NCBI RefSeq assembly: GCF_014203155.1
Contig: NZ_JACHIK010000003.1
Span: 62,001 to 126,000 of the forward strand
DNA length: 64,000 nt
Source of the DNA: Shinella fusca
GTDB lineage: Bacteria; Pseudomonadota; Alphaproteobacteria; Rhizobiales; Rhizobiaceae
Direction: 5' to 3'
Made by a program: the position numbers and the translations under genes. The notes beneath the pieces were generated by a model. The model was not told the DNA's origin. It saw only the letters and a program-made list of their open reading frames with translations, and ran no database searches. Shown here one piece after another: positions 1-64,000 of this stretch (its first letter is position 1; each line of letters begins with the position of its first letter).

Positions 1-287
1 TGCCGCATGTCACGGGCGCCGACGTGCGCCGGCTGCTCGACGCCTTTGCCGAAGCCGGCGGCCGCGCCGTCGTGCGTGCGGTCTCCGGCGGCAGGCGCGG
101 CAATCCGGTCGTGCTGCCGCGCGCGACCTTCGCCGCGGTCCTTCGGCTCGAGGGCGATGTCGGCGCGCGGCATGTCATCGAAAGCGCCGGGCTCGACGTG
201 GTGGACGTGGAGATCGGCGCGGCGGCGCAGGTCGACGTGGATACGCCCGAGGCGGTGGCGGCCGCGGGCGGCGTGCTGAAAGGATAG
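1..287 (+). CDS. MobA-like nucleotidyltransferase family protein, C-terminal part (5' truncated)
   Basis: The reading frame is open from the left edge (codons start at base 3) to a TAG at 285-287, so only about the last 95 residues are visible. The fragment begins Pro-His-Val, compatible with the end of a D-M-P-type loop. It continues with a RGNPVV motif and a D-T-P-E segment near the C-terminus. These fit the MobA/MocA-like NTP transferases, which transfer CMP or GMP to molybdopterin or act on related substrates. The catalytic N-terminal G-rich loop is outside the window, so the substrate cannot be assigned. The next gene starts 3 bases downstream and is probably co-transcribed. Confidence 0.75.
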   Translation, partial: PHVTGADVRRLLDAFAEAGGRAVVRAVSGGRRGNPVVLPRATFAAVLRLEGDVGARHVIESAGLDVVDVEIGAAAQVDVDTPEAVAAAGGVLKG

Positions 288-290
288 GGG

Positions 291-608
291 ATGGATCGCG
301 ACGGGATCGAGGAAATGTTCCAGGCGCTGGGGCCGGTGACCATCAAGCGCATGTTCGGCGGCAAGGGCATCTATCACCAGGGCATCATCCTGGCGCTGGA
401 ATATCGCGGCGATATCCTGCTCAAGGCCGATGGCGAGAGCGCGCCGGACTTCGAGGCGGCCGGCAGCCGGCAATGGACCTATGAGGGAAAGCGCGGCCAG
501 CCGGTGAAGATGCCCTACTGGTCCGTGCCGGATGCGGCTTATGACGATCCGGACGAAATGGCCGTCTGGGTGCGGCGGGCCTACGAGGCGGCGCTGAGGG
601 CGCGGTGA
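291..608 (+). CDS. TfoX/Sxy N-terminal domain family protein
   Basis: This 105-residue protein consists only of a TfoX N-terminal-type domain. Signs are the K-R-M-F-G-G-K-G-I-Y core near residues 18-28 and the L-K-A-D segment followed by a Y-W-x-V-P motif. In gamma-proteobacteria Sxy/TfoX affects competence gene regulation. The stand-alone alphaproteobacterial domain has no established role, so the name is a family label only. It follows the nucleotidyltransferase by 3 bases. Its 3' end overlaps the convergent NUDIX gene by 28 bases. Confidence 0.8.
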   Translation: MDRDGIEEMFQALGPVTIKRMFGGKGIYHQGIILALEYRGDILLKADGESAPDFEAAGSRQWTYEGKRGQPVKMPYWSVPDAAYDDPDEMAVWVRRAYEAALRAR

Positions 609-1018
609 CGCGCGCCAAGCGCCGCCACGGCATCGGCCGCGAAGCGCGAGAGCGGCGCGGGCAGCGCGTCGAGCGCGAACCAGCCGAATTCCGGCAGCTT
701 TTCCGGCTCCATGACGCGCGGCTCGCCGGAGAAATCCTCGCTCACATAGATCAGCGAGAGCCAGTGCTGGCGCTCTTCCACGATGATCTGCTCGGAGACA
801 CAGAGGAAATCGACCTTGCCGATGACAAGGCCCGATTCCTCCTCCGCCTCGCGGCGGGCCGAGTGGGCGGCGCGCTCCATGTGGTCGACCTTGCCGCCGA
901 CGATGTTCCAGGTGCCGGCCTCGGGCGCGCGAAGGCGCCGGTAGAGCAACAGCTTGCCCTCACGCAAAAGCGCCAGGCCGCAACCGAGGCCTGGCACGTC
1001 GATACCGGGAACGGGCAT
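581..1018 (-). CDS. NUDIX hydrolase
   Basis: A 145-residue protein with a complete Nudix box at about residues 42-64: G-x5-E, seven residues, then R-E-A-E-E-E-S-G-L. The box binds the divalent metal and carries out hydrolysis of a nucleoside diphosphate linked to another group. The substrate cannot be told from sequence. An S-L-I-Y-V segment after the box and a W-F-(A)-L-D-A-L-P segment near the end are typical of the small single-domain family. It lies 8 bases downstream of the helicase gene on the same strand and may be read through from it. Confidence 0.85.
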   Translation of the reverse strand: MPVPGIDVPGLGCGLALLREGKLLLYRRLRAPEAGTWNIVGGKVDHMERAAHSARREAEEESGLVIGKVDFLCVSEQIIVEERQHWLSLIYVSEDFSGEPRVMEPEKLPEFGWFALDALPAPLSRFAADAVAALGARHRALSAAS

Positions 1019-1026
1019 GGAGCCGA

Positions 1027-2517
1027 TCAGGCCTTGCCGGCGATCAGCATGAAGGCCGGGACCTCGTCGCCGAAGCCGAGCGGCGTCGGGCCGTCGTCGT
1101 CGTCGCGGCGGTAACGGCTGCGGCGATCGCGGCTGTCGTCGTTGGCCGGGCGCGGGGCGGCATGGTTTGCGGCTCGCGGGTTGCGGGCGGGAGCCTGCGG
1201 GCGCCCTTCGGTCTTGCGTTCAGCTTTCACGGCTTCCACCTTCTCTTGCGCCTCACTGGTCTCGGTACGGGTTTCCGCACGGGGCTCGCCCCTGGTGTTC
1301 CGGCCGCGCGAACGGTCACGGTCGCGACCGCCGCGTTCGCGGCCGCCGCGGGGGCGTTCCTCGCTCTCGGCCTGCGGCGGCAGCGCGTCGATATCGCCGT
1401 TCAGCCATTCGATCTTCTGGTCGATCAGCTTTTCGATGGCATCGACGAACTTTCCGTCGCGCTTGGAGACGAGGGTGAAGGCGGCGCCCGAGCGGCCGGC
1501 CCGGCCGGTACGGCCGATGCGGTGGACATAGTCCTCGGCATGGATCGGGACGTCGAAGTTGAAGACGTGGCTCACGTCCGGGATATCGAGGCCGCGCGCG
1601 GCGACGTCGGACGCCACGAGCAGCGTGAGCTTGTTTTCCTTGAAGTTCGCCAGCATCGTCGTGCGGGCCCGCTGGTCCATGTCGCCGTGCAGCGCGCCGA
1701 CGGAGAAGCCGTGGCGGTCGAGCGAGCGGAAGAGGTCGGCGACGTCGACCTTGCGGTTGCAGAAGATGATCGCGTTCTTGAGGTCGTCCTGTGCGCGGAT
1801 GAGGTCGCGCAGCACGGAGCGCTTCTCGTAATCCTTGCTGTGGGTGGCGACGAGCCGCTGCGTCACGGTCTTGGCCGTGGAGGAGGGCGGGGCGACCTCG
1901 ATACGTTCCGGGTTCTGCAGGAAGCGGTCGGCCAGCTTCTGGATTTCCGGCGGCATGGTGGCCGAGAAGAACAGGGTCTGGCGGGTGAAGGGGATGAGCT
2001 TGGCGATGCGCTCGATATCCGGGATGAAGCCCATGTCGAGCATGCGGTCGGCTTCGTCGATGACGAGGATCTCGACGCCGGTCATCAGCAGCTTGCCGCG
2101 CTCGGTGTGGTCGAGGAGGCGTCCGGGGGTGCAGATGAGGACGTCCGCGCCGCGCTCCAGCTTGCGGTCCTGCTCGTCGAAGGAGACGCCGCCGATGAGG
2201 AGGGCGACGTTCAGCTTGTGGTTCTTGCCGTATTTCTCGAAGTTTTCCGCGACCTGCGCGGCGAGTTCGCGCGTCGGCTCGAGGATGAGCGTGCGCGGCA
2301 TGCGGGCGCGGGCGCGGCCCTTTTCGAGAAGCGTCAGCATCGGCAGCACGAAGGAGGCCGTCTTGCCGGTGCCGGTCTGGGCGATGCCGAGGATGTCGCG
2401 CCGCGCGAGCGCCGGGGGAATTGCTCCGGCCTGAATCGGGGTCGGGATCGTGTACCCCGCATCGGTGACGGCGGACAGGACTTTCGGGCTTAGGCCAAGA
2501 TCAGCAAATGTGGTCAA
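1027..2517 (-). CDS. rhlE: DEAD-box ATP-dependent RNA helicase, RhlE type
   Basis: Predicted 496 residues from a TTG start at 2517. All helicase motifs are visible: Q motif (PTPIQ, about 25-29), Walker A AQTGTGKT (about 47-54), PTRELA, DEAD, SAT and HRIGRTGR. A basic, arginine/glycine-rich tail follows and probably binds RNA. The open frame extends upstream to 2712, but a good promoter (2591-2619) lies inside that extension. Its -10 box covers the upstream ATG codon at 2593-2595, so that ATG cannot be in the transcript. TTG 2517 places the Q motif at the usual distance from the N-terminus. The protein unwinds RNA in ribosome assembly, cold adaptation or decay; which is not determinable here. 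Confidence 0.93.
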   Translation of the reverse strand: MTTFADLGLSPKVLSAVTDAGYTIPTPIQAGAIPPALARRDILGIAQTGTGKTASFVLPMLTLLEKGRARARMPRTLILEPTRELAAQVAENFEKYGKNHKLNVALLIGGVSFDEQDRKLERGADVLICTPGRLLDHTERGKLLMTGVEILVIDEADRMLDMGFIPDIERIAKLIPFTRQTLFFSATMPPEIQKLADRFLQNPERIEVAPPSSTAKTVTQRLVATHSKDYEKRSVLRDLIRAQDDLKNAIIFCNRKVDVADLFRSLDRHGFSVGALHGDMDQRARTTMLANFKENKLTLLVASDVAARGLDIPDVSHVFNFDVPIHAEDYVHRIGRTGRAGRSGAAFTLVSKRDGKFVDAIEKLIDQKIEWLNGDIDALPPQAESEERPRGGRERGGRDRDRSRGRNTRGEPRAETRTETSEAQEKVEAVKAERKTEGRPQAPARNPRAANHAAPRPANDDSRDRRSRYRRDDDDGPTPLGFGDEVPAFMLIAGKA

Positions 2518-2590
2518 AGGGAAATCAGTTTCCGTTTCGGTTCTTGCGAACGCAATGGGTTCAGCGGCCAGAACGCCGCGAGATGCAGCG

Positions 2591-2619
2591 CACATAGGCC
2601 GAAAGCGCCGGAAAGTCAA
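2591..2619 (-). promoter_or_regulatory. sigma70-type promoter of the helicase gene
   Basis: Read on the minus strand, TTGACT (2619-2614) is followed by a 17-base spacer and TATGTG (2596-2591). This is close to the alphaproteobacterial housekeeping consensus. It lies about 75 bases before the TTG start and rules out the longer reading frame as the translated form. Confidence 0.6.
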
Positions 2620-2708
2620 GAAAATCAGCGAATTTGGTAAATCAGCAAGTGATTTGAAGGCTATGGCGGCGATTCTGCCACGCTTGTAGCGCCCGGCCTT
2701 GCCGTGCG

Positions 2709-3980
2709 TCAATCCATGTAGGTCGTCAGCTTCATGCCGGCGGTCAGGAAGCCCATCGGGTCGACCGCCCGGCCGTTGCGGCGCACTTCATAGTGGATAT
2801 GCGGGCCGGTGGAGCGGCCCGTCGTGCCGGAAAGGCCGACCGCATCGCCCGCCTTCAGCCGGTCGCCGACCTTCACGAGCACGCGGGAAAGGTGGGCGTA
2901 GCGGGTGGTGAGGCCGTTGCCGTGGTCGACCTCGACCATGTTGCCGTAGCCGCCGTTGCTGCCGGCGAGCGTGACCTTGCCGGCGCCGGTGACGTGCACC
3001 TCGGTGCCCGTATGCGCCCGGAAATCGATGCCGGCATGCAGCGCAAGGCGCCCGAGGAACGGGTCGGTCCGGTTGCCGAAGCGGCTCGTCACGGTGCTGC
3101 CCGGCGCGGGATTGCCGAAGGGCAGCTTCTTTGCGGTGCGGCGGGCGGCGTCGAGGCGGTCGAGCGCGGTGTCGAGGCCGTTGATGGAATCCTCGAAGGC
3201 GTCGGAGGCCGTCTCCGGCTCGACGAAGGGACCGCCGATCGCCGTATCCGAATCGTCGTCCGCCGTCGCCTCCTCGGCGACGTCGAAGCCGCTGCGGCGC
3301 AGGATCGTCTGGATCGCGTCCGCACGCTCGGAGGCGCCTTCGGTCAGCGACTGGATGCGGGTAAGCTGCTCGTGCTCGAGATCCTTCAGCGAGAGCGTCA
3401 CCTTGGAGAAGAGGCGGTCGGTGCGGTCGGCGGCCGATTCGGCCGTTTGCGCATAGGCGAGCTCCGTCGTCTTGCGCGGCGTGATTCCCATCAGCGCCTC
3501 GATGGCGTGGGCGGCGCTGGCGCTGCGGCCGTCGTCGTCCTGCGGCTTCTTGTCGGCGGCGTCCTTCGCAAGGCCGCTGTCTTCGGCGCGGCTCAGCAGG
3601 GCGTCCAGCTTGCCGTGGCGCTCGGAGAGGGCCATCTGCTGCTGCATCAGCTTCTCGACTTTCTCCTCCACAACCTGCTGGTCGAGGAGCTGGCGGCTGG
3701 TGACGCGGTCGACCTGGGCGCGAAGGGCGGAGATGCGGTCCTCGTAGTCGTGCTGCATGCGGGCCTGCCGCGCCATGGTGGCGCCGATCAGGTCGTCGCG
3801 CAGCACGAGGTAGGAGGTGGCGGCGAGATAGCCGACGGTGAACATGCCGGCGACGCAGAAGGTGACGGCCGCCATCCACGGGCGGATCGTCATGTGGCGG
3901 ATCTTGTCGCCGCTCGCCAGAATGACGACATGCTGCTTCGCGCGCTTTCCGAAGACGCGGTTTTCAGGACGCTCCGCCAC
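2709..3980 (-). CDS. M23 family metallopeptidase with N-terminal membrane anchor and coiled coil
   Basis: A 423-residue protein. It has a short cytoplasmic N-terminus, one transmembrane segment at about 32-58 and a long charged, probably coiled-coil region (about 65-250). A C-terminal LytM/M23 domain covers about 290-415. The zinc-site motifs are present: H-A-G-I-D (HxxxD) and H-I-H (HxH) in the GRSTGPHIHYEV segment. It is therefore predicted to be an active periplasmic endopeptidase of peptidoglycan cross-links or a regulator of amidases, as in divisome-linked LytM factors. Start chosen at the ATG at 3980. It is the last gene of a minus-strand run after the peroxiredoxin and DUF455 genes. 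Confidence 0.88.
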   Translation of the reverse strand: MAERPENRVFGKRAKQHVVILASGDKIRHMTIRPWMAAVTFCVAGMFTVGYLAATSYLVLRDDLIGATMARQARMQHDYEDRISALRAQVDRVTSRQLLDQQVVEEKVEKLMQQQMALSERHGKLDALLSRAEDSGLAKDAADKKPQDDDGRSASAAHAIEALMGITPRKTTELAYAQTAESAADRTDRLFSKVTLSLKDLEHEQLTRIQSLTEGASERADAIQTILRRSGFDVAEEATADDDSDTAIGGPFVEPETASDAFEDSINGLDTALDRLDAARRTAKKLPFGNPAPGSTVTSRFGNRTDPFLGRLALHAGIDFRAHTGTEVHVTGAGKVTLAGSNGGYGNMVEVDHGNGLTTRYAHLSRVLVKVGDRLKAGDAVGLSGTTGRSTGPHIHYEVRRNGRAVDPMGFLTAGMKLTTYMD

Positions 3981-4078
3981 TCTTTTGACTCCCCGACCGA
4001 TTCTGCTGGTCTTGCCGGGGAATTACACCTTGTTAGGGTTAACAAAGCCTTTCCCGGTGGAGTTGCGGGCGGTAAATA

Positions 4079-4906
4079 TCAGCTCTGGCTCACGGAAACG
4101 AGGGCGCGGTAGAAGGAGGGCGTCAGCCCTGCCTCGGCGCGGGCGGCATCGTTGAACGGCGGCTTCAGCGGCCCGCGGAAGTTCGTGCGCACCAGCTCCC
4201 TGAAAGTCGCGGCCGGGTCTTTCTTCTCGCGGGCGCACAGGAAGCGGAACCATTTCGCCCCGACCGCCACATGGCCCTTCTCGTCGTTGTAGATGATGTC
4301 GAGGATATCGGCGCTCTCGTGGTCCCCGGTCTCGCGCATCTTCATCTGCAGGGTCGGCGTCACGTCGAGGCCGCGCGCTTCGAGGATAAGCCGCACGACG
4401 GCAAGGCGCGCGGTCAGGTCGTTGCGGGTGTCGTGCGCGGCCTGCCACAGGCCGTCATGAGCCGGCAGGTCGCCGTAGTCCGCGCCGAGGTCGCGCAACC
4501 GGTCGCGCACGAGGCGGAAGTGCTTGGCCTCCTCGAACGCCACCTGCATCCAGCCGTCGAAGAAGGAATGCGGCACGCGCTCGGTGGTGAAGCGCGCGAC
4601 GATGTCGAGCGCGAGGTCCACCGCGTTGAGCTCGATATGGGCAAGCGCATGGAGGAGGGCGATGCGGCCCTTCTCGGTATGCAGCGAGCGCTTTTCCATG
4701 TGCTTGGGCGGAATGAGCTCCGGCTTTTCCGGTCGGCCGGGACGGACGGGCAGGGCCGGATCGCGCGGCGAGCGCATCGAAAGCGTGCGGGCGAACCAGC
4801 GCCGGGCGGTCTCCTGCGCCAGTGCGGTCTTCATGTCGAGATCGGCGGCGAGGATTGCGGCCGTCGCGCCGCCGCGGAGGCTTTCGATGTGTGGGAGGGG
4901 AGTCAT
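4079..4906 (-). CDS. DUF455 ferritin-like domain protein
   Basis: 275 residues from the ATG at 4906, which has an AAGG Shine-Dalgarno about 8 bases upstream. The open frame continues 60 bases further but has no better start. Acidic and histidine residues occur in a helical bundle pattern: H-I-E-L-N-A, E-E-A-K-H-F and D-E-K-G-H-V. This matches a di-iron ferritin-like fold (DUF455). Members resemble tRNA-modifying or oxidase-type di-iron proteins, but no function is established. It starts 22 bases after the peroxiredoxin stop, which suggests co-transcription. Confidence 0.85.
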   Translation of the reverse strand: MTPLPHIESLRGGATAAILAADLDMKTALAQETARRWFARTLSMRSPRDPALPVRPGRPEKPELIPPKHMEKRSLHTEKGRIALLHALAHIELNAVDLALDIVARFTTERVPHSFFDGWMQVAFEEAKHFRLVRDRLRDLGADYGDLPAHDGLWQAAHDTRNDLTARLAVVRLILEARGLDVTPTLQMKMRETGDHESADILDIIYNDEKGHVAVGAKWFRFLCAREKKDPAATFRELVRTNFRGPLKPPFNDAARAEAGLTPSFYRALVSVSQS

Positions 4907-4928
4907 TCCAATACCTTGCCGACGTTGC

Positions 4929-5396
4929 CTAAAGTTTCCTGGCGGCGTCGAGCACCGCCTCGACATGGCCCTTGACCTTCACCTTGCGCCAGATCTCGGC
5001 GATCCTGCCGTCCGCATCGACGAGCACGGTCGTGCGCTCGACGCCCATATAGGTGCGGCCGTACATGCTCTTTTCCTTCCACACGCCATAGGCTTCCAGC
5101 GTGGAAAGATTTTCGTCGGAGGCGAGCGCAACGCCGAGATCGTGCTTCCTGATGAACTTCTCGTGCTTTCCAACCGGATCGGGCGAAATGCCGAGGAGCG
5201 CCACGCCCGCGGCGTCGAAATCGGCCTTGGCGGCGGTGAAATCCTTCGCCTCCGTGGTGCAGCCCTCCGTATCGTCCTTCGGATAGAAGAAGAGGACGAC
5301 GGGACGCCCGCGGAACGCGGACAGCGTGACGGTGCCTCCGCCGTCGCGCGGAAGCGTGAAATCCGGGGCTTCGATGCCCGGGGCCAGTTCTGCCAT
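4929..5396 (-). CDS. bcp: Peroxiredoxin, BCP/PrxQ family, 1-Cys type
   Basis: 155 residues from the ATG at 5396, preceded by an AAGGAAAT Shine-Dalgarno. The protein is a thioredoxin-fold peroxidase that reduces hydroperoxides. The peroxidatic cysteine is C46 in D-D-T-E-G-C-T-T-E. The resolving cysteine of E. coli BCP, five residues later, is absent and C46 is the only cysteine in the protein. It therefore belongs to the 1-Cys subgroup needing an external thiol. The usual proline before Gly-Cys is Glu. A divergent AsmA-like gene starts 150 bases away. Confidence 0.93.
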   Translation of the reverse strand: MAELAPGIEAPDFTLPRDGGGTVTLSAFRGRPVVLFFYPKDDTEGCTTEAKDFTAAKADFDAAGVALLGISPDPVGKHEKFIRKHDLGVALASDENLSTLEAYGVWKEKSMYGRTYMGVERTTVLVDADGRIAEIWRKVKVKGHVEAVLDAARKL

Positions 5397-5546
5397 GGGA
5401 TTTCCTTTCTTTGGCCGGCTTTTTGAGTCAAGGACGCGGCTTCCCGCATATATAGTGACAGGCAGAATCGTCCAGCGGCGAGCGGACGAGGCTTTGCGAT
5501 TTCGCGGGATAACGCGGACGTCAGGGGCAGAGGAAACAGGCGCGAG

Positions 5547-8500
5547 ATGGGAGAAATCCGCGGCGAGAAAGTCGTCTTCCGCAGGAAGGACATCGTTCCG
5601 CTGCACGAGCTGCCGTCCGCGCAGGCGCACGAACCCATCGTCCTGCATGCGGTCGACGCCAGCCGCTTCGGCATCTTCTGGCGCATCGTCGCCGCCACCG
5701 TCGCGCTCGTCCTCTTCCTCGGCGCGGGGATCGTCGGGCTGGTCGAGACGGGGATTTTCGACAGCACGCTCAATGCCCGCGCCGTCACCGCGCTCAACCA
5801 GGCGCTCGGGCCGCGCTACCGCGCCTCCGTCGACCATACGGTGCTGCGCCTCGCCGGTTTCAGCGGCTTCGCGCTCAAGGCGGAGAACGCCCGCATCATC
5901 GAGGTCGCGTCGGAAAAGGAACTGGCGACGACCGCATCCGTCGGCATCGTGCTCGATCCCTTCGCGCTGGTTTCCGGCCGCATCGCCGTCTCCCGGCTCG
6001 ATGTGGACGGCGTCACCTTCAACGCGGCGCTCCTGCCGAAGAGCAAGCCGCTCGATCTTTCGGCCGTGCGCATTTCCGACGTGCCCGACTATCTTTCCAC
6101 CGCCTTCGAGCGGCTGGACGGCCTCGACCGCCTCGTCGACGCCAACCGCATGCAGGCGGTGACGCTCTCCGACCTCGGCGCCACCTTCGCGGGGCCGGGC
6201 GGCAAGCCGGTGACGCTTGCCATCGCCAACCTGAAATTCTCCCATACCGGCGACGGCGTCATGTCCATCGAGGGCGCCTTCACGCTCGACGGCAACGAGG
6301 GCGAGATCGACCTGACGGCGCGGACCGGCGGCGGCATCGCCCACACCATCGACGGGGAAGTGCGCAACATCGCGCTCGGGAACTTCTTCCTCAGCCACAC
6401 CGCCGAGGGCGAGGTGCATGCCGGCCTCGACACGAGCGCGGACATCGCCGTCCATGCGCGGCGGGAGGCCGACGGCACCGCCCCGCAACTGGCGCTCGAC
6501 GTGAAGCTTGCCGCCGGGGCGGTCTACGGCGACGGCATCGCCGCGGAGCTGCGCCCGTCCTCGCTGAAGGCGACCTACAATTTCGCCAAGGGGACGATCG
6601 AGCTCGCCTCGTCGGATGCCAGCGTCGGCCAGTCGCAATTCCCCTTCACAGGCGGCCTCATCGATCTCGACCGCGTATCGGACAAGCGGGATCCGGGCTT
6701 TGCCATCGACCTCGTCTTCCGCGACGCCATCAGCCATCCGGTCGATTCCAGCGAGGCGCCGATCCGCTTCGACGCCAAGGTCAGCGGCTATTACCTGCCG
6801 AAGGCCAGGCGGCTCGCCTTCGAGGAGATGGCGGTCTCGAGCGAGAAGGGCAATGTCGCGGGCTCGCTAGCCATGCGCTTCGGCGACCGCGAGCCCGAGG
6901 TGAGCTTCGTGATGATCGCGAGCGAGTTGCAGTCCGCCGCGGTCAAGCAGTTCTGGCCCTTCTGGATGGGCAGGACGGCGCGCAACTGGGTGATCAAGAA
7001 CATCTACGGCGGCACGGTCACCAACGGCCGCATCGAATTCTACCTGGCCGAGGGGCGCCCGCGCGAGCCGGGCGTGCCGATGCACCTCAACGCGGACGAG
7101 TTGAAGATCGACTTCGACATCGAAGGGGCGCGCATGAACGTGGCCGGCGATATCCCGCCGCTGCGCGACACGTCCGGCAAGTTCCACCTGCGCGGCCCGC
7201 GCACGGAGATCGAGATTGCCGGCGGTACGGCCTACTTCCCCTCGGGCCGTTCCGTCGGGCTTACCGGCGGCACCTTCGTCCTGCCCGACAACTATGCCCG
7301 GCCGCTGATGGCGGACATGGACATCAATGTCGAAGGCGATGCCGACGCCGTCGCCGAGCTCGTCACCTACAAGCCGATCCGCGCGCTGCCTGCGACCGGC
7401 TTCGTCCCGGAGGATTTCAGCGGCCTCGTCAAGGCGAAGGTGAAGGCGCATTTCGGCGTGATCTCCGCGCATAACCCGCCGCCGCCGGAATGGACGGCGG
7501 CCCTCACGTTCGACGACGTCGACGTGCACAAGCCGGTCACCGGGCATGCGGTGAGCGGCCTGCACGGCGTCCTCACGATCGATCCGAAGCAGGCCGATCT
7601 CGACGCCAGGGCGAATATCGACGGCGTTCCGCTCAATATCGAACTGGTGGAGCCGGTCGACAAGAGCGCGGGCGCCAGGCGCAGGACGATCCTTTCCGGC
7701 ACGCTCGGCAACAACGACCGCCGCAAGCTGATGCCGGGCCTTGAAGACGTTCTCGAAGGAGAGATCGCCATCAGGCAGGAGCAGGAGGGCGACGGCCCGC
7801 GGATCGTCGAGGCCGATCTTTCGGGCGCCGCCGTCTCCATCCCGTGGATCGGCTGGACGAAGGGCGCGGGGATCGGCGGCAAGGTGACGCTGACGGCGGA
7901 GACGAAGGACGGCATAACCCGGATTTCCGATTTCCGCTTCACCGGCGACGGGTTCAATGCGGCCGGCGACCTGGTGCTTCGCGGCGCGGCGCTCGATTCG
8001 GCGAATTTTTCGACCGTCAAGCTTTCGGCCGACGATCGGTTCCGGCTGAAGGTGGAGCGCAGCAAGTCCGGCTATGCGGTGACGGCGGACGGCGAGGCGG
8101 CGGACGTGCGGCAGGTGCTGGCGCGGCTCAAGACCGCCTCCGGGGGCAAGGGCGCCGGCAATGACGCAAAGCAGGACATCAGCGTCGCCGCCGCCTTCTC
8201 GCGCGTGACCGGCTTCAACGGCGAGAACCTTTCCAGCGTGAAGTTCCGCTACGGCACGTCGATGGGGCGCATTTCCGCGCTCGACCTTTCCGCCGTGACG
8301 GCAAGCGGCGCGCCGGTGGTCGGCCAGCTTCTCACGGGCGGCCAGTCGGACATCATCCAGTTGACCAGCGGGGACGCGGGTTCCATCGCACGCTTTGCCG
8401 ACATCTACCGCCACATGCGCGGGGGCCTTCTCAACGTGCGGCTGCGCGAGGGCGGAAACAACGGCTGGATCGGCTCGGTCGACATCCGCAATTTCGCGCT

Positions 8501-8945
8501 GGTCGGCGAGGAGCGGCTGCGCTCGCTCGTCTCCACCCCGACCGGCGAAGGCGGCCGCAGCCTCAACGATGCCGTGCGCCGGGAGATCGACGTCAGCGCC
8601 GTGAAGTTCTCGCGCGGCTTCGCGCAGGTGCGGGCCGGCGGCGGTTCGCTGCAGGTCGACAACGGCGTGGTGCGCGGGGAGATGGTGGGCGCGACCTTCC
8701 AGGGCACGGTGCGCGATGCGAGCGGCCAGACGGACATGACCGGCACCTTCATGCCGGCTTACGGCCTCAACCGGCTCTTCGCCGAACTGCCGCTGATCGG
8801 CATCCTCCTCGGCAACGGCAACGACCGCGGCCTGATCGGCATCACCTTCAAGCTCTCCGGCGCCTTCGACAAGCCGAATCTCACGATCAACCCGCTGTCG
8901 ATCATCGCCCCCGGCGTCTTCCGCAACATCTTCGAGTTCCAGTGA
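5547..8945 (+). CDS. Large AsmA-like/DUF3971 (YhdP-type) envelope protein
   Basis: 1,132 residues. A basic/acidic N-terminal tail is followed by one transmembrane segment at about residues 46-68. A very long beta-rich periplasmic region ends in an AsmA-like C-terminal domain (the segment containing the G-T-F-M-P-A-Y-G-L-N motif). The architecture and length match YhdP/AsmA family proteins. These bridge inner and outer membrane and are implicated in phospholipid transport to the outer membrane. The family link is strong; the exact paralogue is not determined. The gene is monocistronic and is followed by an extragenic palindrome pair. Confidence 0.85.
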   Translation: MGEIRGEKVVFRRKDIVPLHELPSAQAHEPIVLHAVDASRFGIFWRIVAATVALVLFLGAGIVGLVETGIFDSTLNARAVTALNQALGPRYRASVDHTVLRLAGFSGFALKAENARIIEVASEKELATTASVGIVLDPFALVSGRIAVSRLDVDGVTFNAALLPKSKPLDLSAVRISDVPDYLSTAFERLDGLDRLVDANRMQAVTLSDLGATFAGPGGKPVTLAIANLKFSHTGDGVMSIEGAFTLDGNEGEIDLTARTGGGIAHTIDGEVRNIALGNFFLSHTAEGEVHAGLDTSADIAVHARREADGTAPQLALDVKLAAGAVYGDGIAAELRPSSLKATYNFAKGTIELASSDASVGQSQFPFTGGLIDLDRVSDKRDPGFAIDLVFRDAISHPVDSSEAPIRFDAKVSGYYLPKARRLAFEEMAVSSEKGNVAGSLAMRFGDREPEVSFVMIASELQSAAVKQFWPFWMGRTARNWVIKNIYGGTVTNGRIEFYLAEGRPREPGVPMHLNADELKIDFDIEGARMNVAGDIPPLRDTSGKFHLRGPRTEIEIAGGTAYFPSGRSVGLTGGTFVLPDNYARPLMADMDINVEGDADAVAELVTYKPIRALPATGFVPEDFSGLVKAKVKAHFGVISAHNPPPPEWTAALTFDDVDVHKPVTGHAVSGLHGVLTIDPKQADLDARANIDGVPLNIELVEPVDKSAGARRRTILSGTLGNNDRRKLMPGLEDVLEGEIAIRQEQEGDGPRIVEADLSGAAVSIPWIGWTKGAGIGGKVTLTAETKDGITRISDFRFTGDGFNAAGDLVLRGAALDSANFSTVKLSADDRFRLKVERSKSGYAVTADGEAADVRQVLARLKTASGGKGAGNDAKQDISVAAAFSRVTGFNGENLSSVKFRYGTSMGRISALDLSAVTASGAPVVGQLLTGGQSDIIQLTSGDAGSIARFADIYRHMRGGLLNVRLREGGNNGWIGSVDIRNFALVGEERLRSLVSTPTGEGGRSLNDAVRREIDVSAVKFSRGFAQVRAGGGSLQVDNGVVRGEMVGATFQGTVRDASGQTDMTGTFMPAYGLNRLFAELPLIGILLGNGNDRGLIGITFKLSGAFDKPNLTINPLSIIAPGVFRNIFEFQ

Positions 8946-8954
8946 CAGGCGGCC

Positions 8955-9106
8955 ATGGCGGTGGATTCTCGGGTCGAGCCCGAGGATGACGAAAGGGGAA
9001 AAGTCGGCGGCCAAGGCAGCGGTGCTGCATGCCGAGCCGTTCGATGGGCAGGTTGCGTTTCCTCCCCACCGTCATCCTCGGCTCGACCCGAGGATCCACC
9101 GCCACG
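8955..9106. repeat. Inverted pair of extragenic palindromes
   Basis: Two copies of a roughly 37-base unit, at 8955-8991 and 9070-9106, are arranged head to head. Each contains a short hairpin of the CTCGGGTCGAGCCCGAG type followed by GATGACG. A related unit occurs at 23567-23648. Such units are dispersed in many rhizobial genomes. If read as protein they give the familiar LGLDPRIH-type peptide, so short ORFs over them should be ignored. Confidence 0.75.
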
Positions 9107-9148
9107 GACGCGGCGGTACCACTATGTCTGAAACGGCCTGCCCGTCCG

Positions 9149-10402
9149 TCAGGCCGGGCGGACCAGGATGTGCTTCTTCTTGCCGAGCGAGAGCTTGATG
9201 ACGCCGTCGGCGGAGACGTCGGCGGTGCCGATGACGCGGCGCTCGTCGGAGATCGCGGCGTCGTTGATGCGCACCGCGCCGCCCTGGACGTGGCGGCGGG
9301 CCTCGCCGTTCGAGGCGGCAAGGCCGGCCTTGACGATGAGGCTGAGGAGGCCGATGCCGGCCTCGAGCTCGCCCGCGGCGACGTCGATCGACGGCAGGTT
9401 TTCCGAAAGCCCGCCTTCCTCGAAGGTCTTGCGCGCGGTCTCGGCGGCCTGCTCGGCGGCGGCGCGGCCATGCAGCATCGCCGTCACCTCCGTTGCGAGG
9501 ATCTTCTTCACCTCGTTGATCTCCGCGCCGCCGAGGGCGGAAAGGCGGGCGATCTCGTCCATCGGCAGCGTTGTGTAGAGCTTGAGGAAGCGCGAGACGT
9601 CCGCGTCTTCCGTGTTGCGCCAGTACTGCCAGAAATCGTAGGCCGAGAGCATTTCCGGGTTGAGCCAGACGGCGCCGGAGAGCGACTTGCCCATCTTCGC
9701 GCCCGAAGCGGTGGTGAGCAGCGGCGAGGTAAGGGCGTAGAGCTGCGGCGTGCCCATGCGGTGGCCGAGGTCGATGCCGTTGATGATGTTGCCCCACTGG
9801 TCCGAGCCGCCCATCTGCAGGCGGCAGCCATAACGCTTCGACAGCTCGACGAAGTCGTAGGCCTGCAGGATCATGTAGTTGAATTCGAGGAAGGACAGGG
9901 AGTGTTCCCGGTCGAGCCGCGTCTTCACGCTGTCGAAGGCGAGCATGCGGTTGACCGAGAAGTGCCGGCCGACATCGCGCAGGAATTCGAGGTAGTTGAT
10001 GGCGAGCAGCCAGTCGGCGTTGTTGATCATCAACGCGTCCTTGGGGCCGTCGCCGTAGGTCAGGTAGTTGGAGAAGACCTTCTTGATGCCGGCGATGTTG
10101 GCGTTCAGCGTCTCGGGCGTGAGGAGCTGGCGCGCCTCGTCCTTGAAGGACGGATCGCCCACCATGCCCGTGCCGCCGCCCATCAGCGAGATCGGGCGGT
10201 GGCCCGTCTGCTGGAACCAGTGCAGCATCATGATCTGGATGAGGCCGCCGGCATGCAGGCTCGGCGCCGTCGGGTCGAAGCCGATATAGGCCGTCACGGT
10301 TTCCTTGGCGAGAAGATCGTCGAGGCCGGTTTCATCGGATACCTGGTGGATGAAGCCGCGCTCTTTCAGCGTGCGAAGGAAATCGGATTTGAATTCGGAC
10401 AT
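9149..10402 (-). CDS. tyrS: Tyrosyl-tRNA synthetase
   Basis: 417 residues from the ATG at 10402, matching the normal TyrRS length. The class I signature is seen as [10 protein letters not shown] and the KMSKS-type loop as [18 protein letters not shown] motif follows the tyrosine-binding region. A C-terminal S4-like RNA-binding domain carries the [13 protein letters not shown] motif. It charges tRNA-Tyr in the cytoplasm. It is divergent from anmK, with two tandem dyads in the 90-base gap. Confidence 0.97.
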
Positions 10403-10442
10403 GGCCTGTCTCTCTGGTGGGATTGTTTCGGCCGGGCGTTTA

Positions 10443-10476
10443 TCACCTTTATGGTGAGTTATCACTTCAAAAGTGA
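10443..10476. promoter_or_regulatory. Two tandem 15-bp dyads between tyrS and anmK
   Basis: TCACC-TTTAT-GGTGA occupies 10443-10457 and TCACTT-CAA-AAGTGA occupies 10462-10476. Both are perfect palindromic arms with centres 19 bases apart. They share the TCAC...GTGA frame and lie in the tyrS/anmK divergent promoter region. A weak minus-strand promoter candidate (TTGAAG, 19-base gap, TGATAA) overlaps them. An operator for a dimeric repressor is the simplest reading; no regulator gene is adjacent. Confidence 0.45.
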
Positions 10477-10492
10477 GTCTGGAGCGGATGGC

Positions 10493-11614
10493 ATGATGCG
10501 GACGGCAATCGGTTTGATGAGCGGCACCAGCCTCGACGGCATCGACGTCGCGCTGCTGCGCACGGACGGCGAGGCCGTCGTCGAGCGCGGCCCGTCGATG
10601 GGGCGGCCCTATGACGCCGCCTTTCGCCGCCGCCTGCAAGGCGCGCTGGAAACGGCAAAAGCCATCGGCGAGCGGATGGAGCGGCCGGGCGATCTTGCCG
10701 ATATCGAGCGGGAACTGACGCTGCGCCACGGCGAGGCCGTGCGCGCCTTCCTTACGGAAAATTCCCTGAAGCCTGCCGACATCGACGTCGTCGGCTTCCA
10801 CGGCCAGACGGTACTGCACCGGCCGAATGTCGGCCTGACGGTGCAGCTCGGCGACGGGGCGCTGCTCGCCCGCGAGACGGGTATCGACGTCGTCTACGAC
10901 ATGCGGGCGAACGATATGGTGCATGGCGGGCAGGGGGCGCCGCTCATCCCGGCCTATCATGCCGCGCTTGCCGCCGGCCTTGCCGAGACGGCCGGCAAGC
11001 CGGTGGTCTTCGTCAATATCGGCGGTATTTCCAATCTCACCTTCATTGGCAGCGAGATCGTCGCCTTCGACAGCGGGCCGGGCAACACGCTGATCGACCA
11101 GTGGGTCGAGGCCCATGCCGGCATTCCCTACGACCAGGGCGGCATGATCGCCTCGGAGGGCAGGGTGGATCGCGGCCTTGCCGAAAGATATCTGGGTCAT
11201 GCCTTCTTCACCGATCCGGTGCGCCGCTCGCTCGACCGCAACGATTTCCGTCCGCCGGAGGGCGCGGCGGCGACCCTTGAGGACGGCGCGCGCACGCTGG
11301 CCCATGTCACGGCCGCCGCGATCCTGCGCTCCGCCCGCCACCTGCCGGAACGTCCGGCGCTCTATGTCGTGTGCGGCGGCGGACGGCTCAACCGGGCGAT
11401 CATGGGCGATCTTGCGGCCCTCGCCGGGGAAGAGGGCGCGCGTGTCGTTACGGCGGAGGCGGTCGGCCTCGACGGCGACAGCATGGAGGCGGAAGCCTGG
11501 GCCTATCTCGCCGTGCGCTCGCTGCGCGCCCTGCCGCTGACCTTCCCGGGAACGACCGGCGTGACGGCGCCTGTTTCGGGCGGGCTGCTCGCAAGGGCGG
11601 CTTCCGGCGATTAA
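10493..11614 (+). CDS. anmK: Anhydro-N-acetylmuramic acid kinase
   Basis: 373 residues from the ATG at 10493, which has GGAG at 10481-10484. An adjacent ATG (10496) is also possible. The N-terminal [12 protein letters not shown] motif is the family signature, followed by G-F-H-G-Q-T and G-N-T-L-I-D-Q-W. The enzyme phosphorylates and cleaves 1,6-anhydroMurNAc to MurNAc-6-phosphate in peptidoglycan recycling. No other recycling gene is in the window. The gene is divergent from tyrS. Confidence 0.95.
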
Positions 11615-11703
11615 CGTTTTTTTCGCTGCCGCGGCTTAGCCTTGGCGCGGGTCGTGCCGGGGTGTATGCGTCGGCCGACGATGTTTCTTGTCCAGGGTGG
11701 CCA

Positions 11704-12882
11704 ATGAGTGGCGCGGGCTTTCTGCTGGCGGTGAATTTCCTCATCGCGCAGTGTTTCTGCATGTTCTTCCTGGCGGTTTCCGCCCGGAGCCGCAACCGCG
11801 TTGCCGCCCGCTGGTTCGCCGGCTGCTTTGCCGTCGCCTCCCTTTCGGCCGTCTTCGAATTGCTCGTCGCCTACGTGCCGCCGGCCAGACCCTGGGCGAT
11901 CCTCGCCTTCGCCTCGATGCTCTGCGGCATGTTCATGCTGCGCGTCGGCATCGGCCATCTCTACGGGCTGAGGACGAACCGCCTCGTGCTCGCCCTCGTC
12001 TTCTTCGCCTTCGTCGAGCTCGATCTCGTGATCTACGACCTGCCGCGGGGCACGTTCCGGCATGCGCTGTCCTACCAGACGCCCTTTGCCGTCGCCCTCG
12101 GCATGAGCGCCTGGGCCGCCTACCGTGCGCAGGCGAAAAACCTCGTCGACCGTGCGCTGGTGGTGCTCCTTGCGGTCACGAGCGGGCATTTCCTCCTGAA
12201 AGCCTTCGCGGCCGTGCTTGCCGGCTCGGGCAATACGGCGAGGGACTATATGGCGAGCCAGTTCGCCCTCATTTCCCAGAGCATGGGCGCCGTGCTGATC
12301 GTCGCCGTCGGCTTGATGCTGCTCTGCGTGCTCGTGCTGGAGATCGTCGCCGAGGAGAAGGTGAATGCCGAGGTCGATCCGCTGTCGGGCCTGCTGAACC
12401 GCCGCGGCTTCGACAACCGCGTCGATGCGCTGAAGGCGCAGCCCGGTCCCCACAGCATCGTGCTGTGCGACCTCGACCGCTTCAAGGCGGTGAACGACAC
12501 TTACGGCCATCAGGGCGGCGATGCCGTCATCCGCTCCTTCGGCGAGATGCTGAAGGCCGCCGTGCCGGTGGGGGCGCTCGCCGCGCGCATCGGCGGGGAG
12601 GAGTTCGTGCTGTTCCTGCCGCAGACGGGCAAGGAGGCGGCCCTGCTCTTCGCCCATGCGCTGCGGGCGAACCGGGCCGTCTCGCCGGTGCCGGGCCTTC
12701 CGGCCGGCGTGCGGGTGACGGGGAGCTTCGGCGTTGCGGAAATCGGCGGGAACGAGCCGCTGCGCTTTGCCATGCGCCGCGCCGACGACGCGCTCTATGC
12801 GGCCAAGAATGCCGGGCGCGACTGCGTGCGCGAGGCCGAGCCGCCGGCCGTCGTGCTGGATGTCGTGCGGCAGGCCAATTGA
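11704..12882 (+). CDS. Membrane-bound diguanylate cyclase (GGDEF domain)
   Basis: 392 residues from the ATG at 11704, which has an AGGGTGG Shine-Dalgarno. About seven hydrophobic helices fill residues 1-215. A GGDEF domain follows (D-P-L-S-G-L-L-N-R-R-G-F, then C-D-L-D-R-F-K-A-V-N-D-T-Y-G-H). The active-site motif is GGEEF, a functional variant. No RxxD inhibitory site is visible at the usual place before it, so product inhibition at the I-site is not expected. The protein should make cyclic di-GMP at the inner membrane. It ends at a strong terminator-like hairpin. Confidence 0.9.
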   Translation: MSGAGFLLAVNFLIAQCFCMFFLAVSARSRNRVAARWFAGCFAVASLSAVFELLVAYVPPARPWAILAFASMLCGMFMLRVGIGHLYGLRTNRLVLALVFFAFVELDLVIYDLPRGTFRHALSYQTPFAVALGMSAWAAYRAQAKNLVDRALVVLLAVTSGHFLLKAFAAVLAGSGNTARDYMASQFALISQSMGAVLIVAVGLMLLCVLVLEIVAEEKVNAEVDPLSGLLNRRGFDNRVDALKAQPGPHSIVLCDLDRFKAVNDTYGHQGGDAVIRSFGEMLKAAVPVGALAARIGGEEFVLFLPQTGKEAALLFAHALRANRAVSPVPGLPAGVRVTGSFGVAEIGGNEPLRFAMRRADDALYAAKNAGRDCVREAEPPAVVLDVVRQAN

Positions 12883-12883
12883 A

Positions 12884-12912
12884 AAAGCCCGGCGGCGGGG
12901 CCGTCGGGCTTT
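12884..12912. terminator. Bidirectional intrinsic terminator
   Basis: Thirteen-base arms beginning AAAGCCCGGCGGC, with one G-T wobble, enclose a 3-base loop. On the minus strand the stem is followed by a run of five T, serving the hydrolase gene. On the plus strand it closes the diguanylate cyclase gene. Confidence 0.75.
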
Positions 12913-12936
12913 GAGGTCTTCGGTGCTTTCGGCCGC

Positions 12937-13614
12937 TCAGCGGATGCGCTTGGCGGCCGGCTCCGGCGTCAGTTCGCCGGCAAGGCGGCGGTCGAGATAG
13001 TCCTCGCATTCGGCCATCAGCGTTTCCGTATGGCCGTTGAAGAAGTGGTTGGCGCCCGGAACCGTGCGGTGGGTGATGAGGATGCCCTTCTGCGTCTTCA
13101 GCTTCTCGACGAGGCCGTTGACGTCCTTTTCCGGGGCGACCTTGTCGGAATCGCCGTTGATGATGAGGCCGGAGGACGGGCAGGGCGCCAGGAACGAGAA
13201 GTCGTAGATGTTCGGCTGCGGGGCGATCGACATGAAGCCTTCGATCTCCGGGCGGCGCATCAGGAGCTGCATGCCGATCCAGGCGCCGAAGGAATAGCCG
13301 GCGACCCAGCAGCTCTTGGAATCGGGATGCAGGCTCTGCACCCAGTCGAGCGCGGAGGCGGCATCCGACAGTTCGCCCGCGCCGTGGTCGAATTCACCCT
13401 GCGAACGGCCGATGCCGCGGAAATTGAAGCGCAGCGTCGTGAAACCGCGCTTCTGGAACATGTAGAAGAGCTGGTAGACGATCTGGTTGTTCATCGTGCC
13501 GCCGAACTGCGGGTGCGGGTGCAGCACGATGGCGATGGGGGCGTTCTTCTGCTTGGACGGCTGGTAACGGCCTTCAAGGCGACCGGCGGGTCCGTTGAAG
13601 ATGATTTCGGGCAT
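12937..13614 (-). CDS. Alpha/beta hydrolase
   Basis: 225 residues from the ATG at 13614 (M-P-E-I-I-F). The frame is open for 63 more bases upstream, but that part would enter the promoter region of the suf operon. The nucleophile elbow is G-Y-S-F-G (GxSxG), and the oxyanion region shows H-P-H-P-Q-F-G-G-T-M. A D-S-D-K-V-A-P segment and a late G-A-N-H-F-F supply candidate Asp and His. It resembles small dienelactone-hydrolase-like enzymes common in alphaproteobacteria. The substrate is unknown. Confidence 0.82.
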   Translation of the reverse strand: MPEIIFNGPAGRLEGRYQPSKQKNAPIAIVLHPHPQFGGTMNNQIVYQLFYMFQKRGFTTLRFNFRGIGRSQGEFDHGAGELSDAASALDWVQSLHPDSKSCWVAGYSFGAWIGMQLLMRRPEIEGFMSIAPQPNIYDFSFLAPCPSSGLIINGDSDKVAPEKDVNGLVEKLKTQKGILITHRTVPGANHFFNGHTETLMAECEDYLDRRLAGELTPEPAAKRIR

Positions 13615-13664
13615 TCTTACTCCGGCAAGCTCGCGTTCGAAACGGATTCTTGTCAACTGAAGTC

Positions 13665-13714
13665 TTGACGAAAGCACTCAGCTTTTCTAGAACCCAGTTT
13701 AGAACTATTCGAAA
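13665..13714 (+). promoter_or_regulatory. suf operon promoter with Irr-box-like dyad
   Basis: TTGACG at 13665-13670, a 17-base spacer and TAGAAC at 13688-13693 form a sigma70-like promoter. Directly after it, TTTAGAA-CTA-TTCGAAA (13698-13714) is a near-perfect dyad. It resembles the iron-control element bound by Irr in Rhizobiales and would overlap the transcription start. A second small palindrome, TTCTAGAA, overlaps the -10. Irr and RirA control of rhizobial suf genes is known; binding here is inferred. The same region could also affect the divergent hydrolase gene. Confidence 0.5.
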
Positions 13715-13823
13715 CTGATGGGCGCATATCGGGCGCCGTGAGCTTGGTGTCATAAGGCAAGCCCGGCGGAAATTTCAAGAAAAATGCGCCGCCGCGAATT
13801 CAGCGCGCGCAGACGGACTGCCA

Positions 13824-14981
13824 ATGACGAAGACGGAGCGCACATATCTGGACTGGAATGCGACGGCGCCGCTCCTGCCGGCGGCGCGGCAGGCCGTCCT
13901 CGCTGCGCTCGACATGACGGGCAATCCGTCCTCCGTCCACGGCGAGGGCCGGGCGCTGCGCATGCTGGTGGAAGCCGCCCGCCGGGACGTTGCCGCGCTG
14001 GTCGGCGCTGCGCCCGCCCATGTGATCTTCACGAGCGGCGCGACGGAGGCCGCGAACCTCGTCCTGACGCCCGACTACCGGATGGGCCGCACGCCGCTTG
14101 CCGTCGGCCACCTCTATGTGTCCGAAATCGAGCATCCGGCCCTTCGCGAGGGCGGGCGCTTTGCGCGGGAAGACGTAACGACCGTTCCCGTCACCCGAGC
14201 CGGCATTGTCGATCTCGATGCGCTGGAAACCCTGCTGCAGGGCCACGACAAGGCGAAGGGCCTTCCGATGGTCGCCGTCATGCTGGCCAACAACGAGACG
14301 GGCATTCTCCAGCCGGTGAAGGCGACGGCGGAAATCGCACATCGTCACGGCGGGCTCCTCGTCGTCGATGCGGTACAGGCCGCCGGCCGGGTGCCGGTGG
14401 ATATCGAGGTACTGGAGGCCGATTTCCTCATCCTCTCCTCGCACAAGCTCGGCGGGCCGAAGGGGGCGGGCGCGCTCGTCTCGCGCGGCGAGGTGCTGAT
14501 GCCGGCGCCGCTCATCCGCGGCGGCGGGCAGGAGAAGGGGCACCGCTCCGGCACGGAAAACCCGGCGGCGCTCGCCGGCTTTGCCGCGGCGGCCCGCTTT
14601 GCTGCGGCGGACCTTGCCGCGCGCAATGCCCGGATCGCCGCCCTGCGCGATGGCCTTGAAGCCGGCATGCGGATTGCGACCAATGACGTGATCGTCCACG
14701 GCGTGGATGCCGAGCGCGTTCCCAACACTTCCTTCTTCAGCCTGCCGGGCCTGAAGTCGGAAACGGGGCAGATCGCCTTCGATCTCGAAGGCATCGCGAT
14801 TTCGGCGGGGTCGGCCTGCTCCTCCGGCAAGGTCGGGCAGAGCCATGTGCTGACGGCGATGGGGTTCGACGCCGCGCTCGGCGGGCTTCGCGTCTCGCTC
14901 GGGCCGGGCTCGACGGAGGCCGATGTGGACCGTTTCCTGGCCGCCTTTTCGCGCATCGTGTCGCGGCGGCGGGCGGCCTGA
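13824..14981 (+). CDS. Cysteine desulfurase, IscS/NifS class, first gene of the suf operon
   Basis: 385 residues. The PLP-binding lysine is K208 in S-S-H-K-L-G-G, and the persulfide cysteine is C332 in S-A-G-S-A-C-S-S-G, the IscS/NifS (group I) form. It removes sulfur from cysteine for Fe-S assembly. It is shorter than group I IscS from E. coli (about 404). It heads the suf run and is the second desulfurase of the operon besides SufS. The start ATG lies about 110 bases after the proposed operon promoter. Confidence 0.92.
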   Translation: MTKTERTYLDWNATAPLLPAARQAVLAALDMTGNPSSVHGEGRALRMLVEAARRDVAALVGAAPAHVIFTSGATEAANLVLTPDYRMGRTPLAVGHLYVSEIEHPALREGGRFAREDVTTVPVTRAGIVDLDALETLLQGHDKAKGLPMVAVMLANNETGILQPVKATAEIAHRHGGLLVVDAVQAAGRVPVDIEVLEADFLILSSHKLGGPKGAGALVSRGEVLMPAPLIRGGGQEKGHRSGTENPAALAGFAAAARFAAADLAARNARIAALRDGLEAGMRIATNDVIVHGVDAERVPNTSFFSLPGLKSETGQIAFDLEGIAISAGSACSSGKVGQSHVLTAMGFDAALGGLRVSLGPGSTEADVDRFLAAFSRIVSRRRAA

Positions 14982-15118
14982 CGGGAATCTTGCGGAAACC
15001 CAAGTTTTCGCTTGCCAAAGGGTGGGAAAAGCCGCCTTTGGCGCTTACATAACCGGCGGCGAGCCGCCACACGTTGACAAACTGCCGGACCTTGGATCCG
15101 GCAAGATTGGAGAACGAT

Positions 15119-16588
<1,470 letters not shown>

Positions 16589-16602
16589 CCGGGTAGCAAT
16601 GC

Positions 16603-16623
16603 CCCGGCGGGTTTTCCGCCGGG
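16603..16623 (+). terminator. GC-rich hairpin after sufB, possible partial terminator
   Basis: CCCGGCGG-GTTTT-CCGCCGGG is a perfect 8-bp stem 15 bases after the sufB stop. There is no T-run, so it may reduce read-through or protect the sufB 3' end rather than stop transcription. The small ORF and sufC follow on the same strand. Confidence 0.4.
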
Positions 16624-16701
16624 TGGCCGGACAGGCCTTTCGATGAAGTTCCCGCGTGATCCGTTATATCAGCGGGTGCGGTTCTCATCGGGAGAGACGA
16701 C

Positions 16702-16863
16702 ATGGATCCGGTCAATCTGACGTATTACGCCGTGGTTTGCGGTGGACTGGCAGCGTATGCGCCCAACGTTCGGAACGTGGGTCTGCGCACGGTGGTGGGG
16801 CTTGGCCTCGGCGGTTTTTCCGCCATGATGCTTCCGGTGGTCCATTTCTTCCTCGGCTTCTGA
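16702..16863 (+). CDS. 53-residue small hydrophobic protein between sufB and sufC
   Basis: The ATG at 16702 has GGGAG about 8 bases upstream, and the frame closes with TGA at 16861-16863. The product starts M-D-P-V-N-L-T-Y-Y and is rich in Gly, Val, Leu and Phe. It has one or two possible membrane-spanning stretches, at about 8-22 and 31-52. Codon use is like the neighbouring suf genes, with G/C in most third positions. It ends 46 bases before sufC. I do not recognise a family. Its place inside an Fe-S operon suggests a linked role, but this is inference. Confidence 0.6.
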   Translation: MDPVNLTYYAVVCGGLAAYAPNVRNVGLRTVVGLGLGGFSAMMLPVVHFFLGF

Positions 16864-16909
16864 AACGAAGACGGGAGCGTGAGCGCTCCGAACGCAGGAC
16901 CGAGACATC

Positions 16910-17665
16910 ATGCTTGAAATCAAGAATCTGCACGCTCGCATCGCCGAAGACGGCACCGAGATCATCCGCGGCCTGAACCTCACGGTGAAGGCCGGCGAAG
17001 TCGCCGCCATCATGGGCCCGAACGGCTCGGGCAAGTCGACGCTCTCCTACATCCTGTCGGGCCGCGAGGACTACGAGGTCACCGAAGGCGACATCCTCTA
17101 CAACGGCGAGAGCATCCTGGAGCTCGACCCGGCCGAGCGCGCCGCCAAGGGCATCTTCCTCGCCTTCCAGTACCCGGTCGAAATCCCGGGCGTCGCCACC
17201 ATGCAGTTCCTCAAGGTCGCGATGAACGAGCAGCGCAAGGCGCGCGGCGAAGCGGAACTGACGACGCCGGACTTCATGCGCCGCGTCAAGGAAGCCTCGG
17301 CCGAGCTGAAGATCGCCCCGGAAATGCTGCGCCGTCCGCTCAATGTCGGCTTCTCCGGCGGTGAGAAGAAGCGCGCGGAAATCCTGCAGATGTCGCTTCT
17401 GGAGCCGAAGCTGTGCGTGCTCGACGAGACCGATTCCGGCCTCGACATCGACGCCCTGAAGATCGTCGCCGACGGCGTCAACGCGCTGCGTTCGCCCGAC
17501 CGTGCGGTCATCGTCATCACCCACTACCAGCGCCTGCTCGACTACATCGTGCCGGACACGGTGCACGTCCTCTACAAGGGCCAGGTCATCAAGTCCGGCG
17601 ACAAGACGCTGGCGCACGAGCTGGAAGCGAACGGCTACGCCGACATCATCGGCGCCGCTGCCTGA
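16910..17665 (+). CDS. sufC: Fe-S cluster assembly ATPase SufC
   Basis: 251 residues, the normal length. Walker A is G-P-N-G-S-G-K-S-T at 36-44, the ABC signature is F-S-G-G-E-K-K-R-A-E, and Walker B is L-C-V-L-D-E-T-D-S-G-L-D. The last is the SufC form. It is the ATPase of the soluble SufBC2D complex and not a transporter subunit. sufD follows after 22 bases. Confidence 0.97.
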   Translation: MLEIKNLHARIAEDGTEIIRGLNLTVKAGEVAAIMGPNGSGKSTLSYILSGREDYEVTEGDILYNGESILELDPAERAAKGIFLAFQYPVEIPGVATMQFLKVAMNEQRKARGEAELTTPDFMRRVKEASAELKIAPEMLRRPLNVGFSGGEKKRAEILQMSLLEPKLCVLDETDSGLDIDALKIVADGVNALRSPDRAVIVITHYQRLLDYIVPDTVHVLYKGQVIKSGDKTLAHELEANGYADIIGAAA

Positions 17666-17687
17666 AGGCAGGTGAAGGAGTAATTCC

Positions 17688-18962
17688 ATGAACATGCAGA
17701 CAGGCAAGACGCTTTCGGCGGCCGAAGCCGCGCTTTGCGAAGCCTACGACCATGCGGTCGGCGAACTGCCGGGCGATGCCGCCGTGCTCGCCGCCCGCGA
17801 CACGCTGATCAGCGATTTCAAGCAGGCGGGCCTCCCGACCCGCCGTGTCGAGGCCTGGCACTATACGGACCTCAAGGCGATGCTGCGCGCGCTGCCGGCC
17901 TTCGATCCGGCCGCCTCCGCCGCCAAGGCTTCTCCGCTGGTCGAGGGCTCGACGGTGCTCTCCGTCGTCAACGGCGTTGCCGATGCCCGCGGCGCAGCGA
18001 AGGCCGTGACGGTTCGCCGTTTCGCCGAAGCGCTCGCTGACGGCACCGCCGCCGAGGGCCTTACCGCCCGCGACGCCGACGACACGATCGGCCGTATCAA
18101 CGGCGCCTTCGTGCGCGACGGCTTCGTCATCGACGTGCCGGCCGGCACCGAGCTCGCCGCCCCGCTCGAAATCCAGGCCGTGCAGAATGCCGGCCAGACG
18201 CATACGCGCTTTCCCGTCACCTTCGGCGCCGGCGCAAAGGCGACCGTCGTCGAGCGGCACCTTGCCGCGGGCCAGAACCCTGCCTTCGTGACGACGTTGA
18301 GCGACATTTCGCTCGCCGACGGCGCGGACATCACCTGGATCATCCTCCAGGCGCAGGGCGCGGCGGATACGCATCTCGGCGAGATCCGCATCACGCTCGG
18401 CACGGACGCCAAGCTGCGCCTCTACGTGGTCAATGCCGGCGGCAAGGTCGTGCGGCAGGAAATCCATGTCGTCGTGGCGGGCGAGGGCTCCGACCTCAAG
18501 CTGCGCGGCATCAACCTGCTCGGCGGCGAGACGCACAACGACGTGACCTTCACGGTCGGCCATGACGTGCCGAACACGACGTCGACGGAAGTCATCCGCA
18601 ACGTGGTCTTCGACCGTGCGCGCGGTGTCTTCCAGGGCCAGATCCGCGTGGCGCCCGATGCGCAGAAGACCGACGCGAAGATGTCGTGCAACACGCTTCT
18701 GCTTTCGGACGAAGCCGATTTCTCGGCCAAGCCCGAGCTGGAGATTTTTGCCGACGACGTCCAGTGCGGCCACGGCGCGACCGTGATCGACATCGACCAT
18801 ACGCAGCTCTTCTACCTGATGGCCCGCGGCATCCCCGAAAACAAGGCGCGCGCCATGCTGGTCAACGCCTTCGTCGCCGAGATCGTCGAGGAACTGGAAG
18901 ACGAGCCGCTGGTGGAAGCGCTGGAAGGCGTCATCGCCGCCTGGCTGGAAAAGCACGCCTGA
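17688..18962 (+). CDS. sufD: Fe-S cluster assembly protein SufD
   Basis: 424 residues. It is weakly related to SufB over the beta-helix core and has the C-terminal C-G-H-G-A-T...L-F-Y-L-M-A-R-G-I-P-E block typical of SufD. It pairs with SufB and SufC dimers in the scaffold and is linked to iron entry in the E. coli system. A Shine-Dalgarno (GAAGGAG) precedes the ATG. sufS follows after 21 bases. Confidence 0.96.
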   Translation: MNMQTGKTLSAAEAALCEAYDHAVGELPGDAAVLAARDTLISDFKQAGLPTRRVEAWHYTDLKAMLRALPAFDPAASAAKASPLVEGSTVLSVVNGVADARGAAKAVTVRRFAEALADGTAAEGLTARDADDTIGRINGAFVRDGFVIDVPAGTELAAPLEIQAVQNAGQTHTRFPVTFGAGAKATVVERHLAAGQNPAFVTTLSDISLADGADITWIILQAQGAADTHLGEIRITLGTDAKLRLYVVNAGGKVVRQEIHVVVAGEGSDLKLRGINLLGGETHNDVTFTVGHDVPNTTSTEVIRNVVFDRARGVFQGQIRVAPDAQKTDAKMSCNTLLLSDEADFSAKPELEIFADDVQCGHGATVIDIDHTQLFYLMARGIPENKARAMLVNAFVAEIVEELEDEPLVEALEGVIAAWLEKHA

Positions 18963-18983
18963 CAGGGCGGATAGGAAGACGAG

Positions 18984-20222
18984 ATGGAACATGCACCCGC
19001 AAAGGCCTATGACGTCGAGGCGATCCGCAAGGATTTCCCGATCCTGTCGAAAACGGTCTACGGCAAACCGCTGGTCTATCTCGACAACGGTGCCTCTGCG
19101 CAGAAGCCGCAGGTGGTCATCGACGCGATCGCGAACGCCTATTCCAACGAATACGCCAATGTGCATCGCGGCCTTCACTTCCTGTCCAATGCCGCCACCG
19201 ACGCCTATGAGGCGGCGCGCGAGAAGGTGCGCCGTTTCCTGAACGCCGCCTCGGTCGACGAGATCGTCTTCACGAAATCCTCGACGGAGGCGATCAACAC
19301 GGTCGCCTACGGCTACGGCATGGCCAAGCTCGGCGAGGGCGACGAGATCGTCCTATCGATCATGGAGCACCATTCCAACATCGTGCCGTGGCATTTCATC
19401 CGCGAGCGCAAGGGCGCCAAGCTCGTCTGGGCGCCGGTGGACGAGACGGGTGCGTTCCATATCGAGGACTTCGAAAAGTGCCTCACCGAGCGCACCAAGC
19501 TCATCGCCATCACGCATATGTCGAATGCGCTCGGCACCGTCGTGCCGGTCAAGGAGATCTGCCGCATCGCCCGCGAGCGCGGCATTCCGGTGCTGGTCGA
19601 CGGCTCGCAGGGCGCCGTGCACATGCCGGTGGACGTGCGCGACATCGATTGCGACTGGTACGTGATGACCGGCCACAAACTCTACGGCCCCTCGGGCATC
19701 GGCGTGCTCTACGGCAAGATGGACCGGCTCAAGGAGATGCAACCTTTCCAGGGCGGCGGCGAGATGATCGTCGACGTGACGGAGGACATCGTCACCTACA
19801 ACGATCCGCCGCACCGCTTCGAGGCCGGCACGCCGCCGATCGTCCAGGCGATCGGCCTCGGCTATGCGCTGGACTATATGGAAAAGATCGGCCGCGCGGC
19901 GATCTCCGCCCATGAGGCGGACCTGCGCGACTACGCCCATGAACGGCTTTCGGCGATCAATTCGCTGCGTATCTTCGGCACGGCCGAGGGCAAGGGCTCG
20001 ATCTTCTCCTTCGAGCTGGAAGGCATCCATGCCCATGACGTGTCGATGGTCATCGACCGGCAGGGGGTCGCGGTACGCGCCGGCACCCATTGCGCCCAGC
20101 CGCTCTTGAAACGCTTCGGCGTTACCTCCACATGCCGGGCATCGTTCGGCATGTACAACACGCGCGCCGAAGTCGATGCCTTGGCCGATGCGCTCGACCA
20201 CGCGCGAAAATTCTTTGCCTGA
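18984..20222 (+). CDS. sufS: Cysteine desulfurase SufS
   Basis: 412 residues, group II desulfurase. The PLP lysine is K232 in T-G-H-K-L-Y-G, and the persulfide cysteine is C370 in G-T-H-C-A-Q-P-L. The C-terminal C-R-A-S-F-G-M-Y-N-T block is typical. It delivers sulfur to SufB, normally with SufE or SufU; neither is encoded next to it. The gene lies 21 bases after sufD and 12 bases before sufT. Confidence 0.96.
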   Translation: MEHAPAKAYDVEAIRKDFPILSKTVYGKPLVYLDNGASAQKPQVVIDAIANAYSNEYANVHRGLHFLSNAATDAYEAAREKVRRFLNAASVDEIVFTKSSTEAINTVAYGYGMAKLGEGDEIVLSIMEHHSNIVPWHFIRERKGAKLVWAPVDETGAFHIEDFEKCLTERTKLIAITHMSNALGTVVPVKEICRIARERGIPVLVDGSQGAVHMPVDVRDIDCDWYVMTGHKLYGPSGIGVLYGKMDRLKEMQPFQGGGEMIVDVTEDIVTYNDPPHRFEAGTPPIVQAIGLGYALDYMEKIGRAAISAHEADLRDYAHERLSAINSLRIFGTAEGKGSIFSFELEGIHAHDVSMVIDRQGVAVRAGTHCAQPLLKRFGVTSTCRASFGMYNTRAEVDALADALDHARKFFA

Positions 20223-20234
20223 GGAGGTGGACCC

Positions 20235-20615
20235 ATGTCCCTCGACGCAACGGAAGACAAGATCGATGTCCGCGACGGCATCGTCCATTCGGCGATCCCG
20301 GCCGACGAACTGGCCCGCCTTTCCGACGATATCATCTCCGCGCTGAAGACGGTCTACGACCCGGAAATCCCCGCGGACATCTTCGAGCTCGGCCTGATCT
20401 ACAAGATCGATATCGAGGACGACCGCATGGTCAAGATCGACATGACGCTGACGGCCCCCGGCTGCCCCGTCGCCGGCGAGATGCCGGGCTGGGTGGAGAA
20501 TGCGGTCGGTGCTGTCGAGGGCGTCTCAGGCGTCGAGGTCAGCATGACCTTCGACCCGCCGTGGACCCCGGACCGCATGTCGGAAGAGGCGCAGGTCGCC
20601 GTCGGCTGGTATTGA
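20235..20615 (+). CDS. sufT: SUF system assembly protein SufT (DUF59/MIP18 family)
   Basis: 126 residues with a DUF59 domain: D-P-E-I-P-A-D-I-F-E-L-G-L-I-Y, then T-A-P-G-C-P-V-A. The cysteine in the second motif is the conserved one. The C-terminus has the W-T-P-D-R-M-S-E-E-A motif. SufT proteins help mature Fe-S enzymes under high demand. It lies 12 bases after sufS, preceded by a GAGGAGG Shine-Dalgarno. Confidence 0.9.
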   Translation: MSLDATEDKIDVRDGIVHSAIPADELARLSDDIISALKTVYDPEIPADIFELGLIYKIDIEDDRMVKIDMTLTAPGCPVAGEMPGWVENAVGAVEGVSGVEVSMTFDPPWTPDRMSEEAQVAVGWY

Positions 20616-20645
20616 GGCGAGGGGCAAGCGCCCCGACGCCGTTAC

Positions 20646-20674
20646 TTGATCCGTCAGCCCGGCGATACTAGATT
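20646..20674 (+). promoter_or_regulatory. Possible internal promoter before sufA
   Basis: TTGATC at 20646 and TAGATT at 20669, 17 bases apart, lie in the 112-base gap between sufT and sufA. This could let sufA be expressed apart from the operon. The match is only moderate. Confidence 0.3.
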
Positions 20675-20727
20675 CGGATTCGCAAGCCGCCGGGCCTTGA
20701 ACCCGGCCGGCGAAGGAGAAACGATCC

Positions 20728-21117
20728 ATGGCCTTTGCAGTCATGACACTCACGAATGCCGCGGCGGACCGCGTCAAGGCGATCGTCGACAATGCGGGCG
20801 GCGAGGCCAAAGGCATCCGCGTCGGCATCAAGAAGGGCGGTTGCGCGGGGATGGAATATTCCATCGACCTCGTCACCGAGCCCAATGCCAAGGACGACCT
20901 GATCGAGCTCAACGGCGCCCGCGTCTGGGTCGCGCCGGAAGCCGTGCTCTATCTCCTCGGCACGCAGATGGATTTCGAGGTGACGACGCTGCGCTCCGGC
21001 TTCACCTTCAACAACCCGAACCAGACGTCCGCCTGCGGCTGCGGCGAATCGGTCGAGCTGAAGCCGGCCGACCTTGCGGCCCTTGCCGCCGCCGGCCAGC
21101 CGGTGGTGCGCACCTGA
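20728..21117 (+). CDS. sufA: A-type Fe-S carrier SufA/IscA (HesB family)
   Basis: 129 residues. The three family cysteines are present: one in K-G-G-C-A-G and two in S-A-C-G-C-G-E-S near the C-terminus. A-type carriers transfer clusters or iron to target enzymes. The protein has a short C-terminal extension after the CGC motif. A hairpin (21118-21136) follows directly and probably closes the operon. Confidence 0.93.
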   Translation: MAFAVMTLTNAAADRVKAIVDNAGGEAKGIRVGIKKGGCAGMEYSIDLVTEPNAKDDLIELNGARVWVAPEAVLYLLGTQMDFEVTTLRSGFTFNNPNQTSACGCGESVELKPADLAALAAAGQPVVRT

Positions 21118-21136
21118 GAGGGGCGGAAAGCCCCTC
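21118..21136 (+). terminator. Hairpin at the end of the suf operon
   Basis: GAGGGGC-GGAAA-GCCCCTC forms a perfect 7-bp stem immediately after the sufA stop. A T/C-rich stretch follows, so it is a weak intrinsic terminator. Confidence 0.5.
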
Positions 21137-21230
21137 AACTTGCTCTTCCTTTCGCCGCCGCTTTTGCTAGTCTCCCGCTGCCGGCATGAAAGGGTCGTGC
21201 CGGAGTGATCGCCCGGGAGGGGCGCGAGCG

Positions 21231-23111
21231 ATGACCGGCTTTGCCGCATCCCTTTATCGTGATCTGCCGTTCCCCGTCGTCATCGTGGACGACAAGGCGC
21301 ATGTCGTCTCGCACAATGCCGCCGCCGCGCGCACCTTCGGCTGGAAGCAGGACGGCGGCGATGCCGTCACCGTCCTGCCGGTGCTCGACGGGGCGGAGGC
21401 CGCCGACATCCTCAGCCGCCGCGCCGCCACGGGCCGCGAGAACGCCCATCCCTTCGTCTTCCGCCACGACAACGGCTCGCATTTCGAGGCGACCGCCCAT
21501 GTCATCCCCGTCGAGGGCGATCATCCCGGCGGCCCGCACTATGCGCTGCTGCTGCGCAGTCTTCTCAGCGGCGGCAGCCATGGCGAGGATATCCTGCTCG
21601 GCCAGCGCATCGCCGCCGCGCTCGACACCATGACGGAGGGCTTTGCGATCTTCGACCGGGAGGACCGGCTCGTCATGTTCAACCGCTCGTACAAGGATCG
21701 GTGCGGAGAGGCGCGCGATGCCGTGCGGGTCGGGGCGACGCTCGAGGCCATCACCCGCGCCTGCATTTCCGCCGGCCGGTTTCCGGGCATCGGCGAGGGA
21801 ACACCGGAGGCCGAGGCGCTGGTGCGCGCACGCCTTGAAAGCCACCGCAACACCGACGGCGACGGGACGGTCTTCGAATTCGGCAAGGGCCGGTGGATCC
21901 GCGGCGAGAGCCGGGTCGCCGAGACGGGCGATATCGTCGCCACGCGCGTCGACATTTCCGAGTTGAAGCGCACGGAGGCGGCGCTGGAGGAGAAGCGGCG
22001 CGAATATCTTTCGCTGCTGCAAATCCTGCCCGACATGATCCTGCGCTTCGACAGGCATCTCGCCATCCGCTTCGCGAACGACAAATACGCCAATTTCGTC
22101 GGCTCGACGACGGATGAGCTGATCGGAAAGTACCTGCCGGACATCGCCTGCGCCCCGGAGCAGACGGCCTCCCTGACCGACATCGCCAACTACACGCGCG
22201 AAGCGCCGGTGCGCACGCAGGAGATCTGCATCGACGGGCCGGATGGCGAGGAGATGTGGATGCTGTGGACGGCCGTGGCGATCTTCGACGGGAAGGGCGT
22301 CAGCGAGGTCGTCAGCGTCGGCCGCGACGTCACCGAGGCCAAGCGCCAGCAGCGCCAGGTGGAGGCCCAGACGAACGAGCTTCGCCGCAAGAACGAGGCG
22401 CTCGACCAGTTCACCGCCACCGTCTCGCACGATCTCAAGGCGCCGCTGAGGCATCTTTCCATGTTCGCCGAGATGATCTCGGAGGACGTGCACCGCGGCG
22501 CGTTCGACGAACTGCCGCACTATGCCGACCATGTGCGCAAGAGCGCCGCGCGCATGCGGCGCATCATCGACAGCCTGCTCGAATTCTCGCAGATCGCCTA
22601 TCGCATCGTCGTGCCGAAGCCTGTTGCGCTGTCCGGCGTGATGCGCGAGGCGCTGACGCTGCTGGAGGGCCAGTTGCAGGAATGCGGCGGCACCGTCGAG
22701 GTCGCTCCGCTGCCCGAGATCATGGGCGACCAGGAGCTCCTGAAGCGCCTTGCGCAGAACCTCATCGGCAACGCGCTGAAATATTGCCGCCCCGGCGAGG
22801 CGCCGAAGGTCCGGATCTACTGCCGGGAGGACGGGGAGAACATCCGACTTGTCGTGGAAGACGAGGGGATCGGCATCGACCCGCAATATATCGAGCGGAT
22901 TTTCGAGGTCTTCCAAAGGCTTCACCGGGACGAGTCGATTTACCAGGGCACCGGCCTCGGCCTTGCGCTGGCGCGCCGGATCGTCGAGAGCCACAACGGC
23001 GCGATCGCGCTTGACACGGCCTATGGTCCGGGCGCACGCTTCGTCGTGACGTTTCCGCAACCCGTGAAGCCGAAAGGGGAGCGATCGTGGGAAGTTCGGT
23101 CAGAAGACTGA
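21231..23111 (+). CDS. Multi-PAS sensor histidine kinase
   Basis: 626 residues from the ATG at 21231, which has GGGAGGGG upstream. Three PAS-like regions (about 5-110, 125-245, 255-370) precede a HisKA dimerisation domain with the phospho-acceptor His at about 400 in V-S-H-D-L-K-A-P-L-R. A HATPase domain follows, with N-box N-L-I-G-N-A-L-K-Y and the G-box V-E-D-E-G-I-G-I-D. No transmembrane helix is seen, so it is probably a cytosolic redox, light or metabolite sensor. Its 3' end overlaps the response regulator by 25 bases, so the two form a translationally coupled pair. The signal is not evident. Confidence 0.9.
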   Translation: MTGFAASLYRDLPFPVVIVDDKAHVVSHNAAAARTFGWKQDGGDAVTVLPVLDGAEAADILSRRAATGRENAHPFVFRHDNGSHFEATAHVIPVEGDHPGGPHYALLLRSLLSGGSHGEDILLGQRIAAALDTMTEGFAIFDREDRLVMFNRSYKDRCGEARDAVRVGATLEAITRACISAGRFPGIGEGTPEAEALVRARLESHRNTDGDGTVFEFGKGRWIRGESRVAETGDIVATRVDISELKRTEAALEEKRREYLSLLQILPDMILRFDRHLAIRFANDKYANFVGSTTDELIGKYLPDIACAPEQTASLTDIANYTREAPVRTQEICIDGPDGEEMWMLWTAVAIFDGKGVSEVVSVGRDVTEAKRQQRQVEAQTNELRRKNEALDQFTATVSHDLKAPLRHLSMFAEMISEDVHRGAFDELPHYADHVRKSAARMRRIIDSLLEFSQIAYRIVVPKPVALSGVMREALTLLEGQLQECGGTVEVAPLPEIMGDQELLKRLAQNLIGNALKYCRPGEAPKVRIYCREDGENIRLVVEDEGIGIDPQYIERIFEVFQRLHRDESIYQGTGLGLALARRIVESHNGAIALDTAYGPGARFVVTFPQPVKPKGERSWEVRSED

Positions 23112-23494
23112 TCGTGGTCGACGACGACCCGGTGGACGTCCGCTTCGTGATGCGGGCCTTCAGCGATGCCGGCAACAAGGTCGAGATCACCCATGTCGCC
23201 GATGCCGAGGCTGCCAGTGACCGGCTCGATGCGGAAGCCTTCGACTATATCCTCCTCGACATCAACATGCCCGGCACGAGCGGCGTGGACCTCCTGAAGC
23301 GCCTGCGCGGGCGCACGCGTACCGCCGTGACGCCGGTGATCATGCTGTCCTCCTCCTCGAACGTCGCCGATGTGAACCGCGCCTACGAGAACGGCGCGAA
23401 CGCCTATGCGGTCAAGCCCTCGACCCTGAGCGGCTACCGCGCCTTTGCCGAGGGTTTCACCCGCTTCTGGGTGGACGTCGCCGTCGCGCCCTGA
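23087..23494 (+). CDS. Single-domain response regulator
   Basis: 135 residues from a GTG at 23087, with GGGGAG upstream inside the kinase gene. It is a receiver domain only: acidic pocket V-V-D-D-D-P-V-D, phospho-acceptor D58 in L-L-D-I-N-M-P-G, and conserved Lys in A-V-K-P-S. There is no output domain, as in Rcp1/CheY-like regulators paired with phytochrome-type or multi-PAS kinases. It is the likely partner of the overlapping kinase. Confidence 0.92.
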   Translation: MGSSVRRLIVVDDDPVDVRFVMRAFSDAGNKVEITHVADAEAASDRLDAEAFDYILLDINMPGTSGVDLLKRLRGRTRTAVTPVIMLSSSSNVADVNRAYENGANAYAVKPSTLSGYRAFAEGFTRFWVDVAVAP

Positions 23495-23518
23495 TCCCAT
23501 CCCTGCCCGCAACGGAAA

Positions 23519-23545
23519 ACCCCGGCCGATGGTATCGGCCGGGGT
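23519..23545. terminator. Strong 12-bp hairpin between convergent units
   Basis: ACCCCGGCCGAT-GGT-ATCGGCCGGGGT is a perfect 12-bp stem with a 3-base loop. On the minus strand the next bases are TTTT-C-C. It separates the response regulator from the gcv operon. Confidence 0.6.
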
Positions 23546-23566
23546 AAGGCCTGCTCACCTCTCCTT

Positions 23567-23648
23567 CGTCATGGTCGGGCTTGACCCGACCATCCATCCG
23601 CCGACACGCCTCGAATGTGGATCCTCGGGTCAAGCCCGAGGATGACGG
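23567..23648. repeat. Extragenic palindrome pair
   Basis: Two related arms are joined by about 20 bases: GTCATGGTCGGGCTTGACCC (from 23569) and a TCCTCGGGTCAAGCCCGAGG-type unit ending near 23647. It is the same family as the pair at 8955-9106. It lies 40 bases beyond the gcvP stop codon. Confidence 0.65.
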
Positions 23649-23688
23649 CAGAGGAGGAAGCGGGTAAGACATACCCCCCCGGGAACAG

Positions 23689-26549
<2,861 letters not shown>

Positions 26550-26550
<1 letters not shown>

Positions 26551-26912
26551 CAGCCGACAAGCTCCTTGTAGGCGGCTTCGTCCATCAGGCCGTCGGCATC
26601 GGCCTTGTTGGCGAGCTTCAGCTTGAAGAACCAGCCGGCGCCCTGCGGGTCGGAGTTGACGAGGGAGGGATCGGCGGTGATCGCCTCGTTGACCTCGACG
26701 ATCTCGCCGTCGAGCGGGCAATAGACGTCGGAGGCCGCCTTGACGCTCTCCACGGTGGCCGCATCGCCGCCCTTCTCGAAGGTGGCGCCGACGTCCGGCA
26801 GCTCGACGAAGACCAGGTCGCCGAGCTGTTCGGCCGCGTGGGTCGTGATGCCGACGGTCGCGACATCGCCCTCGATCTTCAGCCACTCGTGTTCTTCGGT
26901 GAATTTCAGCAT
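26550..26912 (-). CDS. gcvH: Glycine cleavage system H protein
   Basis: 120 residues from the ATG at 26912, which has GAGAGGAA upstream. The lipoylation lysine is K58 in [11 protein letters not shown]. It shuttles the aminomethyl group between P, T and L proteins. Lipoate is supplied through LipB, whose gene is also in this window. An extragenic repeat lies between gcvT and gcvH. Confidence 0.97.
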
Positions 26913-26948
26913 GGTTGTTCCTCTCTCGGAATGGAATGGTTCGGGGTT

Positions 26949-27059
26949 GCCCCTCATCCGCCTGCCGGCACCTTCTCCCCGCAGGCGGGGCGAAGGAGGC
27001 TTGCCGCGCCGCTTCCGCTCCCTCGCCCCGCTTGCGGGGAGAGGGCTGGGGTGAGGGGC
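26949..27059. repeat. Rhizobial intergenic palindromic element between gcvT and gcvH
   Basis: The outer arms GCCCCTCA and TGAGGGGC enclose two inner pairs built on CTCCCCGC and GCGGGGAG, over 111 bases. The composition matches a mosaic element common in rhizobial intergenic regions. It is transcribed within the gcv operon and may form a large hairpin in the mRNA. Confidence 0.65.
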
Positions 27060-27086
27060 GATGGCTCGGCCGGGACGGTCATGGGG

Positions 27087-28226
27087 TCAGCGCTTGAAGG
27101 TGTTCTTGACGAAGGGCATGGCGGCTACGGTGACGGGCAGGAATTTTCCGCGCACGCCGGCATAGAGCGGCGTGCCGGGCTCGGCCGAGGCGGTCGCGAC
27201 GTAGCCCATGGCGACGGGGCCGTCGACATTGGGGCCGAAGCCGCCGGAGGTCACCGTGCCGACGACGTCCTCGCCTTCCGGATCGGTGGCGAGCACCGCG
27301 CCGGCGCGCACGGGCGCGCGGCCCTCGGCCCTGAGGCCGACGCGGCGGCGCTCCGGGCCGTTTTCGAGCTGGTCGAGGATGACGGATGCGCCGGGGAAAC
27401 CGCCTTCGCGCGCACCCCCCCTGCGGCGGGCCTTCTGGATCGCCCATTCGAGGCCGGCTTCCACCGGCGTCGTGCCGGTATCGATGTCGTTGCCGTAGAG
27501 GCATAGGCCGGCTTCGAGGCGCAGCGAATCGCGGGCGCCGAGGCCGATCGGCAGCACGTCCGGATGGTCGAGCAGGCGGCAACAGACCGTTTCGGCAAGG
27601 TCGGCCGGAATGGAGATCTCGAAGCCGTCCTCGCCGGTGTAGCCGGAGCGCGAGACGATGCAGCCGGCATCGTGCAGGTCGCAGGCCCGCACGTCCATGA
27701 AGCGCATGGAGGAGATATCGGCCCACAATTCGGCCAGCACCGCCTCGGCGCGCGGGCCTTGCAGGGCGACGAGGGCGCGGTCGTCGTGCAGCGTCAGCTC
27801 GCAGGCCTCGCCGATCTTCGCCCGCATATGGGCGAAATCCGCCTCCTTGCAGGCGGCGTTGACGACCACGTAGAAATGGTCGCCGCGGTTGGCGATCATC
27901 AGGTCGTCGAGGATGCCGCCCTCGTCATTGGTGAAGAGGGCATAGCGCTGGCGGCCTTCAGGAAGGCCGGCGACATCCACCGGCACCAGCGTTTCCAGCG
28001 CGCGGGCCGCGTCCGCATTGTCGCCGGAGCGGGCGCGCACGGTCACCTGGCCCATGTGCGACACGTCGAAGAGGCCGGCGGCCGCGCGGGTGTGCAGGTG
28101 TTCCTTCATCACGCCGGCCGCATATTGCACCGGCATTTCATAGCCGGCGAACGGCACCATGCGGGCGCCGAGCGACAGGTTCAGCGCATGAAGCGGGGTT
28201 TTCTTGAGATCAGACGATACGTCCAA
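27087..28226 (-). CDS. gcvT: Glycine cleavage system aminomethyltransferase, T protein
   Basis: 379 residues from a TTG at 28226, preceded by TTGGAGGG with 7-base spacing. No ATG lies near this point, and the extended frame runs into the riboswitch. Motifs are L-F-D-V-S-H-M-G, F-A-G-Y-E-M-P-V-Q-Y and the C-terminal G-T-V-T-S-G-G-F-G-P. It transfers the methylene group to tetrahydrofolate and releases ammonia. First gene of gcvT-gcvH-gcvP. Confidence 0.95.
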   Translation of the reverse strand: MDVSSDLKKTPLHALNLSLGARMVPFAGYEMPVQYAAGVMKEHLHTRAAAGLFDVSHMGQVTVRARSGDNADAARALETLVPVDVAGLPEGRQRYALFTNDEGGILDDLMIANRGDHFYVVVNAACKEADFAHMRAKIGEACELTLHDDRALVALQGPRAEAVLAELWADISSMRFMDVRACDLHDAGCIVSRSGYTGEDGFEISIPADLAETVCCRLLDHPDVLPIGLGARDSLRLEAGLCLYGNDIDTGTTPVEAGLEWAIQKARRRGGAREGGFPGASVILDQLENGPERRRVGLRAEGRAPVRAGAVLATDPEGEDVVGTVTSGGFGPNVDGPVAMGYVATASAEPGTPLYAGVRGKFLPVTVAAMPFVKNTFKR

Positions 28227-28312
28227 AAGGCGCCCTCCAAGTCCTTGGCGCCCTTTCTCCTCGGGCGCCGGCTCACACTTTCGGCGCGAACGCGCCGTTT
28301 TGCCTGAGCCCC
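28227..28312 (-). promoter_or_regulatory. Expression platform of the glycine riboswitch
   Basis: After aptamer II, GGCTCA pairs with a later TGAGCC and encloses the hairpin CGGCGCG-TTC-GCGCCG. Next comes a GGCGCCC/GGGCGCC stem and then the TTGGAGGG ribosome site. GGCGCC occurs three times, the last just after the ribosome site, so alternative pairings could hide or free it. This suggests translational control, since no T-run terminator is seen. Confidence 0.5.
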
Positions 28313-28461
28313 CTCTGTCCCTTCGCCTGAGATTGTTATCCCTTCGGCGAGCGCTTTCGCGCTTCTCTCCAGAGTTCCGACGGCACCTTGCTGGTCCTTT
28401 TGCCTGAGAGTTTCCGGGGCGGTTGCTCCTTCGGCACCGGATTTGCCCGGTTTCTCCCAGC
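28313..28461 (-). promoter_or_regulatory. Tandem glycine riboswitch
   Basis: Two aptamers are visible on the minus strand. Aptamer I spans 28461-28390: P1 arms GCTGG and CCAGC, then GGGAGAAAC, GCCGAAGGAGCAA and CTCTCAGGCAAAAGGACC. Aptamer II spans 28374-28313: P1 arms CTCT and AGAG, then GCCGAAGGGATAA and ATCTCAGGCGAAGGGACAG. The linker is 15 bases. This is the standard glycine-sensing pair, here controlling gcvT-gcvH-gcvP. Glycine binding should switch the operon on. Confidence 0.93.
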
Positions 28462-28556
28462 GAGGTCGGCTCCAGATAACGGCCTCGCCCATATTTTGGC
28501 AAGAGGCGGCGTCGCTCTCGAACAAATTTTTGTCGTTCGAGAAAAGGGACAAAAGA

Positions 28557-28577
28557 AAGCCCCCGGAAAGGGGGCTT
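28557..28577 (-). terminator. Intrinsic terminator of the 95-residue ORF
   Basis: AAGCCCCC and GGGGGCTT arms enclose a 5-base loop, followed on the minus strand by TCTTTTGT. It lies 34 bases after the stop of the gene at 28611-28898 and ahead of the gcv leader. Confidence 0.75.
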
Positions 28578-28610
28578 GCAAAGTTGGAGGACGGCTGTTC
28601 TTCGAGAGGA

Positions 28611-28898
28611 TCAGGCGGGCTCGGTTACGGCGGTTCCGCCGTTCTCCTCATAGAGGCGCTGCGCCTCGGCGACCGTCACCTGCGGCGTCTCGTTCGGCGC
28701 CGTGATCAGCGCGAGCGCGAGGGCCGGCGGATGGATGACGTTGAGCACGGCGACGACATGCGCGTCGCCCCGGGTCCTGGCATCCTCGCTCCAGGCATGG
28801 ATGCGCTCCTCGAACAGCGTGCCGGTGCGCGTGTTCGACCGCATGCCCTGGGAGGCATAGGCGGCTGTGGTCGGCGAGACTGTCACGATCTGGGTCAT
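28611..28898 (-). CDS. Hypothetical protein, 95 residues
   Basis: The ATG at 28898 starts M-T-Q-I-V-T-V-S-P-T-T-A-A-Y. The product has no hydrophobic helix or recognised motif, and ends in an acidic E-E-N-G-G-T-A segment. It is a plausible gene because it has a clear terminator, and its position is separate from the gcv operon. I do not recognise a family. Its upstream region carries the direct repeat noted at 28925-28996. Confidence 0.6.
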   Translation of the reverse strand: MTQIVTVSPTTAAYASQGMRSNTRTGTLFEERIHAWSEDARTRGDAHVVAVLNVIHPPALALALITAPNETPQVTVAEAQRLYEENGGTAVTEPA

Positions 28899-29108
28899 GG
28901 CGCTTCAACGGGTTTGTTTGGTTTATCGAATTTAACAGTTGCGGCTTACCTGGAAATGAAACGCAAGGGTTGCATTTTCATCGAATTTTAACGGTTCTCC
29001 GGTGGCGCGGCCGGCCTTGCCTTTGCCCCCTCAATTCCGCCATAAGAGGCGAAGAAAGCCGCCGGAGTCGCGGCCGATCATGATGCCGCCGATGGCGCGG
29101 GAGGACCG

Positions 29109-29345
29109 ATGAAGCCGATTTTCGTGCAATTGCAATGTGCTCCGGGCAAGACCTACGAGGTGGCCGATGCGCTTTACGCTACGGAACTCATTTCGGAGCT
29201 CTACTCCACCAGCGGCGACTACGATCTCCTCCTGAAGATCTATGTCGACAGCGAGGAGGATATCGGCAAGTTCATCAACGACCATGTCGCCTCCATTCCG
29301 GGCATCGTGCGCTCGCTGACGACGCTGACCTTCCGCGCCTTCTAA
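29109..29345 (+). CDS. Stand-alone Lrp/AsnC ligand-binding (RAM) domain protein
   Basis: 78 residues made up only of the effector-binding half of an Lrp/AsnC regulator. The pattern is I-F-V-Q-L-Q-C, then S-G-D-Y-D-L-L-L-K-I-Y and I-V-R-S-L-T-T-L-T-F. No DNA-binding domain is present. Such proteins form beta-sandwich oligomers and may bind amino acids. The preceding bases GGGAGGACCG give a good ribosome site. Confidence 0.88.
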   Translation: MKPIFVQLQCAPGKTYEVADALYATELISELYSTSGDYDLLLKIYVDSEEDIGKFINDHVASIPGIVRSLTTLTFRAF

Positions 29346-29391
29346 TTCCTTCGTTCTTGCGCTAAGAGCGGCGCAACGAAAGAAGGCGAAG

Positions 29392-30378
29392 ATGGCAGGC
29401 ATCGAACACAAGCAGGTGGAAGGCGACGAGGCGGGCATGCGCCTCGACCGCTGGTTCAAGGTCCATTACCCGGGCCTCGGCTTCGGCCAGCTCCAGAAAT
29501 TGCTGCGCTCCGGGCAGGTGCGCATCGACGGCGGGCGCGCCAAGAGCGACACGCGCGTGCAGCCCGGCCAGACGATCCGCATTCCCCCGATGGAGGTGGA
29601 TGCGAAGAAATCCGGCCCCATCGCCGGCCGCGACCTGAAGCATTCCCCGGACGGCGAGCTCCTCTCCCGCATGCTGCTGCACGAGGACGACAAGGTCTTC
29701 GTGCTCAACAAGCCGGCCGGCATCGCCGTGCAGGGCGGCTCGGGCGTCACCCGGCACATCGACAAGATGCTGGAGGCCTGGACGAGCCAGAAGGGCGAGA
29801 AGCCGCGCCTCGTGCACCGGCTCGACCGCGACACCTCGGGCGTCCTCGTCATCGCCCGCACGCGCGGCGCGGCGCAGAAGCTCACCGCCGCCTTCCGCGA
29901 GCGCGACACCAAGAAGACCTACTGGTCGCTGGTCAAGGGCGTGCCGAAGAAGCGCGAGGACAAGATCTCCACCTGGCTCGTCAAGGAGCAGACGCCGGAC
30001 GGCGACCGCATGCGCATCGCCAGGCACGGCGAAGACGGGGCGGACCATGCCGTCTCCTTCTACCGCGTCGTCGAGCAGGCCGGGCAGAACTTCGCCTGGC
30101 TGGAGATGGAGCCCTATACGGGGCGCACGCACCAGCTTCGCGTCCACGCCGCCCATATCGGCCACCCGATCCTCGGCGATCCGAAATATTTCGACGCGGA
30201 TACCAACTGGGCGTTTCCGGGTGGCGTGCAGAACCGCCTGCATCTCCATGCCCGCCATATCGACATCCCGCACCCCTCCGGCGGGCGCCTGCGCGTGACC
30301 GCGCCGCTGCCGCCGCACATGGTGCAGACCTGGAACCTCTTCGGCTTCGACCAGAACGCGGCGGACGAGGAAGACTGA
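29392..30378 (+). CDS. RluA-family pseudouridine synthase
   Basis: 328 residues. An S4 RNA-binding domain (about 18-75) precedes the catalytic domain with motif H-R-L-D-R-D-T-S-G, in which the second Asp is the catalytic residue. It continues to G-R-T-H-Q-L-R-V-H-A-A-H-I-G-H-P-I-L-G-D. This arrangement fits RluC/RluD-type enzymes that modify 23S rRNA; RluC is most likely. The stop overlaps the start of the HAD gene (TGATG). Confidence 0.92.
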   Translation: MAGIEHKQVEGDEAGMRLDRWFKVHYPGLGFGQLQKLLRSGQVRIDGGRAKSDTRVQPGQTIRIPPMEVDAKKSGPIAGRDLKHSPDGELLSRMLLHEDDKVFVLNKPAGIAVQGGSGVTRHIDKMLEAWTSQKGEKPRLVHRLDRDTSGVLVIARTRGAAQKLTAAFRERDTKKTYWSLVKGVPKKREDKISTWLVKEQTPDGDRMRIARHGEDGADHAVSFYRVVEQAGQNFAWLEMEPYTGRTHQLRVHAAHIGHPILGDPKYFDADTNWAFPGGVQNRLHLHARHIDIPHPSGGRLRVTAPLPPHMVQTWNLFGFDQNAADEED

Positions 30379-31043
30379 TGCGCCTCGTCCTCTTCGATTG
30401 CGACGGCACGCTGGTCGACAGCGCGAAGCTGATCCACGAGGTCATGGCGCGCACCTTCGTCGATTTCGGCTATATGCGACCGGACGTTTCCGAGACCAAG
30501 GCGATCATCGGCCTGACGCTCGACATCGCCATCGCCCGCATGCAGGGCAAGCCGCATGTCGACGAGGAGGCGCTGGCGATGACGGCGCACTACAAGGCGA
30601 CCTTCTCCGGCGTGCGCGCCGAACCCGGCTTCCAGGAGCCGCTCTTTCCCGGCATCGACGCCATGATGGCGCGGCTGGAGCGCGAGGACGACCTGATCCT
30701 CGGCGCCGTCACCGGCAAATCCCGCCGCGGCCTCGATCTCATCCGCGCCGCGCACGGCTTCGACAAGACGTTCTTCGTCTCGCGCACGGCGGACGACTGC
30801 CCCTCCAAGCCGCATCCGGCCATGGTCATGGAATGCTGCAGCGAGGCGGGCGTCGATGCGGCCCGCACGGTTGTCATCGGCGATGCGATTTACGATATGC
30901 AGATGGCGAAGGCGGCCGGCGCTTCGGCGATCGGCGTTTCCTGGGGCTATGCCTCTGTGCCCGAACTCGTCGAGGCCGGCGCGGACCACATCCTTCGCAC
31001 GCCCGCCGACCTTCTCGAATGGCTGGAGATTTCCGATGCGTGA
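30378..31043 (+). CDS. HAD-superfamily hydrolase
   Basis: 221 residues with motif I F-D-C-D-G-T-L-V-D-S (nucleophile Asp near residue 8), a Lys in motif III (K-P-H-P) and motif IV G-D-A-I-Y-D-M. The cap region follows motif I, as in phosphoglycolate phosphatase-like members. The substrate is undetermined. It overlaps the pseudouridine synthase stop by one base and the ATP12 gene by 8 bases, so the three genes are coupled. Confidence 0.9.
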   Translation: MRLVLFDCDGTLVDSAKLIHEVMARTFVDFGYMRPDVSETKAIIGLTLDIAIARMQGKPHVDEEALAMTAHYKATFSGVRAEPGFQEPLFPGIDAMMARLEREDDLILGAVTGKSRRGLDLIRAAHGFDKTFFVSRTADDCPSKPHPAMVMECCSEAGVDAARTVVIGDAIYDMQMAKAAGASAIGVSWGYASVPELVEAGADHILRTPADLLEWLEISDA

Positions 31044-31824
31044 CATTCTGAGCGACCTTTCCGATGCGATGAGCGATCCCGATCCGGTGCGCCGCGCGCA
31101 GATCCAGATGAAGCGGCCGCTGCCGAAGCGCTTCTACAAGGAGGTCTCGACCGACCGGACGGACGAGGGCTACCGCATCCTCATCGACGGGCGCCCGGTG
31201 CGCACGCCGGTCAAGAAGCTACTGGCCGTGCCCTCGCAGGCCATCGCCGACCGGCTGAAGGCCGAATGGGACGGGCAGGGCGAGGAGATCGACCCGGCGA
31301 CGATGCCGGTGACGCGCCTCGTCAACACCGCCATCGACGGCGTTGCCGGCAATTTCGACGCCGTCTTCGACGAGATCGTGCGCTTCGCCGGTACGGACAT
31401 GCTCTGCTACCGCGCGGATTCGCCGGCTGGCCTCGTCGAGCGCCAGCGCGAGGGCTGGGACCCGATCCTGCGCTGGGCGGCCGAGGCCAAGGGCGCGCGC
31501 TTCATCCTCGTCGAGGGCGTCATGCACCAGGAACAGCCTGCGCGGGCCGTCGAGGCTTTCGCCTCCGCGCTTTCCGGCTGGCGCGATCCGCTGGCGCTCG
31601 CGTGCCTCCACACCGTCACGACGCTGACCGGCTCGGCGCTGCTGGCGCTGGCGCTCGCCGAGGGCGTGATCGATGCCGAGACCGCCTGGACGCTCGCCCA
31701 TGTCGACGAGGACTGGCAGATCGAGCAATGGGGCACGGACGAGGAGGCCTTCCGCCGCCGGGAACTGCGCCGCGCGGAAATGAACGTCGCCGCCGCGGTG
31801 CTCGCCGAGGTCCCGCGCGCCTGA
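31036..31824 (+). CDS. ATP12 family chaperone for F1-ATPase assembly
   Basis: 262 residues from the ATG at 31036, inside the end of the HAD gene. The K-R-F-Y-K-E-V-S segment, L-L-A-V-P-S and [12 protein letters not shown] motifs, and a C-terminal [13 protein letters not shown] block are those of the ATP12 family. ATP12 binds the F1 alpha subunit during assembly in mitochondria, and the alphaproteobacterial homologue is presumed to do the same. Confidence 0.92.
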
Positions 31825-31906
31825 GACGATCTATCTAGAACGGTCCTCTTCAAGCCCCCCGTTTCGCATGTTAAGTCATTGTCGAAACGGGAGGAACCGA
31901 GGGACC

Positions 31907-33439
31907 ATGAAGGAAATTCTCCACGAACTGGAAGCCCGGCGCGAGCGCGCCCGCATGGGCGGCGGCGCCGCCCGTATCGATGCGCAGCACAAGCGCGGCA
32001 AGCTGACCGCGCGCGAACGCATCGAGGTGTTCCTGGACGAGGGCTCCTTCGAGGAATTCGACATGTTCGTCGAGCACCGCTCGACGGATTTCGGCATGGA
32101 GAAGACGAAGATCGCCGGCGACGGCGTCGTCACCGGCTGGGGCACGGTGAACGGGCGCACCGTCTTCGTCTTCGCCAAGGACTTCACCGTCTTCGGCGGC
32201 TCGCTTTCCGAGACCCACGCCCAGAAGATCATGAAGGTCCAGGACATGGCGCTGAAGAACCGCGCGCCGATCGTCGGCCTTTACGATGCGGGCGGCGCGC
32301 GCATCCAGGAGGGCGTCGCCGCGCTCGGCGGCTATGCCGAGGTCTTCCAGCGCAACGTGCTCGCCTCCGGCGTCATCCCGCAGATTTCCGTCATCATGGG
32401 GCCGTGCGCGGGCGGCGACGTCTATTCGCCGGCCATGACCGATTTCATCTTCATGGTGCGCGACACGTCCTACATGTTCGTGACCGGCCCGGACGTCGTG
32501 AAGACCGTCACCAACGAGACGGTCACGGCGGAAGAGCTCGGCGGCGCCTCCGTCCACACGACGAAATCCTCCATCGCCGACGGAGCCTATGATAACGATG
32601 TCGACGCGCTGCTGCAGGTGCGCCGCCTCATCGACTTCCTGCCGCAGTCCAACACCTCGCCCGTGCCGGAGATCGAGTGCTTCCAGTCGGTGGAGGAGAC
32701 GGACGCCTCGCTCGACACGCTCGTGCCGGCGAACGCTAACAAGCCCTACGACATCAAGGAACTGATCGCAAAGACCGTCGACGAGGGCGATTTCTTCGAG
32801 ATCCAGGAGAGCTTTGCGAAGAACATCGTCTGCGGCTTCGGCCGCATCGAGGGGGCGACGGTCGGCTTCGTCGCCAACCAGCCGATGGTGCTGGCGGGCG
32901 TGCTCGATTCGGATGCCAGCCGCAAGGCGGCGCGCTTCGTGCGCTTCTGCGACTGCTTCGGCATTCCCGTCGTCACCTTCGTCGACGTGCCGGGCTTCCT
33001 GCCGGGGACGGCTCAGGAATATGGCGGCCTCATCAAGCACGGGGCCAAGCTGCTCTTCGCCTTTGCCGAGGCGACCGTGCCGAAGGTGACGCTGATCACG
33101 CGCAAAGCCTATGGCGGGGCCTATGACGTGATGGCGTCGAAACACCTGCGCGGCGACATCAATTATGCCTGGCCGACGGCGCAGATCGCGGTGATGGGCG
33201 CCAAGGGGGCGGTCGAGATCATCTTCCGCAAGGACATCGCCGACCCGGAGAAGATCGCCGCACATACGAAAATGTACGAGGATCGTTTCCTCTCGCCGTT
33301 CGTCGCGGCCGAGCGCGGCTATATCGACGAGGTGATCATGCCGCATTCCACGCGCAAGCGCATCGCGCGGGCGCTCAGGCTCCTGCGCAACAAGGATCTC
33401 GAAAACCCCTGGAAGAAGCACGACAACATTCCGCTTTGA
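31907..33439 (+). CDS. pccB: Propionyl-CoA carboxylase beta chain (carboxyltransferase)
   Basis: 510 residues from the ATG at 31907, preceded by CCGAGGGACC. The carboxyltransferase domain shows G-G-A-R-I-Q-E-G-V and M-G-P-C-A-G-G in the first half and A-Y-G-G-A-Y-D-V-M in the second. These form the two oxyanion holes. It transfers CO2 from biotin on PccA to propionyl-CoA. The alpha subunit gene lies 6.7 kb away on the same strand. DoxX follows 20 bases later. Confidence 0.95.
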
Positions 33440-33459
33440 ACCGCAAGGAGGATTTCCCG

Positions 33460-33849
33460 ATGTTCGATCGCCTTTCCGCCTACCGCCCGCAGGCGCTCGC
33501 CGCGCTCCGTATCGTGGCGGCGCTGCTCTTCATCGAGCACGGCACGCAGAAATTCATCGATTTCCCGCCGGCCGAGCAGCCCTTCGGCGACCTGATGAAC
33601 ATCCTTGGCGTGGCGGGCGTGCTGGAGGTCGTCGGCGGCGTGCTGATCCTCATCGGTCTCTTCACGCGGCCGGTCGCCTTCGTGCTCTGCGGCTTCATGG
33701 CGGTCGCCTATTTCATGGCGCATGCGCCGCAGAGCTTCTTTCCGATCAACAACCGCGGCGATGCCGCGGTCCTCTTCTGCTTCGTCTTCCTGTACCTCAC
33801 GGCAGCGGGGCCGGGCGCCTTCGCGCTCGACAACGGCCGCCGCAGTTAG
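33460..33849 (+). CDS. DoxX family membrane protein
   Basis: 129 residues from the ATG at 33460, with a strong AAGGAGG ribosome site. Four hydrophobic helices are visible, with the family motif F-I-E-H-G-T-Q-K and V-G-G-V-L-I-L-I-G-L-F-T-R. DoxX proteins are quinone-linked or stress-related inner-membrane proteins of unsettled function. It follows pccB by 20 bases and overlaps the convergent gdx gene by 4 bases. Confidence 0.88.
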   Translation: MFDRLSAYRPQALAALRIVAALLFIEHGTQKFIDFPPAEQPFGDLMNILGVAGVLEVVGGVLILIGLFTRPVAFVLCGFMAVAYFMAHAPQSFFPINNRGDAAVLFCFVFLYLTAAGPGAFALDNGRRS

Positions 33850-34160
33850 GCGACGAACTTCAGGCCGAGGATGCCGGTGACGATGAGCGCGATGCAGCCG
33901 AGGCGCATCGCCGTCGCCGGCTCGGCGAAGAGGACTATGCCGAGGATGACGGTGCCGACCGTGCCGATGCCGGTCCAGACCGCATAGGCCGTGCCCATGG
34001 GCAGCGTCTTCACGGCAAGGCCGAGAAGCACGATGCTGACCAGCATGGAGCCGGCGGTGAGCGCCGTCGGAAGGGGCTTGGTGAAGCCGTCGGTATATTT
34101 GAGGCCGATGGCCCAGCCGATTTCAAAGAGGCCGGCAAGGGTGAGAAGGATCCAGGGCAT
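33846..34160 (-). CDS. gdx: Guanidinium exporter Gdx (SugE-type SMR protein)
   Basis: 104 residues, four transmembrane helices. The Gdx/SugE subgroup signature is present: G-L-F-E-I-G-W-A-I-G-L-K-Y, with the essential Glu in helix 1, and G-T-A-Y-A-V-W-T-G-I-G. This subgroup exports guanidinium in exchange for protons, unlike EmrE multidrug members. The leader carries ACGR hairpins of the guanidine-II type, which strongly supports the assignment. GGAG lies 8 bases before the ATG. Confidence 0.93.
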   Translation of the reverse strand: MPWILLTLAGLFEIGWAIGLKYTDGFTKPLPTALTAGSMLVSIVLLGLAVKTLPMGTAYAVWTGIGTVGTVILGIVLFAEPATAMRLGCIALIVTGILGLKFVA

Positions 34161-34182
34161 TCTGCCTACTCCGTTTCAAGGA

Positions 34183-34236
34183 GCGAGGCCGTCCCCGCGA
34201 TCGTGACCGGATCGTTCCGGCGGTAGCCGTCTACCG
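34183..34236 (-). promoter_or_regulatory. Guanidine-II (mini-ykkC)-type riboswitch with three ACGR hairpins
   Basis: Three consecutive stem-loops have ACGR tetraloops on the minus strand. H1 is 34236-34221, CGGTAG-ACGG-CTACCG. H2 is 34220-34207, CCGGA-ACGA-TCCGG. H3 is 34198-34183, GCGGGG-ACGG-CCTCGC with one G-U. The H1-H2 gap is zero and the H2-H3 gap is 8 bases. Described guanidine-II riboswitches have two such hairpins whose loops pair with each other. The last base of H3 also belongs to CTCC (34183-34180), which can pair with the GGAG ribosome site (34172-34169). Guanidine-stabilised H3 would thus favour translation of gdx. Confidence 0.85.
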
Positions 34237-34242
34237 GAGTGG

Positions 34243-34271
34243 ACTATCGTTCATCCGCGCTGTGGTCGCAA
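34243..34271 (-). promoter_or_regulatory. Promoter of gdx
   Basis: On the minus strand TTGCGA (34271-34266), a 17-base spacer and GATAGT (34248-34243) form a sigma70-like promoter. The expected transcription start, about seven bases later, falls at the first base of hairpin H1. The transcript would therefore begin with the riboswitch. Confidence 0.5.
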
Positions 34272-34316
34272 GGGCAGGGGCGGCATGCCAGCCATGCGCC
34301 CCCGCCATATCCGTTC

Positions 34317-35150
34317 TCACCCAAGGCGCTCGGCGTGCCATTTCAGGTGATCGTCCATGAAGGTCGAGATGAAGTAGTAGGAATGGTCGTAGCGCTCGTG
34401 CATGCGCAGCGTCACGTCGATGCCGGTGCCCTTCACCGCCTCCTCGAAGAGCCAGGGGCGAAGGCCGTTTTCGAGGAAGCCGTCCGCCTTGCCCTGGTCG
34501 ATCAGGAATTCCGGGAAGCGGGCGCCGTCGGCGACGAGCGCGCAGGCATCGTATTCACGCCATTTCGCCCTGTCCGTGCCGAGGTATTTCTCGAAGGCGG
34601 GCACGGACCAGTCGGCGGTCGAGGGCTCGACGATGGGGGCGAAGGCCGAGCAGCTCCTGAAGCGGTCCGGGTTCTTCAGCGCGATGGTCATCGCGCCATG
34701 GCCGCCCATCGAATGGCCGAAGATGCCCTGCCGGTCCATGTCCATGCGGAAGTGCTGGCTGACGAAATTCGGCAGCTCCTCCGTGACATAGCTGTACATC
34801 TGGTAGTTTTCCGCCCAGGGCTCCTCGGTGGCGTCGAGGTAGAAGCCGGCGCCCTTGCCCATCTGCCAGTTGGTCAATTCGTCCGGCACGTCGTTGCCGC
34901 GCGGGCTGGTATCCGGGCAGACGACGATGAGGCCGAGTTCGGCGGCCATGCGGCGGTATTCGCCCTTTTCCATCACATTGGCGTGGGTGCAGGTGAGGCC
35001 GGAGAGATACCAGAGCACCGGGCGCGGCTCGCGGATTGCCTGCGGCGGCACGAAGACGGCAAAGGTCATCTCGCATTTGCAGGCTTCGGAGTCATGGGCG
35101 AAGACGCCCTGCATGCCGCCGAAGGCCGTGTTCTGGGAAAGCACTTTCAT
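34317..35150 (-). CDS. fghA: S-formylglutathione hydrolase
   Basis: 277 residues from the ATG at 35150. The serine nucleophile is S147 in G-H-S-M-G-G-H-G. The W-Y-L-S-G-L-T-C-T segment and the C-terminal H-S-Y-Y-F-I-S-T-F motif, with the catalytic His, are those of esterase D/FghA. It releases formate and glutathione in the formaldehyde pathway, directly after FrmA. FrmA lies in the same strand direction about 2.2 kb upstream. It starts 17 bases after the DUF1345 gene. Confidence 0.95.
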   Translation of the reverse strand: MKVLSQNTAFGGMQGVFAHDSEACKCEMTFAVFVPPQAIREPRPVLWYLSGLTCTHANVMEKGEYRRMAAELGLIVVCPDTSPRGNDVPDELTNWQMGKGAGFYLDATEEPWAENYQMYSYVTEELPNFVSQHFRMDMDRQGIFGHSMGGHGAMTIALKNPDRFRSCSAFAPIVEPSTADWSVPAFEKYLGTDRAKWREYDACALVADGARFPEFLIDQGKADGFLENGLRPWLFEEAVKGTGIDVTLRMHERYDHSYYFISTFMDDHLKWHAERLG

Positions 35151-35167
35151 GGAAAACTCCGGTTGTT

Positions 35168-35824
35168 TCAGGATGCGAGCGCCACGGCGGCATTGACCGC
35201 GGCCGCCACAAGCACCGTGTTGAAGAAGAAGGAGACGACCGCGTGCACGAGATTGATCTTGCGCATGTCGGTGGCGGTGATCGCGACGTCCGAGGTCTGC
35301 GCCGTCATGCCGATCACGAAGGCGAAATAGAGGAAATCGTAGGCGTCCGGCGGGGCCTTGCCGGGAAAGTCGAGGCCGCGGCCGGCATCGGTGCTCGCCT
35401 CCGTGCTGCCGGGCCGCCAGTAGATATGGGCGTAGTGGATGGCGGCCATCGTGTGGATCGTCAGCCAGCCGAGGGCGACCGAGGAGAAGGCGAGCGTGAA
35501 TTCCAGGCCCGTCGCGTTCGGCCGGTTCAGCACCACGAAGAGCGAGCCCATGGAAATGGCGACGGCCGCGAAGGTGACAGTGAAGATGATGGCGGCCGGC
35601 TCGTCGGTATCCGTCGCGTAGTGTTCGAGATAGGCGGCCGTCAGGTGCGGCAGGCGTACCGCCGTCAGCCCGAGATAGCACAGGAAGAAGGTGTTGGCCG
35701 CGATGTCGACGGCGAACAGCGGCTTCAGCCAGAGGGCGACGGCAAGCGCGACCGCGGATGCGGCGAGGCCGACATAGAACGGCAGGTGCCGGCCGAAGGT
35801 CCTGGGTCCGGGATCGGCCTTCAT
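35168..35824 (-). CDS. DUF1345 membrane protein
   Basis: 218 residues from the ATG at 35824, which overlaps the yaiI stop by four bases (ATGA). Five or six hydrophobic helices are visible. The family motifs T-V-R-L-P-H-L-type and A-A-I-H-Y-A-H-I-Y-W are present. Function is unknown. Position between the YaiI and FghA genes points to co-transcription but not to a function. Confidence 0.85.
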   Translation of the reverse strand: MKADPGPRTFGRHLPFYVGLAASAVALAVALWLKPLFAVDIAANTFFLCYLGLTAVRLPHLTAAYLEHYATDTDEPAAIIFTVTFAAVAISMGSLFVVLNRPNATGLEFTLAFSSVALGWLTIHTMAAIHYAHIYWRPGSTEASTDAGRGLDFPGKAPPDAYDFLYFAFVIGMTAQTSDVAITATDMRKINLVHAVVSFFFNTVLVAAAVNAAVALAS

Positions 35825-36300
35825 GGCGCCGACCTGCCGGGCGCCGTCTTCGCGCGGCGGCAAAGGCGATCGAGCGTTTCGAGGAAGGCGGAGCGGTCGC
35901 GCGGCGAGAACGCGGCGTTGTAGCCCTTGCTTTCGCCGGTCTCGCGCAGGTGCGCGCCGAGATCGCGCATGGCGCTCGCCATGCCGATGTTCGCCTTGTC
36001 GAAGAGCCGTCCGGTCGGGCCGGTGACATGGGCGCCGGCGGCGACCGTGCGCCCGGCAAGCGGCACGTCGGCGGTCACGACGATGTCGCCCTCGCGCACA
36101 TTCTCCGCGATCCAGTCGTCCGCCGCGTCGAAGGCGCCGGAAACGATGACGTTGCGCACCATCGGATCGCGGGACGGCCGCAGGCCGGAATTGGCGACGA
36201 AGGTCACCGGCAGGCCGTGCCGTTCCGCAACCTTGAGGATTTCCGGCTTCACCGGGCAGGCGTCGGCATCGACATAGATGGTTGGAAGGCTTTCTGTCAT
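35821..36300 (-). CDS. YaiI/YqxD family protein (DUF188)
   Basis: 159 residues. It starts I-Y-V-D-A-D-A-C-P-V-K and has D-W-I-A-E-N-V-R-E-G-D-I-V-V-T-A-D-V-P-L-A in the middle, the conserved acidic core of DUF188 with a PIN-like fold. A nuclease role has been suggested for the fold but not shown for this family. Coupled by a 4-base overlap to the DUF1345 gene. Confidence 0.9.
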   Translation of the reverse strand: MTESLPTIYVDADACPVKPEILKVAERHGLPVTFVANSGLRPSRDPMVRNVIVSGAFDAADDWIAENVREGDIVVTADVPLAGRTVAAGAHVTGPTGRLFDKANIGMASAMRDLGAHLRETGESKGYNAAFSPRDRSAFLETLDRLCRRAKTAPGRSAP

Positions 36301-36328
36301 CCGCTCCGCTCGTTTTCCTTTTCCGCCG

Positions 36329-36817
36329 TCACCGCCGCGCGGCGCCCTTGCCGTCGGGCGTCGCGGCGCTGGCGGGCACGTTGGCGGTGCTTTTCGCGGT
36401 CGTCGCGGACTTTCTGCCGTCGTTCGGGCGCCAGAGCTCCGTGCCGAGCGCCTTTCCCTTCATGCTGGACCAGACCCCCGACCACGACCCGTCACCCTGG
36501 AGCTCGTAGAGCGCGATGCCGTGGCTCTTGCCGGCGTCGTAGCTGACGGCGAAGGTGCGGTCCGAGCCGGCCGCCAGCGTGCCGATGCCGTGTGTCTCGT
36601 CCTTCCCGAAGCGCCAGGTGACGGCATAGGTCTCGCCGGTCCTGCGCACCTCGACCACGCCCTTGTAGGGACTGTGGTCGCCGGGATTGGTGCCGGTCAT
36701 GGCATAGGTGCCCTCCGGTCCCGCGAGCGCCTGCCACGGCAACAGGCCGGCCGCCGCGAAAAGGGTGGCGGCGGCGATGCGTCTGCCCTGCATTCCCGGC
36801 TTTCTCGCGATGGTCAT
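36329..36817 (-). CDS. Secreted hypothetical protein
   Basis: 162 residues from the ATG at 36817, with AAGGGGGA upstream. A Sec signal peptide is clear: a basic start, A-A-A-T-L-F-A-A-A-G-L-L-P, and a cleavage site after A-L-A near residue 32. The mature part is a repeated beta-strand pattern (G-T-Y-A-M-T-G, Y-A-V-T-W-R-F-G-K) with a Ser/Ala/Lys-rich tail. It resembles small periplasmic proteins of unknown role in rhizobia. I do not assign a function. Confidence 0.7.
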   Translation of the reverse strand: MTIARKPGMQGRRIAAATLFAAAGLLPWQALAGPEGTYAMTGTNPGDHSPYKGVVEVRRTGETYAVTWRFGKDETHGIGTLAAGSDRTFAVSYDAGKSHGIALYELQGDGSWSGVWSSMKGKALGTELWRPNDGRKSATTAKSTANVPASAATPDGKGAARR

Positions 36818-36868
36818 GGCTGTCCCCCTTGAATGACCGCTCCGTCTCTCCCGTCCTTTTACACCGGA

Positions 36869-37341
36869 TCAGGCGGTTTGCGGATGCCTTTCGGCAGGGC
36901 GCAGCATGTCGATATGGGGAATGCCGTCCTCGACATATTCTTCCGACGTCGGCGCAAAGCCGAGGGCGCGGTAGAAGCCTTCGAGATGGCTCTGCGCGGA
37001 AAGCGCGATGGGCGCGCCGGGGAAATGCGCCTCGCAGGCGCCGATCGCCTCGCGCATCAGCACCTCGCCGAGGCCTTTTCCCCGGTAACCGGGCGCGACG
37101 ACGACCCGGCCGATGCGCGGCGGCTCGCCGTCCGGCCGGAAGAGCCGCGCATAGCCGGCCGTATCGCCGCCGACCAGCAGGCGAAGGTGCAGCGCCTCTT
37201 CATCCCAGCCGTCCAGCTCGGGATAGGCGCAGGCCTGCTCGACGACGAAGACGTCCACGCGCAGCTTGAGGAGCGCATAGAGCTCGGCGGCGGAGAACGC
37301 GTCCATCCTCCGCACGTCGACGCTGTAGGCGGGTGCCGCGG

Positions 37342-37345
<4 letters not shown>
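36869..37345 (-). CDS. GNAT acetyltransferase, ElaA family
   Basis: 158 residues from a TTG at 37345 that overlaps the frmA stop (TTGA). An ATG 15 codons inside (37300) is an alternative. The ElaA block [16 protein letters not shown] is present. The acetyl-CoA loop [11 protein letters not shown] fits the GNAT Q/RxxGxG/A motif. The substrate is unknown. It appears translationally coupled to frmA. Confidence 0.85.
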
Positions 37346-38469
<1,124 letters not shown>

Positions 38470-38550
38470 CTTTGTCTCCCTTCACGGATTCTCTTGTCGG
38501 CCGACCATTGCAGAGCCGGCACGGTGCCTCAAGGGCGGTTGGTGGAAAAT

Positions 38551-38955
38551 TCAGCCTCTGTCCCGGGCGATCAGCCGGGCGATCTCGGCTTCGAGCGCGG
38601 CGATCGCCCGGCCCGTCTCATCGTGCAGATGGCGGACCTCGCGCAACTGGCGCAGAAGCGGATGCAGGTGCTCGTCGCCGGGCGGGTCGGCGGGCGCCTC
38701 GCCGATGCCGGCGATCAGCCAGGAGGGGGAAACCGAAAGCACGCCGGCCAGCATGAAGAGCGCCTTGGTGTCCGGTTCCGCATGGTCGCGCTCCCAGCCG
38801 CCCACCGTGTCTTCCGGCAGGCCGATGCGGGCGGCAAGGTCTTCCAGCGACAGGTTCAGCGCGTCGCGCGCGCGCCAGATGCGCCCGCCCAGCGTGTCGC
38901 CATCGGCGCGGCCCGAGGGGAAGGGGATGGTGTTGCTCTCTCCGGGGAAGGTCAT
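38551..38955 (-). CDS. XRE-family transcriptional regulator
   Basis: 134 residues. A helix-turn-helix domain occupies about 24-85 (L-S-L-E-D-L-A-A-R-I-G-L-P-E-D-T-V-G-G-W-E). A short helical tail follows, with I-A-A-L-E-A-E-I-A-R-L at the C-terminus. It lies immediately upstream of frmA in the same direction and may regulate the formaldehyde genes or itself. The divergent DMT transporter starts 155 bases away. Confidence 0.85.
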   Translation of the reverse strand: MTFPGESNTIPFPSGRADGDTLGGRIWRARDALNLSLEDLAARIGLPEDTVGGWERDHAEPDTKALFMLAGVLSVSPSWLIAGIGEAPADPPGDEHLHPLLRQLREVRHLHDETGRAIAALEAEIARLIARDRG

Positions 38956-39110
38956 GGCGGCCTCCGTTTTTCGTCGCGCGAGCTTACAGGCAAGAACGCG
39001 GCGCGGGCTACCTCAAATGCGCCGCTTCGCGCCGCGCGCGGGCGGCAGGATTTCCGGCATTGCCAGCCGGCGGAAAAGAGCTATTGGAAGAGCGAGCGAA
39101 GGAGTGACCG

Positions 39111-40058
39111 ATGACCGCCAGCACCACCGAGCCGCAGGACGGCGGCATCATGCAGGGCGTGCTGCTGATGGCGATCGCCATGCTGCTTCTGCCCTGCATG
39201 GACGCCATCGCCAAATACATGGCGAACTTCGCCGGCATGTCGCCGGGGCAGGTGACGTTCTACCGCTTCTTCTTCCAGGTGGTGTGCACCGTGCCGCTGA
39301 TCTTCACGCCCGGCGGCAGCGCCATGCTGCGGCCGAAGCGGCCCTGGCTGAACCTCCTGCGCGGCGTGTTCCACGGTGCGGCGAGCCTCATGTTCTTCGC
39401 CGCCGTGAAATACATGCCGCTCGCCGACGTCTTCGCGATCTATTTCGTCGAGCCCTTCATCCTCACTGCGATGTCTGCGGCCTTCCTCGGCGACAAGGTC
39501 GGCTGGCGGCGGTGGCTCGCCATCGTCGTCGGCTTCGGCGGCGCGCTCATCGTCATCCAGCCGAGCTTCGTGCTGTTCGGCTGGACGGCGCTGCTGCCGG
39601 TCGCCTGCGCCTTCCTCTATTCGATCTACCTCTTCATGAACCGCGCCATCGGCAATGCCGATTCGCCGCTGACCATGCAGACCATCGCCGGCTTCGGCGG
39701 CACGCTCTTCATGGGGGCGGCGCTGTTCATCGGCGATTCGGCCGGCATCGCCGATTTTACGCCGTCGCTTCCCGGCTCGGTGCTGGCGCTGATGCTGCTC
39801 CTCGTCCTTGGCGCTCTCTCCGGCTATGCGCACATGCTCGTGGTGCGGGCGTTCCGCATGGCGCCGCTCTCGCTGCTCGCGCCCTTCCAGTATTTCGAGA
39901 TCATCTCGGCGACCGTGCTCGGCTATGCCATCTTCGGCGACTTCCCGACGCCGTCGAAATGGCTCGGCATCGCCATCATCGTCGGCTCCGGCCTCTTCAT
40001 CATCTGGCGCGAGCACAAGAGCCGGAAGGCGAAGCCCGACATCGCCGCCTTCGAGTAA
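39111..40058 (+). CDS. DMT superfamily transporter (EamA)
   Basis: 315 residues with about ten hydrophobic helices in two EamA repeats (about 18-150 and 165-300). The central V-E-P-F-I-L-T-A and the late P-F-Q-Y-F-E-I-I-S-A-T-V-L-G-Y motifs are typical. It is probably an exporter of a metabolite, and the substrate is not indicated. GAAGGAGTGACCG precedes the ATG. Confidence 0.9.
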   Translation: MTASTTEPQDGGIMQGVLLMAIAMLLLPCMDAIAKYMANFAGMSPGQVTFYRFFFQVVCTVPLIFTPGGSAMLRPKRPWLNLLRGVFHGAASLMFFAAVKYMPLADVFAIYFVEPFILTAMSAAFLGDKVGWRRWLAIVVGFGGALIVIQPSFVLFGWTALLPVACAFLYSIYLFMNRAIGNADSPLTMQTIAGFGGTLFMGAALFIGDSAGIADFTPSLPGSVLALMLLLVLGALSGYAHMLVVRAFRMAPLSLLAPFQYFEIISATVLGYAIFGDFPTPSKWLGIAIIVGSGLFIIWREHKSRKAKPDIAAFE

Positions 40059-40130
40059 GACTATCGGCGCCGTTGAACGGGCGCGGCCTTCTGGCTAAGA
40101 CTTTGCGCCTGAGACTGCCGGGAGGAAAGC

Positions 40131-42083
<1,953 letters not shown>

Positions 42084-42089
42084 GGCGCC

Positions 42090-42824
42090 TCAGGCGGCGG
42101 GCCGACAGTCCGCCTCCGGGACGGTCGGGCCGAACACCCGCTCGAACGAATCGCGGATACGCACGTCCACGTCGCTCATCATGACGGGCAGGCCGAGGTC
42201 GACGAGGCTGGTCACGCCGTAGCCGCGGATGCCGCAGGGCACGATGCCGGAGAAATGTTCGAGGTCCGGATCGACGTTGAGCGAGAAGCCGTGGAAGCTC
42301 ACCCAGCGGCGCAGGCGGATGCCGATGGCGGCGATCTTGTCCTCGGCGGGCGAGCCGTCCGGCAGCGGCGGGCGCTCGGGCCGGCGCACCCAGACGCCGA
42401 CGCGGTCCTCGCGCCGCTCGCCGCGCACGTTCATCGAATCCAGCGCATCGATCACCACCGCTTCGAGCGCCGCCACGAAGGCGCGCACGTCCTGCCGGCG
42501 CCGCTTCAGGTCGAGCATGACATAGACGACGCGCTGGCCGGGGCCGTGATAGGTGTATTCGCCGCCGCGGCCTGTGGAAAACACCGGGAAGCGATCCGGT
42601 GCGACGAGGTCGGCGGCGTTCGCGCTCGTGCCGGCCGTATAGAGCGGCGGATGCTCGACCAGCCAGACGAGCTCGTCCGCCTCGCCGTTTGCGATGGCCG
42701 CAGCCTCCTTTTCCATCGTTTCCACGGCCTCGTCATAGCCGACGAGGCCGGGCGCGACGCGCCAGCGCACCGGTGGAGAGCCGGGAATGGCAAGAAGGGA
42801 AGCGGAAATGTCCTGACGCTGCAT
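42090..42824 (-). CDS. lipB: Octanoyltransferase LipB
   Basis: 244 residues. The thioester/substrate motifs are [20 protein letters not shown] (catalytic Lys) and G-I-V-P-C-G-I (catalytic Cys). It transfers octanoate from acyl-carrier protein to lipoyl domains such as GcvH. It is convergent with pccA, with 6 bases between stops. Confidence 0.96.
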
Positions 42825-43020
42825 CGGTGGGCCGTCCTTTTGTTCCGTTCTGCCAGATATAGGCGCGATCGTGCAAGGATTTCAGGGGTTTCAGGCCATC
42901 TGTGAAGGGCCTGTTGAAATTGTTCGTCTTCCCGTCATTTTTCTTATCGGACGGCCTTGTGCACCCCAAATGCTTTTGCTACATGCACCCCCGTCGCCGC
43001 AAGACGACGCCTACCACGAT

Positions 43021-43105
43021 GCGGTCGTGGCGGAATTGGTAGACGCGCAGCGTTGAGGTCGCTGTGGGGCAACCCGTGGAAGTTCGAGTCTTCTCGACCG
43101 CACCA
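43021..43105 (+). tRNA. tRNA-Leu (anticodon GAG)
   Basis: The 7-bp acceptor arms GCGGTCG and CGACCGC, discriminator A and encoded CCA (43103-43105) are seen. The anticodon arm is CAGCG-TTGAGGT-CGCTG, giving GAG. The long variable arm TGGGGCAACCCGT marks a class II tRNA, and the T-loop is TTCGAGT. Length is 85 bases including CCA. Confidence 0.97.
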
Positions 43106-43107
43106 AG

Positions 43108-43131
43108 AACCCGGCTTCGGCCGGGTTTTTT
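43108..43131 (+). terminator. Intrinsic terminator after tRNA-Leu
   Basis: AACCCGGC-TTCG-GCCGGGTT is followed by TTTT, two bases after the tRNA CCA end. Confidence 0.9.
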
Positions 43132-43146
43132 GCTTTCTGGGCTCCC

Positions 43147-43635
43147 TCAAAGCTTCCTGAATTTCTTGACGACGCGCTCGCGCTTCAGCCGCGACAGGCG
43201 GTCGATCCAGAAGATGCCGTCGAGCTGGTCGATCTCGTGCTGGAGGCAGACGGCGAGGAGGCCGTCCGCTTCCTCCGCGCGGCTTTCGCCGGCAAGGTTC
43301 CGGTAGGCAAGGCGGATGCGGGCAGGGCGCTCGACCTCCTCCGTCACGCCGGGCATGGAGACGCTGCCTTCCATGTGGCGCTGCAGTTCCGGCGAGAACC
43401 ATTCGATTACGGGATTCACATAGACGCGCTGCGAGGCGGGGCCGTCGAGCTCGATCACCGTCAACCGTTCGAGAATGCCGGCATGGGCGGCGGTGATGCC
43501 GATGCCGGGCGCGGCGCGCATCGTATCGGCAAGGTCGCCCGCCAGTGCCGCAAGGCGTGCGTCGAAAACCTCCACCGGCTTGCAGGGCATGCGAAGGCGG
43601 GGATCGGGATAGCGTAGAAGGGGAAGGATCGCCAT
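43147..43635 (-). CDS. Peptide deformylase homologue lacking canonical metal ligands
   Basis: 162 residues with an evident deformylase fold pattern. All three catalytic motifs are changed. Motif 1 is G-I-G-I-T-A-A-H (H51 for Gln), motif 2 is E-G-S-V-S (S91 for the metal-binding Cys), and motif 3 is H-E-I-D-Q (Q137 for the second metal-binding His). Of the usual Cys-His-His metal set only H133 remains. It is therefore unlikely to be a standard Fe deformylase. Rhizobia normally carry a canonical def elsewhere. This may be a divergent hydrolase or a non-catalytic N-terminus-binding protein. Confidence 0.85.
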   Translation of the reverse strand: MAILPLLRYPDPRLRMPCKPVEVFDARLAALAGDLADTMRAAPGIGITAAHAGILERLTVIELDGPASQRVYVNPVIEWFSPELQRHMEGSVSMPGVTEEVERPARIRLAYRNLAGESRAEEADGLLAVCLQHEIDQLDGIFWIDRLSRLKRERVVKKFRKL

Positions 43636-43818
43636 GAAGGGCTCCGGCCGGTTGGTCCTGCCCCTTCCTATCCTGTTTGCGCCGGTGCGAAAACGCCGGC
43701 GGTGCGAATCGTGCGATTTGCATGAAATTGCAACAGCTTGCGAAATTTTTTCCGGCGACGCCCATTTGCCGCTTTCGGCGATGGACCGGCCGGGCGCTTT
43801 GCGCTAGCACGGAGGCAT

Positions 43819-43840
43819 GCGGCGCGGAACGAGGCGCCGC
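43819..43840 (+). promoter_or_regulatory. Hairpin in the mgtE leader
   Basis: GCGGCGC-GGAACGAG-GCGCCGC forms a 7-bp stem about 80 bases before the mgtE start, in a 283-base region without another gene. Magnesium transporter leaders are often regulated, but I cannot match this to the M-box consensus. The function is open. Confidence 0.3.
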
Positions 43841-43918
43841 ACCAACCCTGCAGCAATTCCGTCGTCCCAGCCCCCGCTGACGCCCGGGCCGGGCGACCCC
43901 GGCAAGAGGAGCGGCCCG

Positions 43919-45349
43919 ATGGAAGACACCGGCGACGATAGCCGCGTTCTCGAAACCGAGGCAGGGCACAGCACCTTCGACGGCGAGGATATCTATGCCG
44001 AGGACGGTTCGATCCGCTCGGACTTCCTCATGCATGTCGGCGCGGCCATTGCCGACGGCGACCTCCTGTTCCTGCGCCGCCATGTCGCGCGGCTGCACGA
44101 ATCGGAAATGGGCGACCTTCTGGAGGCGATCCAGCCGGAACAGCGACGCCAGCTCGTCTCGCTGCTCGGCGCGGACTTCGACCTTGCCGCGCTGACCGAG
44201 GTGGACGAGGCGATCCGCCTCGATATCGTCGAGCATCTGCCGAACGAGCAGATCGCCGCCGCCATCGGCGAGATGGATTCGGACGACGCCGTCTACATCC
44301 TGGAGGACCTCAACCAGGAGGACCAGGAAGAGATCCTCTCCAAGCTGCCGTTCACCGAACGGATCCGCCTGCGCCGCTCGCTGGATTATCCCGAGAGCAC
44401 GGCCGGCCGGCGCATGCAGACTGAGTTCGTCGCCGTGCCGCCGTTCTGGACGGTCGGCCAGACGATCGACTACCTGCGCGAGGACGCCGACCTGCCGGAG
44501 AGCTTCTCGCAGGTCTTCGTCATCGACCCGACCTTCCGCCTGCTCGGCGCCGTCGACCTCGACCGCATCCTGCGCACGCCGCGGGGCACGAAGATCGAGG
44601 CGATGATGCGCGAGACGAACCATCCCATCCCGGCGGAGATGGACCAGGAAGAGGCCGCGCAGCTCTTCGAGCAGTACGACCTGCTCTCCGCCGCCGTCGT
44701 CGACGAGAACGGCCGCCTCGTCGGCGTGCTCACCATCGACGACGTGGTCGACGTGATCCAGGAAGAGGCCGAGGAGGACTTGATGCGCCTCGGCGGCGTC
44801 GGCGACGAAGAACTGTCGGACAGCACCATCGAGACGGTGCGCTCGCGTGCGCCCTGGCTGCTGGTCAACCTCCTGACGGCCTTCCTCGCGGCCTCCGTCA
44901 TCTCGCTGTTCGAGGCGACCATCGAGGATATCGTGGCGCTCGCCGTGCTGATGCCGATCGTGGCGGGCATGGGCGGCAATGCCGGCTCGCAGACGATGAC
45001 CGTGACGGTGCGCGCGCTCGCCACCCGCGACCTCGATATCCACAATGCCTGGCGCGTCGTGCGGCGCGAGGCGGGCGTCGGTTTGCTGCACGGCCTCGCC
45101 TTCGGCCTGATGATCGGCCTCGTCGCCGGCTTCTGGTTCCATGACGGCAATATCGGCCTCGTCATCGCGGCCGCCATGATGATCAACATGTGCGCGGCGG
45201 CGCTCGCCGGCATCATGATCCCGATGCTGCTCGACAGGGCCGGCGCGGACCCGGCCGTCTCCTCCAGCGTCTTCGTGACGGCGGTGACGGATATCGTCGG
45301 ATTCTTCGCGTTTCTCGGGCTCGCGACCTGGTGGTTCGCCATCCGCTGA
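43919..45349 (+). CDS. mgtE: Magnesium transporter MgtE
   Basis: 476 residues from the ATG at 43919, which has AGAGGAGCGG upstream. The open frame extends another 34 codons, but that part has no domain content. An N-terminal MgtE superhelix (about 30-150), a CBS pair (about 165-290) and five membrane helices follow. The pore region includes P-I-V-A-G-M-G-G-N-A-G-S-Q and an intact D-x-x-G-F-F-type end (T-D-I-V-G-F-F). It is a Mg2+ channel gated by the cytosolic domains. Confidence 0.95.
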   Translation: MEDTGDDSRVLETEAGHSTFDGEDIYAEDGSIRSDFLMHVGAAIADGDLLFLRRHVARLHESEMGDLLEAIQPEQRRQLVSLLGADFDLAALTEVDEAIRLDIVEHLPNEQIAAAIGEMDSDDAVYILEDLNQEDQEEILSKLPFTERIRLRRSLDYPESTAGRRMQTEFVAVPPFWTVGQTIDYLREDADLPESFSQVFVIDPTFRLLGAVDLDRILRTPRGTKIEAMMRETNHPIPAEMDQEEAAQLFEQYDLLSAAVVDENGRLVGVLTIDDVVDVIQEEAEEDLMRLGGVGDEELSDSTIETVRSRAPWLLVNLLTAFLAASVISLFEATIEDIVALAVLMPIVAGMGGNAGSQTMTVTVRALATRDLDIHNAWRVVRREAGVGLLHGLAFGLMIGLVAGFWFHDGNIGLVIAAAMMINMCAAALAGIMIPMLLDRAGADPAVSSSVFVTAVTDIVGFFAFLGLATWWFAIR

Positions 45350-45358
45350 GCGAGAAAA

Positions 45359-45386
45359 TTGACTTATACGTAAAAGTCAATAAAAT
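45359..45386 (+). promoter_or_regulatory. Promoter and MerR-type operator of the LiuR-like gene
   Basis: A 22-bp near-perfect palindrome (45359-45380; 20 of 22 positions symmetric) runs TTGACTTATAC / GTAAAAGTCAA. Its first six bases are a perfect -35 box (TTGACT). A -10 box TAAAAT (45381-45386) follows directly, with a 16-base spacer. The dyad fills the whole spacer, as expected for a MerR-family operator, and the regulator gene starts 28 bases after the -10. Autoregulation is inferred. Confidence 0.65.
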
Positions 45387-45413
45387 GCCTGCCCAGAGAA
45401 GATCGGAGCAGGC

Positions 45414-45800
45414 GTGGACAAGTTTTATACCATAACCGAGCTGACGCGCGAATTCGGGGTTTCCACCCGCACCTTGCGCTTCTACGAGGACGAGGGGCTG
45501 ATCAATCCCGAGCGGCGCGGCCGCACGCGGCTTTTCCGCCCTGCCGACCGCCGGCTGATCCAGGAAATCCTGCGCGGGCGCCGCATCGGCTTCACCATTG
45601 CCGAGATCCGCGAGATCATCAAAGTCTACAAGGACCCGCCGGGCGAGATGGGTCAGCTCGAAATGCTGATGCAGAAGGTCAGCGAAAAGCGCGAGGACCT
45701 GCGCCAGAAGCGGCGCGATATCGAGGAAACGCTCGCCGAGCTCGACAATGTCGAGGAAGCCTGCCTCACGCGCCTTGCCGAGATCGGCGTCGGCACCTGA
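45414..45800 (+). CDS. MerR-family regulator, LiuR-like
   Basis: 128 residues from a GTG at 45414, with GGAGCAGGC before it. The winged-helix motif T-R-T-L-R-F-Y-E-D-E-G-L-I occupies about 18-30. It continues R-R-G-R-T-R-L-F-R-P-A-D-R-R and R-G-R-R-I-G-F-T-I-A-E-I-R. A long dimerisation coiled coil follows and no metal-binding cysteines are present. The closest family by pattern is LiuR, which controls leucine/isovalerate and fatty-acid catabolism. No liu genes are in this window. Confidence 0.82.
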   Translation: MDKFYTITELTREFGVSTRTLRFYEDEGLINPERRGRTRLFRPADRRLIQEILRGRRIGFTIAEIREIIKVYKDPPGEMGQLEMLMQKVSEKREDLRQKRRDIEETLAELDNVEEACLTRLAEIGVGT

Positions 45801-45802
45801 GC

Positions 45803-46276
45803 CTAGATCCAGCGCGCCGTCCCGTTGCAATAGCGTTCGAAATCGATGCCGAAGCGCGAGAGGAGATGCAGTTCCTCGCGCTTGATGGCGACGATGTTCG
45901 TAAGCCCGGCCGCCACCATCGCCGTCACGATGCACCAGGGATTGAGCATGACGAGGCCGAGGCCTGCGGTCGCCAGCGTATAGCCGAGATAGATGGGGTT
46001 GCGCGTGAGGCGGTAAGGGCCGCGCGTCACCAGATGGGTGGAGCAGCGGTTCGGCATGATCGCCGTCTGGCAGTCGAGCAGGGTGCGCATCGCCCAGACG
46101 TCCAGCACCGCCGCCGTCGCGATCAGCACGCCGCCCGCCGCCCGGGCGATCCAGACCTCCGTCTGCGCCGTCTCGAGCGGACACCACGCCTGGAGCAGGA
46201 AGGCTGCCGCTATGGCTGCGGCATAGATCAGCGGCGGCCAGGGAAAGGCGAGTGGCTTCACGCGATAGGCGTTCAT
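45803..46276 (-). CDS. Isoprenylcysteine carboxyl methyltransferase (ICMT/PEMT)-like membrane protein
   Basis: 157 residues from the ATG at 46276, with GGAGTAGG upstream. Four hydrophobic helices are visible, with the family motif G-P-Y-R-L-T-R-N-P-I-Y-L-G-Y and a late E-E-x-x-L...F-G-x-x-F-E-R-Y block. The family methylates lipids or thiols with SAM; a target cannot be named. It lies 4 bases after the DUF1624 gene. Confidence 0.88.
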   Translation of the reverse strand: MNAYRVKPLAFPWPPLIYAAAIAAAFLLQAWCPLETAQTEVWIARAAGGVLIATAAVLDVWAMRTLLDCQTAIMPNRCSTHLVTRGPYRLTRNPIYLGYTLATAGLGLVMLNPWCIVTAMVAAGLTNIVAIKREELHLLSRFGIDFERYCNGTARWI

Positions 46277-46280
46277 GATC

Positions 46281-47300
46281 CTACTCCTTGAGGTCGGGCC
46301 TCGTTTCGGCATTTGCCGTGCATTGCGACGAGATCGCCGAGATGCGCTCGTCCGTGGTGACGTCGATTGCGCCGCTGTTGAGGTCGGCGAAGAGGTTTGC
46401 CTGCTGCAGCCTGTCGAGCGTGCAGCCGCAGAAGCTCTCGCAGAAGCCTCCGTCGCGTTCGTTGGTGCAGGCGCGGGTGCAGCTCTTCATGTAGCTTTCG
46501 ACGGGATCCGGCGCGGGGGCGGGAAAGACCAGCGAGAAGCAATAGACCAGCGCGATCAGGATGGGCTGGTGGACAAGGTAGATGGCGAGACTGTGACGGC
46601 CGGCCGTCGCCAGAAGGGTTTTCCACCGCGCCTTTGTCGCAGTCCCCACGCCGGCGAGCCGCTCGGGAAGCGGGCTTGCGAGGAAGAGGCGGGCGAGCGC
46701 GATGCCGAGGAGCACGGGGGCGATCCAGGGCAGCAGCGGCACATAGTCGTTCGAGCGCGGCACGTCGACGGAAAGGCCGACCCACCAGAGCGCCGGATGG
46801 TCGAAGACGGGCGAACGCAGGTAGAGCGGCGCGGCGACGGCCGCCGCCGCGGCGAGCAGCGTGACGATTACCGGCAGGCGGAGGAAAAGGAGGCCGACGA
46901 GGCTTGCCGCCGCGATGGCATGCAGGATGCCGAAGAAGATGAAGGTCTGCGGGAAGAGGAACCAGGTGGCGAGCGTGATCAGCGCCGCCGCAAGGCCGAT
47001 CTTGCCAAGCCGGATGAGGAACGGCCGCGGGCGAAAACCCTGCGCATGGCCGAGCACGAGGCTGAAGCCGGCGAGCGCCAGGAAGCTGCCGGCGATCAGC
47101 CGGGCGAAGATGCGCCAGCCGCCGGTCGTCGCGGTCTCCGGCTCGATATAGCCGAAATAACCGAGGTCCCAGGTGAAGTGATAGATCGCCATGGCGATCA
47201 GCGCGACGGCGCGGGCCTGGTCTATGAGCGGAATGCGCGGCAGGCGGCGCGTTCGCGCGCTGCCTTCCTCCACACTGCCGTCAATCACCGTCGTCGTCAT
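46281..47300 (-). CDS. DUF1624 acyltransferase-like membrane protein with Cys-rich tail
   Basis: About 339 residues from the ATG at 47300 (an ATG six codons upstream is possible). Eight or more membrane helices carry the HGSNAT/DUF1624 motifs: D-Q-A-R-A-V-A-L-I-A-M, Y-H-F-T-W-D-L, G-R-H-S-L-A-I-Y-L-V-H-Q-P. This family transfers acetyl groups across membranes. The last 70 residues are soluble and contain six cysteines (C-x3-C-x9-C-x3-C-x-C, plus one later). That tail is not part of the core fold. Confidence 0.82.
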   Translation of the reverse strand: MTTTVIDGSVEEGSARTRRLPRIPLIDQARAVALIAMAIYHFTWDLGYFGYIEPETATTGGWRIFARLIAGSFLALAGFSLVLGHAQGFRPRPFLIRLGKIGLAAALITLATWFLFPQTFIFFGILHAIAAASLVGLLFLRLPVIVTLLAAAAAVAAPLYLRSPVFDHPALWWVGLSVDVPRSNDYVPLLPWIAPVLLGIALARLFLASPLPERLAGVGTATKARWKTLLATAGRHSLAIYLVHQPILIALVYCFSLVFPAPAPDPVESYMKSCTRACTNERDGGFCESFCGCTLDRLQQANLFADLNSGAIDVTTDERISAISSQCTANAETRPDLKE

Positions 47301-47399
47301 GGTTCGCGGTCGCCGCATTGCCTGGGTCCATGGGAATATGCCACGCCAAACTTGCGCCGGGCGGATGGCGGAAAGGTGGCTGGCCGGGGTTGATGGAGA

Positions 47400-48089
47400 T
47401 CAGTCGAGGCTTTCGAGCACGGCCGCGCGCGCAGCCGAATAGAATTGCCGGCGCACGAGCACGACGGTGATGCCGGCGGTCGTCGCCATGAAGAGATAGG
47501 GGCTGGCGAACCAGCCGAGATAGCCGATCGACAGGAAGATGGCGCGAAGGCCCATGTTGAACTGCTTGGCCGCCAGGATGTTCATGTGGATGACCTTGTC
47601 GGCCGCAAGCTCGGCCCCGGCCGGGTCCTTGTGGATGTCGCCGCTCATCGGCATCGCGCCGAGCAGGATCGTGCAATAGTTGAAGAGCCGGTAGGACCAG
47701 CCGAACTTGAAGAAGGCATAGCCGAAGATGATGGCAAGCCCGCCGACCTTCAGCTCGAAGCCGGCGCGGCTGCCGTGGAAGAAGTACGGCAGGTCGTTGA
47801 AGATGGCGAAGACCTGCTCGGTGGCGCCCAGAAGCGCGAAGCAACTGCCGAGCGCCAGCAGCGAGGTAGAGGCGAAGAAGGCCGTGCCGTTCTGCAGGCC
47901 CGCCATGATCTGCGTGTCGATCATGCGCAGGTCCCGGTGGAGCGCGTTGCGGATCCATATGGTGCGCTGCGAGCTCATCGCCCGCGTGAGGCTCACCCGG
48001 TCGAGGAATTTCGCCCGGTCGGTGATCCAGGAATACCCGATCCACAGGGTGATGAAGACGACGAGGGCGGCAAGGTCGGGTGTGCTCAT
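47400..48089 (-). CDS. DUF599 membrane protein
   Basis: 229 residues from the ATG at 48089, with GGCAGGACC upstream. It has five hydrophobic segments and a conserved N-terminal loop (M-S-S-Q-R-T-I-W-I-R-N-A). Family signature segments F-F-A-S-T-S-L-L-A and F-K-F-G-W-S-Y-R-L-F-N-Y are present. Function unknown. Confidence 0.85.
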   Translation of the reverse strand: MSTPDLAALVVFITLWIGYSWITDRAKFLDRVSLTRAMSSQRTIWIRNALHRDLRMIDTQIMAGLQNGTAFFASTSLLALGSCFALLGATEQVFAIFNDLPYFFHGSRAGFELKVGGLAIIFGYAFFKFGWSYRLFNYCTILLGAMPMSGDIHKDPAGAELAADKVIHMNILAAKQFNMGLRAIFLSIGYLGWFASPYLFMATTAGITVVLVRRQFYSAARAAVLESLD

Positions 48090-48286
48090 GGTCCTGCCTT
48101 GTGCCACGGATTGCGCAATTTGCAAGCGGGCCGCGACGGTCCGATCAAAGCTGTTAAAACATGGGGCGGCAAAGAGGCATGGCCCGCCCGCTGCCGCTAC
48201 CTATAACTGTCTGATTTTGCGACAGGTCATGCGCCCGGTGCGTGGCTCCTATGCCATTCGTGCCTTGGTTCTGCCATTTTTGGCGA

Positions 48287-48315
48287 TTGCGGTTTCATCA
48301 AATCTTCACTAAACA
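48287..48315 (+). promoter_or_regulatory. Possible promoter of the 33-residue ORF
   Basis: TTGCGG at 48287 and TAAACA at 48310, 17 bases apart, lie about 58 bases before the small ORF. Both boxes are only fair matches. Confidence 0.35.
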
Positions 48316-48372
48316 GGGCCCCGAGCAGCGCCGAAGACGGCTGCTGCGACGACATCTTCCATCGGGGAAATC

Positions 48373-48474
48373 ATGGAAAGTACCGTTCAGAAGTCCTGCT
48401 GGGGCATCACCGTCCGCGCAGTTCTCGGTTTTGGCGCCGTTCTCGCCATCGCTCATCTCTTCGGCGGCATCTGA
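48373..48474 (+). CDS. 33-residue small hydrophobic protein
   Basis: The ATG at 48373 has GGGGAAA before it and the frame ends with TGA at 48472-48474. The product begins M-E-S-T-V-Q-K-S-C-W and carries one hydrophobic stretch (about 11-33), so it could be a small single-span membrane protein. A well-formed terminator lies 25 bases downstream, giving a complete short transcription unit. I know no family for it. Confidence 0.55.
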   Translation: MESTVQKSCWGITVRAVLGFGAVLAIAHLFGGI

Positions 48475-48499
48475 AAATCCCGGGCCATCGACCTTACAT

Positions 48500-48536
48500 A
48501 AGCAGCGCGCTCCCTCGGACGCGCTGCTTTTGTTTT
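48500..48536 (+). terminator. Intrinsic terminator of the 33-residue ORF
   Basis: AAGCAGCGCG and CGCGCTGCTT form a perfect 10-bp stem around a 10-base loop. TT-G-TTTT follows, a strong rho-independent pattern. Confidence 0.9.
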
Positions 48537-48651
48537 GGCGGCATGTCGCGTTGGTAAAACCCGATGTCGGGAGATCGCCGTGGGCGCGGCGCGTGATAAC
48601 GTAGCTTCAACAGACACAGCATAGCCTGCCGCGGCAAGGAGAAGTCCGGAA

Positions 48652-50052
48652 ATGTTTCTTTCGGTGTTTGACGTCTTCAAGATCGGGATCGGGCCGTCCA
48701 GCTCCCACACGATGGGGCCGATGTCGGCGGCGAACCGTTTCCTCGATCTCATCCTCTCCGACGACTGGCCGCGCCCCTCCGGCGCCCATGTCGCCGCGGT
48801 CCGCATGAGCCTGCACGGCTCGCTCGCCTATACCGGCATCGGCCATGGCTCGGACCGTGCCGTCATCCTCGGCCTGATGGGCGAGCGGCCCGATTCGGTC
48901 GACCCGGACCGGATGGACGCCATCGTCGCCGAAGTCGAGCGCACGGGGCGCATCACGCCGCCCGGCCATCCGGGCTATGCCTTCCAGCCGAAGACCGACC
49001 TTATCTTCGACAAGAAGAACCCGCTGCCGGGCCATGCCAACGGCATGACCTTCTCCGCCTACGACCGCGACGACCGGCTGCTCCTGAAGCGCATCTACTA
49101 TTCCGTCGGCGGCGGCTTCGTCGTCACCGATACGGAACTGGAGCAGATGCGCACCAGCAAGGCGCGCGCCAGCGACAAGAAGGTGCCGTTCCCCTTCGCC
49201 TCGGCAAAGCAGATGCTGGAGATGGCCGAGCGCTCGGGCATGACGATCGCGCAGATGAAGCGCGCGAACGAGGAAGCCACCATGTCGCGCGACGAGCTGA
49301 ATGCCGGCCTCGACCGCATCTGGGAGGCGATGAAGACCTGTATCGACCGGGGCCTTCGCAACGAGGGCATCATGCCGGGCGGCCTGAAGGTGCGCCGCCG
49401 CGCCCGCTCGATCCACGACAAGCTGCAGGAGGAGTGGCGCTCCAACAAGGCGAACCCGCTGCTCGCCAACGACTGGCTCTCCGTCTATGCGATGGCCGTC
49501 AACGAGGAGAACGCCGCCGGCGGGCGCGTCGTCACCTCGCCGACCAATGGGGCGGCGGGCGTCGTGCCCGCCACGATCCGCTACTACCAGCATTTCCATG
49601 AGGATGCCGACCAGGACGGCATCCGCGACTATCTGCTGACGGCCGCGGCCGTTGGCGGCATCATCAAGCACAATGCCTCGATCTCGGGCGCCGAGGTTGG
49701 CTGTCAGGGGGAGGTGGGCTCCGCCTCGGCCATGGCCGCCGCCGGCCTTGCCGCCGTCATGGGCGGCACGCCGGAACAGGTGGAGAATGCCGCCGAGATC
49801 GCGCTGGAACACCATCTCGGCATGACCTGCGACCCCATTGCCGGCCTCGTGCAGGTGCCCTGCATCGAGCGCAACGCGCTCGGCGCGGTGAAGGCCGTGA
49901 CGGCCGCTTCGCTCGCCATCAAGGGCGACGGCAAGCATTTCGTGCCGCTCGACGCGTGCATCGAGACGATGCGCCAGACGGGCGTCGACATGAACGAGAA
50001 GTACAAGGAAACCTCGACAGGCGGCCTTGCCGTCAACGTGGTGGAGTGCTGA
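48652..50052 (+). CDS. sdaA: L-serine ammonia-lyase (Fe-S)
   Basis: 466 residues, the fused alpha-plus-beta single chain. It begins with the [17 protein letters not shown] motif. The cysteines of the [4Fe-4S] site lie in [14 protein letters not shown] and V-Q-V-P-C-I. It converts serine to pyruvate and ammonia and depends on the Fe-S assembly genes nearby. GGAGAAG precedes the ATG. Confidence 0.96.
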
Positions 50053-50126
50053 GGCTTTATCTCTTCCTTGTGGAGTGCGACACGGCGGCCTCTTGACCCG
50101 GCCGCCGGCAAGGCGTTGAAAGGGGC

Positions 50127-50564
50127 ATGGCCCTTCATCTCATCAAACTCTGTGTCGGCGCGGACTCGATCGAGGACCTGCGCGAATGGGTATCCGAACG
50201 CTCGCTGATCGCGATGGCGGCGGGCATGGAGCCGCATTCCAGCCACATCACGCGGATGATCCCGAAACGGGACCGGGAGCTGCTCGACGGCGGCTCGCTC
50301 TACTGGGTGATCAAGGGGCAGGTGCAGGCCCGCCAGCAGCTTCTCGACATCAAGACCTTCACCGATGCGAACGGCATTTCCCGCTGCGAGCTGGTGCTCG
50401 GGCCGGAGGTCGTCGAGACGGAATTCCAGCCGCGCCGCGCCTTCCAGGGCTGGCGCTACCTGACGGAAGACGATGCGCCGCGCGACCTGAAGAACATGGG
50501 CGAGGGCGCCGCGGACCTGCCGCTGGAGCTTCGGCGGGAACTCGCCGAGCTCGGTCTTCTCTAA
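50127..50564 (+). CDS. DUF1489 protein
   Basis: 145 residues. The conserved segments L-Y-W-V-I-K-G, R-Q-Q-L-L-D-I and P-R-R-A-F-Q-G-W-R-Y-L are those of DUF1489, an alphaproteobacterial family of unknown function. The protein is soluble. Its 3' end faces the convergent gene at 50576. Confidence 0.92.
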   Translation: MALHLIKLCVGADSIEDLREWVSERSLIAMAAGMEPHSSHITRMIPKRDRELLDGGSLYWVIKGQVQARQQLLDIKTFTDANGISRCELVLGPEVVETEFQPRRAFQGWRYLTEDDAPRDLKNMGEGAADLPLELRRELAELGLL

Positions 50565-50575
50565 AAGTCTGAAAA

Positions 50576-50848
50576 TCAGCGCAGGCGCAGGCGAACCGGA
50601 TAACGGTGCTCGCTGATGCCGACATGGAGATGGATCCCGGCGGCCGGCTGGCCCGAGCGCCAGGCTCTTGCGCCGTGGGCGAGCAGCATGCCGACGAGAT
50701 CCTTCGTCCGGTTGCGGGAACGGCCGAGCCCGATATCGGCGATGCGCATCGCCGCCTCGTGCAGCGGATGAAGCGTGCCCTTCAGCGACTTGCGCTTGGC
50801 GTCGCGCGCCGCGGGCTCAACATCGAACAGGTTCTCGTTCATCGCCAT
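50576..50848 (-). CDS. Hypothetical basic protein, 90 residues
   Basis: The ATG at 50848 starts M-A-M-N-E-N-L-F-D. The product is rich in Arg and Lys, with no membrane helix. A helical stretch (about 18-55) includes P-L-H-E-A-A-M-R-I-A-D-I-G. No family recognised. It is followed 11 bases later by the convergent DUF1489 gene. Confidence 0.6.
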   Translation of the reverse strand: MAMNENLFDVEPAARDAKRKSLKGTLHPLHEAAMRIADIGLGRSRNRTKDLVGMLLAHGARAWRSGQPAAGIHLHVGISEHRYPVRLRLR

Positions 50849-51004
50849 GATCTGCCTCGTACGCTATACCCAATCGAGGATGGCAGAGCCGCAAGCGGCC
50901 TCCGCCGGCCTTCCCCCGCGGCCTCCGGTACGCAATACCTTCCGGCGGCCGTTGCGGGTGCAAGGCGGAAATCAGGGACCGCGCCGGAGCGCGATCCGGT
51001 ACTG

Positions 51005-52426
51005 TTACTGCTGGCTGGCCCAGCAGGCGAAGCCCTTGCGCTTCAGCGCCTTGCAGGCGGCGGCTGCGCGGTCCTGGTCGCCGAAGCCGCCGAAGCGGGC
51101 GCGGTAGAGCTGGCCGTTGTCGCTGGCGACGGCCACGGTGAACGGGGTTGCGCGGGAGAGCGCCTTGCCGCCCTGGTCCTGTGCCTTGGCGAGAAGCTTC
51201 TGCGCCTGGTCGCGGTCCGGCGTCGCGCCGATCTGGATCACCCAGCCGGAAGGGGTGGGGTCGGCCTTGACGGCCGAGGTGGTCAGTTCGTCCACGTCGG
51301 CATCGCCTTCGCCGGTGACTTCCTCCTGCGGCACGGCGGCTTCGCGCTGCAGCTTCAGCGTGGCGGCGAGTGCGCGCTTGCCGACGATCTCCGCCTTGCT
51401 TTCCGTCGCAGCGTAAGCAGTCTCGATGCGGGCTTCGTTGTAGCGGTAGGTCGGGATCGGGCCGCTTTCCGGCAGGTCGATGCTGGCGACGGCGGCTGCG
51501 CTGTCGGCGCTCAGCGTCGGGGCGTCCCTGGTCTCGGCGATCAGATCACCGCTGCCGCGGCGCGAGGCCTTCGGCATATAGGCGGCAAGGAGCTTGCGCA
51601 TCTGCTGGTCGCGTGCCGCGCCCGAGCGGCCGCCCATGACGACGCCGACCACGCTGCGGCCATCGGCGACGGCGGAGCTGACGAGATTGTAGCCGGAAGC
51701 GCGGGTGTAGCCGGTCTTGATGCCGTCCACGCCCCGCACCGAGCCGAGCAGGCGGTTGTGCCCGCGGATGACCTGCTTGCCGAGGCGGAAGCTGGTCACG
51801 GAGAAATAGTGGTAATACTGCGGGAAGTGCTGGCGCAGCGCGATGCCGAGGCGGGCCTGGTCACGCGCGGTCGTCACCTGCGCGGTGTTCGGCAGGCCGT
51901 TGGCGTTGCGGTAGACGGTGCGCGTCATGCCGAGCGCGCGGGCCTTCTGCGTCATGATGCGCGTGAAGCGTTCTTCCGAGCCGCCGAGCAGTTCGCCGAG
52001 GGCCGTCGCGGCGTCGTTCGCCGAGCGGGTGATGAGGCCGAGGATCGCCTGTTCCACGGTGATCGACTTGCCTGCGCCGACGCCGAGCTTGGTCGGCGGT
52101 TCGCTGGCGGCGTTCTTGGAGAAGGGCACGCGCGAATCGAGGCGGATCTTGCCGGCTTCCAGCGCTTCGAAGGTGAGGTAGAGCGTCATCATCTTCGTCA
52201 GCGACGCCGGATAGCGCAACGCGTCCGCGTCCTCGCTGTAGAGCACCTTGCCCGTTTTGGCATCGACGACGATGCCGGCATATTGCGCTGCTGCCGCCGG
52301 CGCGGCGAAGGCAAGGGTGGCGACCATTCCGATCATTGCAAGGCTTTTCGCCGCATTGGCGACTGCCCGGCAGGAGCGGGGGAGGAAGTCGAGGAATACG
52401 GAACGGGGCACTACGCTACTCTTCAT
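51005..52426 (-). CDS. D-alanyl-D-alanine carboxypeptidase with C-terminal SPOR domain
   Basis: 473 residues from the ATG at 52426; another ATG five codons upstream (52441) is possible. A long signal/anchor ends at A-P-A-A-A-A near residue 47. The PBP5-type active site is S75-L-T-K78, S135-A-N and K237-T-G. A C-terminal SPOR domain (about 395-470) would direct it to septal, denuded peptidoglycan. It trims pentapeptide stems in the periplasm. Confidence 0.93.
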   Translation of the reverse strand: MKSSVVPRSVFLDFLPRSCRAVANAAKSLAMIGMVATLAFAAPAAAAQYAGIVVDAKTGKVLYSEDADALRYPASLTKMMTLYLTFEALEAGKIRLDSRVPFSKNAASEPPTKLGVGAGKSITVEQAILGLITRSANDAATALGELLGGSEERFTRIMTQKARALGMTRTVYRNANGLPNTAQVTTARDQARLGIALRQHFPQYYHYFSVTSFRLGKQVIRGHNRLLGSVRGVDGIKTGYTRASGYNLVSSAVADGRSVVGVVMGGRSGAARDQQMRKLLAAYMPKASRRGSGDLIAETRDAPTLSADSAAAVASIDLPESGPIPTYRYNEARIETAYAATESKAEIVGKRALAATLKLQREAAVPQEEVTGEGDADVDELTTSAVKADPTPSGWVIQIGATPDRDQAQKLLAKAQDQGGKALSRATPFTVAVASDNGQLYRARFGGFGDQDRAAAACKALKRKGFACWASQQ

Positions 52427-52546
52427 TCTCGGATTGCACATGTTGTCCGGGCGGGATTTCCCGGGGCGACCGTTGGCAGCACAGTAGCGGCACAGCGTTA
52501 CCAATCGGTTTATGATGAATCATTGGTTTCTGAGATCGGTGGTGTT

Positions 52547-53308
52547 TTACGGCTTGAGGGCGGTGGAGACGGAGCGGCCGTTTTCGACAAAGGATCGGCC
52601 GAGATAGTCGCGCACGCGCGCCTCCATGGCGCGCCACTGCGGCAAAAGTCTGCTCGAAAAGCGATAAAGCACAGAAAGATCGCGGCCGATGTGGATATCG
52701 CGCTGGCAATCCGCGCTGGTCGATTGCGATTCGTTTTCCGGCATCATGCAGCGCACGGCATAGTCCGAGCCGTCCGGCAGGATGCCCGTGAAGAAGACCT
52801 CGTCGCCGTAGCCGGAATTCTCCTTGAGCCGCTGCAGGGTGAGGCCGGCGGGGCCGGGCTCCGGCCGGTCGTCGAAGAGGTGGCTGTAGATCGGCTCCAG
52901 CCTTCCGGACATGTCCCGCGACATGGTGCTTTGCGAAAGGTTGAGGAAAATCAAGCCTTCCGGACGTGTGGCATCGTTGAAGCGGGTGCGTTCCCCGTTG
53001 CTGTAGCCGTTCATCTCCGGCCAGGTGAGGTAGAGGTCCACATGCTCGGCGCGGCTGGTCAGGCGCTGCTCCTCGAAGCGGATCGTGTTGGCCGGCAGGC
53101 GGATCTGGTCCTGGCCGATGACGATGTCGACGGGTTCGGTGCTTTCCGTGTGGCCGGCAAGGGCGATGCGCTCGCCCAGCATGCGCCCGCCGGCGCTGAT
53201 CGCCACTGTGAGGCCGGCGAGCATCGCGACGCCGATCGTCAGCCGCGTCAGGAAACGGTTGGAGATCAGCGGGGCATGTTCTTCGTTGCCGGTGGTTACC
53301 GCAGCCAT
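52547..53308 (-). CDS. Membrane-anchored hypothetical protein
   Basis: 253 residues. One transmembrane segment at about 20-42 is followed by a soluble periplasmic part with no recognised domain. Notable segments are L-Y-L-T-W-P-E-M-N-G-Y and a later pair of cysteines. It lies between the carboxypeptidase and the LapG-like protease on the same strand. The function is unknown. Confidence 0.68.
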   Translation of the reverse strand: MAAVTTGNEEHAPLISNRFLTRLTIGVAMLAGLTVAISAGGRMLGERIALAGHTESTEPVDIVIGQDQIRLPANTIRFEEQRLTSRAEHVDLYLTWPEMNGYSNGERTRFNDATRPEGLIFLNLSQSTMSRDMSGRLEPIYSHLFDDRPEPGPAGLTLQRLKENSGYGDEVFFTGILPDGSDYAVRCMMPENESQSTSADCQRDIHIGRDLSVLYRFSSRLLPQWRAMEARVRDYLGRSFVENGRSVSTALKP

Positions 53309-53410
53309 CTTCCCCTCGCGGATGCTCGTTCGCCGTTGCGGAACGATTGGGCGAAGCGTCTGCGAACAGGGTTAATTTTTGGTTGAGATGGCATTGCGGC
53401 GGATGGCTGA

Positions 53411-53450
53411 AAAAGGAAGCGGCCGGTTCCGGGACAATAGAACCGGCCGC
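53411..53450 (-). terminator. Intrinsic terminator of the LapG-like gene
   Basis: GCGGCCGGTTC and GAACCGGCCGC form a perfect 11-bp stem with a 10-base loop. On the minus strand TTCCTTTTT follows. It lies about 100 bases after the stop of the 53546 gene. A second hairpin (53502-53521, GCCCGGCA and TGCCGGGC) lies between them. Confidence 0.8.
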
Positions 53451-53545
53451 AGGGCCATGGTCGGGGACGGGGATTGGGGGACTGACCGGGCCCTTTCTTT
53501 CGCCCGGCATTGCTGCCGGGCAGTCTCTTCATGCGGCGCCGCAGA

Positions 53546-54145
53546 CTACCGGACGCTACCGACGGCGTCGGCACGACCGTCTTGCAGCTTCACCCACTTG
53601 CCGGCATTCGCCGAGGACTGGCGCTTGAGGAAGCGGTATTCCGTCTCCGACCAGAGCAGGACCTTGTTGCGCATGTTGTCGAGCACGAAGTCGCCGCGGT
53701 CGGTGCGAACCGTCAGCACGGCATGGCCTTCGCCGTTCGGCTGGAGCACGACGGTGATGAGGAGGTTGGCGGGCGAGATGCCGGCCTGGATCAGCTTCTT
53801 GCGCTTGAGGAGCACATAGTCCTCGCAGTCGCCGGCAAGATCCGGATACGCCCATTCCTCCTCGACGCCGTAGATCTCCATGTCGGTCATCGGCTGGATG
53901 TCGGTGTTGACCGTGTAGTTGACGTTGAGGATGGTCTTCCAGTTTTCCTGCGTCAGCACGAGCGGGCCGGCATCCTTGCCGTTCGGGCCGCACTCGTCGC
54001 TGTAGCGCTTGCAGAATTCGTAATGGCCGATCGGCTGGTTGGTCGCGCCCGCCAGCGGAATGTTCGCCGGAAGGGCCATCGCTGCCTGTGCTGCGGCCAG
54101 AGAGAAGAGGAATGCAAACGTCCCTGTCTTGATGGCTTTTGTCAT
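53546..54145 (-). CDS. Transglutaminase-like cysteine protease (BTLCP, LapG-like)
   Basis: 199 residues from the ATG at 54145. A signal peptide ends near A-M-A-L-P (about 25). The catalytic triad is C107 in G-D-C-E-D-Y, H141 in E-G-H-A-V-L and D156 in V-L-D-N-M, as in LapG. LapG cleaves large surface adhesins under cyclic-di-GMP control by LapD. No lapD or lapA is in the window, but a tandem-PilZ gene lies close by. An adhesin substrate is inference. Confidence 0.87.
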   Translation of the reverse strand: MTKAIKTGTFAFLFSLAAAQAAMALPANIPLAGATNQPIGHYEFCKRYSDECGPNGKDAGPLVLTQENWKTILNVNYTVNTDIQPMTDMEIYGVEEEWAYPDLAGDCEDYVLLKRKKLIQAGISPANLLITVVLQPNGEGHAVLTVRTDRGDFVLDNMRNKVLLWSETEYRFLKRQSSANAGKWVKLQDGRADAVGSVR

Positions 54146-54620
54146 TGTGTCGTCCCCGTTTGATGAGGTCACAATGACAGCTATGTTTTGAGCTTGCGCG
54201 AAAAGCCGAAGTATAACTTAGTTCAAATCAAGATCGCATAAGTATAAAACAAGAATAAATTTCGAAATACATTTTATCTGTATTTGAGGCGCTTTTGATT
54301 AAATTTTGAACGGTTTTCGCGTCGGCGCGAACGCTGGCGAAATCGGCAAGCGTTTGATTTGGAAGCGATAATTGCGGATTTTCAGGAGCGGTGCTTCAGT
54401 CTGTGGCCGCAAAACGGCCGCTTCCCCGGATTCTCTGATAGGGCTGCGAGCGGGAGAATTCCGCTTCCGGGTCGCCGATTCTCTCCGTCCCGGCGCGGAC
54501 GGCCGATTTCGACGAAAAAAAATTTTCGGGATTCTTGCCGGGGCGATGTGCCGGGCTGAAACAGCAGAAGGGGCCGATGGCCCCTTCCGGACAGTGCCGA
54601 CGATGAGCTGTGCCGATTCG
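54146..54620. other. 475-base intergenic region with AT-rich core
   Basis: No supported gene. The part at about 54200-54310 is markedly AT-rich compared with the window and contains the dyad AAATAC-N9-GTATTT near 54265. It is upstream of the LapG-like gene and may hold its promoter and binding sites. The hairpin GAAGGGGCC-GAT-GGCCCCTTC (54567-54587) probably ends the PilZ gene transcript. Confidence 0.5.
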
Positions 54621-55232
54621 CTACAGGAACGCGGTCAGGGCTTCCTTCGACTGGACGGAGGAGAACTCGATGGCGACGCCCTCCTGGAAGTGGCGCACCA
54701 CGCGGCCCTTCATGTGGCCGAGCTGGACCGGCGTGCCGAGCGCCGGGCGCACGTCGATGTCGACCGCCGCGCCCGAGAGCGAGAGGTCGATGATGCGGCA
54801 GGGATAGCGCCGGCCGTCGTCGAGCGTCAGGTCGGTGCTGGTGTTGCGCGGCGTCAGGCGGTTGTGCCGGCGGTCTTCCGGCAGGCCGAGCTCGTGCTTG
54901 TTGGCGATCCAGGTGAGCTGGGCGGCCAGCTTTTCCCGCTTGCGGTCCGTCGCGTTGAGCAGGATGGCGAAGCCCGTGTCGTTGACGATGGCGACCGTGC
55001 CCTCGATGCGGCCGAGATGGTCGACATAGGCGATGATCCGCTCGCCGATGCGCGGGCGGGCGGCGCACTGGAAGGCGGCATCGCCCGGCGACATGTCGAG
55101 GACCGTGCAATCGTATTCGTCGTGGCTTGCCACCATCAGGCGACCGGGCAGATTCACCGAGACGCGCTGGAAGCTGCGCTGCTCGGGCTGCGGCTTCTTG
55201 GCGGCAGGCGATGATTGCTGGAATGAATACAT
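54621..55232 (-). CDS. Tandem PilZ-domain protein
   Basis: 203 residues. It holds two PilZ domains, each with a full cyclic-di-GMP motif: R19-x3-R23 with D46-x-S48-x-G50, and R121-x3-R125 with D149-x-S151-x-S-G. It should therefore bind two sets of ligand per chain. The protein is soluble. A TTAACC-TTTCGA-GGTTAA dyad (55271-55288) lies 39 bases before the start. Probable role: cyclic-di-GMP effector for motility, envelope or surface functions. Confidence 0.9.
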   Translation of the reverse strand: MYSFQQSSPAAKKPQPEQRSFQRVSVNLPGRLMVASHDEYDCTVLDMSPGDAAFQCAARPRIGERIIAYVDHLGRIEGTVAIVNDTGFAILLNATDRKREKLAAQLTWIANKHELGLPEDRRHNRLTPRNTSTDLTLDDGRRYPCRIIDLSLSGAAVDIDVRPALGTPVQLGHMKGRVVRHFQEGVAIEFSSVQSKEALTAFL

Positions 55233-55270
55233 GAGCGCGGGGGCCTGATGATCCTATCTATTTCCAACTC

Positions 55271-55288
55271 TTAACCTTTCGAGGTTAA
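55271..55288. promoter_or_regulatory. Palindrome upstream of the PilZ gene
   Basis: TTAACC-TTTCGA-GGTTAA is a perfect palindrome of 6-base arms. The TTAA boxes are 10 bases apart, not the 7 of CtrA sites, so this is more likely another factor's site. Confidence 0.4.
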
Positions 55289-55365
55289 CAGAAGGTTTGC
55301 CGGACGGATGGAATGCCATCTGGCGTTGGCGAAAAGACAACTTTCAGGCGTTTCGGGTTGTATCG

Positions 55366-56094
55366 TCAGCGCTCGCGCGGCTCGCCGGCGTTCCTCCCGC
55401 CTTCGAATATCCGCAGATGCATGACCCGGCTGAAGGCCTGGCCGAGGGTGGACGGACGCACGGCCATGACGGAAACCGGCATGGGTACGGCCGGCCGGCT
55501 GCCGGCAAGGGTGCGCATGCGCGCCGGATCGATGACCGATACGGACCCGAGCGTCGCATAGCGGAAGGCCGAGAGCGGCTGGCGCTGGCCGGGCAGGGGC
55601 GCGAATGCCCCGATGATGCGATCCGCCGTCCTGCCCTTGGAGGCGAGCGGCAGCAGGACGATCTCCGCGTCCGTCGTCTCCAGCGCGCCGTCGACGAGCT
55701 GGACGGTCATGAGCGCCGGCGTCGCATGGGCCATCACGTTCTCCGTGATGCGCGCGACGCGGCTGCGCAGGTCCGGCGAGAACAGCGCGTCGAAATCCGT
55801 CTCCTTCAGCTCGCGGCCGAACTGCGCGCAGAAGCGCGTGCCGGCCAGCCGGAAGCGCGGATTGCGCAGGCGGCTCTGCTCGAGGATGAAGACGTCCGGC
55901 AGGATGGCGGCGATGTCGGCGGGCTCGATGGCGGCGCGCAGCGGCGCGGGCCGCTCGCCGCGCTGGCGTGTCCAGTAATCGTAAAGAGCCGTCGCGGCCT
56001 TCGTCTGCATGCGTATCATCCGATCGATTCCGTGCCGTTCCGGCACATGAGAGAGGCCGGATCGGGCATTTTCCGATGGCGATGCGAGTTTCAT
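55366..56094 (-). CDS. PAS_5 domain protein
   Basis: 242 residues from the ATG at 56094; starts at 56019 (M-I-R-M-Q) or 56010 (M-Q-T-K) are possible and would fit the family better. The PAS_5 pattern is L-Y-D-Y-W-T-R-Q-R-G, then P-A-D-I-A-A-I-L-P-D-V-F-I-L-E and F-R-L-A-G-T-R. Caulobacter MopJ, which links stress and cell-cycle regulation, belongs to this family. The role here is not known. It lies 133 bases upstream of the PilZ gene on the same strand. Confidence 0.82.
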   Translation of the reverse strand: MKLASPSENARSGLSHVPERHGIDRMIRMQTKAATALYDYWTRQRGERPAPLRAAIEPADIAAILPDVFILEQSRLRNPRFRLAGTRFCAQFGRELKETDFDALFSPDLRSRVARITENVMAHATPALMTVQLVDGALETTDAEIVLLPLASKGRTADRIIGAFAPLPGQRQPLSAFRYATLGSVSVIDPARMRTLAGSRPAVPMPVSVMAVRPSTLGQAFSRVMHLRIFEGGRNAGEPRER

Positions 56095-56106
56095 GCCAGC
56101 GTGATG

Positions 56107-56128
56107 TTAAGGTTAATGTTTGGTTTAC
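56107..56128. promoter_or_regulatory. CtrA-like TTAA motif upstream of the PAS_5 gene
   Basis: TTAA-TGTTTGG-TTTAC (56113-56128) differs by one base from the TTAA-N7-TTAAC consensus. A second TTAA lies at 56107. CtrA control is a hypothesis only. Confidence 0.35.
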
Positions 56129-56303
56129 GTTGCGTCGGGCGCCCATCCCGTGGAACATCCGGCCATCCCTCCACGAGGGAATGGTTTACTGCACATCAGA
56201 TTATTGTCCCGGGGATTGGGGGCGCCGGCCGTTCAGCGAAAGCTGCACGGCCTTTCTTTTCTCTGTATAAGCGCGATTCTGTTTCGAGAGCGGATGGATT
56301 GTC

Positions 56304-57044
56304 ATGAGTAACGACGGGGTCGAAATCGAGGGCGGGGCGGCGGAGACGCGCAAGCGGGAGCCGGCCTTCAACCTGCCGCAGGGCCTCGTGCTGGCGCTCG
56401 CGCTTCTGACGCTGGTCCATCTCGTGCGCACCTATCTGCTTTCGCCGGAGGCCGACAGCTTCGTGCTCCTGCACTTCGCCTTCGTGCCGGGCTGCTATGC
56501 GGTCGCCTGCCCGGAGCAGGGCATGGGCTGGCTGTGGAGCCCCGTCACCTATTCGCTGCTGCACGGCAGCTGGGAGCACCTGATCTTCAATGCCTTCTGG
56601 ATGGTCGCCTTCGGCGCGCCGGTGGTGCGGCGCATCGGCCCGGGCCGCTTCTTCCTCTTCTGGTGCCTTTCGTCCGCGGCGGCCGTCGCCTTCCATACCG
56701 CGCTGCACTGGGGCGAGATGATCCTCGTCGTCGGCGCCTCCGGCGTCGTTTCCGGCCTCATGGGGGCGGCGGCGCGCTTCGTCTTCTCGCCGAGCGGGCG
56801 CATCAGCCGGCAGTTCGCCCATCTCAACCGGCGCCTGACGATCCCCGAGGCGCTTTCCAACCGCTCGGTCCTAGTCTTCTCCGGCATCTGGTTCCTCACC
56901 AACTTCCTGATCGGCTTCGGCCAGATCTTCGGGCCGGTCGCCGGCGGCGCCGTCGCCTGGGAGGCGCATATCGGCGGCTTCCTCTTCGGCTTCCTCTTTT
57001 TCCCGGTTTTCGACGTCGTCGTCGCCGAGACCCGGCGGGATTAA
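56304..57044 (+). CDS. Rhomboid family intramembrane serine protease
   Basis: 246 residues with six predicted helices. The catalytic dyad is S146 in V-G-A-S-G-V-V-S-G and H222 in W-E-A-H-I-G-G-F. The oxyanion motif is H92-L-I-F-N96 in helix 2. The N-terminal tail is short and soluble. It cleaves membrane proteins; the substrate is unknown. Confidence 0.92.
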   Translation: MSNDGVEIEGGAAETRKREPAFNLPQGLVLALALLTLVHLVRTYLLSPEADSFVLLHFAFVPGCYAVACPEQGMGWLWSPVTYSLLHGSWEHLIFNAFWMVAFGAPVVRRIGPGRFFLFWCLSSAAAVAFHTALHWGEMILVVGASGVVSGLMGAAARFVFSPSGRISRQFAHLNRRLTIPEALSNRSVLVFSGIWFLTNFLIGFGQIFGPVAGGAVAWEAHIGGFLFGFLFFPVFDVVVAETRRD

Positions 57045-57230
57045 CGATAGTCCATTAGCGGTCTTGCAATCGCCTTTTTCGTGGCGCACCATGCATGCGT
57101 TCCGGTTCGCACATGCCACCGGAACGGCGCGGCATCCGCAAGGAGGAAGGGATGCCGCCCACGTACTGGCAGGGCATTCCTGCACGGGTTGCCCCGCCTC
57201 TCTGCGTCATGATGCACACGGGAGGTACGC

Positions 57231-57659
57231 ATGTATGTAAAGGCAATACTGGACGAAAAAGGCCGCAATGTCGTAACCGGCGGTCCGCAGCTCACCGTCA
57301 GGCAGGCTGCCGTCTATCTGCATGAAAACCACATCGGCGCCATCGTCATCGTCGACCGCAACGACCGCATCGCGGGCATTGCGACCGAGCGCGACATCGT
57401 GGCCGCCGTTGCCCGCAACGGGGCCGAGTGCCTCGACAAGCCCATTTCCTCCATCATGTGGGGCAATGTCTATCGTTGCGGCGAGAACCAGAGCGTCAAC
57501 GACCTCATGGAAATGATGAGCAAGCTGCGCGCCCGCCATATCCCTGTGGAAAAGGAAGGGCGGCTCGTCGGCATCGTCTCGATCGGCGACGTGGTGAAAT
57601 CCCACATCCGCGCGATCCAGCACGAGGCCGAGGCGATCAAGGCCTATATCTCAAGCTGA
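57231..57659 (+). CDS. CBS-pair protein
   Basis: 142 residues containing only two CBS motifs (about 10-65 and 75-130), with T-E-R-D-I-V-A-A-V and L-V-G-I-V-S-I-G-D-V-V as repeat signatures. Such stand-alone proteins bind adenosyl compounds and regulate partners. The ATG at 57231 has GGGAGGTACGC before it. Confidence 0.92.
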   Translation: MYVKAILDEKGRNVVTGGPQLTVRQAAVYLHENHIGAIVIVDRNDRIAGIATERDIVAAVARNGAECLDKPISSIMWGNVYRCGENQSVNDLMEMMSKLRARHIPVEKEGRLVGIVSIGDVVKSHIRAIQHEAEAIKAYISS

Positions 57660-57743
57660 TCCCGGCGCCTTATACGGTTTCGGGCGGAACGATCCCATCG
57701 CTCCGCCCGCCGTCTCTTTCATGATACCCGCCTGCGGCGCGCC

Positions 57744-58640
57744 TCAGCGCATCAGCACGACTTCCTGCATGCGCTTGATCTCGAAGATCCGGGCCTTGGT
57801 TTCCAGGTATCCGCGCTCGATGGATTCGCCGGCGCGGTGGAATTCCGACAGGCCGATATCCGACAGTTTGGGATGCAGCGCGAGGTCCGGCGGATCGCCG
57901 GCGAGGCGCGCGCGCGAAATGCGGTCCTGGATGATGTTGAAGGACTGCACCATCACGCCCGTCAGGCCGAGCCGGGCGGCGCTGTCTTCCTGGCGCGGCT
58001 CCTCGATCTTCTGCTGGCTGGCGCTGTGCTTGATCACCGCCGAGCGGCCGTAGAGGTCGTAATTGAGGTTGACGGCGACGACCAGCGGTTCCTCGTAGGC
58101 GCGGCAGACGGAGACCGGTACCGGATTGACCAGTGCGCCGTCGACCAGCGTGCGGTTGTTGCACTTGATCGGCTCGAAGATGCCGGGCAGCGCATAGGAG
58201 GCGCGCAGCGCCGTGATGAGGGAGCCGCCGTTGATCCACACCTCATGGCCGCTGTTGACTTCCGTCGCCACGGCGACGAAGGGGCGGTCGAGGTCCTCGA
58301 TCGAGAGGTTTTCGAGATGCTCCTGCATGCGCTTGGTCAGCCGCATGCCGCCGAAGAGGCCGGAGCCGCGAATGGTGAAATCGAGCAGGCTGGCGATGCG
58401 GCGCATGGTGAGCGAGCGGGCGAAGGCCTCCAGCTCGTCGAGCTTGCCGGCGAGATAACAGCCGCCGACGAGCGCGCCGATGGAGGTGCCGGCGATCATG
58501 CCCACCTCGATGCCTTCCTCCTCCAGCGCCCTCAAGACACCGATATGGGCCCAGCCGCGGGCGGCGCCGCCGCCGAGCGCGAGTGCGATCTTGGATTTGC
58601 GCGGCAGGGCCGGCTGGGGAATATGGGACATGTCGTTCAT
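57744..58640 (-). CDS. Patatin-like phospholipase (RssA-type)
   Basis: 298 residues from the ATG at 58640, with CGGACC before it. The oxyanion loop is G-G-G-A-A-R-G, the nucleophile S53 lies in G-T-S-I-G and D167 in V-D-G-A-L-V-N-P-V-P. These complete the Ser-Asp dyad. It is probably a cytosolic lipid acyl hydrolase. No transmembrane segment is present. Confidence 0.92.
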   Translation of the reverse strand: MNDMSHIPQPALPRKSKIALALGGGAARGWAHIGVLRALEEEGIEVGMIAGTSIGALVGGCYLAGKLDELEAFARSLTMRRIASLLDFTIRGSGLFGGMRLTKRMQEHLENLSIEDLDRPFVAVATEVNSGHEVWINGGSLITALRASYALPGIFEPIKCNNRTLVDGALVNPVPVSVCRAYEEPLVVAVNLNYDLYGRSAVIKHSASQQKIEEPRQEDSAARLGLTGVMVQSFNIIQDRISRARLAGDPPDLALHPKLSDIGLSEFHRAGESIERGYLETKARIFEIKRMQEVVLMR

Positions 58641-59070
58641 GGAAGGTCCGCCCGGATCCGATGCATCCGCCGTTACGAGGCTACGATTGAAACTCCAGTT
58701 CAGCATTGCGGACCTCCGTTCCCAAGAGGAATTCGCGGCGATGAAAACAGTTCCGGTTTCCCGGTGCTCACGGCAACACGATAGATGACAGGATAGTCGC
58801 AGTCTGTGACGCGAGGAACTTCGGGCGCGAAACGGCGCTCGAAACGGGTTCCCGGTGCATCCGGTCCAGGCTGAAGGAGAAGGAGTGGCCGCAGGATCGT
58901 CTTCCCCGGAGGGGTGGCTTTGGAAACCGGCCGTGACGCACGCGAGCGATGGTGTTCCATGTCCTGATCCACATGGCGGGGATAAAGGCCGCCATAGGAG
59001 CGATTAGGCGTCCGCACCCGTTGCCAAAGGATGAATCCGTGCCGGAACGGAGCGGAAAACGCCTGGATGC
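58641..59070. other. 430-base region without a supported gene
   Basis: I see no convincing ORF, RNA or hairpin here. The one short frame on the minus strand (58768-58995) has neither a ribosome site nor domain content. The right part lies beyond the hisI stop codon, and the left part is upstream of the patatin gene and should hold its promoter. Confidence 0.4.
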
Positions 59071-59523
59071 TTAATTTTTCCTGTACACCGCCGCCGGATC
59101 GAACTGCGGCGCGCCGCCGGTGATCGCAAGCGTCGCACCGTCCGGCCCGTTCGAAACGGTGCGGTAGAAGCAGGAGCGCCGGCCGGTGTGGCAGGTGGCG
59201 TCGTGGCCGGCGACGGAGACCTTCAGCCAGACGGCATCCTGGTCGCAGTCCGTGCGCATCTCCACGACGGTCTGGAGGTTGCCGGAGGTCTCGCCCTTCT
59301 TCCACAGCGCCTTGCGCGAGCGGCTCCAGTAGTGGGCAATGCCCGTCTCGACGGTGAGCGCCAGCGCCTCGGCGTTCATGTGCGCGACCATCAGCAGTTC
59401 GCCGTCCTTCGCGTCCGTCACCACCGCCGTCACGAGGCCGTGCTCGTCGAAACGGGGCGTGAAGGCCGAACCCGTTTCGAGCTCGGCCTTGTCCGCGGAG
59501 GGGGCTTTGAAGGTGATCGTCAT
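59071..59523 (-). CDS. hisI: Phosphoribosyl-AMP cyclohydrolase
   Basis: 150 residues. The metal-binding cysteines lie in D-C-D-Q-D and in [11 protein letters not shown]. The [16 protein letters not shown] block is the substrate site. It opens the purine ring of PR-AMP in histidine synthesis. It is the hisI part only and hisE is not fused. It lies 34 bases after folE on the same strand. Confidence 0.96.
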
Positions 59524-59557
59524 GGCTCTCGGCTTCCTTGGCGAAGCCGGTCCTCGC

Positions 59558-60169
59558 CTAGCTCCGGATCATCGTCATGAACCGGACCTGTTCGGCCGGC
59601 TCGGTCTTGAACGTACCCGTAAATGTGGTGGTGAGGGTTGTCGAGCCCTGTTTCTGGATGCCGCGCATCGCCATGCACATATGCTCGGCCTCGATCATCA
59701 CGGCGACGCCGCGCGGGTTCAGCGTCTCGTCGATCGCCTTGGCGATCTGCGCCGTCATGGTCTCCTGCGTCTGCAGGCGGCGGCCGTAGATCTCGACGAC
59801 ACGGGCGATCTTGGAAAGACCCAGGACACGGCCGTTCGGAAGATAGGCGACATGCGCCTTGCCGATGATCGGCACCATATGGTGCTCGCAATGCGAGAAG
59901 AACGGGATGTCCTTCACCAGCACCATGTCGTCATAGCCGGCGACCTCCTCGAAGGTGCGGCCAAGCACGTCCTCGGCGGCAAGGTCATAGCCGGAGAAGA
60001 GCTCGCGATAAGCTTTTGCGACGCGGGCCGGCGTATCGAGCAGGCCTTCGCGTTCCGGGTCGTCGCCGGCCCAGCGGAGCAGGACGCGCACGGCGTCCTC
60101 GGCTTCCTTCTGCGTGGGGCGGCCCGACTGTTCGTCGATACGCGGAAAATTGGTGACGATGGCGTCCAT
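59558..60169 (-). CDS. folE: GTP cyclohydrolase I (type IA)
   Basis: 203 residues. Zinc ligands are C and H in S-H-C-E-H-H and C in E-H-M-C-M-A-M-R-G. Core motifs are [11 protein letters not shown] and R-R-L-Q-T-Q-E. It makes dihydroneopterin triphosphate for folate, which serves the glycine cleavage system. It is transcribed together with hisI. Confidence 0.97.
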
Positions 60170-60495
60170 GGACCCATTGACCTTTCTGCAGGTTACCTGA
60201 CGTGTTTATCGGACTCGCCACTGGCCATTCGCCTAACCCTGCAGGCTTGGGTTCCGTTGGCGGGCTCCGGGGCTTTCGGGTCTTCGCTCAGCAGTGCGTC
60301 GACCGTCCGGCACGGTTTCCCAAACAACAGGTGATGGCCCCGCATCTTGCAAAACCCTCACCCCAATACGAGTTATCATATAGTATCGATGACGGAGTGC
60401 GAAAGAGGCCGAGGGCGACACGCCGTGCTTTTTTCCCGACCGCGCCGGAATAATCTCCCCGAATCCTTGAAGATTCGGCTAAAAAGGCGGAAAAC
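60170..60495. other. 326-base divergent intergenic region
   Basis: This region lies between folE and the IscU-like gene, which are divergent, so it should contain both promoters. An AT-rich stretch around 60372-60392 (TTATCATATAGTATCGAT) stands out from the GC-rich surroundings. No gene or riboswitch is recognised. Confidence 0.4.
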
Positions 60496-60948
60496 GTGGC
60501 CATGATGGACGATATCTACAACAGCCGTATCCTGGAGTTCGCCGGCAACATTCCGCGCATCGGCACGCTCCCCGACGCAGACGCAGAAGCGGGCGCCCAT
60601 TCCAAGCTCTGCGGCTCTCGCGTGAAGGTCTATCTCAAGCTCGACGGCGACCGTGTCAGCGATTTCGCCCATGAGGTGAAGGCCTGCGCGCTCGGCCAGG
60701 CGTCCTCCTCCATCATGGCACGCCATGTCGTCGGCGCGACGGTGGACGAAATCCGCAAGGCGCGCGAGGACATGCTTGCCATGCTGAAGGCGGACGGCGA
60801 AGGCCCTTCCGGCCGGTTCGAGGACATGCGTTTCCTGAAGCCCGTGAAAGACTACAAGGCCCGCCACGCCTCCACCATGCTGACCTTCGACGCCGTGGTG
60901 GATGCCATCGGCCAGATCGAGGCGAAGCGGCTGGAAACGGCCGGGTGA
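60496..60948 (+). CDS. IscU-like Fe-S scaffold protein lacking the third cysteine
   Basis: 150 residues from a GTG at 60496 (ATG at 60502 possible). The IscU/NifU-N fold is clear. Cysteines C39 (K-L-C-G) and C64 (K-A-C-A-L-G-Q-A-S-S-S) match the first two ligands of IscU. The third position is A125 (R-H-A-S-T-M-L). So it is not a standard three-Cys scaffold. It is the only IscU-like gene here and lies about 39 kb from the suf operon. Confidence 0.86.
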   Translation: MAMMDDIYNSRILEFAGNIPRIGTLPDADAEAGAHSKLCGSRVKVYLKLDGDRVSDFAHEVKACALGQASSSIMARHVVGATVDEIRKAREDMLAMLKADGEGPSGRFEDMRFLKPVKDYKARHASTMLTFDAVVDAIGQIEAKRLETAG

Positions 60949-61011
60949 GGGTGATGAACTCCGCATTGTCGGAAGGCTTCTTGCACAAGGAAATGTCGCT
61001 GTTGCGGTCGC

Positions 61012-61166
61012 ACCCCCCTCTGGCCTGCCGGCCATCTCCCCCTCAAGGGGGGAGATTGGATGGAGCACTGTTTCGTCTCTCTTCAACGCTGCAATTTGGG
61101 CAAAGGTCTGGCGTCTTGCCGATCTCCCCCCTTGAGGGGGAGATGGCCGGCAGGCCAGAGGGGGGT
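61012..61166. repeat. 45-bp perfect inverted repeat (MITE/RIME-like)
   Basis: The arm at 61012-61056 and its exact reverse complement at 61122-61166 are separated by 65 bases. Each arm also carries an internal hairpin (ATCTCCCC with GGGGAGAT). The total is 155 bp, with the right arm ending 31 bases before the yidD start. The size and ends fit a non-coding mosaic element known from rhizobial genomes. It has no ORF of its own. Confidence 0.85.
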
Positions 61167-61197
61167 AACACGGGCGCAGTTCTCGCGAGGCGCGCCG

Positions 61198-61569
61198 ATG
61201 TGTAACGCTCCCGACTGCAACCATCCTCCCGAACGCCTCCGCTACCGCGGCCGCAACTGGAATGGCCCGTTTCGCAAGACGCCGGGGCGGCTGTTCGGCA
61301 TGGGCTTCATCCGCCTCTACCAGCTCACGCTGTCAGGCTTCATCGGCAATTCCTGCCGTCACCTGCCGACCTGCTCGGAATACGGTTACGAGGCCGTTGC
61401 GCGCCATGGCCTCTGGCGCGGCGGGTTCATGGCGCTGTTCCGCTTCGCCCGCTGCGGGCCGGGCGGCACGCATGGTTTCGATCCCGTGCCGGAGGCGCTG
61501 GAGCCCCGCCTTGCCTGGTGGGCGCCGTGGCGGCTGTGGCGTGTTTCGAAGGCGGAGCGCGGCTGTTGA
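61198..61569 (+). CDS. yidD: Membrane protein insertion efficiency factor YidD
   Basis: 123 residues from the ATG at 61198, with GCGAGGCG before it. The YidD core is present: I-R-L-Y-Q-L-T-L-S, C-R-H-L-P-T-C-S-E-Y-G and R-C-G-P-G-G-T-H-G-F-D-P-V-P. It assists YidC-dependent insertion of inner-membrane proteins. The N-terminus has a 30-residue extension with two Cys, and the inverted repeat lies just before the gene. Confidence 0.92.
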   Translation: MCNAPDCNHPPERLRYRGRNWNGPFRKTPGRLFGMGFIRLYQLTLSGFIGNSCRHLPTCSEYGYEAVARHGLWRGGFMALFRFARCGPGGTHGFDPVPEALEPRLAWWAPWRLWRVSKAERGC

Positions 61570-61649
61570 CGACGAAGAAATTCCGCATCGGCACGCTCCG
61601 CAATACCGTCAACGGCCTTGCCGCAATACCTGGATGATGGGGGATCGAA

Positions 61650-62183
61650 ATGGCCGTTCTGCAGACCATGCGACTGACGCTCACCCCGTGCCGCCCCGGC
61701 GACTTGGCCGATTTCATCGCCCTCGAGCGCGATCCCGAGGTCATGCTCTTTCTCAACGGCGGGCGCGCCGTCGACAGGGAGGAGGCCGATCCGGATGCGA
61801 CGTACCTCATGCCGCGGGGAACGGAGCCCTATGTCTGGACGGCGCGGCGGACGGACGGCAATGCGTTCGTCGGCTGGTTCTGCCTGTGGCCGGAAAAGGA
61901 AGGAGAAGCCGAGCTTGGCTATCGCCTGCGCCGGATGGACTGGGGGCAGGGGCTCGCTTCGGAAGGCGCTTCGGCCCTCATCGACTGGGGGTTCGGCAAC
62001 GAAGGTTATGACCGGATCGTGGCCTGCACCATGGCGGTGAACCGCGCCTCGCGCCGCGTGATGGAAAAGGTCGGCATGACCCATATCCGCACGGACCATA
62101 TCGAGTGGTCCGATCCCATTCCGGGCGCGGAGGAGGGCGAAGTATGGTACGCGGTGACGCGTTCTGAGTGGCGCGGTGGCTAG
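61650..62183 (+). CDS. GNAT acetyltransferase (RimJ/RimL-like)
   Basis: 177 residues. R-L-T-L-T-P-C begins the RimJ/RimL-type N-terminus. The acetyl-CoA segment is G-Y-R-L-R-R-M-D-W-G-Q-G-L-A-S-E-G, and N-R-A-S-R-R-V-M-E-K-V-G-M is the last conserved block. The substrate is unknown. Confidence 0.9.
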   Translation: MAVLQTMRLTLTPCRPGDLADFIALERDPEVMLFLNGGRAVDREEADPDATYLMPRGTEPYVWTARRTDGNAFVGWFCLWPEKEGEAELGYRLRRMDWGQGLASEGASALIDWGFGNEGYDRIVACTMAVNRASRRVMEKVGMTHIRTDHIEWSDPIPGAEEGEVWYAVTRSEWRGG

Positions 62184-62303
62184 CCGCCTCTTCCAATCCC
62201 CCGGTTTTCCCCGTATACCGCGCGACGCAACGCGCCGGAATCCCCGGCTTTTCCCTCGCATACCACCCGCATTCGTTGGCGGGACTGGATAGGAGATTTT
62301 TGA

Positions 62304-64000
62304 ATGTCTGCACCTGTTTCCCTGACTTTTCCCGACGGCTCCGTCCGTGAATATCCCGCGGGCTCGACGGGCCGTGACGTCGCCGAGGCGATTTCCAAGT
62401 CGCTTGCCAAGAAGGCGGTCGCGATTGCGCTCGACGGCGAGCTGCGCGATCTCTCCGACCCCGTTTCCAACGGGCGGATCGAGATCGTCACCCGCGAGGA
62501 CGACCGCGCGCTGGAGCTCATCCGCCACGATGCGGCCCATGTGATGGCCGAGGCCGTGCAGGAACTGTGGCCGGGAACGCAGGTGACCATCGGCCCGGTC
62601 ATCGACAACGGCTTCTACTACGACTTCGCCAAGAACGAGCCCTTCACGCCGGACGATCTGCCCAAGATCGAAAAGCGCATGAAGGAGATCATCCAGCGCA
62701 ACAAGCCCTTCACCAAGGAAGTCTGGCCGCGCGCCAAGGCGAAGGACGTCTTCGCCGCCAAGGGCGAGAACTACAAGGTCGAGCTGGTCGATGCGATCCC
62801 CGAGGGGCAGGACCTCAAGATCTACTATCAGGGCGACTGGTTCGACCTCTGCCGCGGGCCGCACATGGCCTCGACCGGCCAGATCGGCACGGCCTTCAAG
62901 CTGATGAAGGTCGCGGGCGCTTACTGGCGCGGCGATTCGAACAATCCGATGCTGACGCGCATCTACGGCACCGCCTGGCGCACGCAGGAGGAGCTCGACA
63001 CCTATCTCAACATCCTCGCCGAGGCCGAAAAGCGTGATCATCGCCGGCTCGGGCGCGAAATGGATCTCTTCCATTTCCAGGAGGAAGGGCCGGGCGTCGT
63101 CTTCTGGCACGGCAAGGGCTGGCGCATGTTCCAGACACTTGTCGCCTACATGCGCCGCCGCCTTGCCGGCACCTATGAGGAGGTGAACGCCCCGCAGGTG
63201 CTCGACAAGTCGCTGTGGGAGACCTCCGGCCACTGGACCTGGTATCGCGACAACATGTTCAAGGTGACCGTCGCGGGTGACGAGACTGACGACGAGCGCG
63301 TCTTCGCGCTGAAGCCGATGAACTGCCCGGGCCATGTGCAGATCTTCAAGCACGGCTTGAAGTCTTACCGGGAACTGCCTGTCCGCCTTGCGGAATTCGG
63401 CAACGTTCATCGCTACGAGCCGTCCGGCGCGCTGCACGGGCTGATGCGCGTGCGCGGCTTCACGCAAGACGACGCGCATGTCTTCTGCACCGACGAGCAG
63501 ATGGCGGCGGAATGCCTGCGCATCAACGACCTCATCCTCTCGGTCTACAAGGACTTCGGCTTCGACGAGGTCACGATCAAGCTCTCGACCCGGCCGGAAA
63601 AGCGCGTCGGCTCGGATGATCTCTGGGACCGTGCGGAAAGCGTGATGAAGGGCGTTCTGGAGACGATCCAGCAGCAGTCGAACAACATCAAGACCGGCAT
63701 CCTGCCGGGCGAGGGCGCGTTCTACGGGCCGAAGTTCGAGTATACGCTGAAGGACGCCATCGGCCGCGAATGGCAGTGCGGCACCACGCAGGTCGACTTT
63801 AACCTGCCGGAACGCTTCGGCGCCTTCTACATCGACCAGGCGTCGGAAAAGCGTCAGCCGGTGATGATCCACCGCGCCATCTGCGGCTCGATGGAACGCT
63901 TCCTCGGCATCCTCATCGAGAACTTCGCCGGCCACATGCCGCTGTGGATCGCGCCGCTGCAGGTGGTGGTCGCGACGATCACCTCGGAAGCGGACGACTA
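62304..64000 (+). CDS. thrS: Threonyl-tRNA synthetase, N-terminal 565 residues (3' truncated)
   Basis: The frame opens at the ATG at 62304, with TAGGAGAT upstream, and stays open to the window end. A TGS domain (about 5-65) is followed by the editing domain, with H-D-A-A-H in the HxxxH motif and an intact C-R-G-P-H. The class II core follows, with motif 2 ([11 protein letters not shown]) and the zinc cysteine in M-N-C-P-G-H. The anticodon-binding domain is beyond the edge. Confidence 0.97.

Follow-up and report, generated by a model that had tools for sequence, protein, structure and literature searches.

Guanidine-II riboswitches (mini-ykkC; Rfam RF01068) are built from two G+C-rich hairpins with ACGR loops, P1 and P2, each closed by a G-C pair, that stand by the ribosome site ahead of an SMR exporter gene. 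The portions of the literature cited here describe the linker between the two hairpins as flexible and 7-40 nt long (PMC7544219), with most linkers having at least 13 nt, and place the guanidinium of the crystal structure on the G of the G-C closing pair, on which it stacks (both PMC5486947). The meeting of P1 and P2 in cis has been doubted in print (PMC7544219). For the E. coli aptamer, an NMR study reports KD values of 59 µM for the AA loop pair, 133 for AG, 165 for GA and 264 for GG (A standing for ACGA and G for ACGG), and GG variants are said there to be low in abundance (PMC9300104, in part). A review of tandem riboswitches, in the sections available, reports no stacked guanidine-II systems (PMC9481103).

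We examined a leader that at first sight appears to depart from this two-hairpin plan, in a window (the whole stretch of DNA analysed, 64,000 nucleotides) from Shinella fusca. As the preliminary description had it, three adjacent hairpins with ACGR loops, H1, H2 and H3, lie on the minus strand, H2 following H1 with a spacing of 0 nt and H3 following H2 with a spacing of 8 nt, which amounts to a linker of 22 nt between H1 and H3 (Table 1). Comparison with related leaders makes it probable that this is a two-aptamer guanidine-II riboswitch, with H1 as P1 and H3 as P2, whose linker holds a conserved, covarying hairpin, H2, that is not an aptamer. The leader is thus ordinary in kind, and its covarying linker hairpin is a real variant feature. 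The stability of the 111-nt leader taken as a whole is not unusual (z -0.27).

Table 1. Features of the leader and its exporter gene (window positions)
Feature	Position	Strand	Remarks
-35-like hexamer TTGCGA	34266..34271	minus	layout common to 21/21 genus genomes
-10-like hexamer GATAGT	34243..34248	minus	6 nt before H1; layout in 21/21 genus genomes
H1, predicted P1, CGGTAG[ACGG]CTACCG	34236-34221	minus	G-C closing pair; ACGR loop 21/21; R1 match
H2, predicted linker hairpin, CCGGA[ACGA]TCCGG	34220-34207	minus	A-U closing pair; stem paired 21/21
Single-stranded tail, 8 nt, linker hairpin to P2	34199..34206	minus	7-8 nt tail in 68/81 folded long linkers
H3, predicted P2, GCGGGG[ACGG]CCTCGC	34198-34183	minus	G-C closing pair; invariant 21/21; R1 match; predicted output hairpin
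GCTCC, pairs with ribosome site	34180..34184	minus	overlaps P2 3' arm; five pairs, no variation in genus
Ribosome site GGAG(T)	34168..34172	minus	8 nt before ATG
gdx/sugE-type SMR exporter gene	33846..34160	minus	ORF; 104 aa + stop

The downstream gene had been taken for a Gdx-type exporter, an assignment borne out by matches to the NCBIfam SugE model (126.4 bits, cut-off 126) and to the Pfam SMR family (96.8 bits). Among the named records of the scan, Shinella kummerowiae comes closest, with 89% identity in this protein, and the gene is present in all 21 genus genomes searched. A convergent DoxX-family gene (33436-33849, plus) shares four bases with it, stop to stop (33846-33849). The proposal that transcription begins at H1 likewise agrees with a predicted promoter whose two hexamers are 17 nt apart; the layout of TTG, 16-17 nt, a -10 box and 5-6 nt to H1 recurs in 21 of 21 genus genomes, where for one genome the sequence was taken from a named duplicate. 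A strict consensus promoter scan of the window reported no promoter and neither hexamer. Another ACGA pseudo-hairpin, GGATGA[ACGA]TAGTCC (34256-34241, minus, one mismatch), was rejected: it covers the -10 box and, if the promoter is right, would therefore not be transcribed.

The assignment of the leader to the guanidine-II type stands. The ACGR loops of H1 and H3 are both kept in 21 of 21 genus genomes (alignment A1) and so are not a matter of chance, and both hairpins have a G-C closing pair in the window and throughout these genomes. Within the genus, both partners change at a single pair of P1, and P2 is without any variation. A covariance model, R1, was derived from an alignment (A3) of 37 leaders, all from other genera and hand-picked from 72 after their folds had been seen. 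R1 matches the window and 20 sister leaders at 47.1-58.8 bits; the window's own match runs from H1 to H3 (34183-34236, 50.2 bits), the runner-up position in the window reaches 15.3, and 34183-34236 is the single place found over the whole genome. The end of P2 lies 22 nt from the ATG of the SugE-type exporter, and the H1-H3 linker falls inside the 7-40 nt range as printed (PMC7544219, in part). H1 and H3 are accordingly predicted to be the P1 and P2 aptamers of a guanidine-II riboswitch. The leader shares with RF01068 the two G+C-rich ACGR hairpins closed by G-C, the SMR exporter downstream and the nearness to the ribosome site, but differs in that its linker holds a covarying hairpin, both aptamer loops are ACGG, and its score lies below the Rfam cut-off.

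The preliminary description read H2 as a third ligand-binding unit, and the three ACGR hairpins do, at first sight, resemble tandem-aptamer riboswitches built of three or more units. As the third guanidine loop of such a sensor, H2 would rival H1 for H3 and alter the affinity or the dose response; consistent with this, its loop is a full ACGA, the best-binding type in the E. coli study as far as cited here (PMC9300104), next to a P1 and a P2 that both carry ACGG, and its 8-nt tether to H3 lies inside the range printed in the relevant part of PMC7544219. However, the ACGA tetraloop is seen in the window only, that is, in one of 21 genus genomes; the H2 loops of the sisters include ACAA, AAGA, AGGCA and TCTTC, the ACAA of one sister (L085) being a single base away. 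Across 177 leaders of relatives, too, an ACGR hairpin of at least four pairs between P1 and P2 is found once, in the window, against 0.62 expected on average in dinucleotide-shuffled linkers, where at least one arises in 47% of trials. The 40 leaders from outside the family contain no third ACGR hairpin between P1 and P2. Moreover, H2 is closed by A-U, as opposed to the G-C pair that closes 367 of 375 ACGR hairpins (those with four pairs or more, no farther than about 140 nt from the starts), and H1 and H2, at a spacing of 0 nt, would lack a tether for kissing in cis. Loop conservation, closing pair and chance expectation led us to reject H2 as a conserved aptamer, and we regard a three-unit sensor in this genome as very unlikely; unlike in the larger tandem systems, only two units are supported in the window, and chance is the best explanation for the ACGA loop that H2 has there. 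Four other leaders (L005, L102, L114 and L116) have the letters ACGA too, within the larger loops of their linker hairpins and not as tetraloops on at least four pairs.

The wider comparison behind these counts began with 233 loci, of which 225 had a gdx match; these gave 213 distinct leaders, and 177 were analysed. The remaining 36 of the 213 were set aside, either for want of two G[ACGR]C hairpins with at least four pairs each, no farther than about 180 nt from the start, or for a linker longer than 70 nt; a recognisable hairpin pair is thus not universal among the relatives. Both hairpins were present in 40 of the 58 loci from outside the family. Close relatives of the exporter are favoured in the locus sample. 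A further alignment, A2, was a trial of four leaders.

In place of the tempting three-site guanidine sensor, this comparison supports better a linker that is folded, covaries and keeps a fixed geometry. The stem of H2 is paired in 21 of 21 genus genomes, and at one of its pairs both partners change. Linkers in the 177 leaders are of 20 nt or less in 83, of 21-40 nt in 93 and of 63 nt in one, which was left out of both the short and the long sets. Folds with at least five pairs are predicted in 81 of the 93 long linkers (shuffles: mean 54.1, at most 62), a moderate excess of stable folding over shuffles; it is the geometry and the covariation that stand out. A helix starting no more than 1 nt from P1 and ending 6-9 nt before P2 is present in 69 of the 93, compared with a mean of 6.0 and a maximum of 12 in 50 rounds of shuffling, and the signal persists when the genus is removed (50 of 72; shuffles mean 4.1, maximum 9). 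Among the 81 folded long linkers, 68 have a tail measuring 7 or 8 nt. In a test that involves no folding, 29 of 70 distinct non-genus linkers reached five pairs in any of four registers, where mononucleotide shuffles averaged 1.3 and never exceeded 6, and 53 formed at least four. In a sequence-only alignment of the 37 hand-picked leaders of other genera, the linker helix has both sides changed at all five pairs and 73.4% of its cells paired; the covariation score of the whole structure is 0.370, as against 0.136 for shuffles, none of which scored as much in 500, and no more than 0.107 for slid versions. Covariation, considered for all three stems, thus bears on the preliminary description in two ways: the stem of H2 is upheld across genera, and its loop fails as an aptamer loop. 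As judged from these alignments, H2 is a conserved, covarying linker hairpin abutting P1. Our search of titles and abstract openings, some primary papers lying outside it, found no description of a linker hairpin in the guanidine-II class.

We defined a structured-linker class by a helix no more than 1 nt from P1, a tail of 6-9 nt, at least four pairs and a stability of -3.5 kcal/mol or better; 73 of the 177 leaders belong to it, from 11 of the 30 assignable genus codes within the window's family. The hairpin is not needed for the guanidine-II class as such, since 83 of the 177 relatives have short linkers (20 nt or less). Small hairpins beside P1 were also noticed in some leaders outside the family. 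The last 8 nt before P2 are non-random in the 52 non-genus structured-linker leaders, with A at position -7 in 75%, A at -6 in 71%, C at -5 in 75% and C at -1 in 96%.

Outside the genus, neither the loop nor the stem sequence of the linker hairpin is conserved, and its length also varies freely. Because both ends of the hairpin lie at its base, one helix can replace a number of flexible nucleotides, and because the contact with P1 and the tail are fixed while all else is free, the hairpin would serve as a length-insensitive spacer or hinge that sets the reach between P1 and P2. Alternatively, it might be a regulatory part in its own right, as a site for a protein or small RNA or as a guide to folding while the RNA is being transcribed. 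The conservation of the helix and its constant position would fit such a role, as would the predicted folding of all three hairpins in a leader prefix ending after P2; still, the free variation of loop and stem speaks against a sequence-specific partner, an argument that leaves a pure folding guide compatible with the data. We consider an independent regulatory role unlikely.

The preliminary description made H3 the output hairpin, given its place next to the CTCC opposite the ribosome site, and this reading is supported: the GCTCC able to pair with the ribosome site shares bases with the 3' arm of P2. Two mutually exclusive structures of nearly equal predicted stability result, P1+H2+P2 at -24.4 kcal/mol and P1+H2+ribosome-site hairpin at -25.0 kcal/mol, and the full leader, as opposed to the prefix, is predicted to hide the ribosome site. 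The best folds of 20 genus leaders open P2 in 15 cases and keep it in 5. In these folding models P2 likely competes with an alternative hairpin in which the ribosome site is hidden. Within the genus, the ribosome-site helix is invariant at all five pairs, so covariation lends it no support. By this arrangement the leader differs from that of E. coli, where the complement of the ribosome site lies in the linker according to the parts of the accounts used here (PMC9300104, PMC9094411); an E. coli-style complement in the linker was tried and is weaker here than the one after P2. In 67 of the 73 structured-linker leaders the stretch after P2 offers the ribosome site better pairing than the linker does, compared with 44 of 82 short-linker leaders. 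In the mechanism we propose, guanidine would join the loops of P1 and P2 and stabilize P2, the stabilized P2 would keep its 3' arm out of the GCUCC/GGAGU hairpin, and the ribosome site would then be free for the exporter to be made. This would be an ON switch, a direction taken over from the class (PMC9094411 and PMC9300104, each in part).

The Rfam guanidine-II model gave a weak match to the window, at 20.1 bits on H2 and H3, which falls short of the cut-off of 32; the match, in other words, aligns the linker hairpin together with P2. The same cut-off is reached by none of 20 genus sisters, by none of 20 other structured-linker leaders and in 5 of the 20 loci of a mixed set, and it is to be read as a proxy and not as a structural feature of the guanidine-II class. 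Class counts and loop-type counts may be biased, given that none of these 40 structured-linker leaders besides the window's reaches it. In 71 of the 73 structured-linker leaders, as against 8 of the 104 others, the closing G of P1 is preceded by an A, which probably lowers the Rfam score. For context only, a phylum-wide run of RF01068 gave 58 of 299, 50 of them over the cut-off. Over the order, R1 was found in 6 of 397 genomes, a figure not usable as a distribution because in each genome 13 candidates were scored, under strict filters, where there could be as many as several thousand.

The loops of P1 and P2 differ markedly between the two kinds of leaders. The pair is ACGG/ACGG in 54 of the 73 structured-linker leaders and ACGA/ACGG in the other 19, and among the remaining 104 leaders AA is found in 59, AG in 21, GA in 18 and GG in 6; GG is seen in none of the 40 leaders outside the family. 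Many guanidine-II leaders of the family therefore combine a structured linker with mostly ACGG/ACGG, the pair found weakest by NMR (PMC9300104, in the part cited). The correlation of the hairpin with GG (54/73 versus 6/104, raw) nevertheless rests on too few independent changes to exceed shared ancestry: on the gdx protein tree the hairpin changes at least six times, with two independent pairs on supported branches. We tentatively raise the possibility, which we hold with less than even confidence, that the structured-linker leaders form a subclass common in the family, in which a hairpin stacked on P1 would pre-set the distance between P1 and P2 and let two weak ACGG loops cooperate in cis; Rfam would have overlooked it because its model expects a short, free linker. 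The predicted folds that keep P2 in 5 of 20 genus leaders, together with the shared ancestry behind the hairpin-loop link, make this pre-organisation slightly less probable. Be that as it may, a natural structured linker makes the meeting of P1 and P2 in cis directly testable.

Two further RNA matches were noted in passing. Near the exporter of the sister L085, positions 909-1055 match the Brucella sRNA CI27 family at 36.3 bits, below the cut-off of 59.8. In the window itself, an ordinary tandem glycine riboswitch lies at 28311-28469 (minus), where RF00504 scores 65.9 bits (cut-off 32) on the first aptamer and RF03166 scores 80 bits over both, below its cut-off of 110; the downstream ORF is presumably gcvT.
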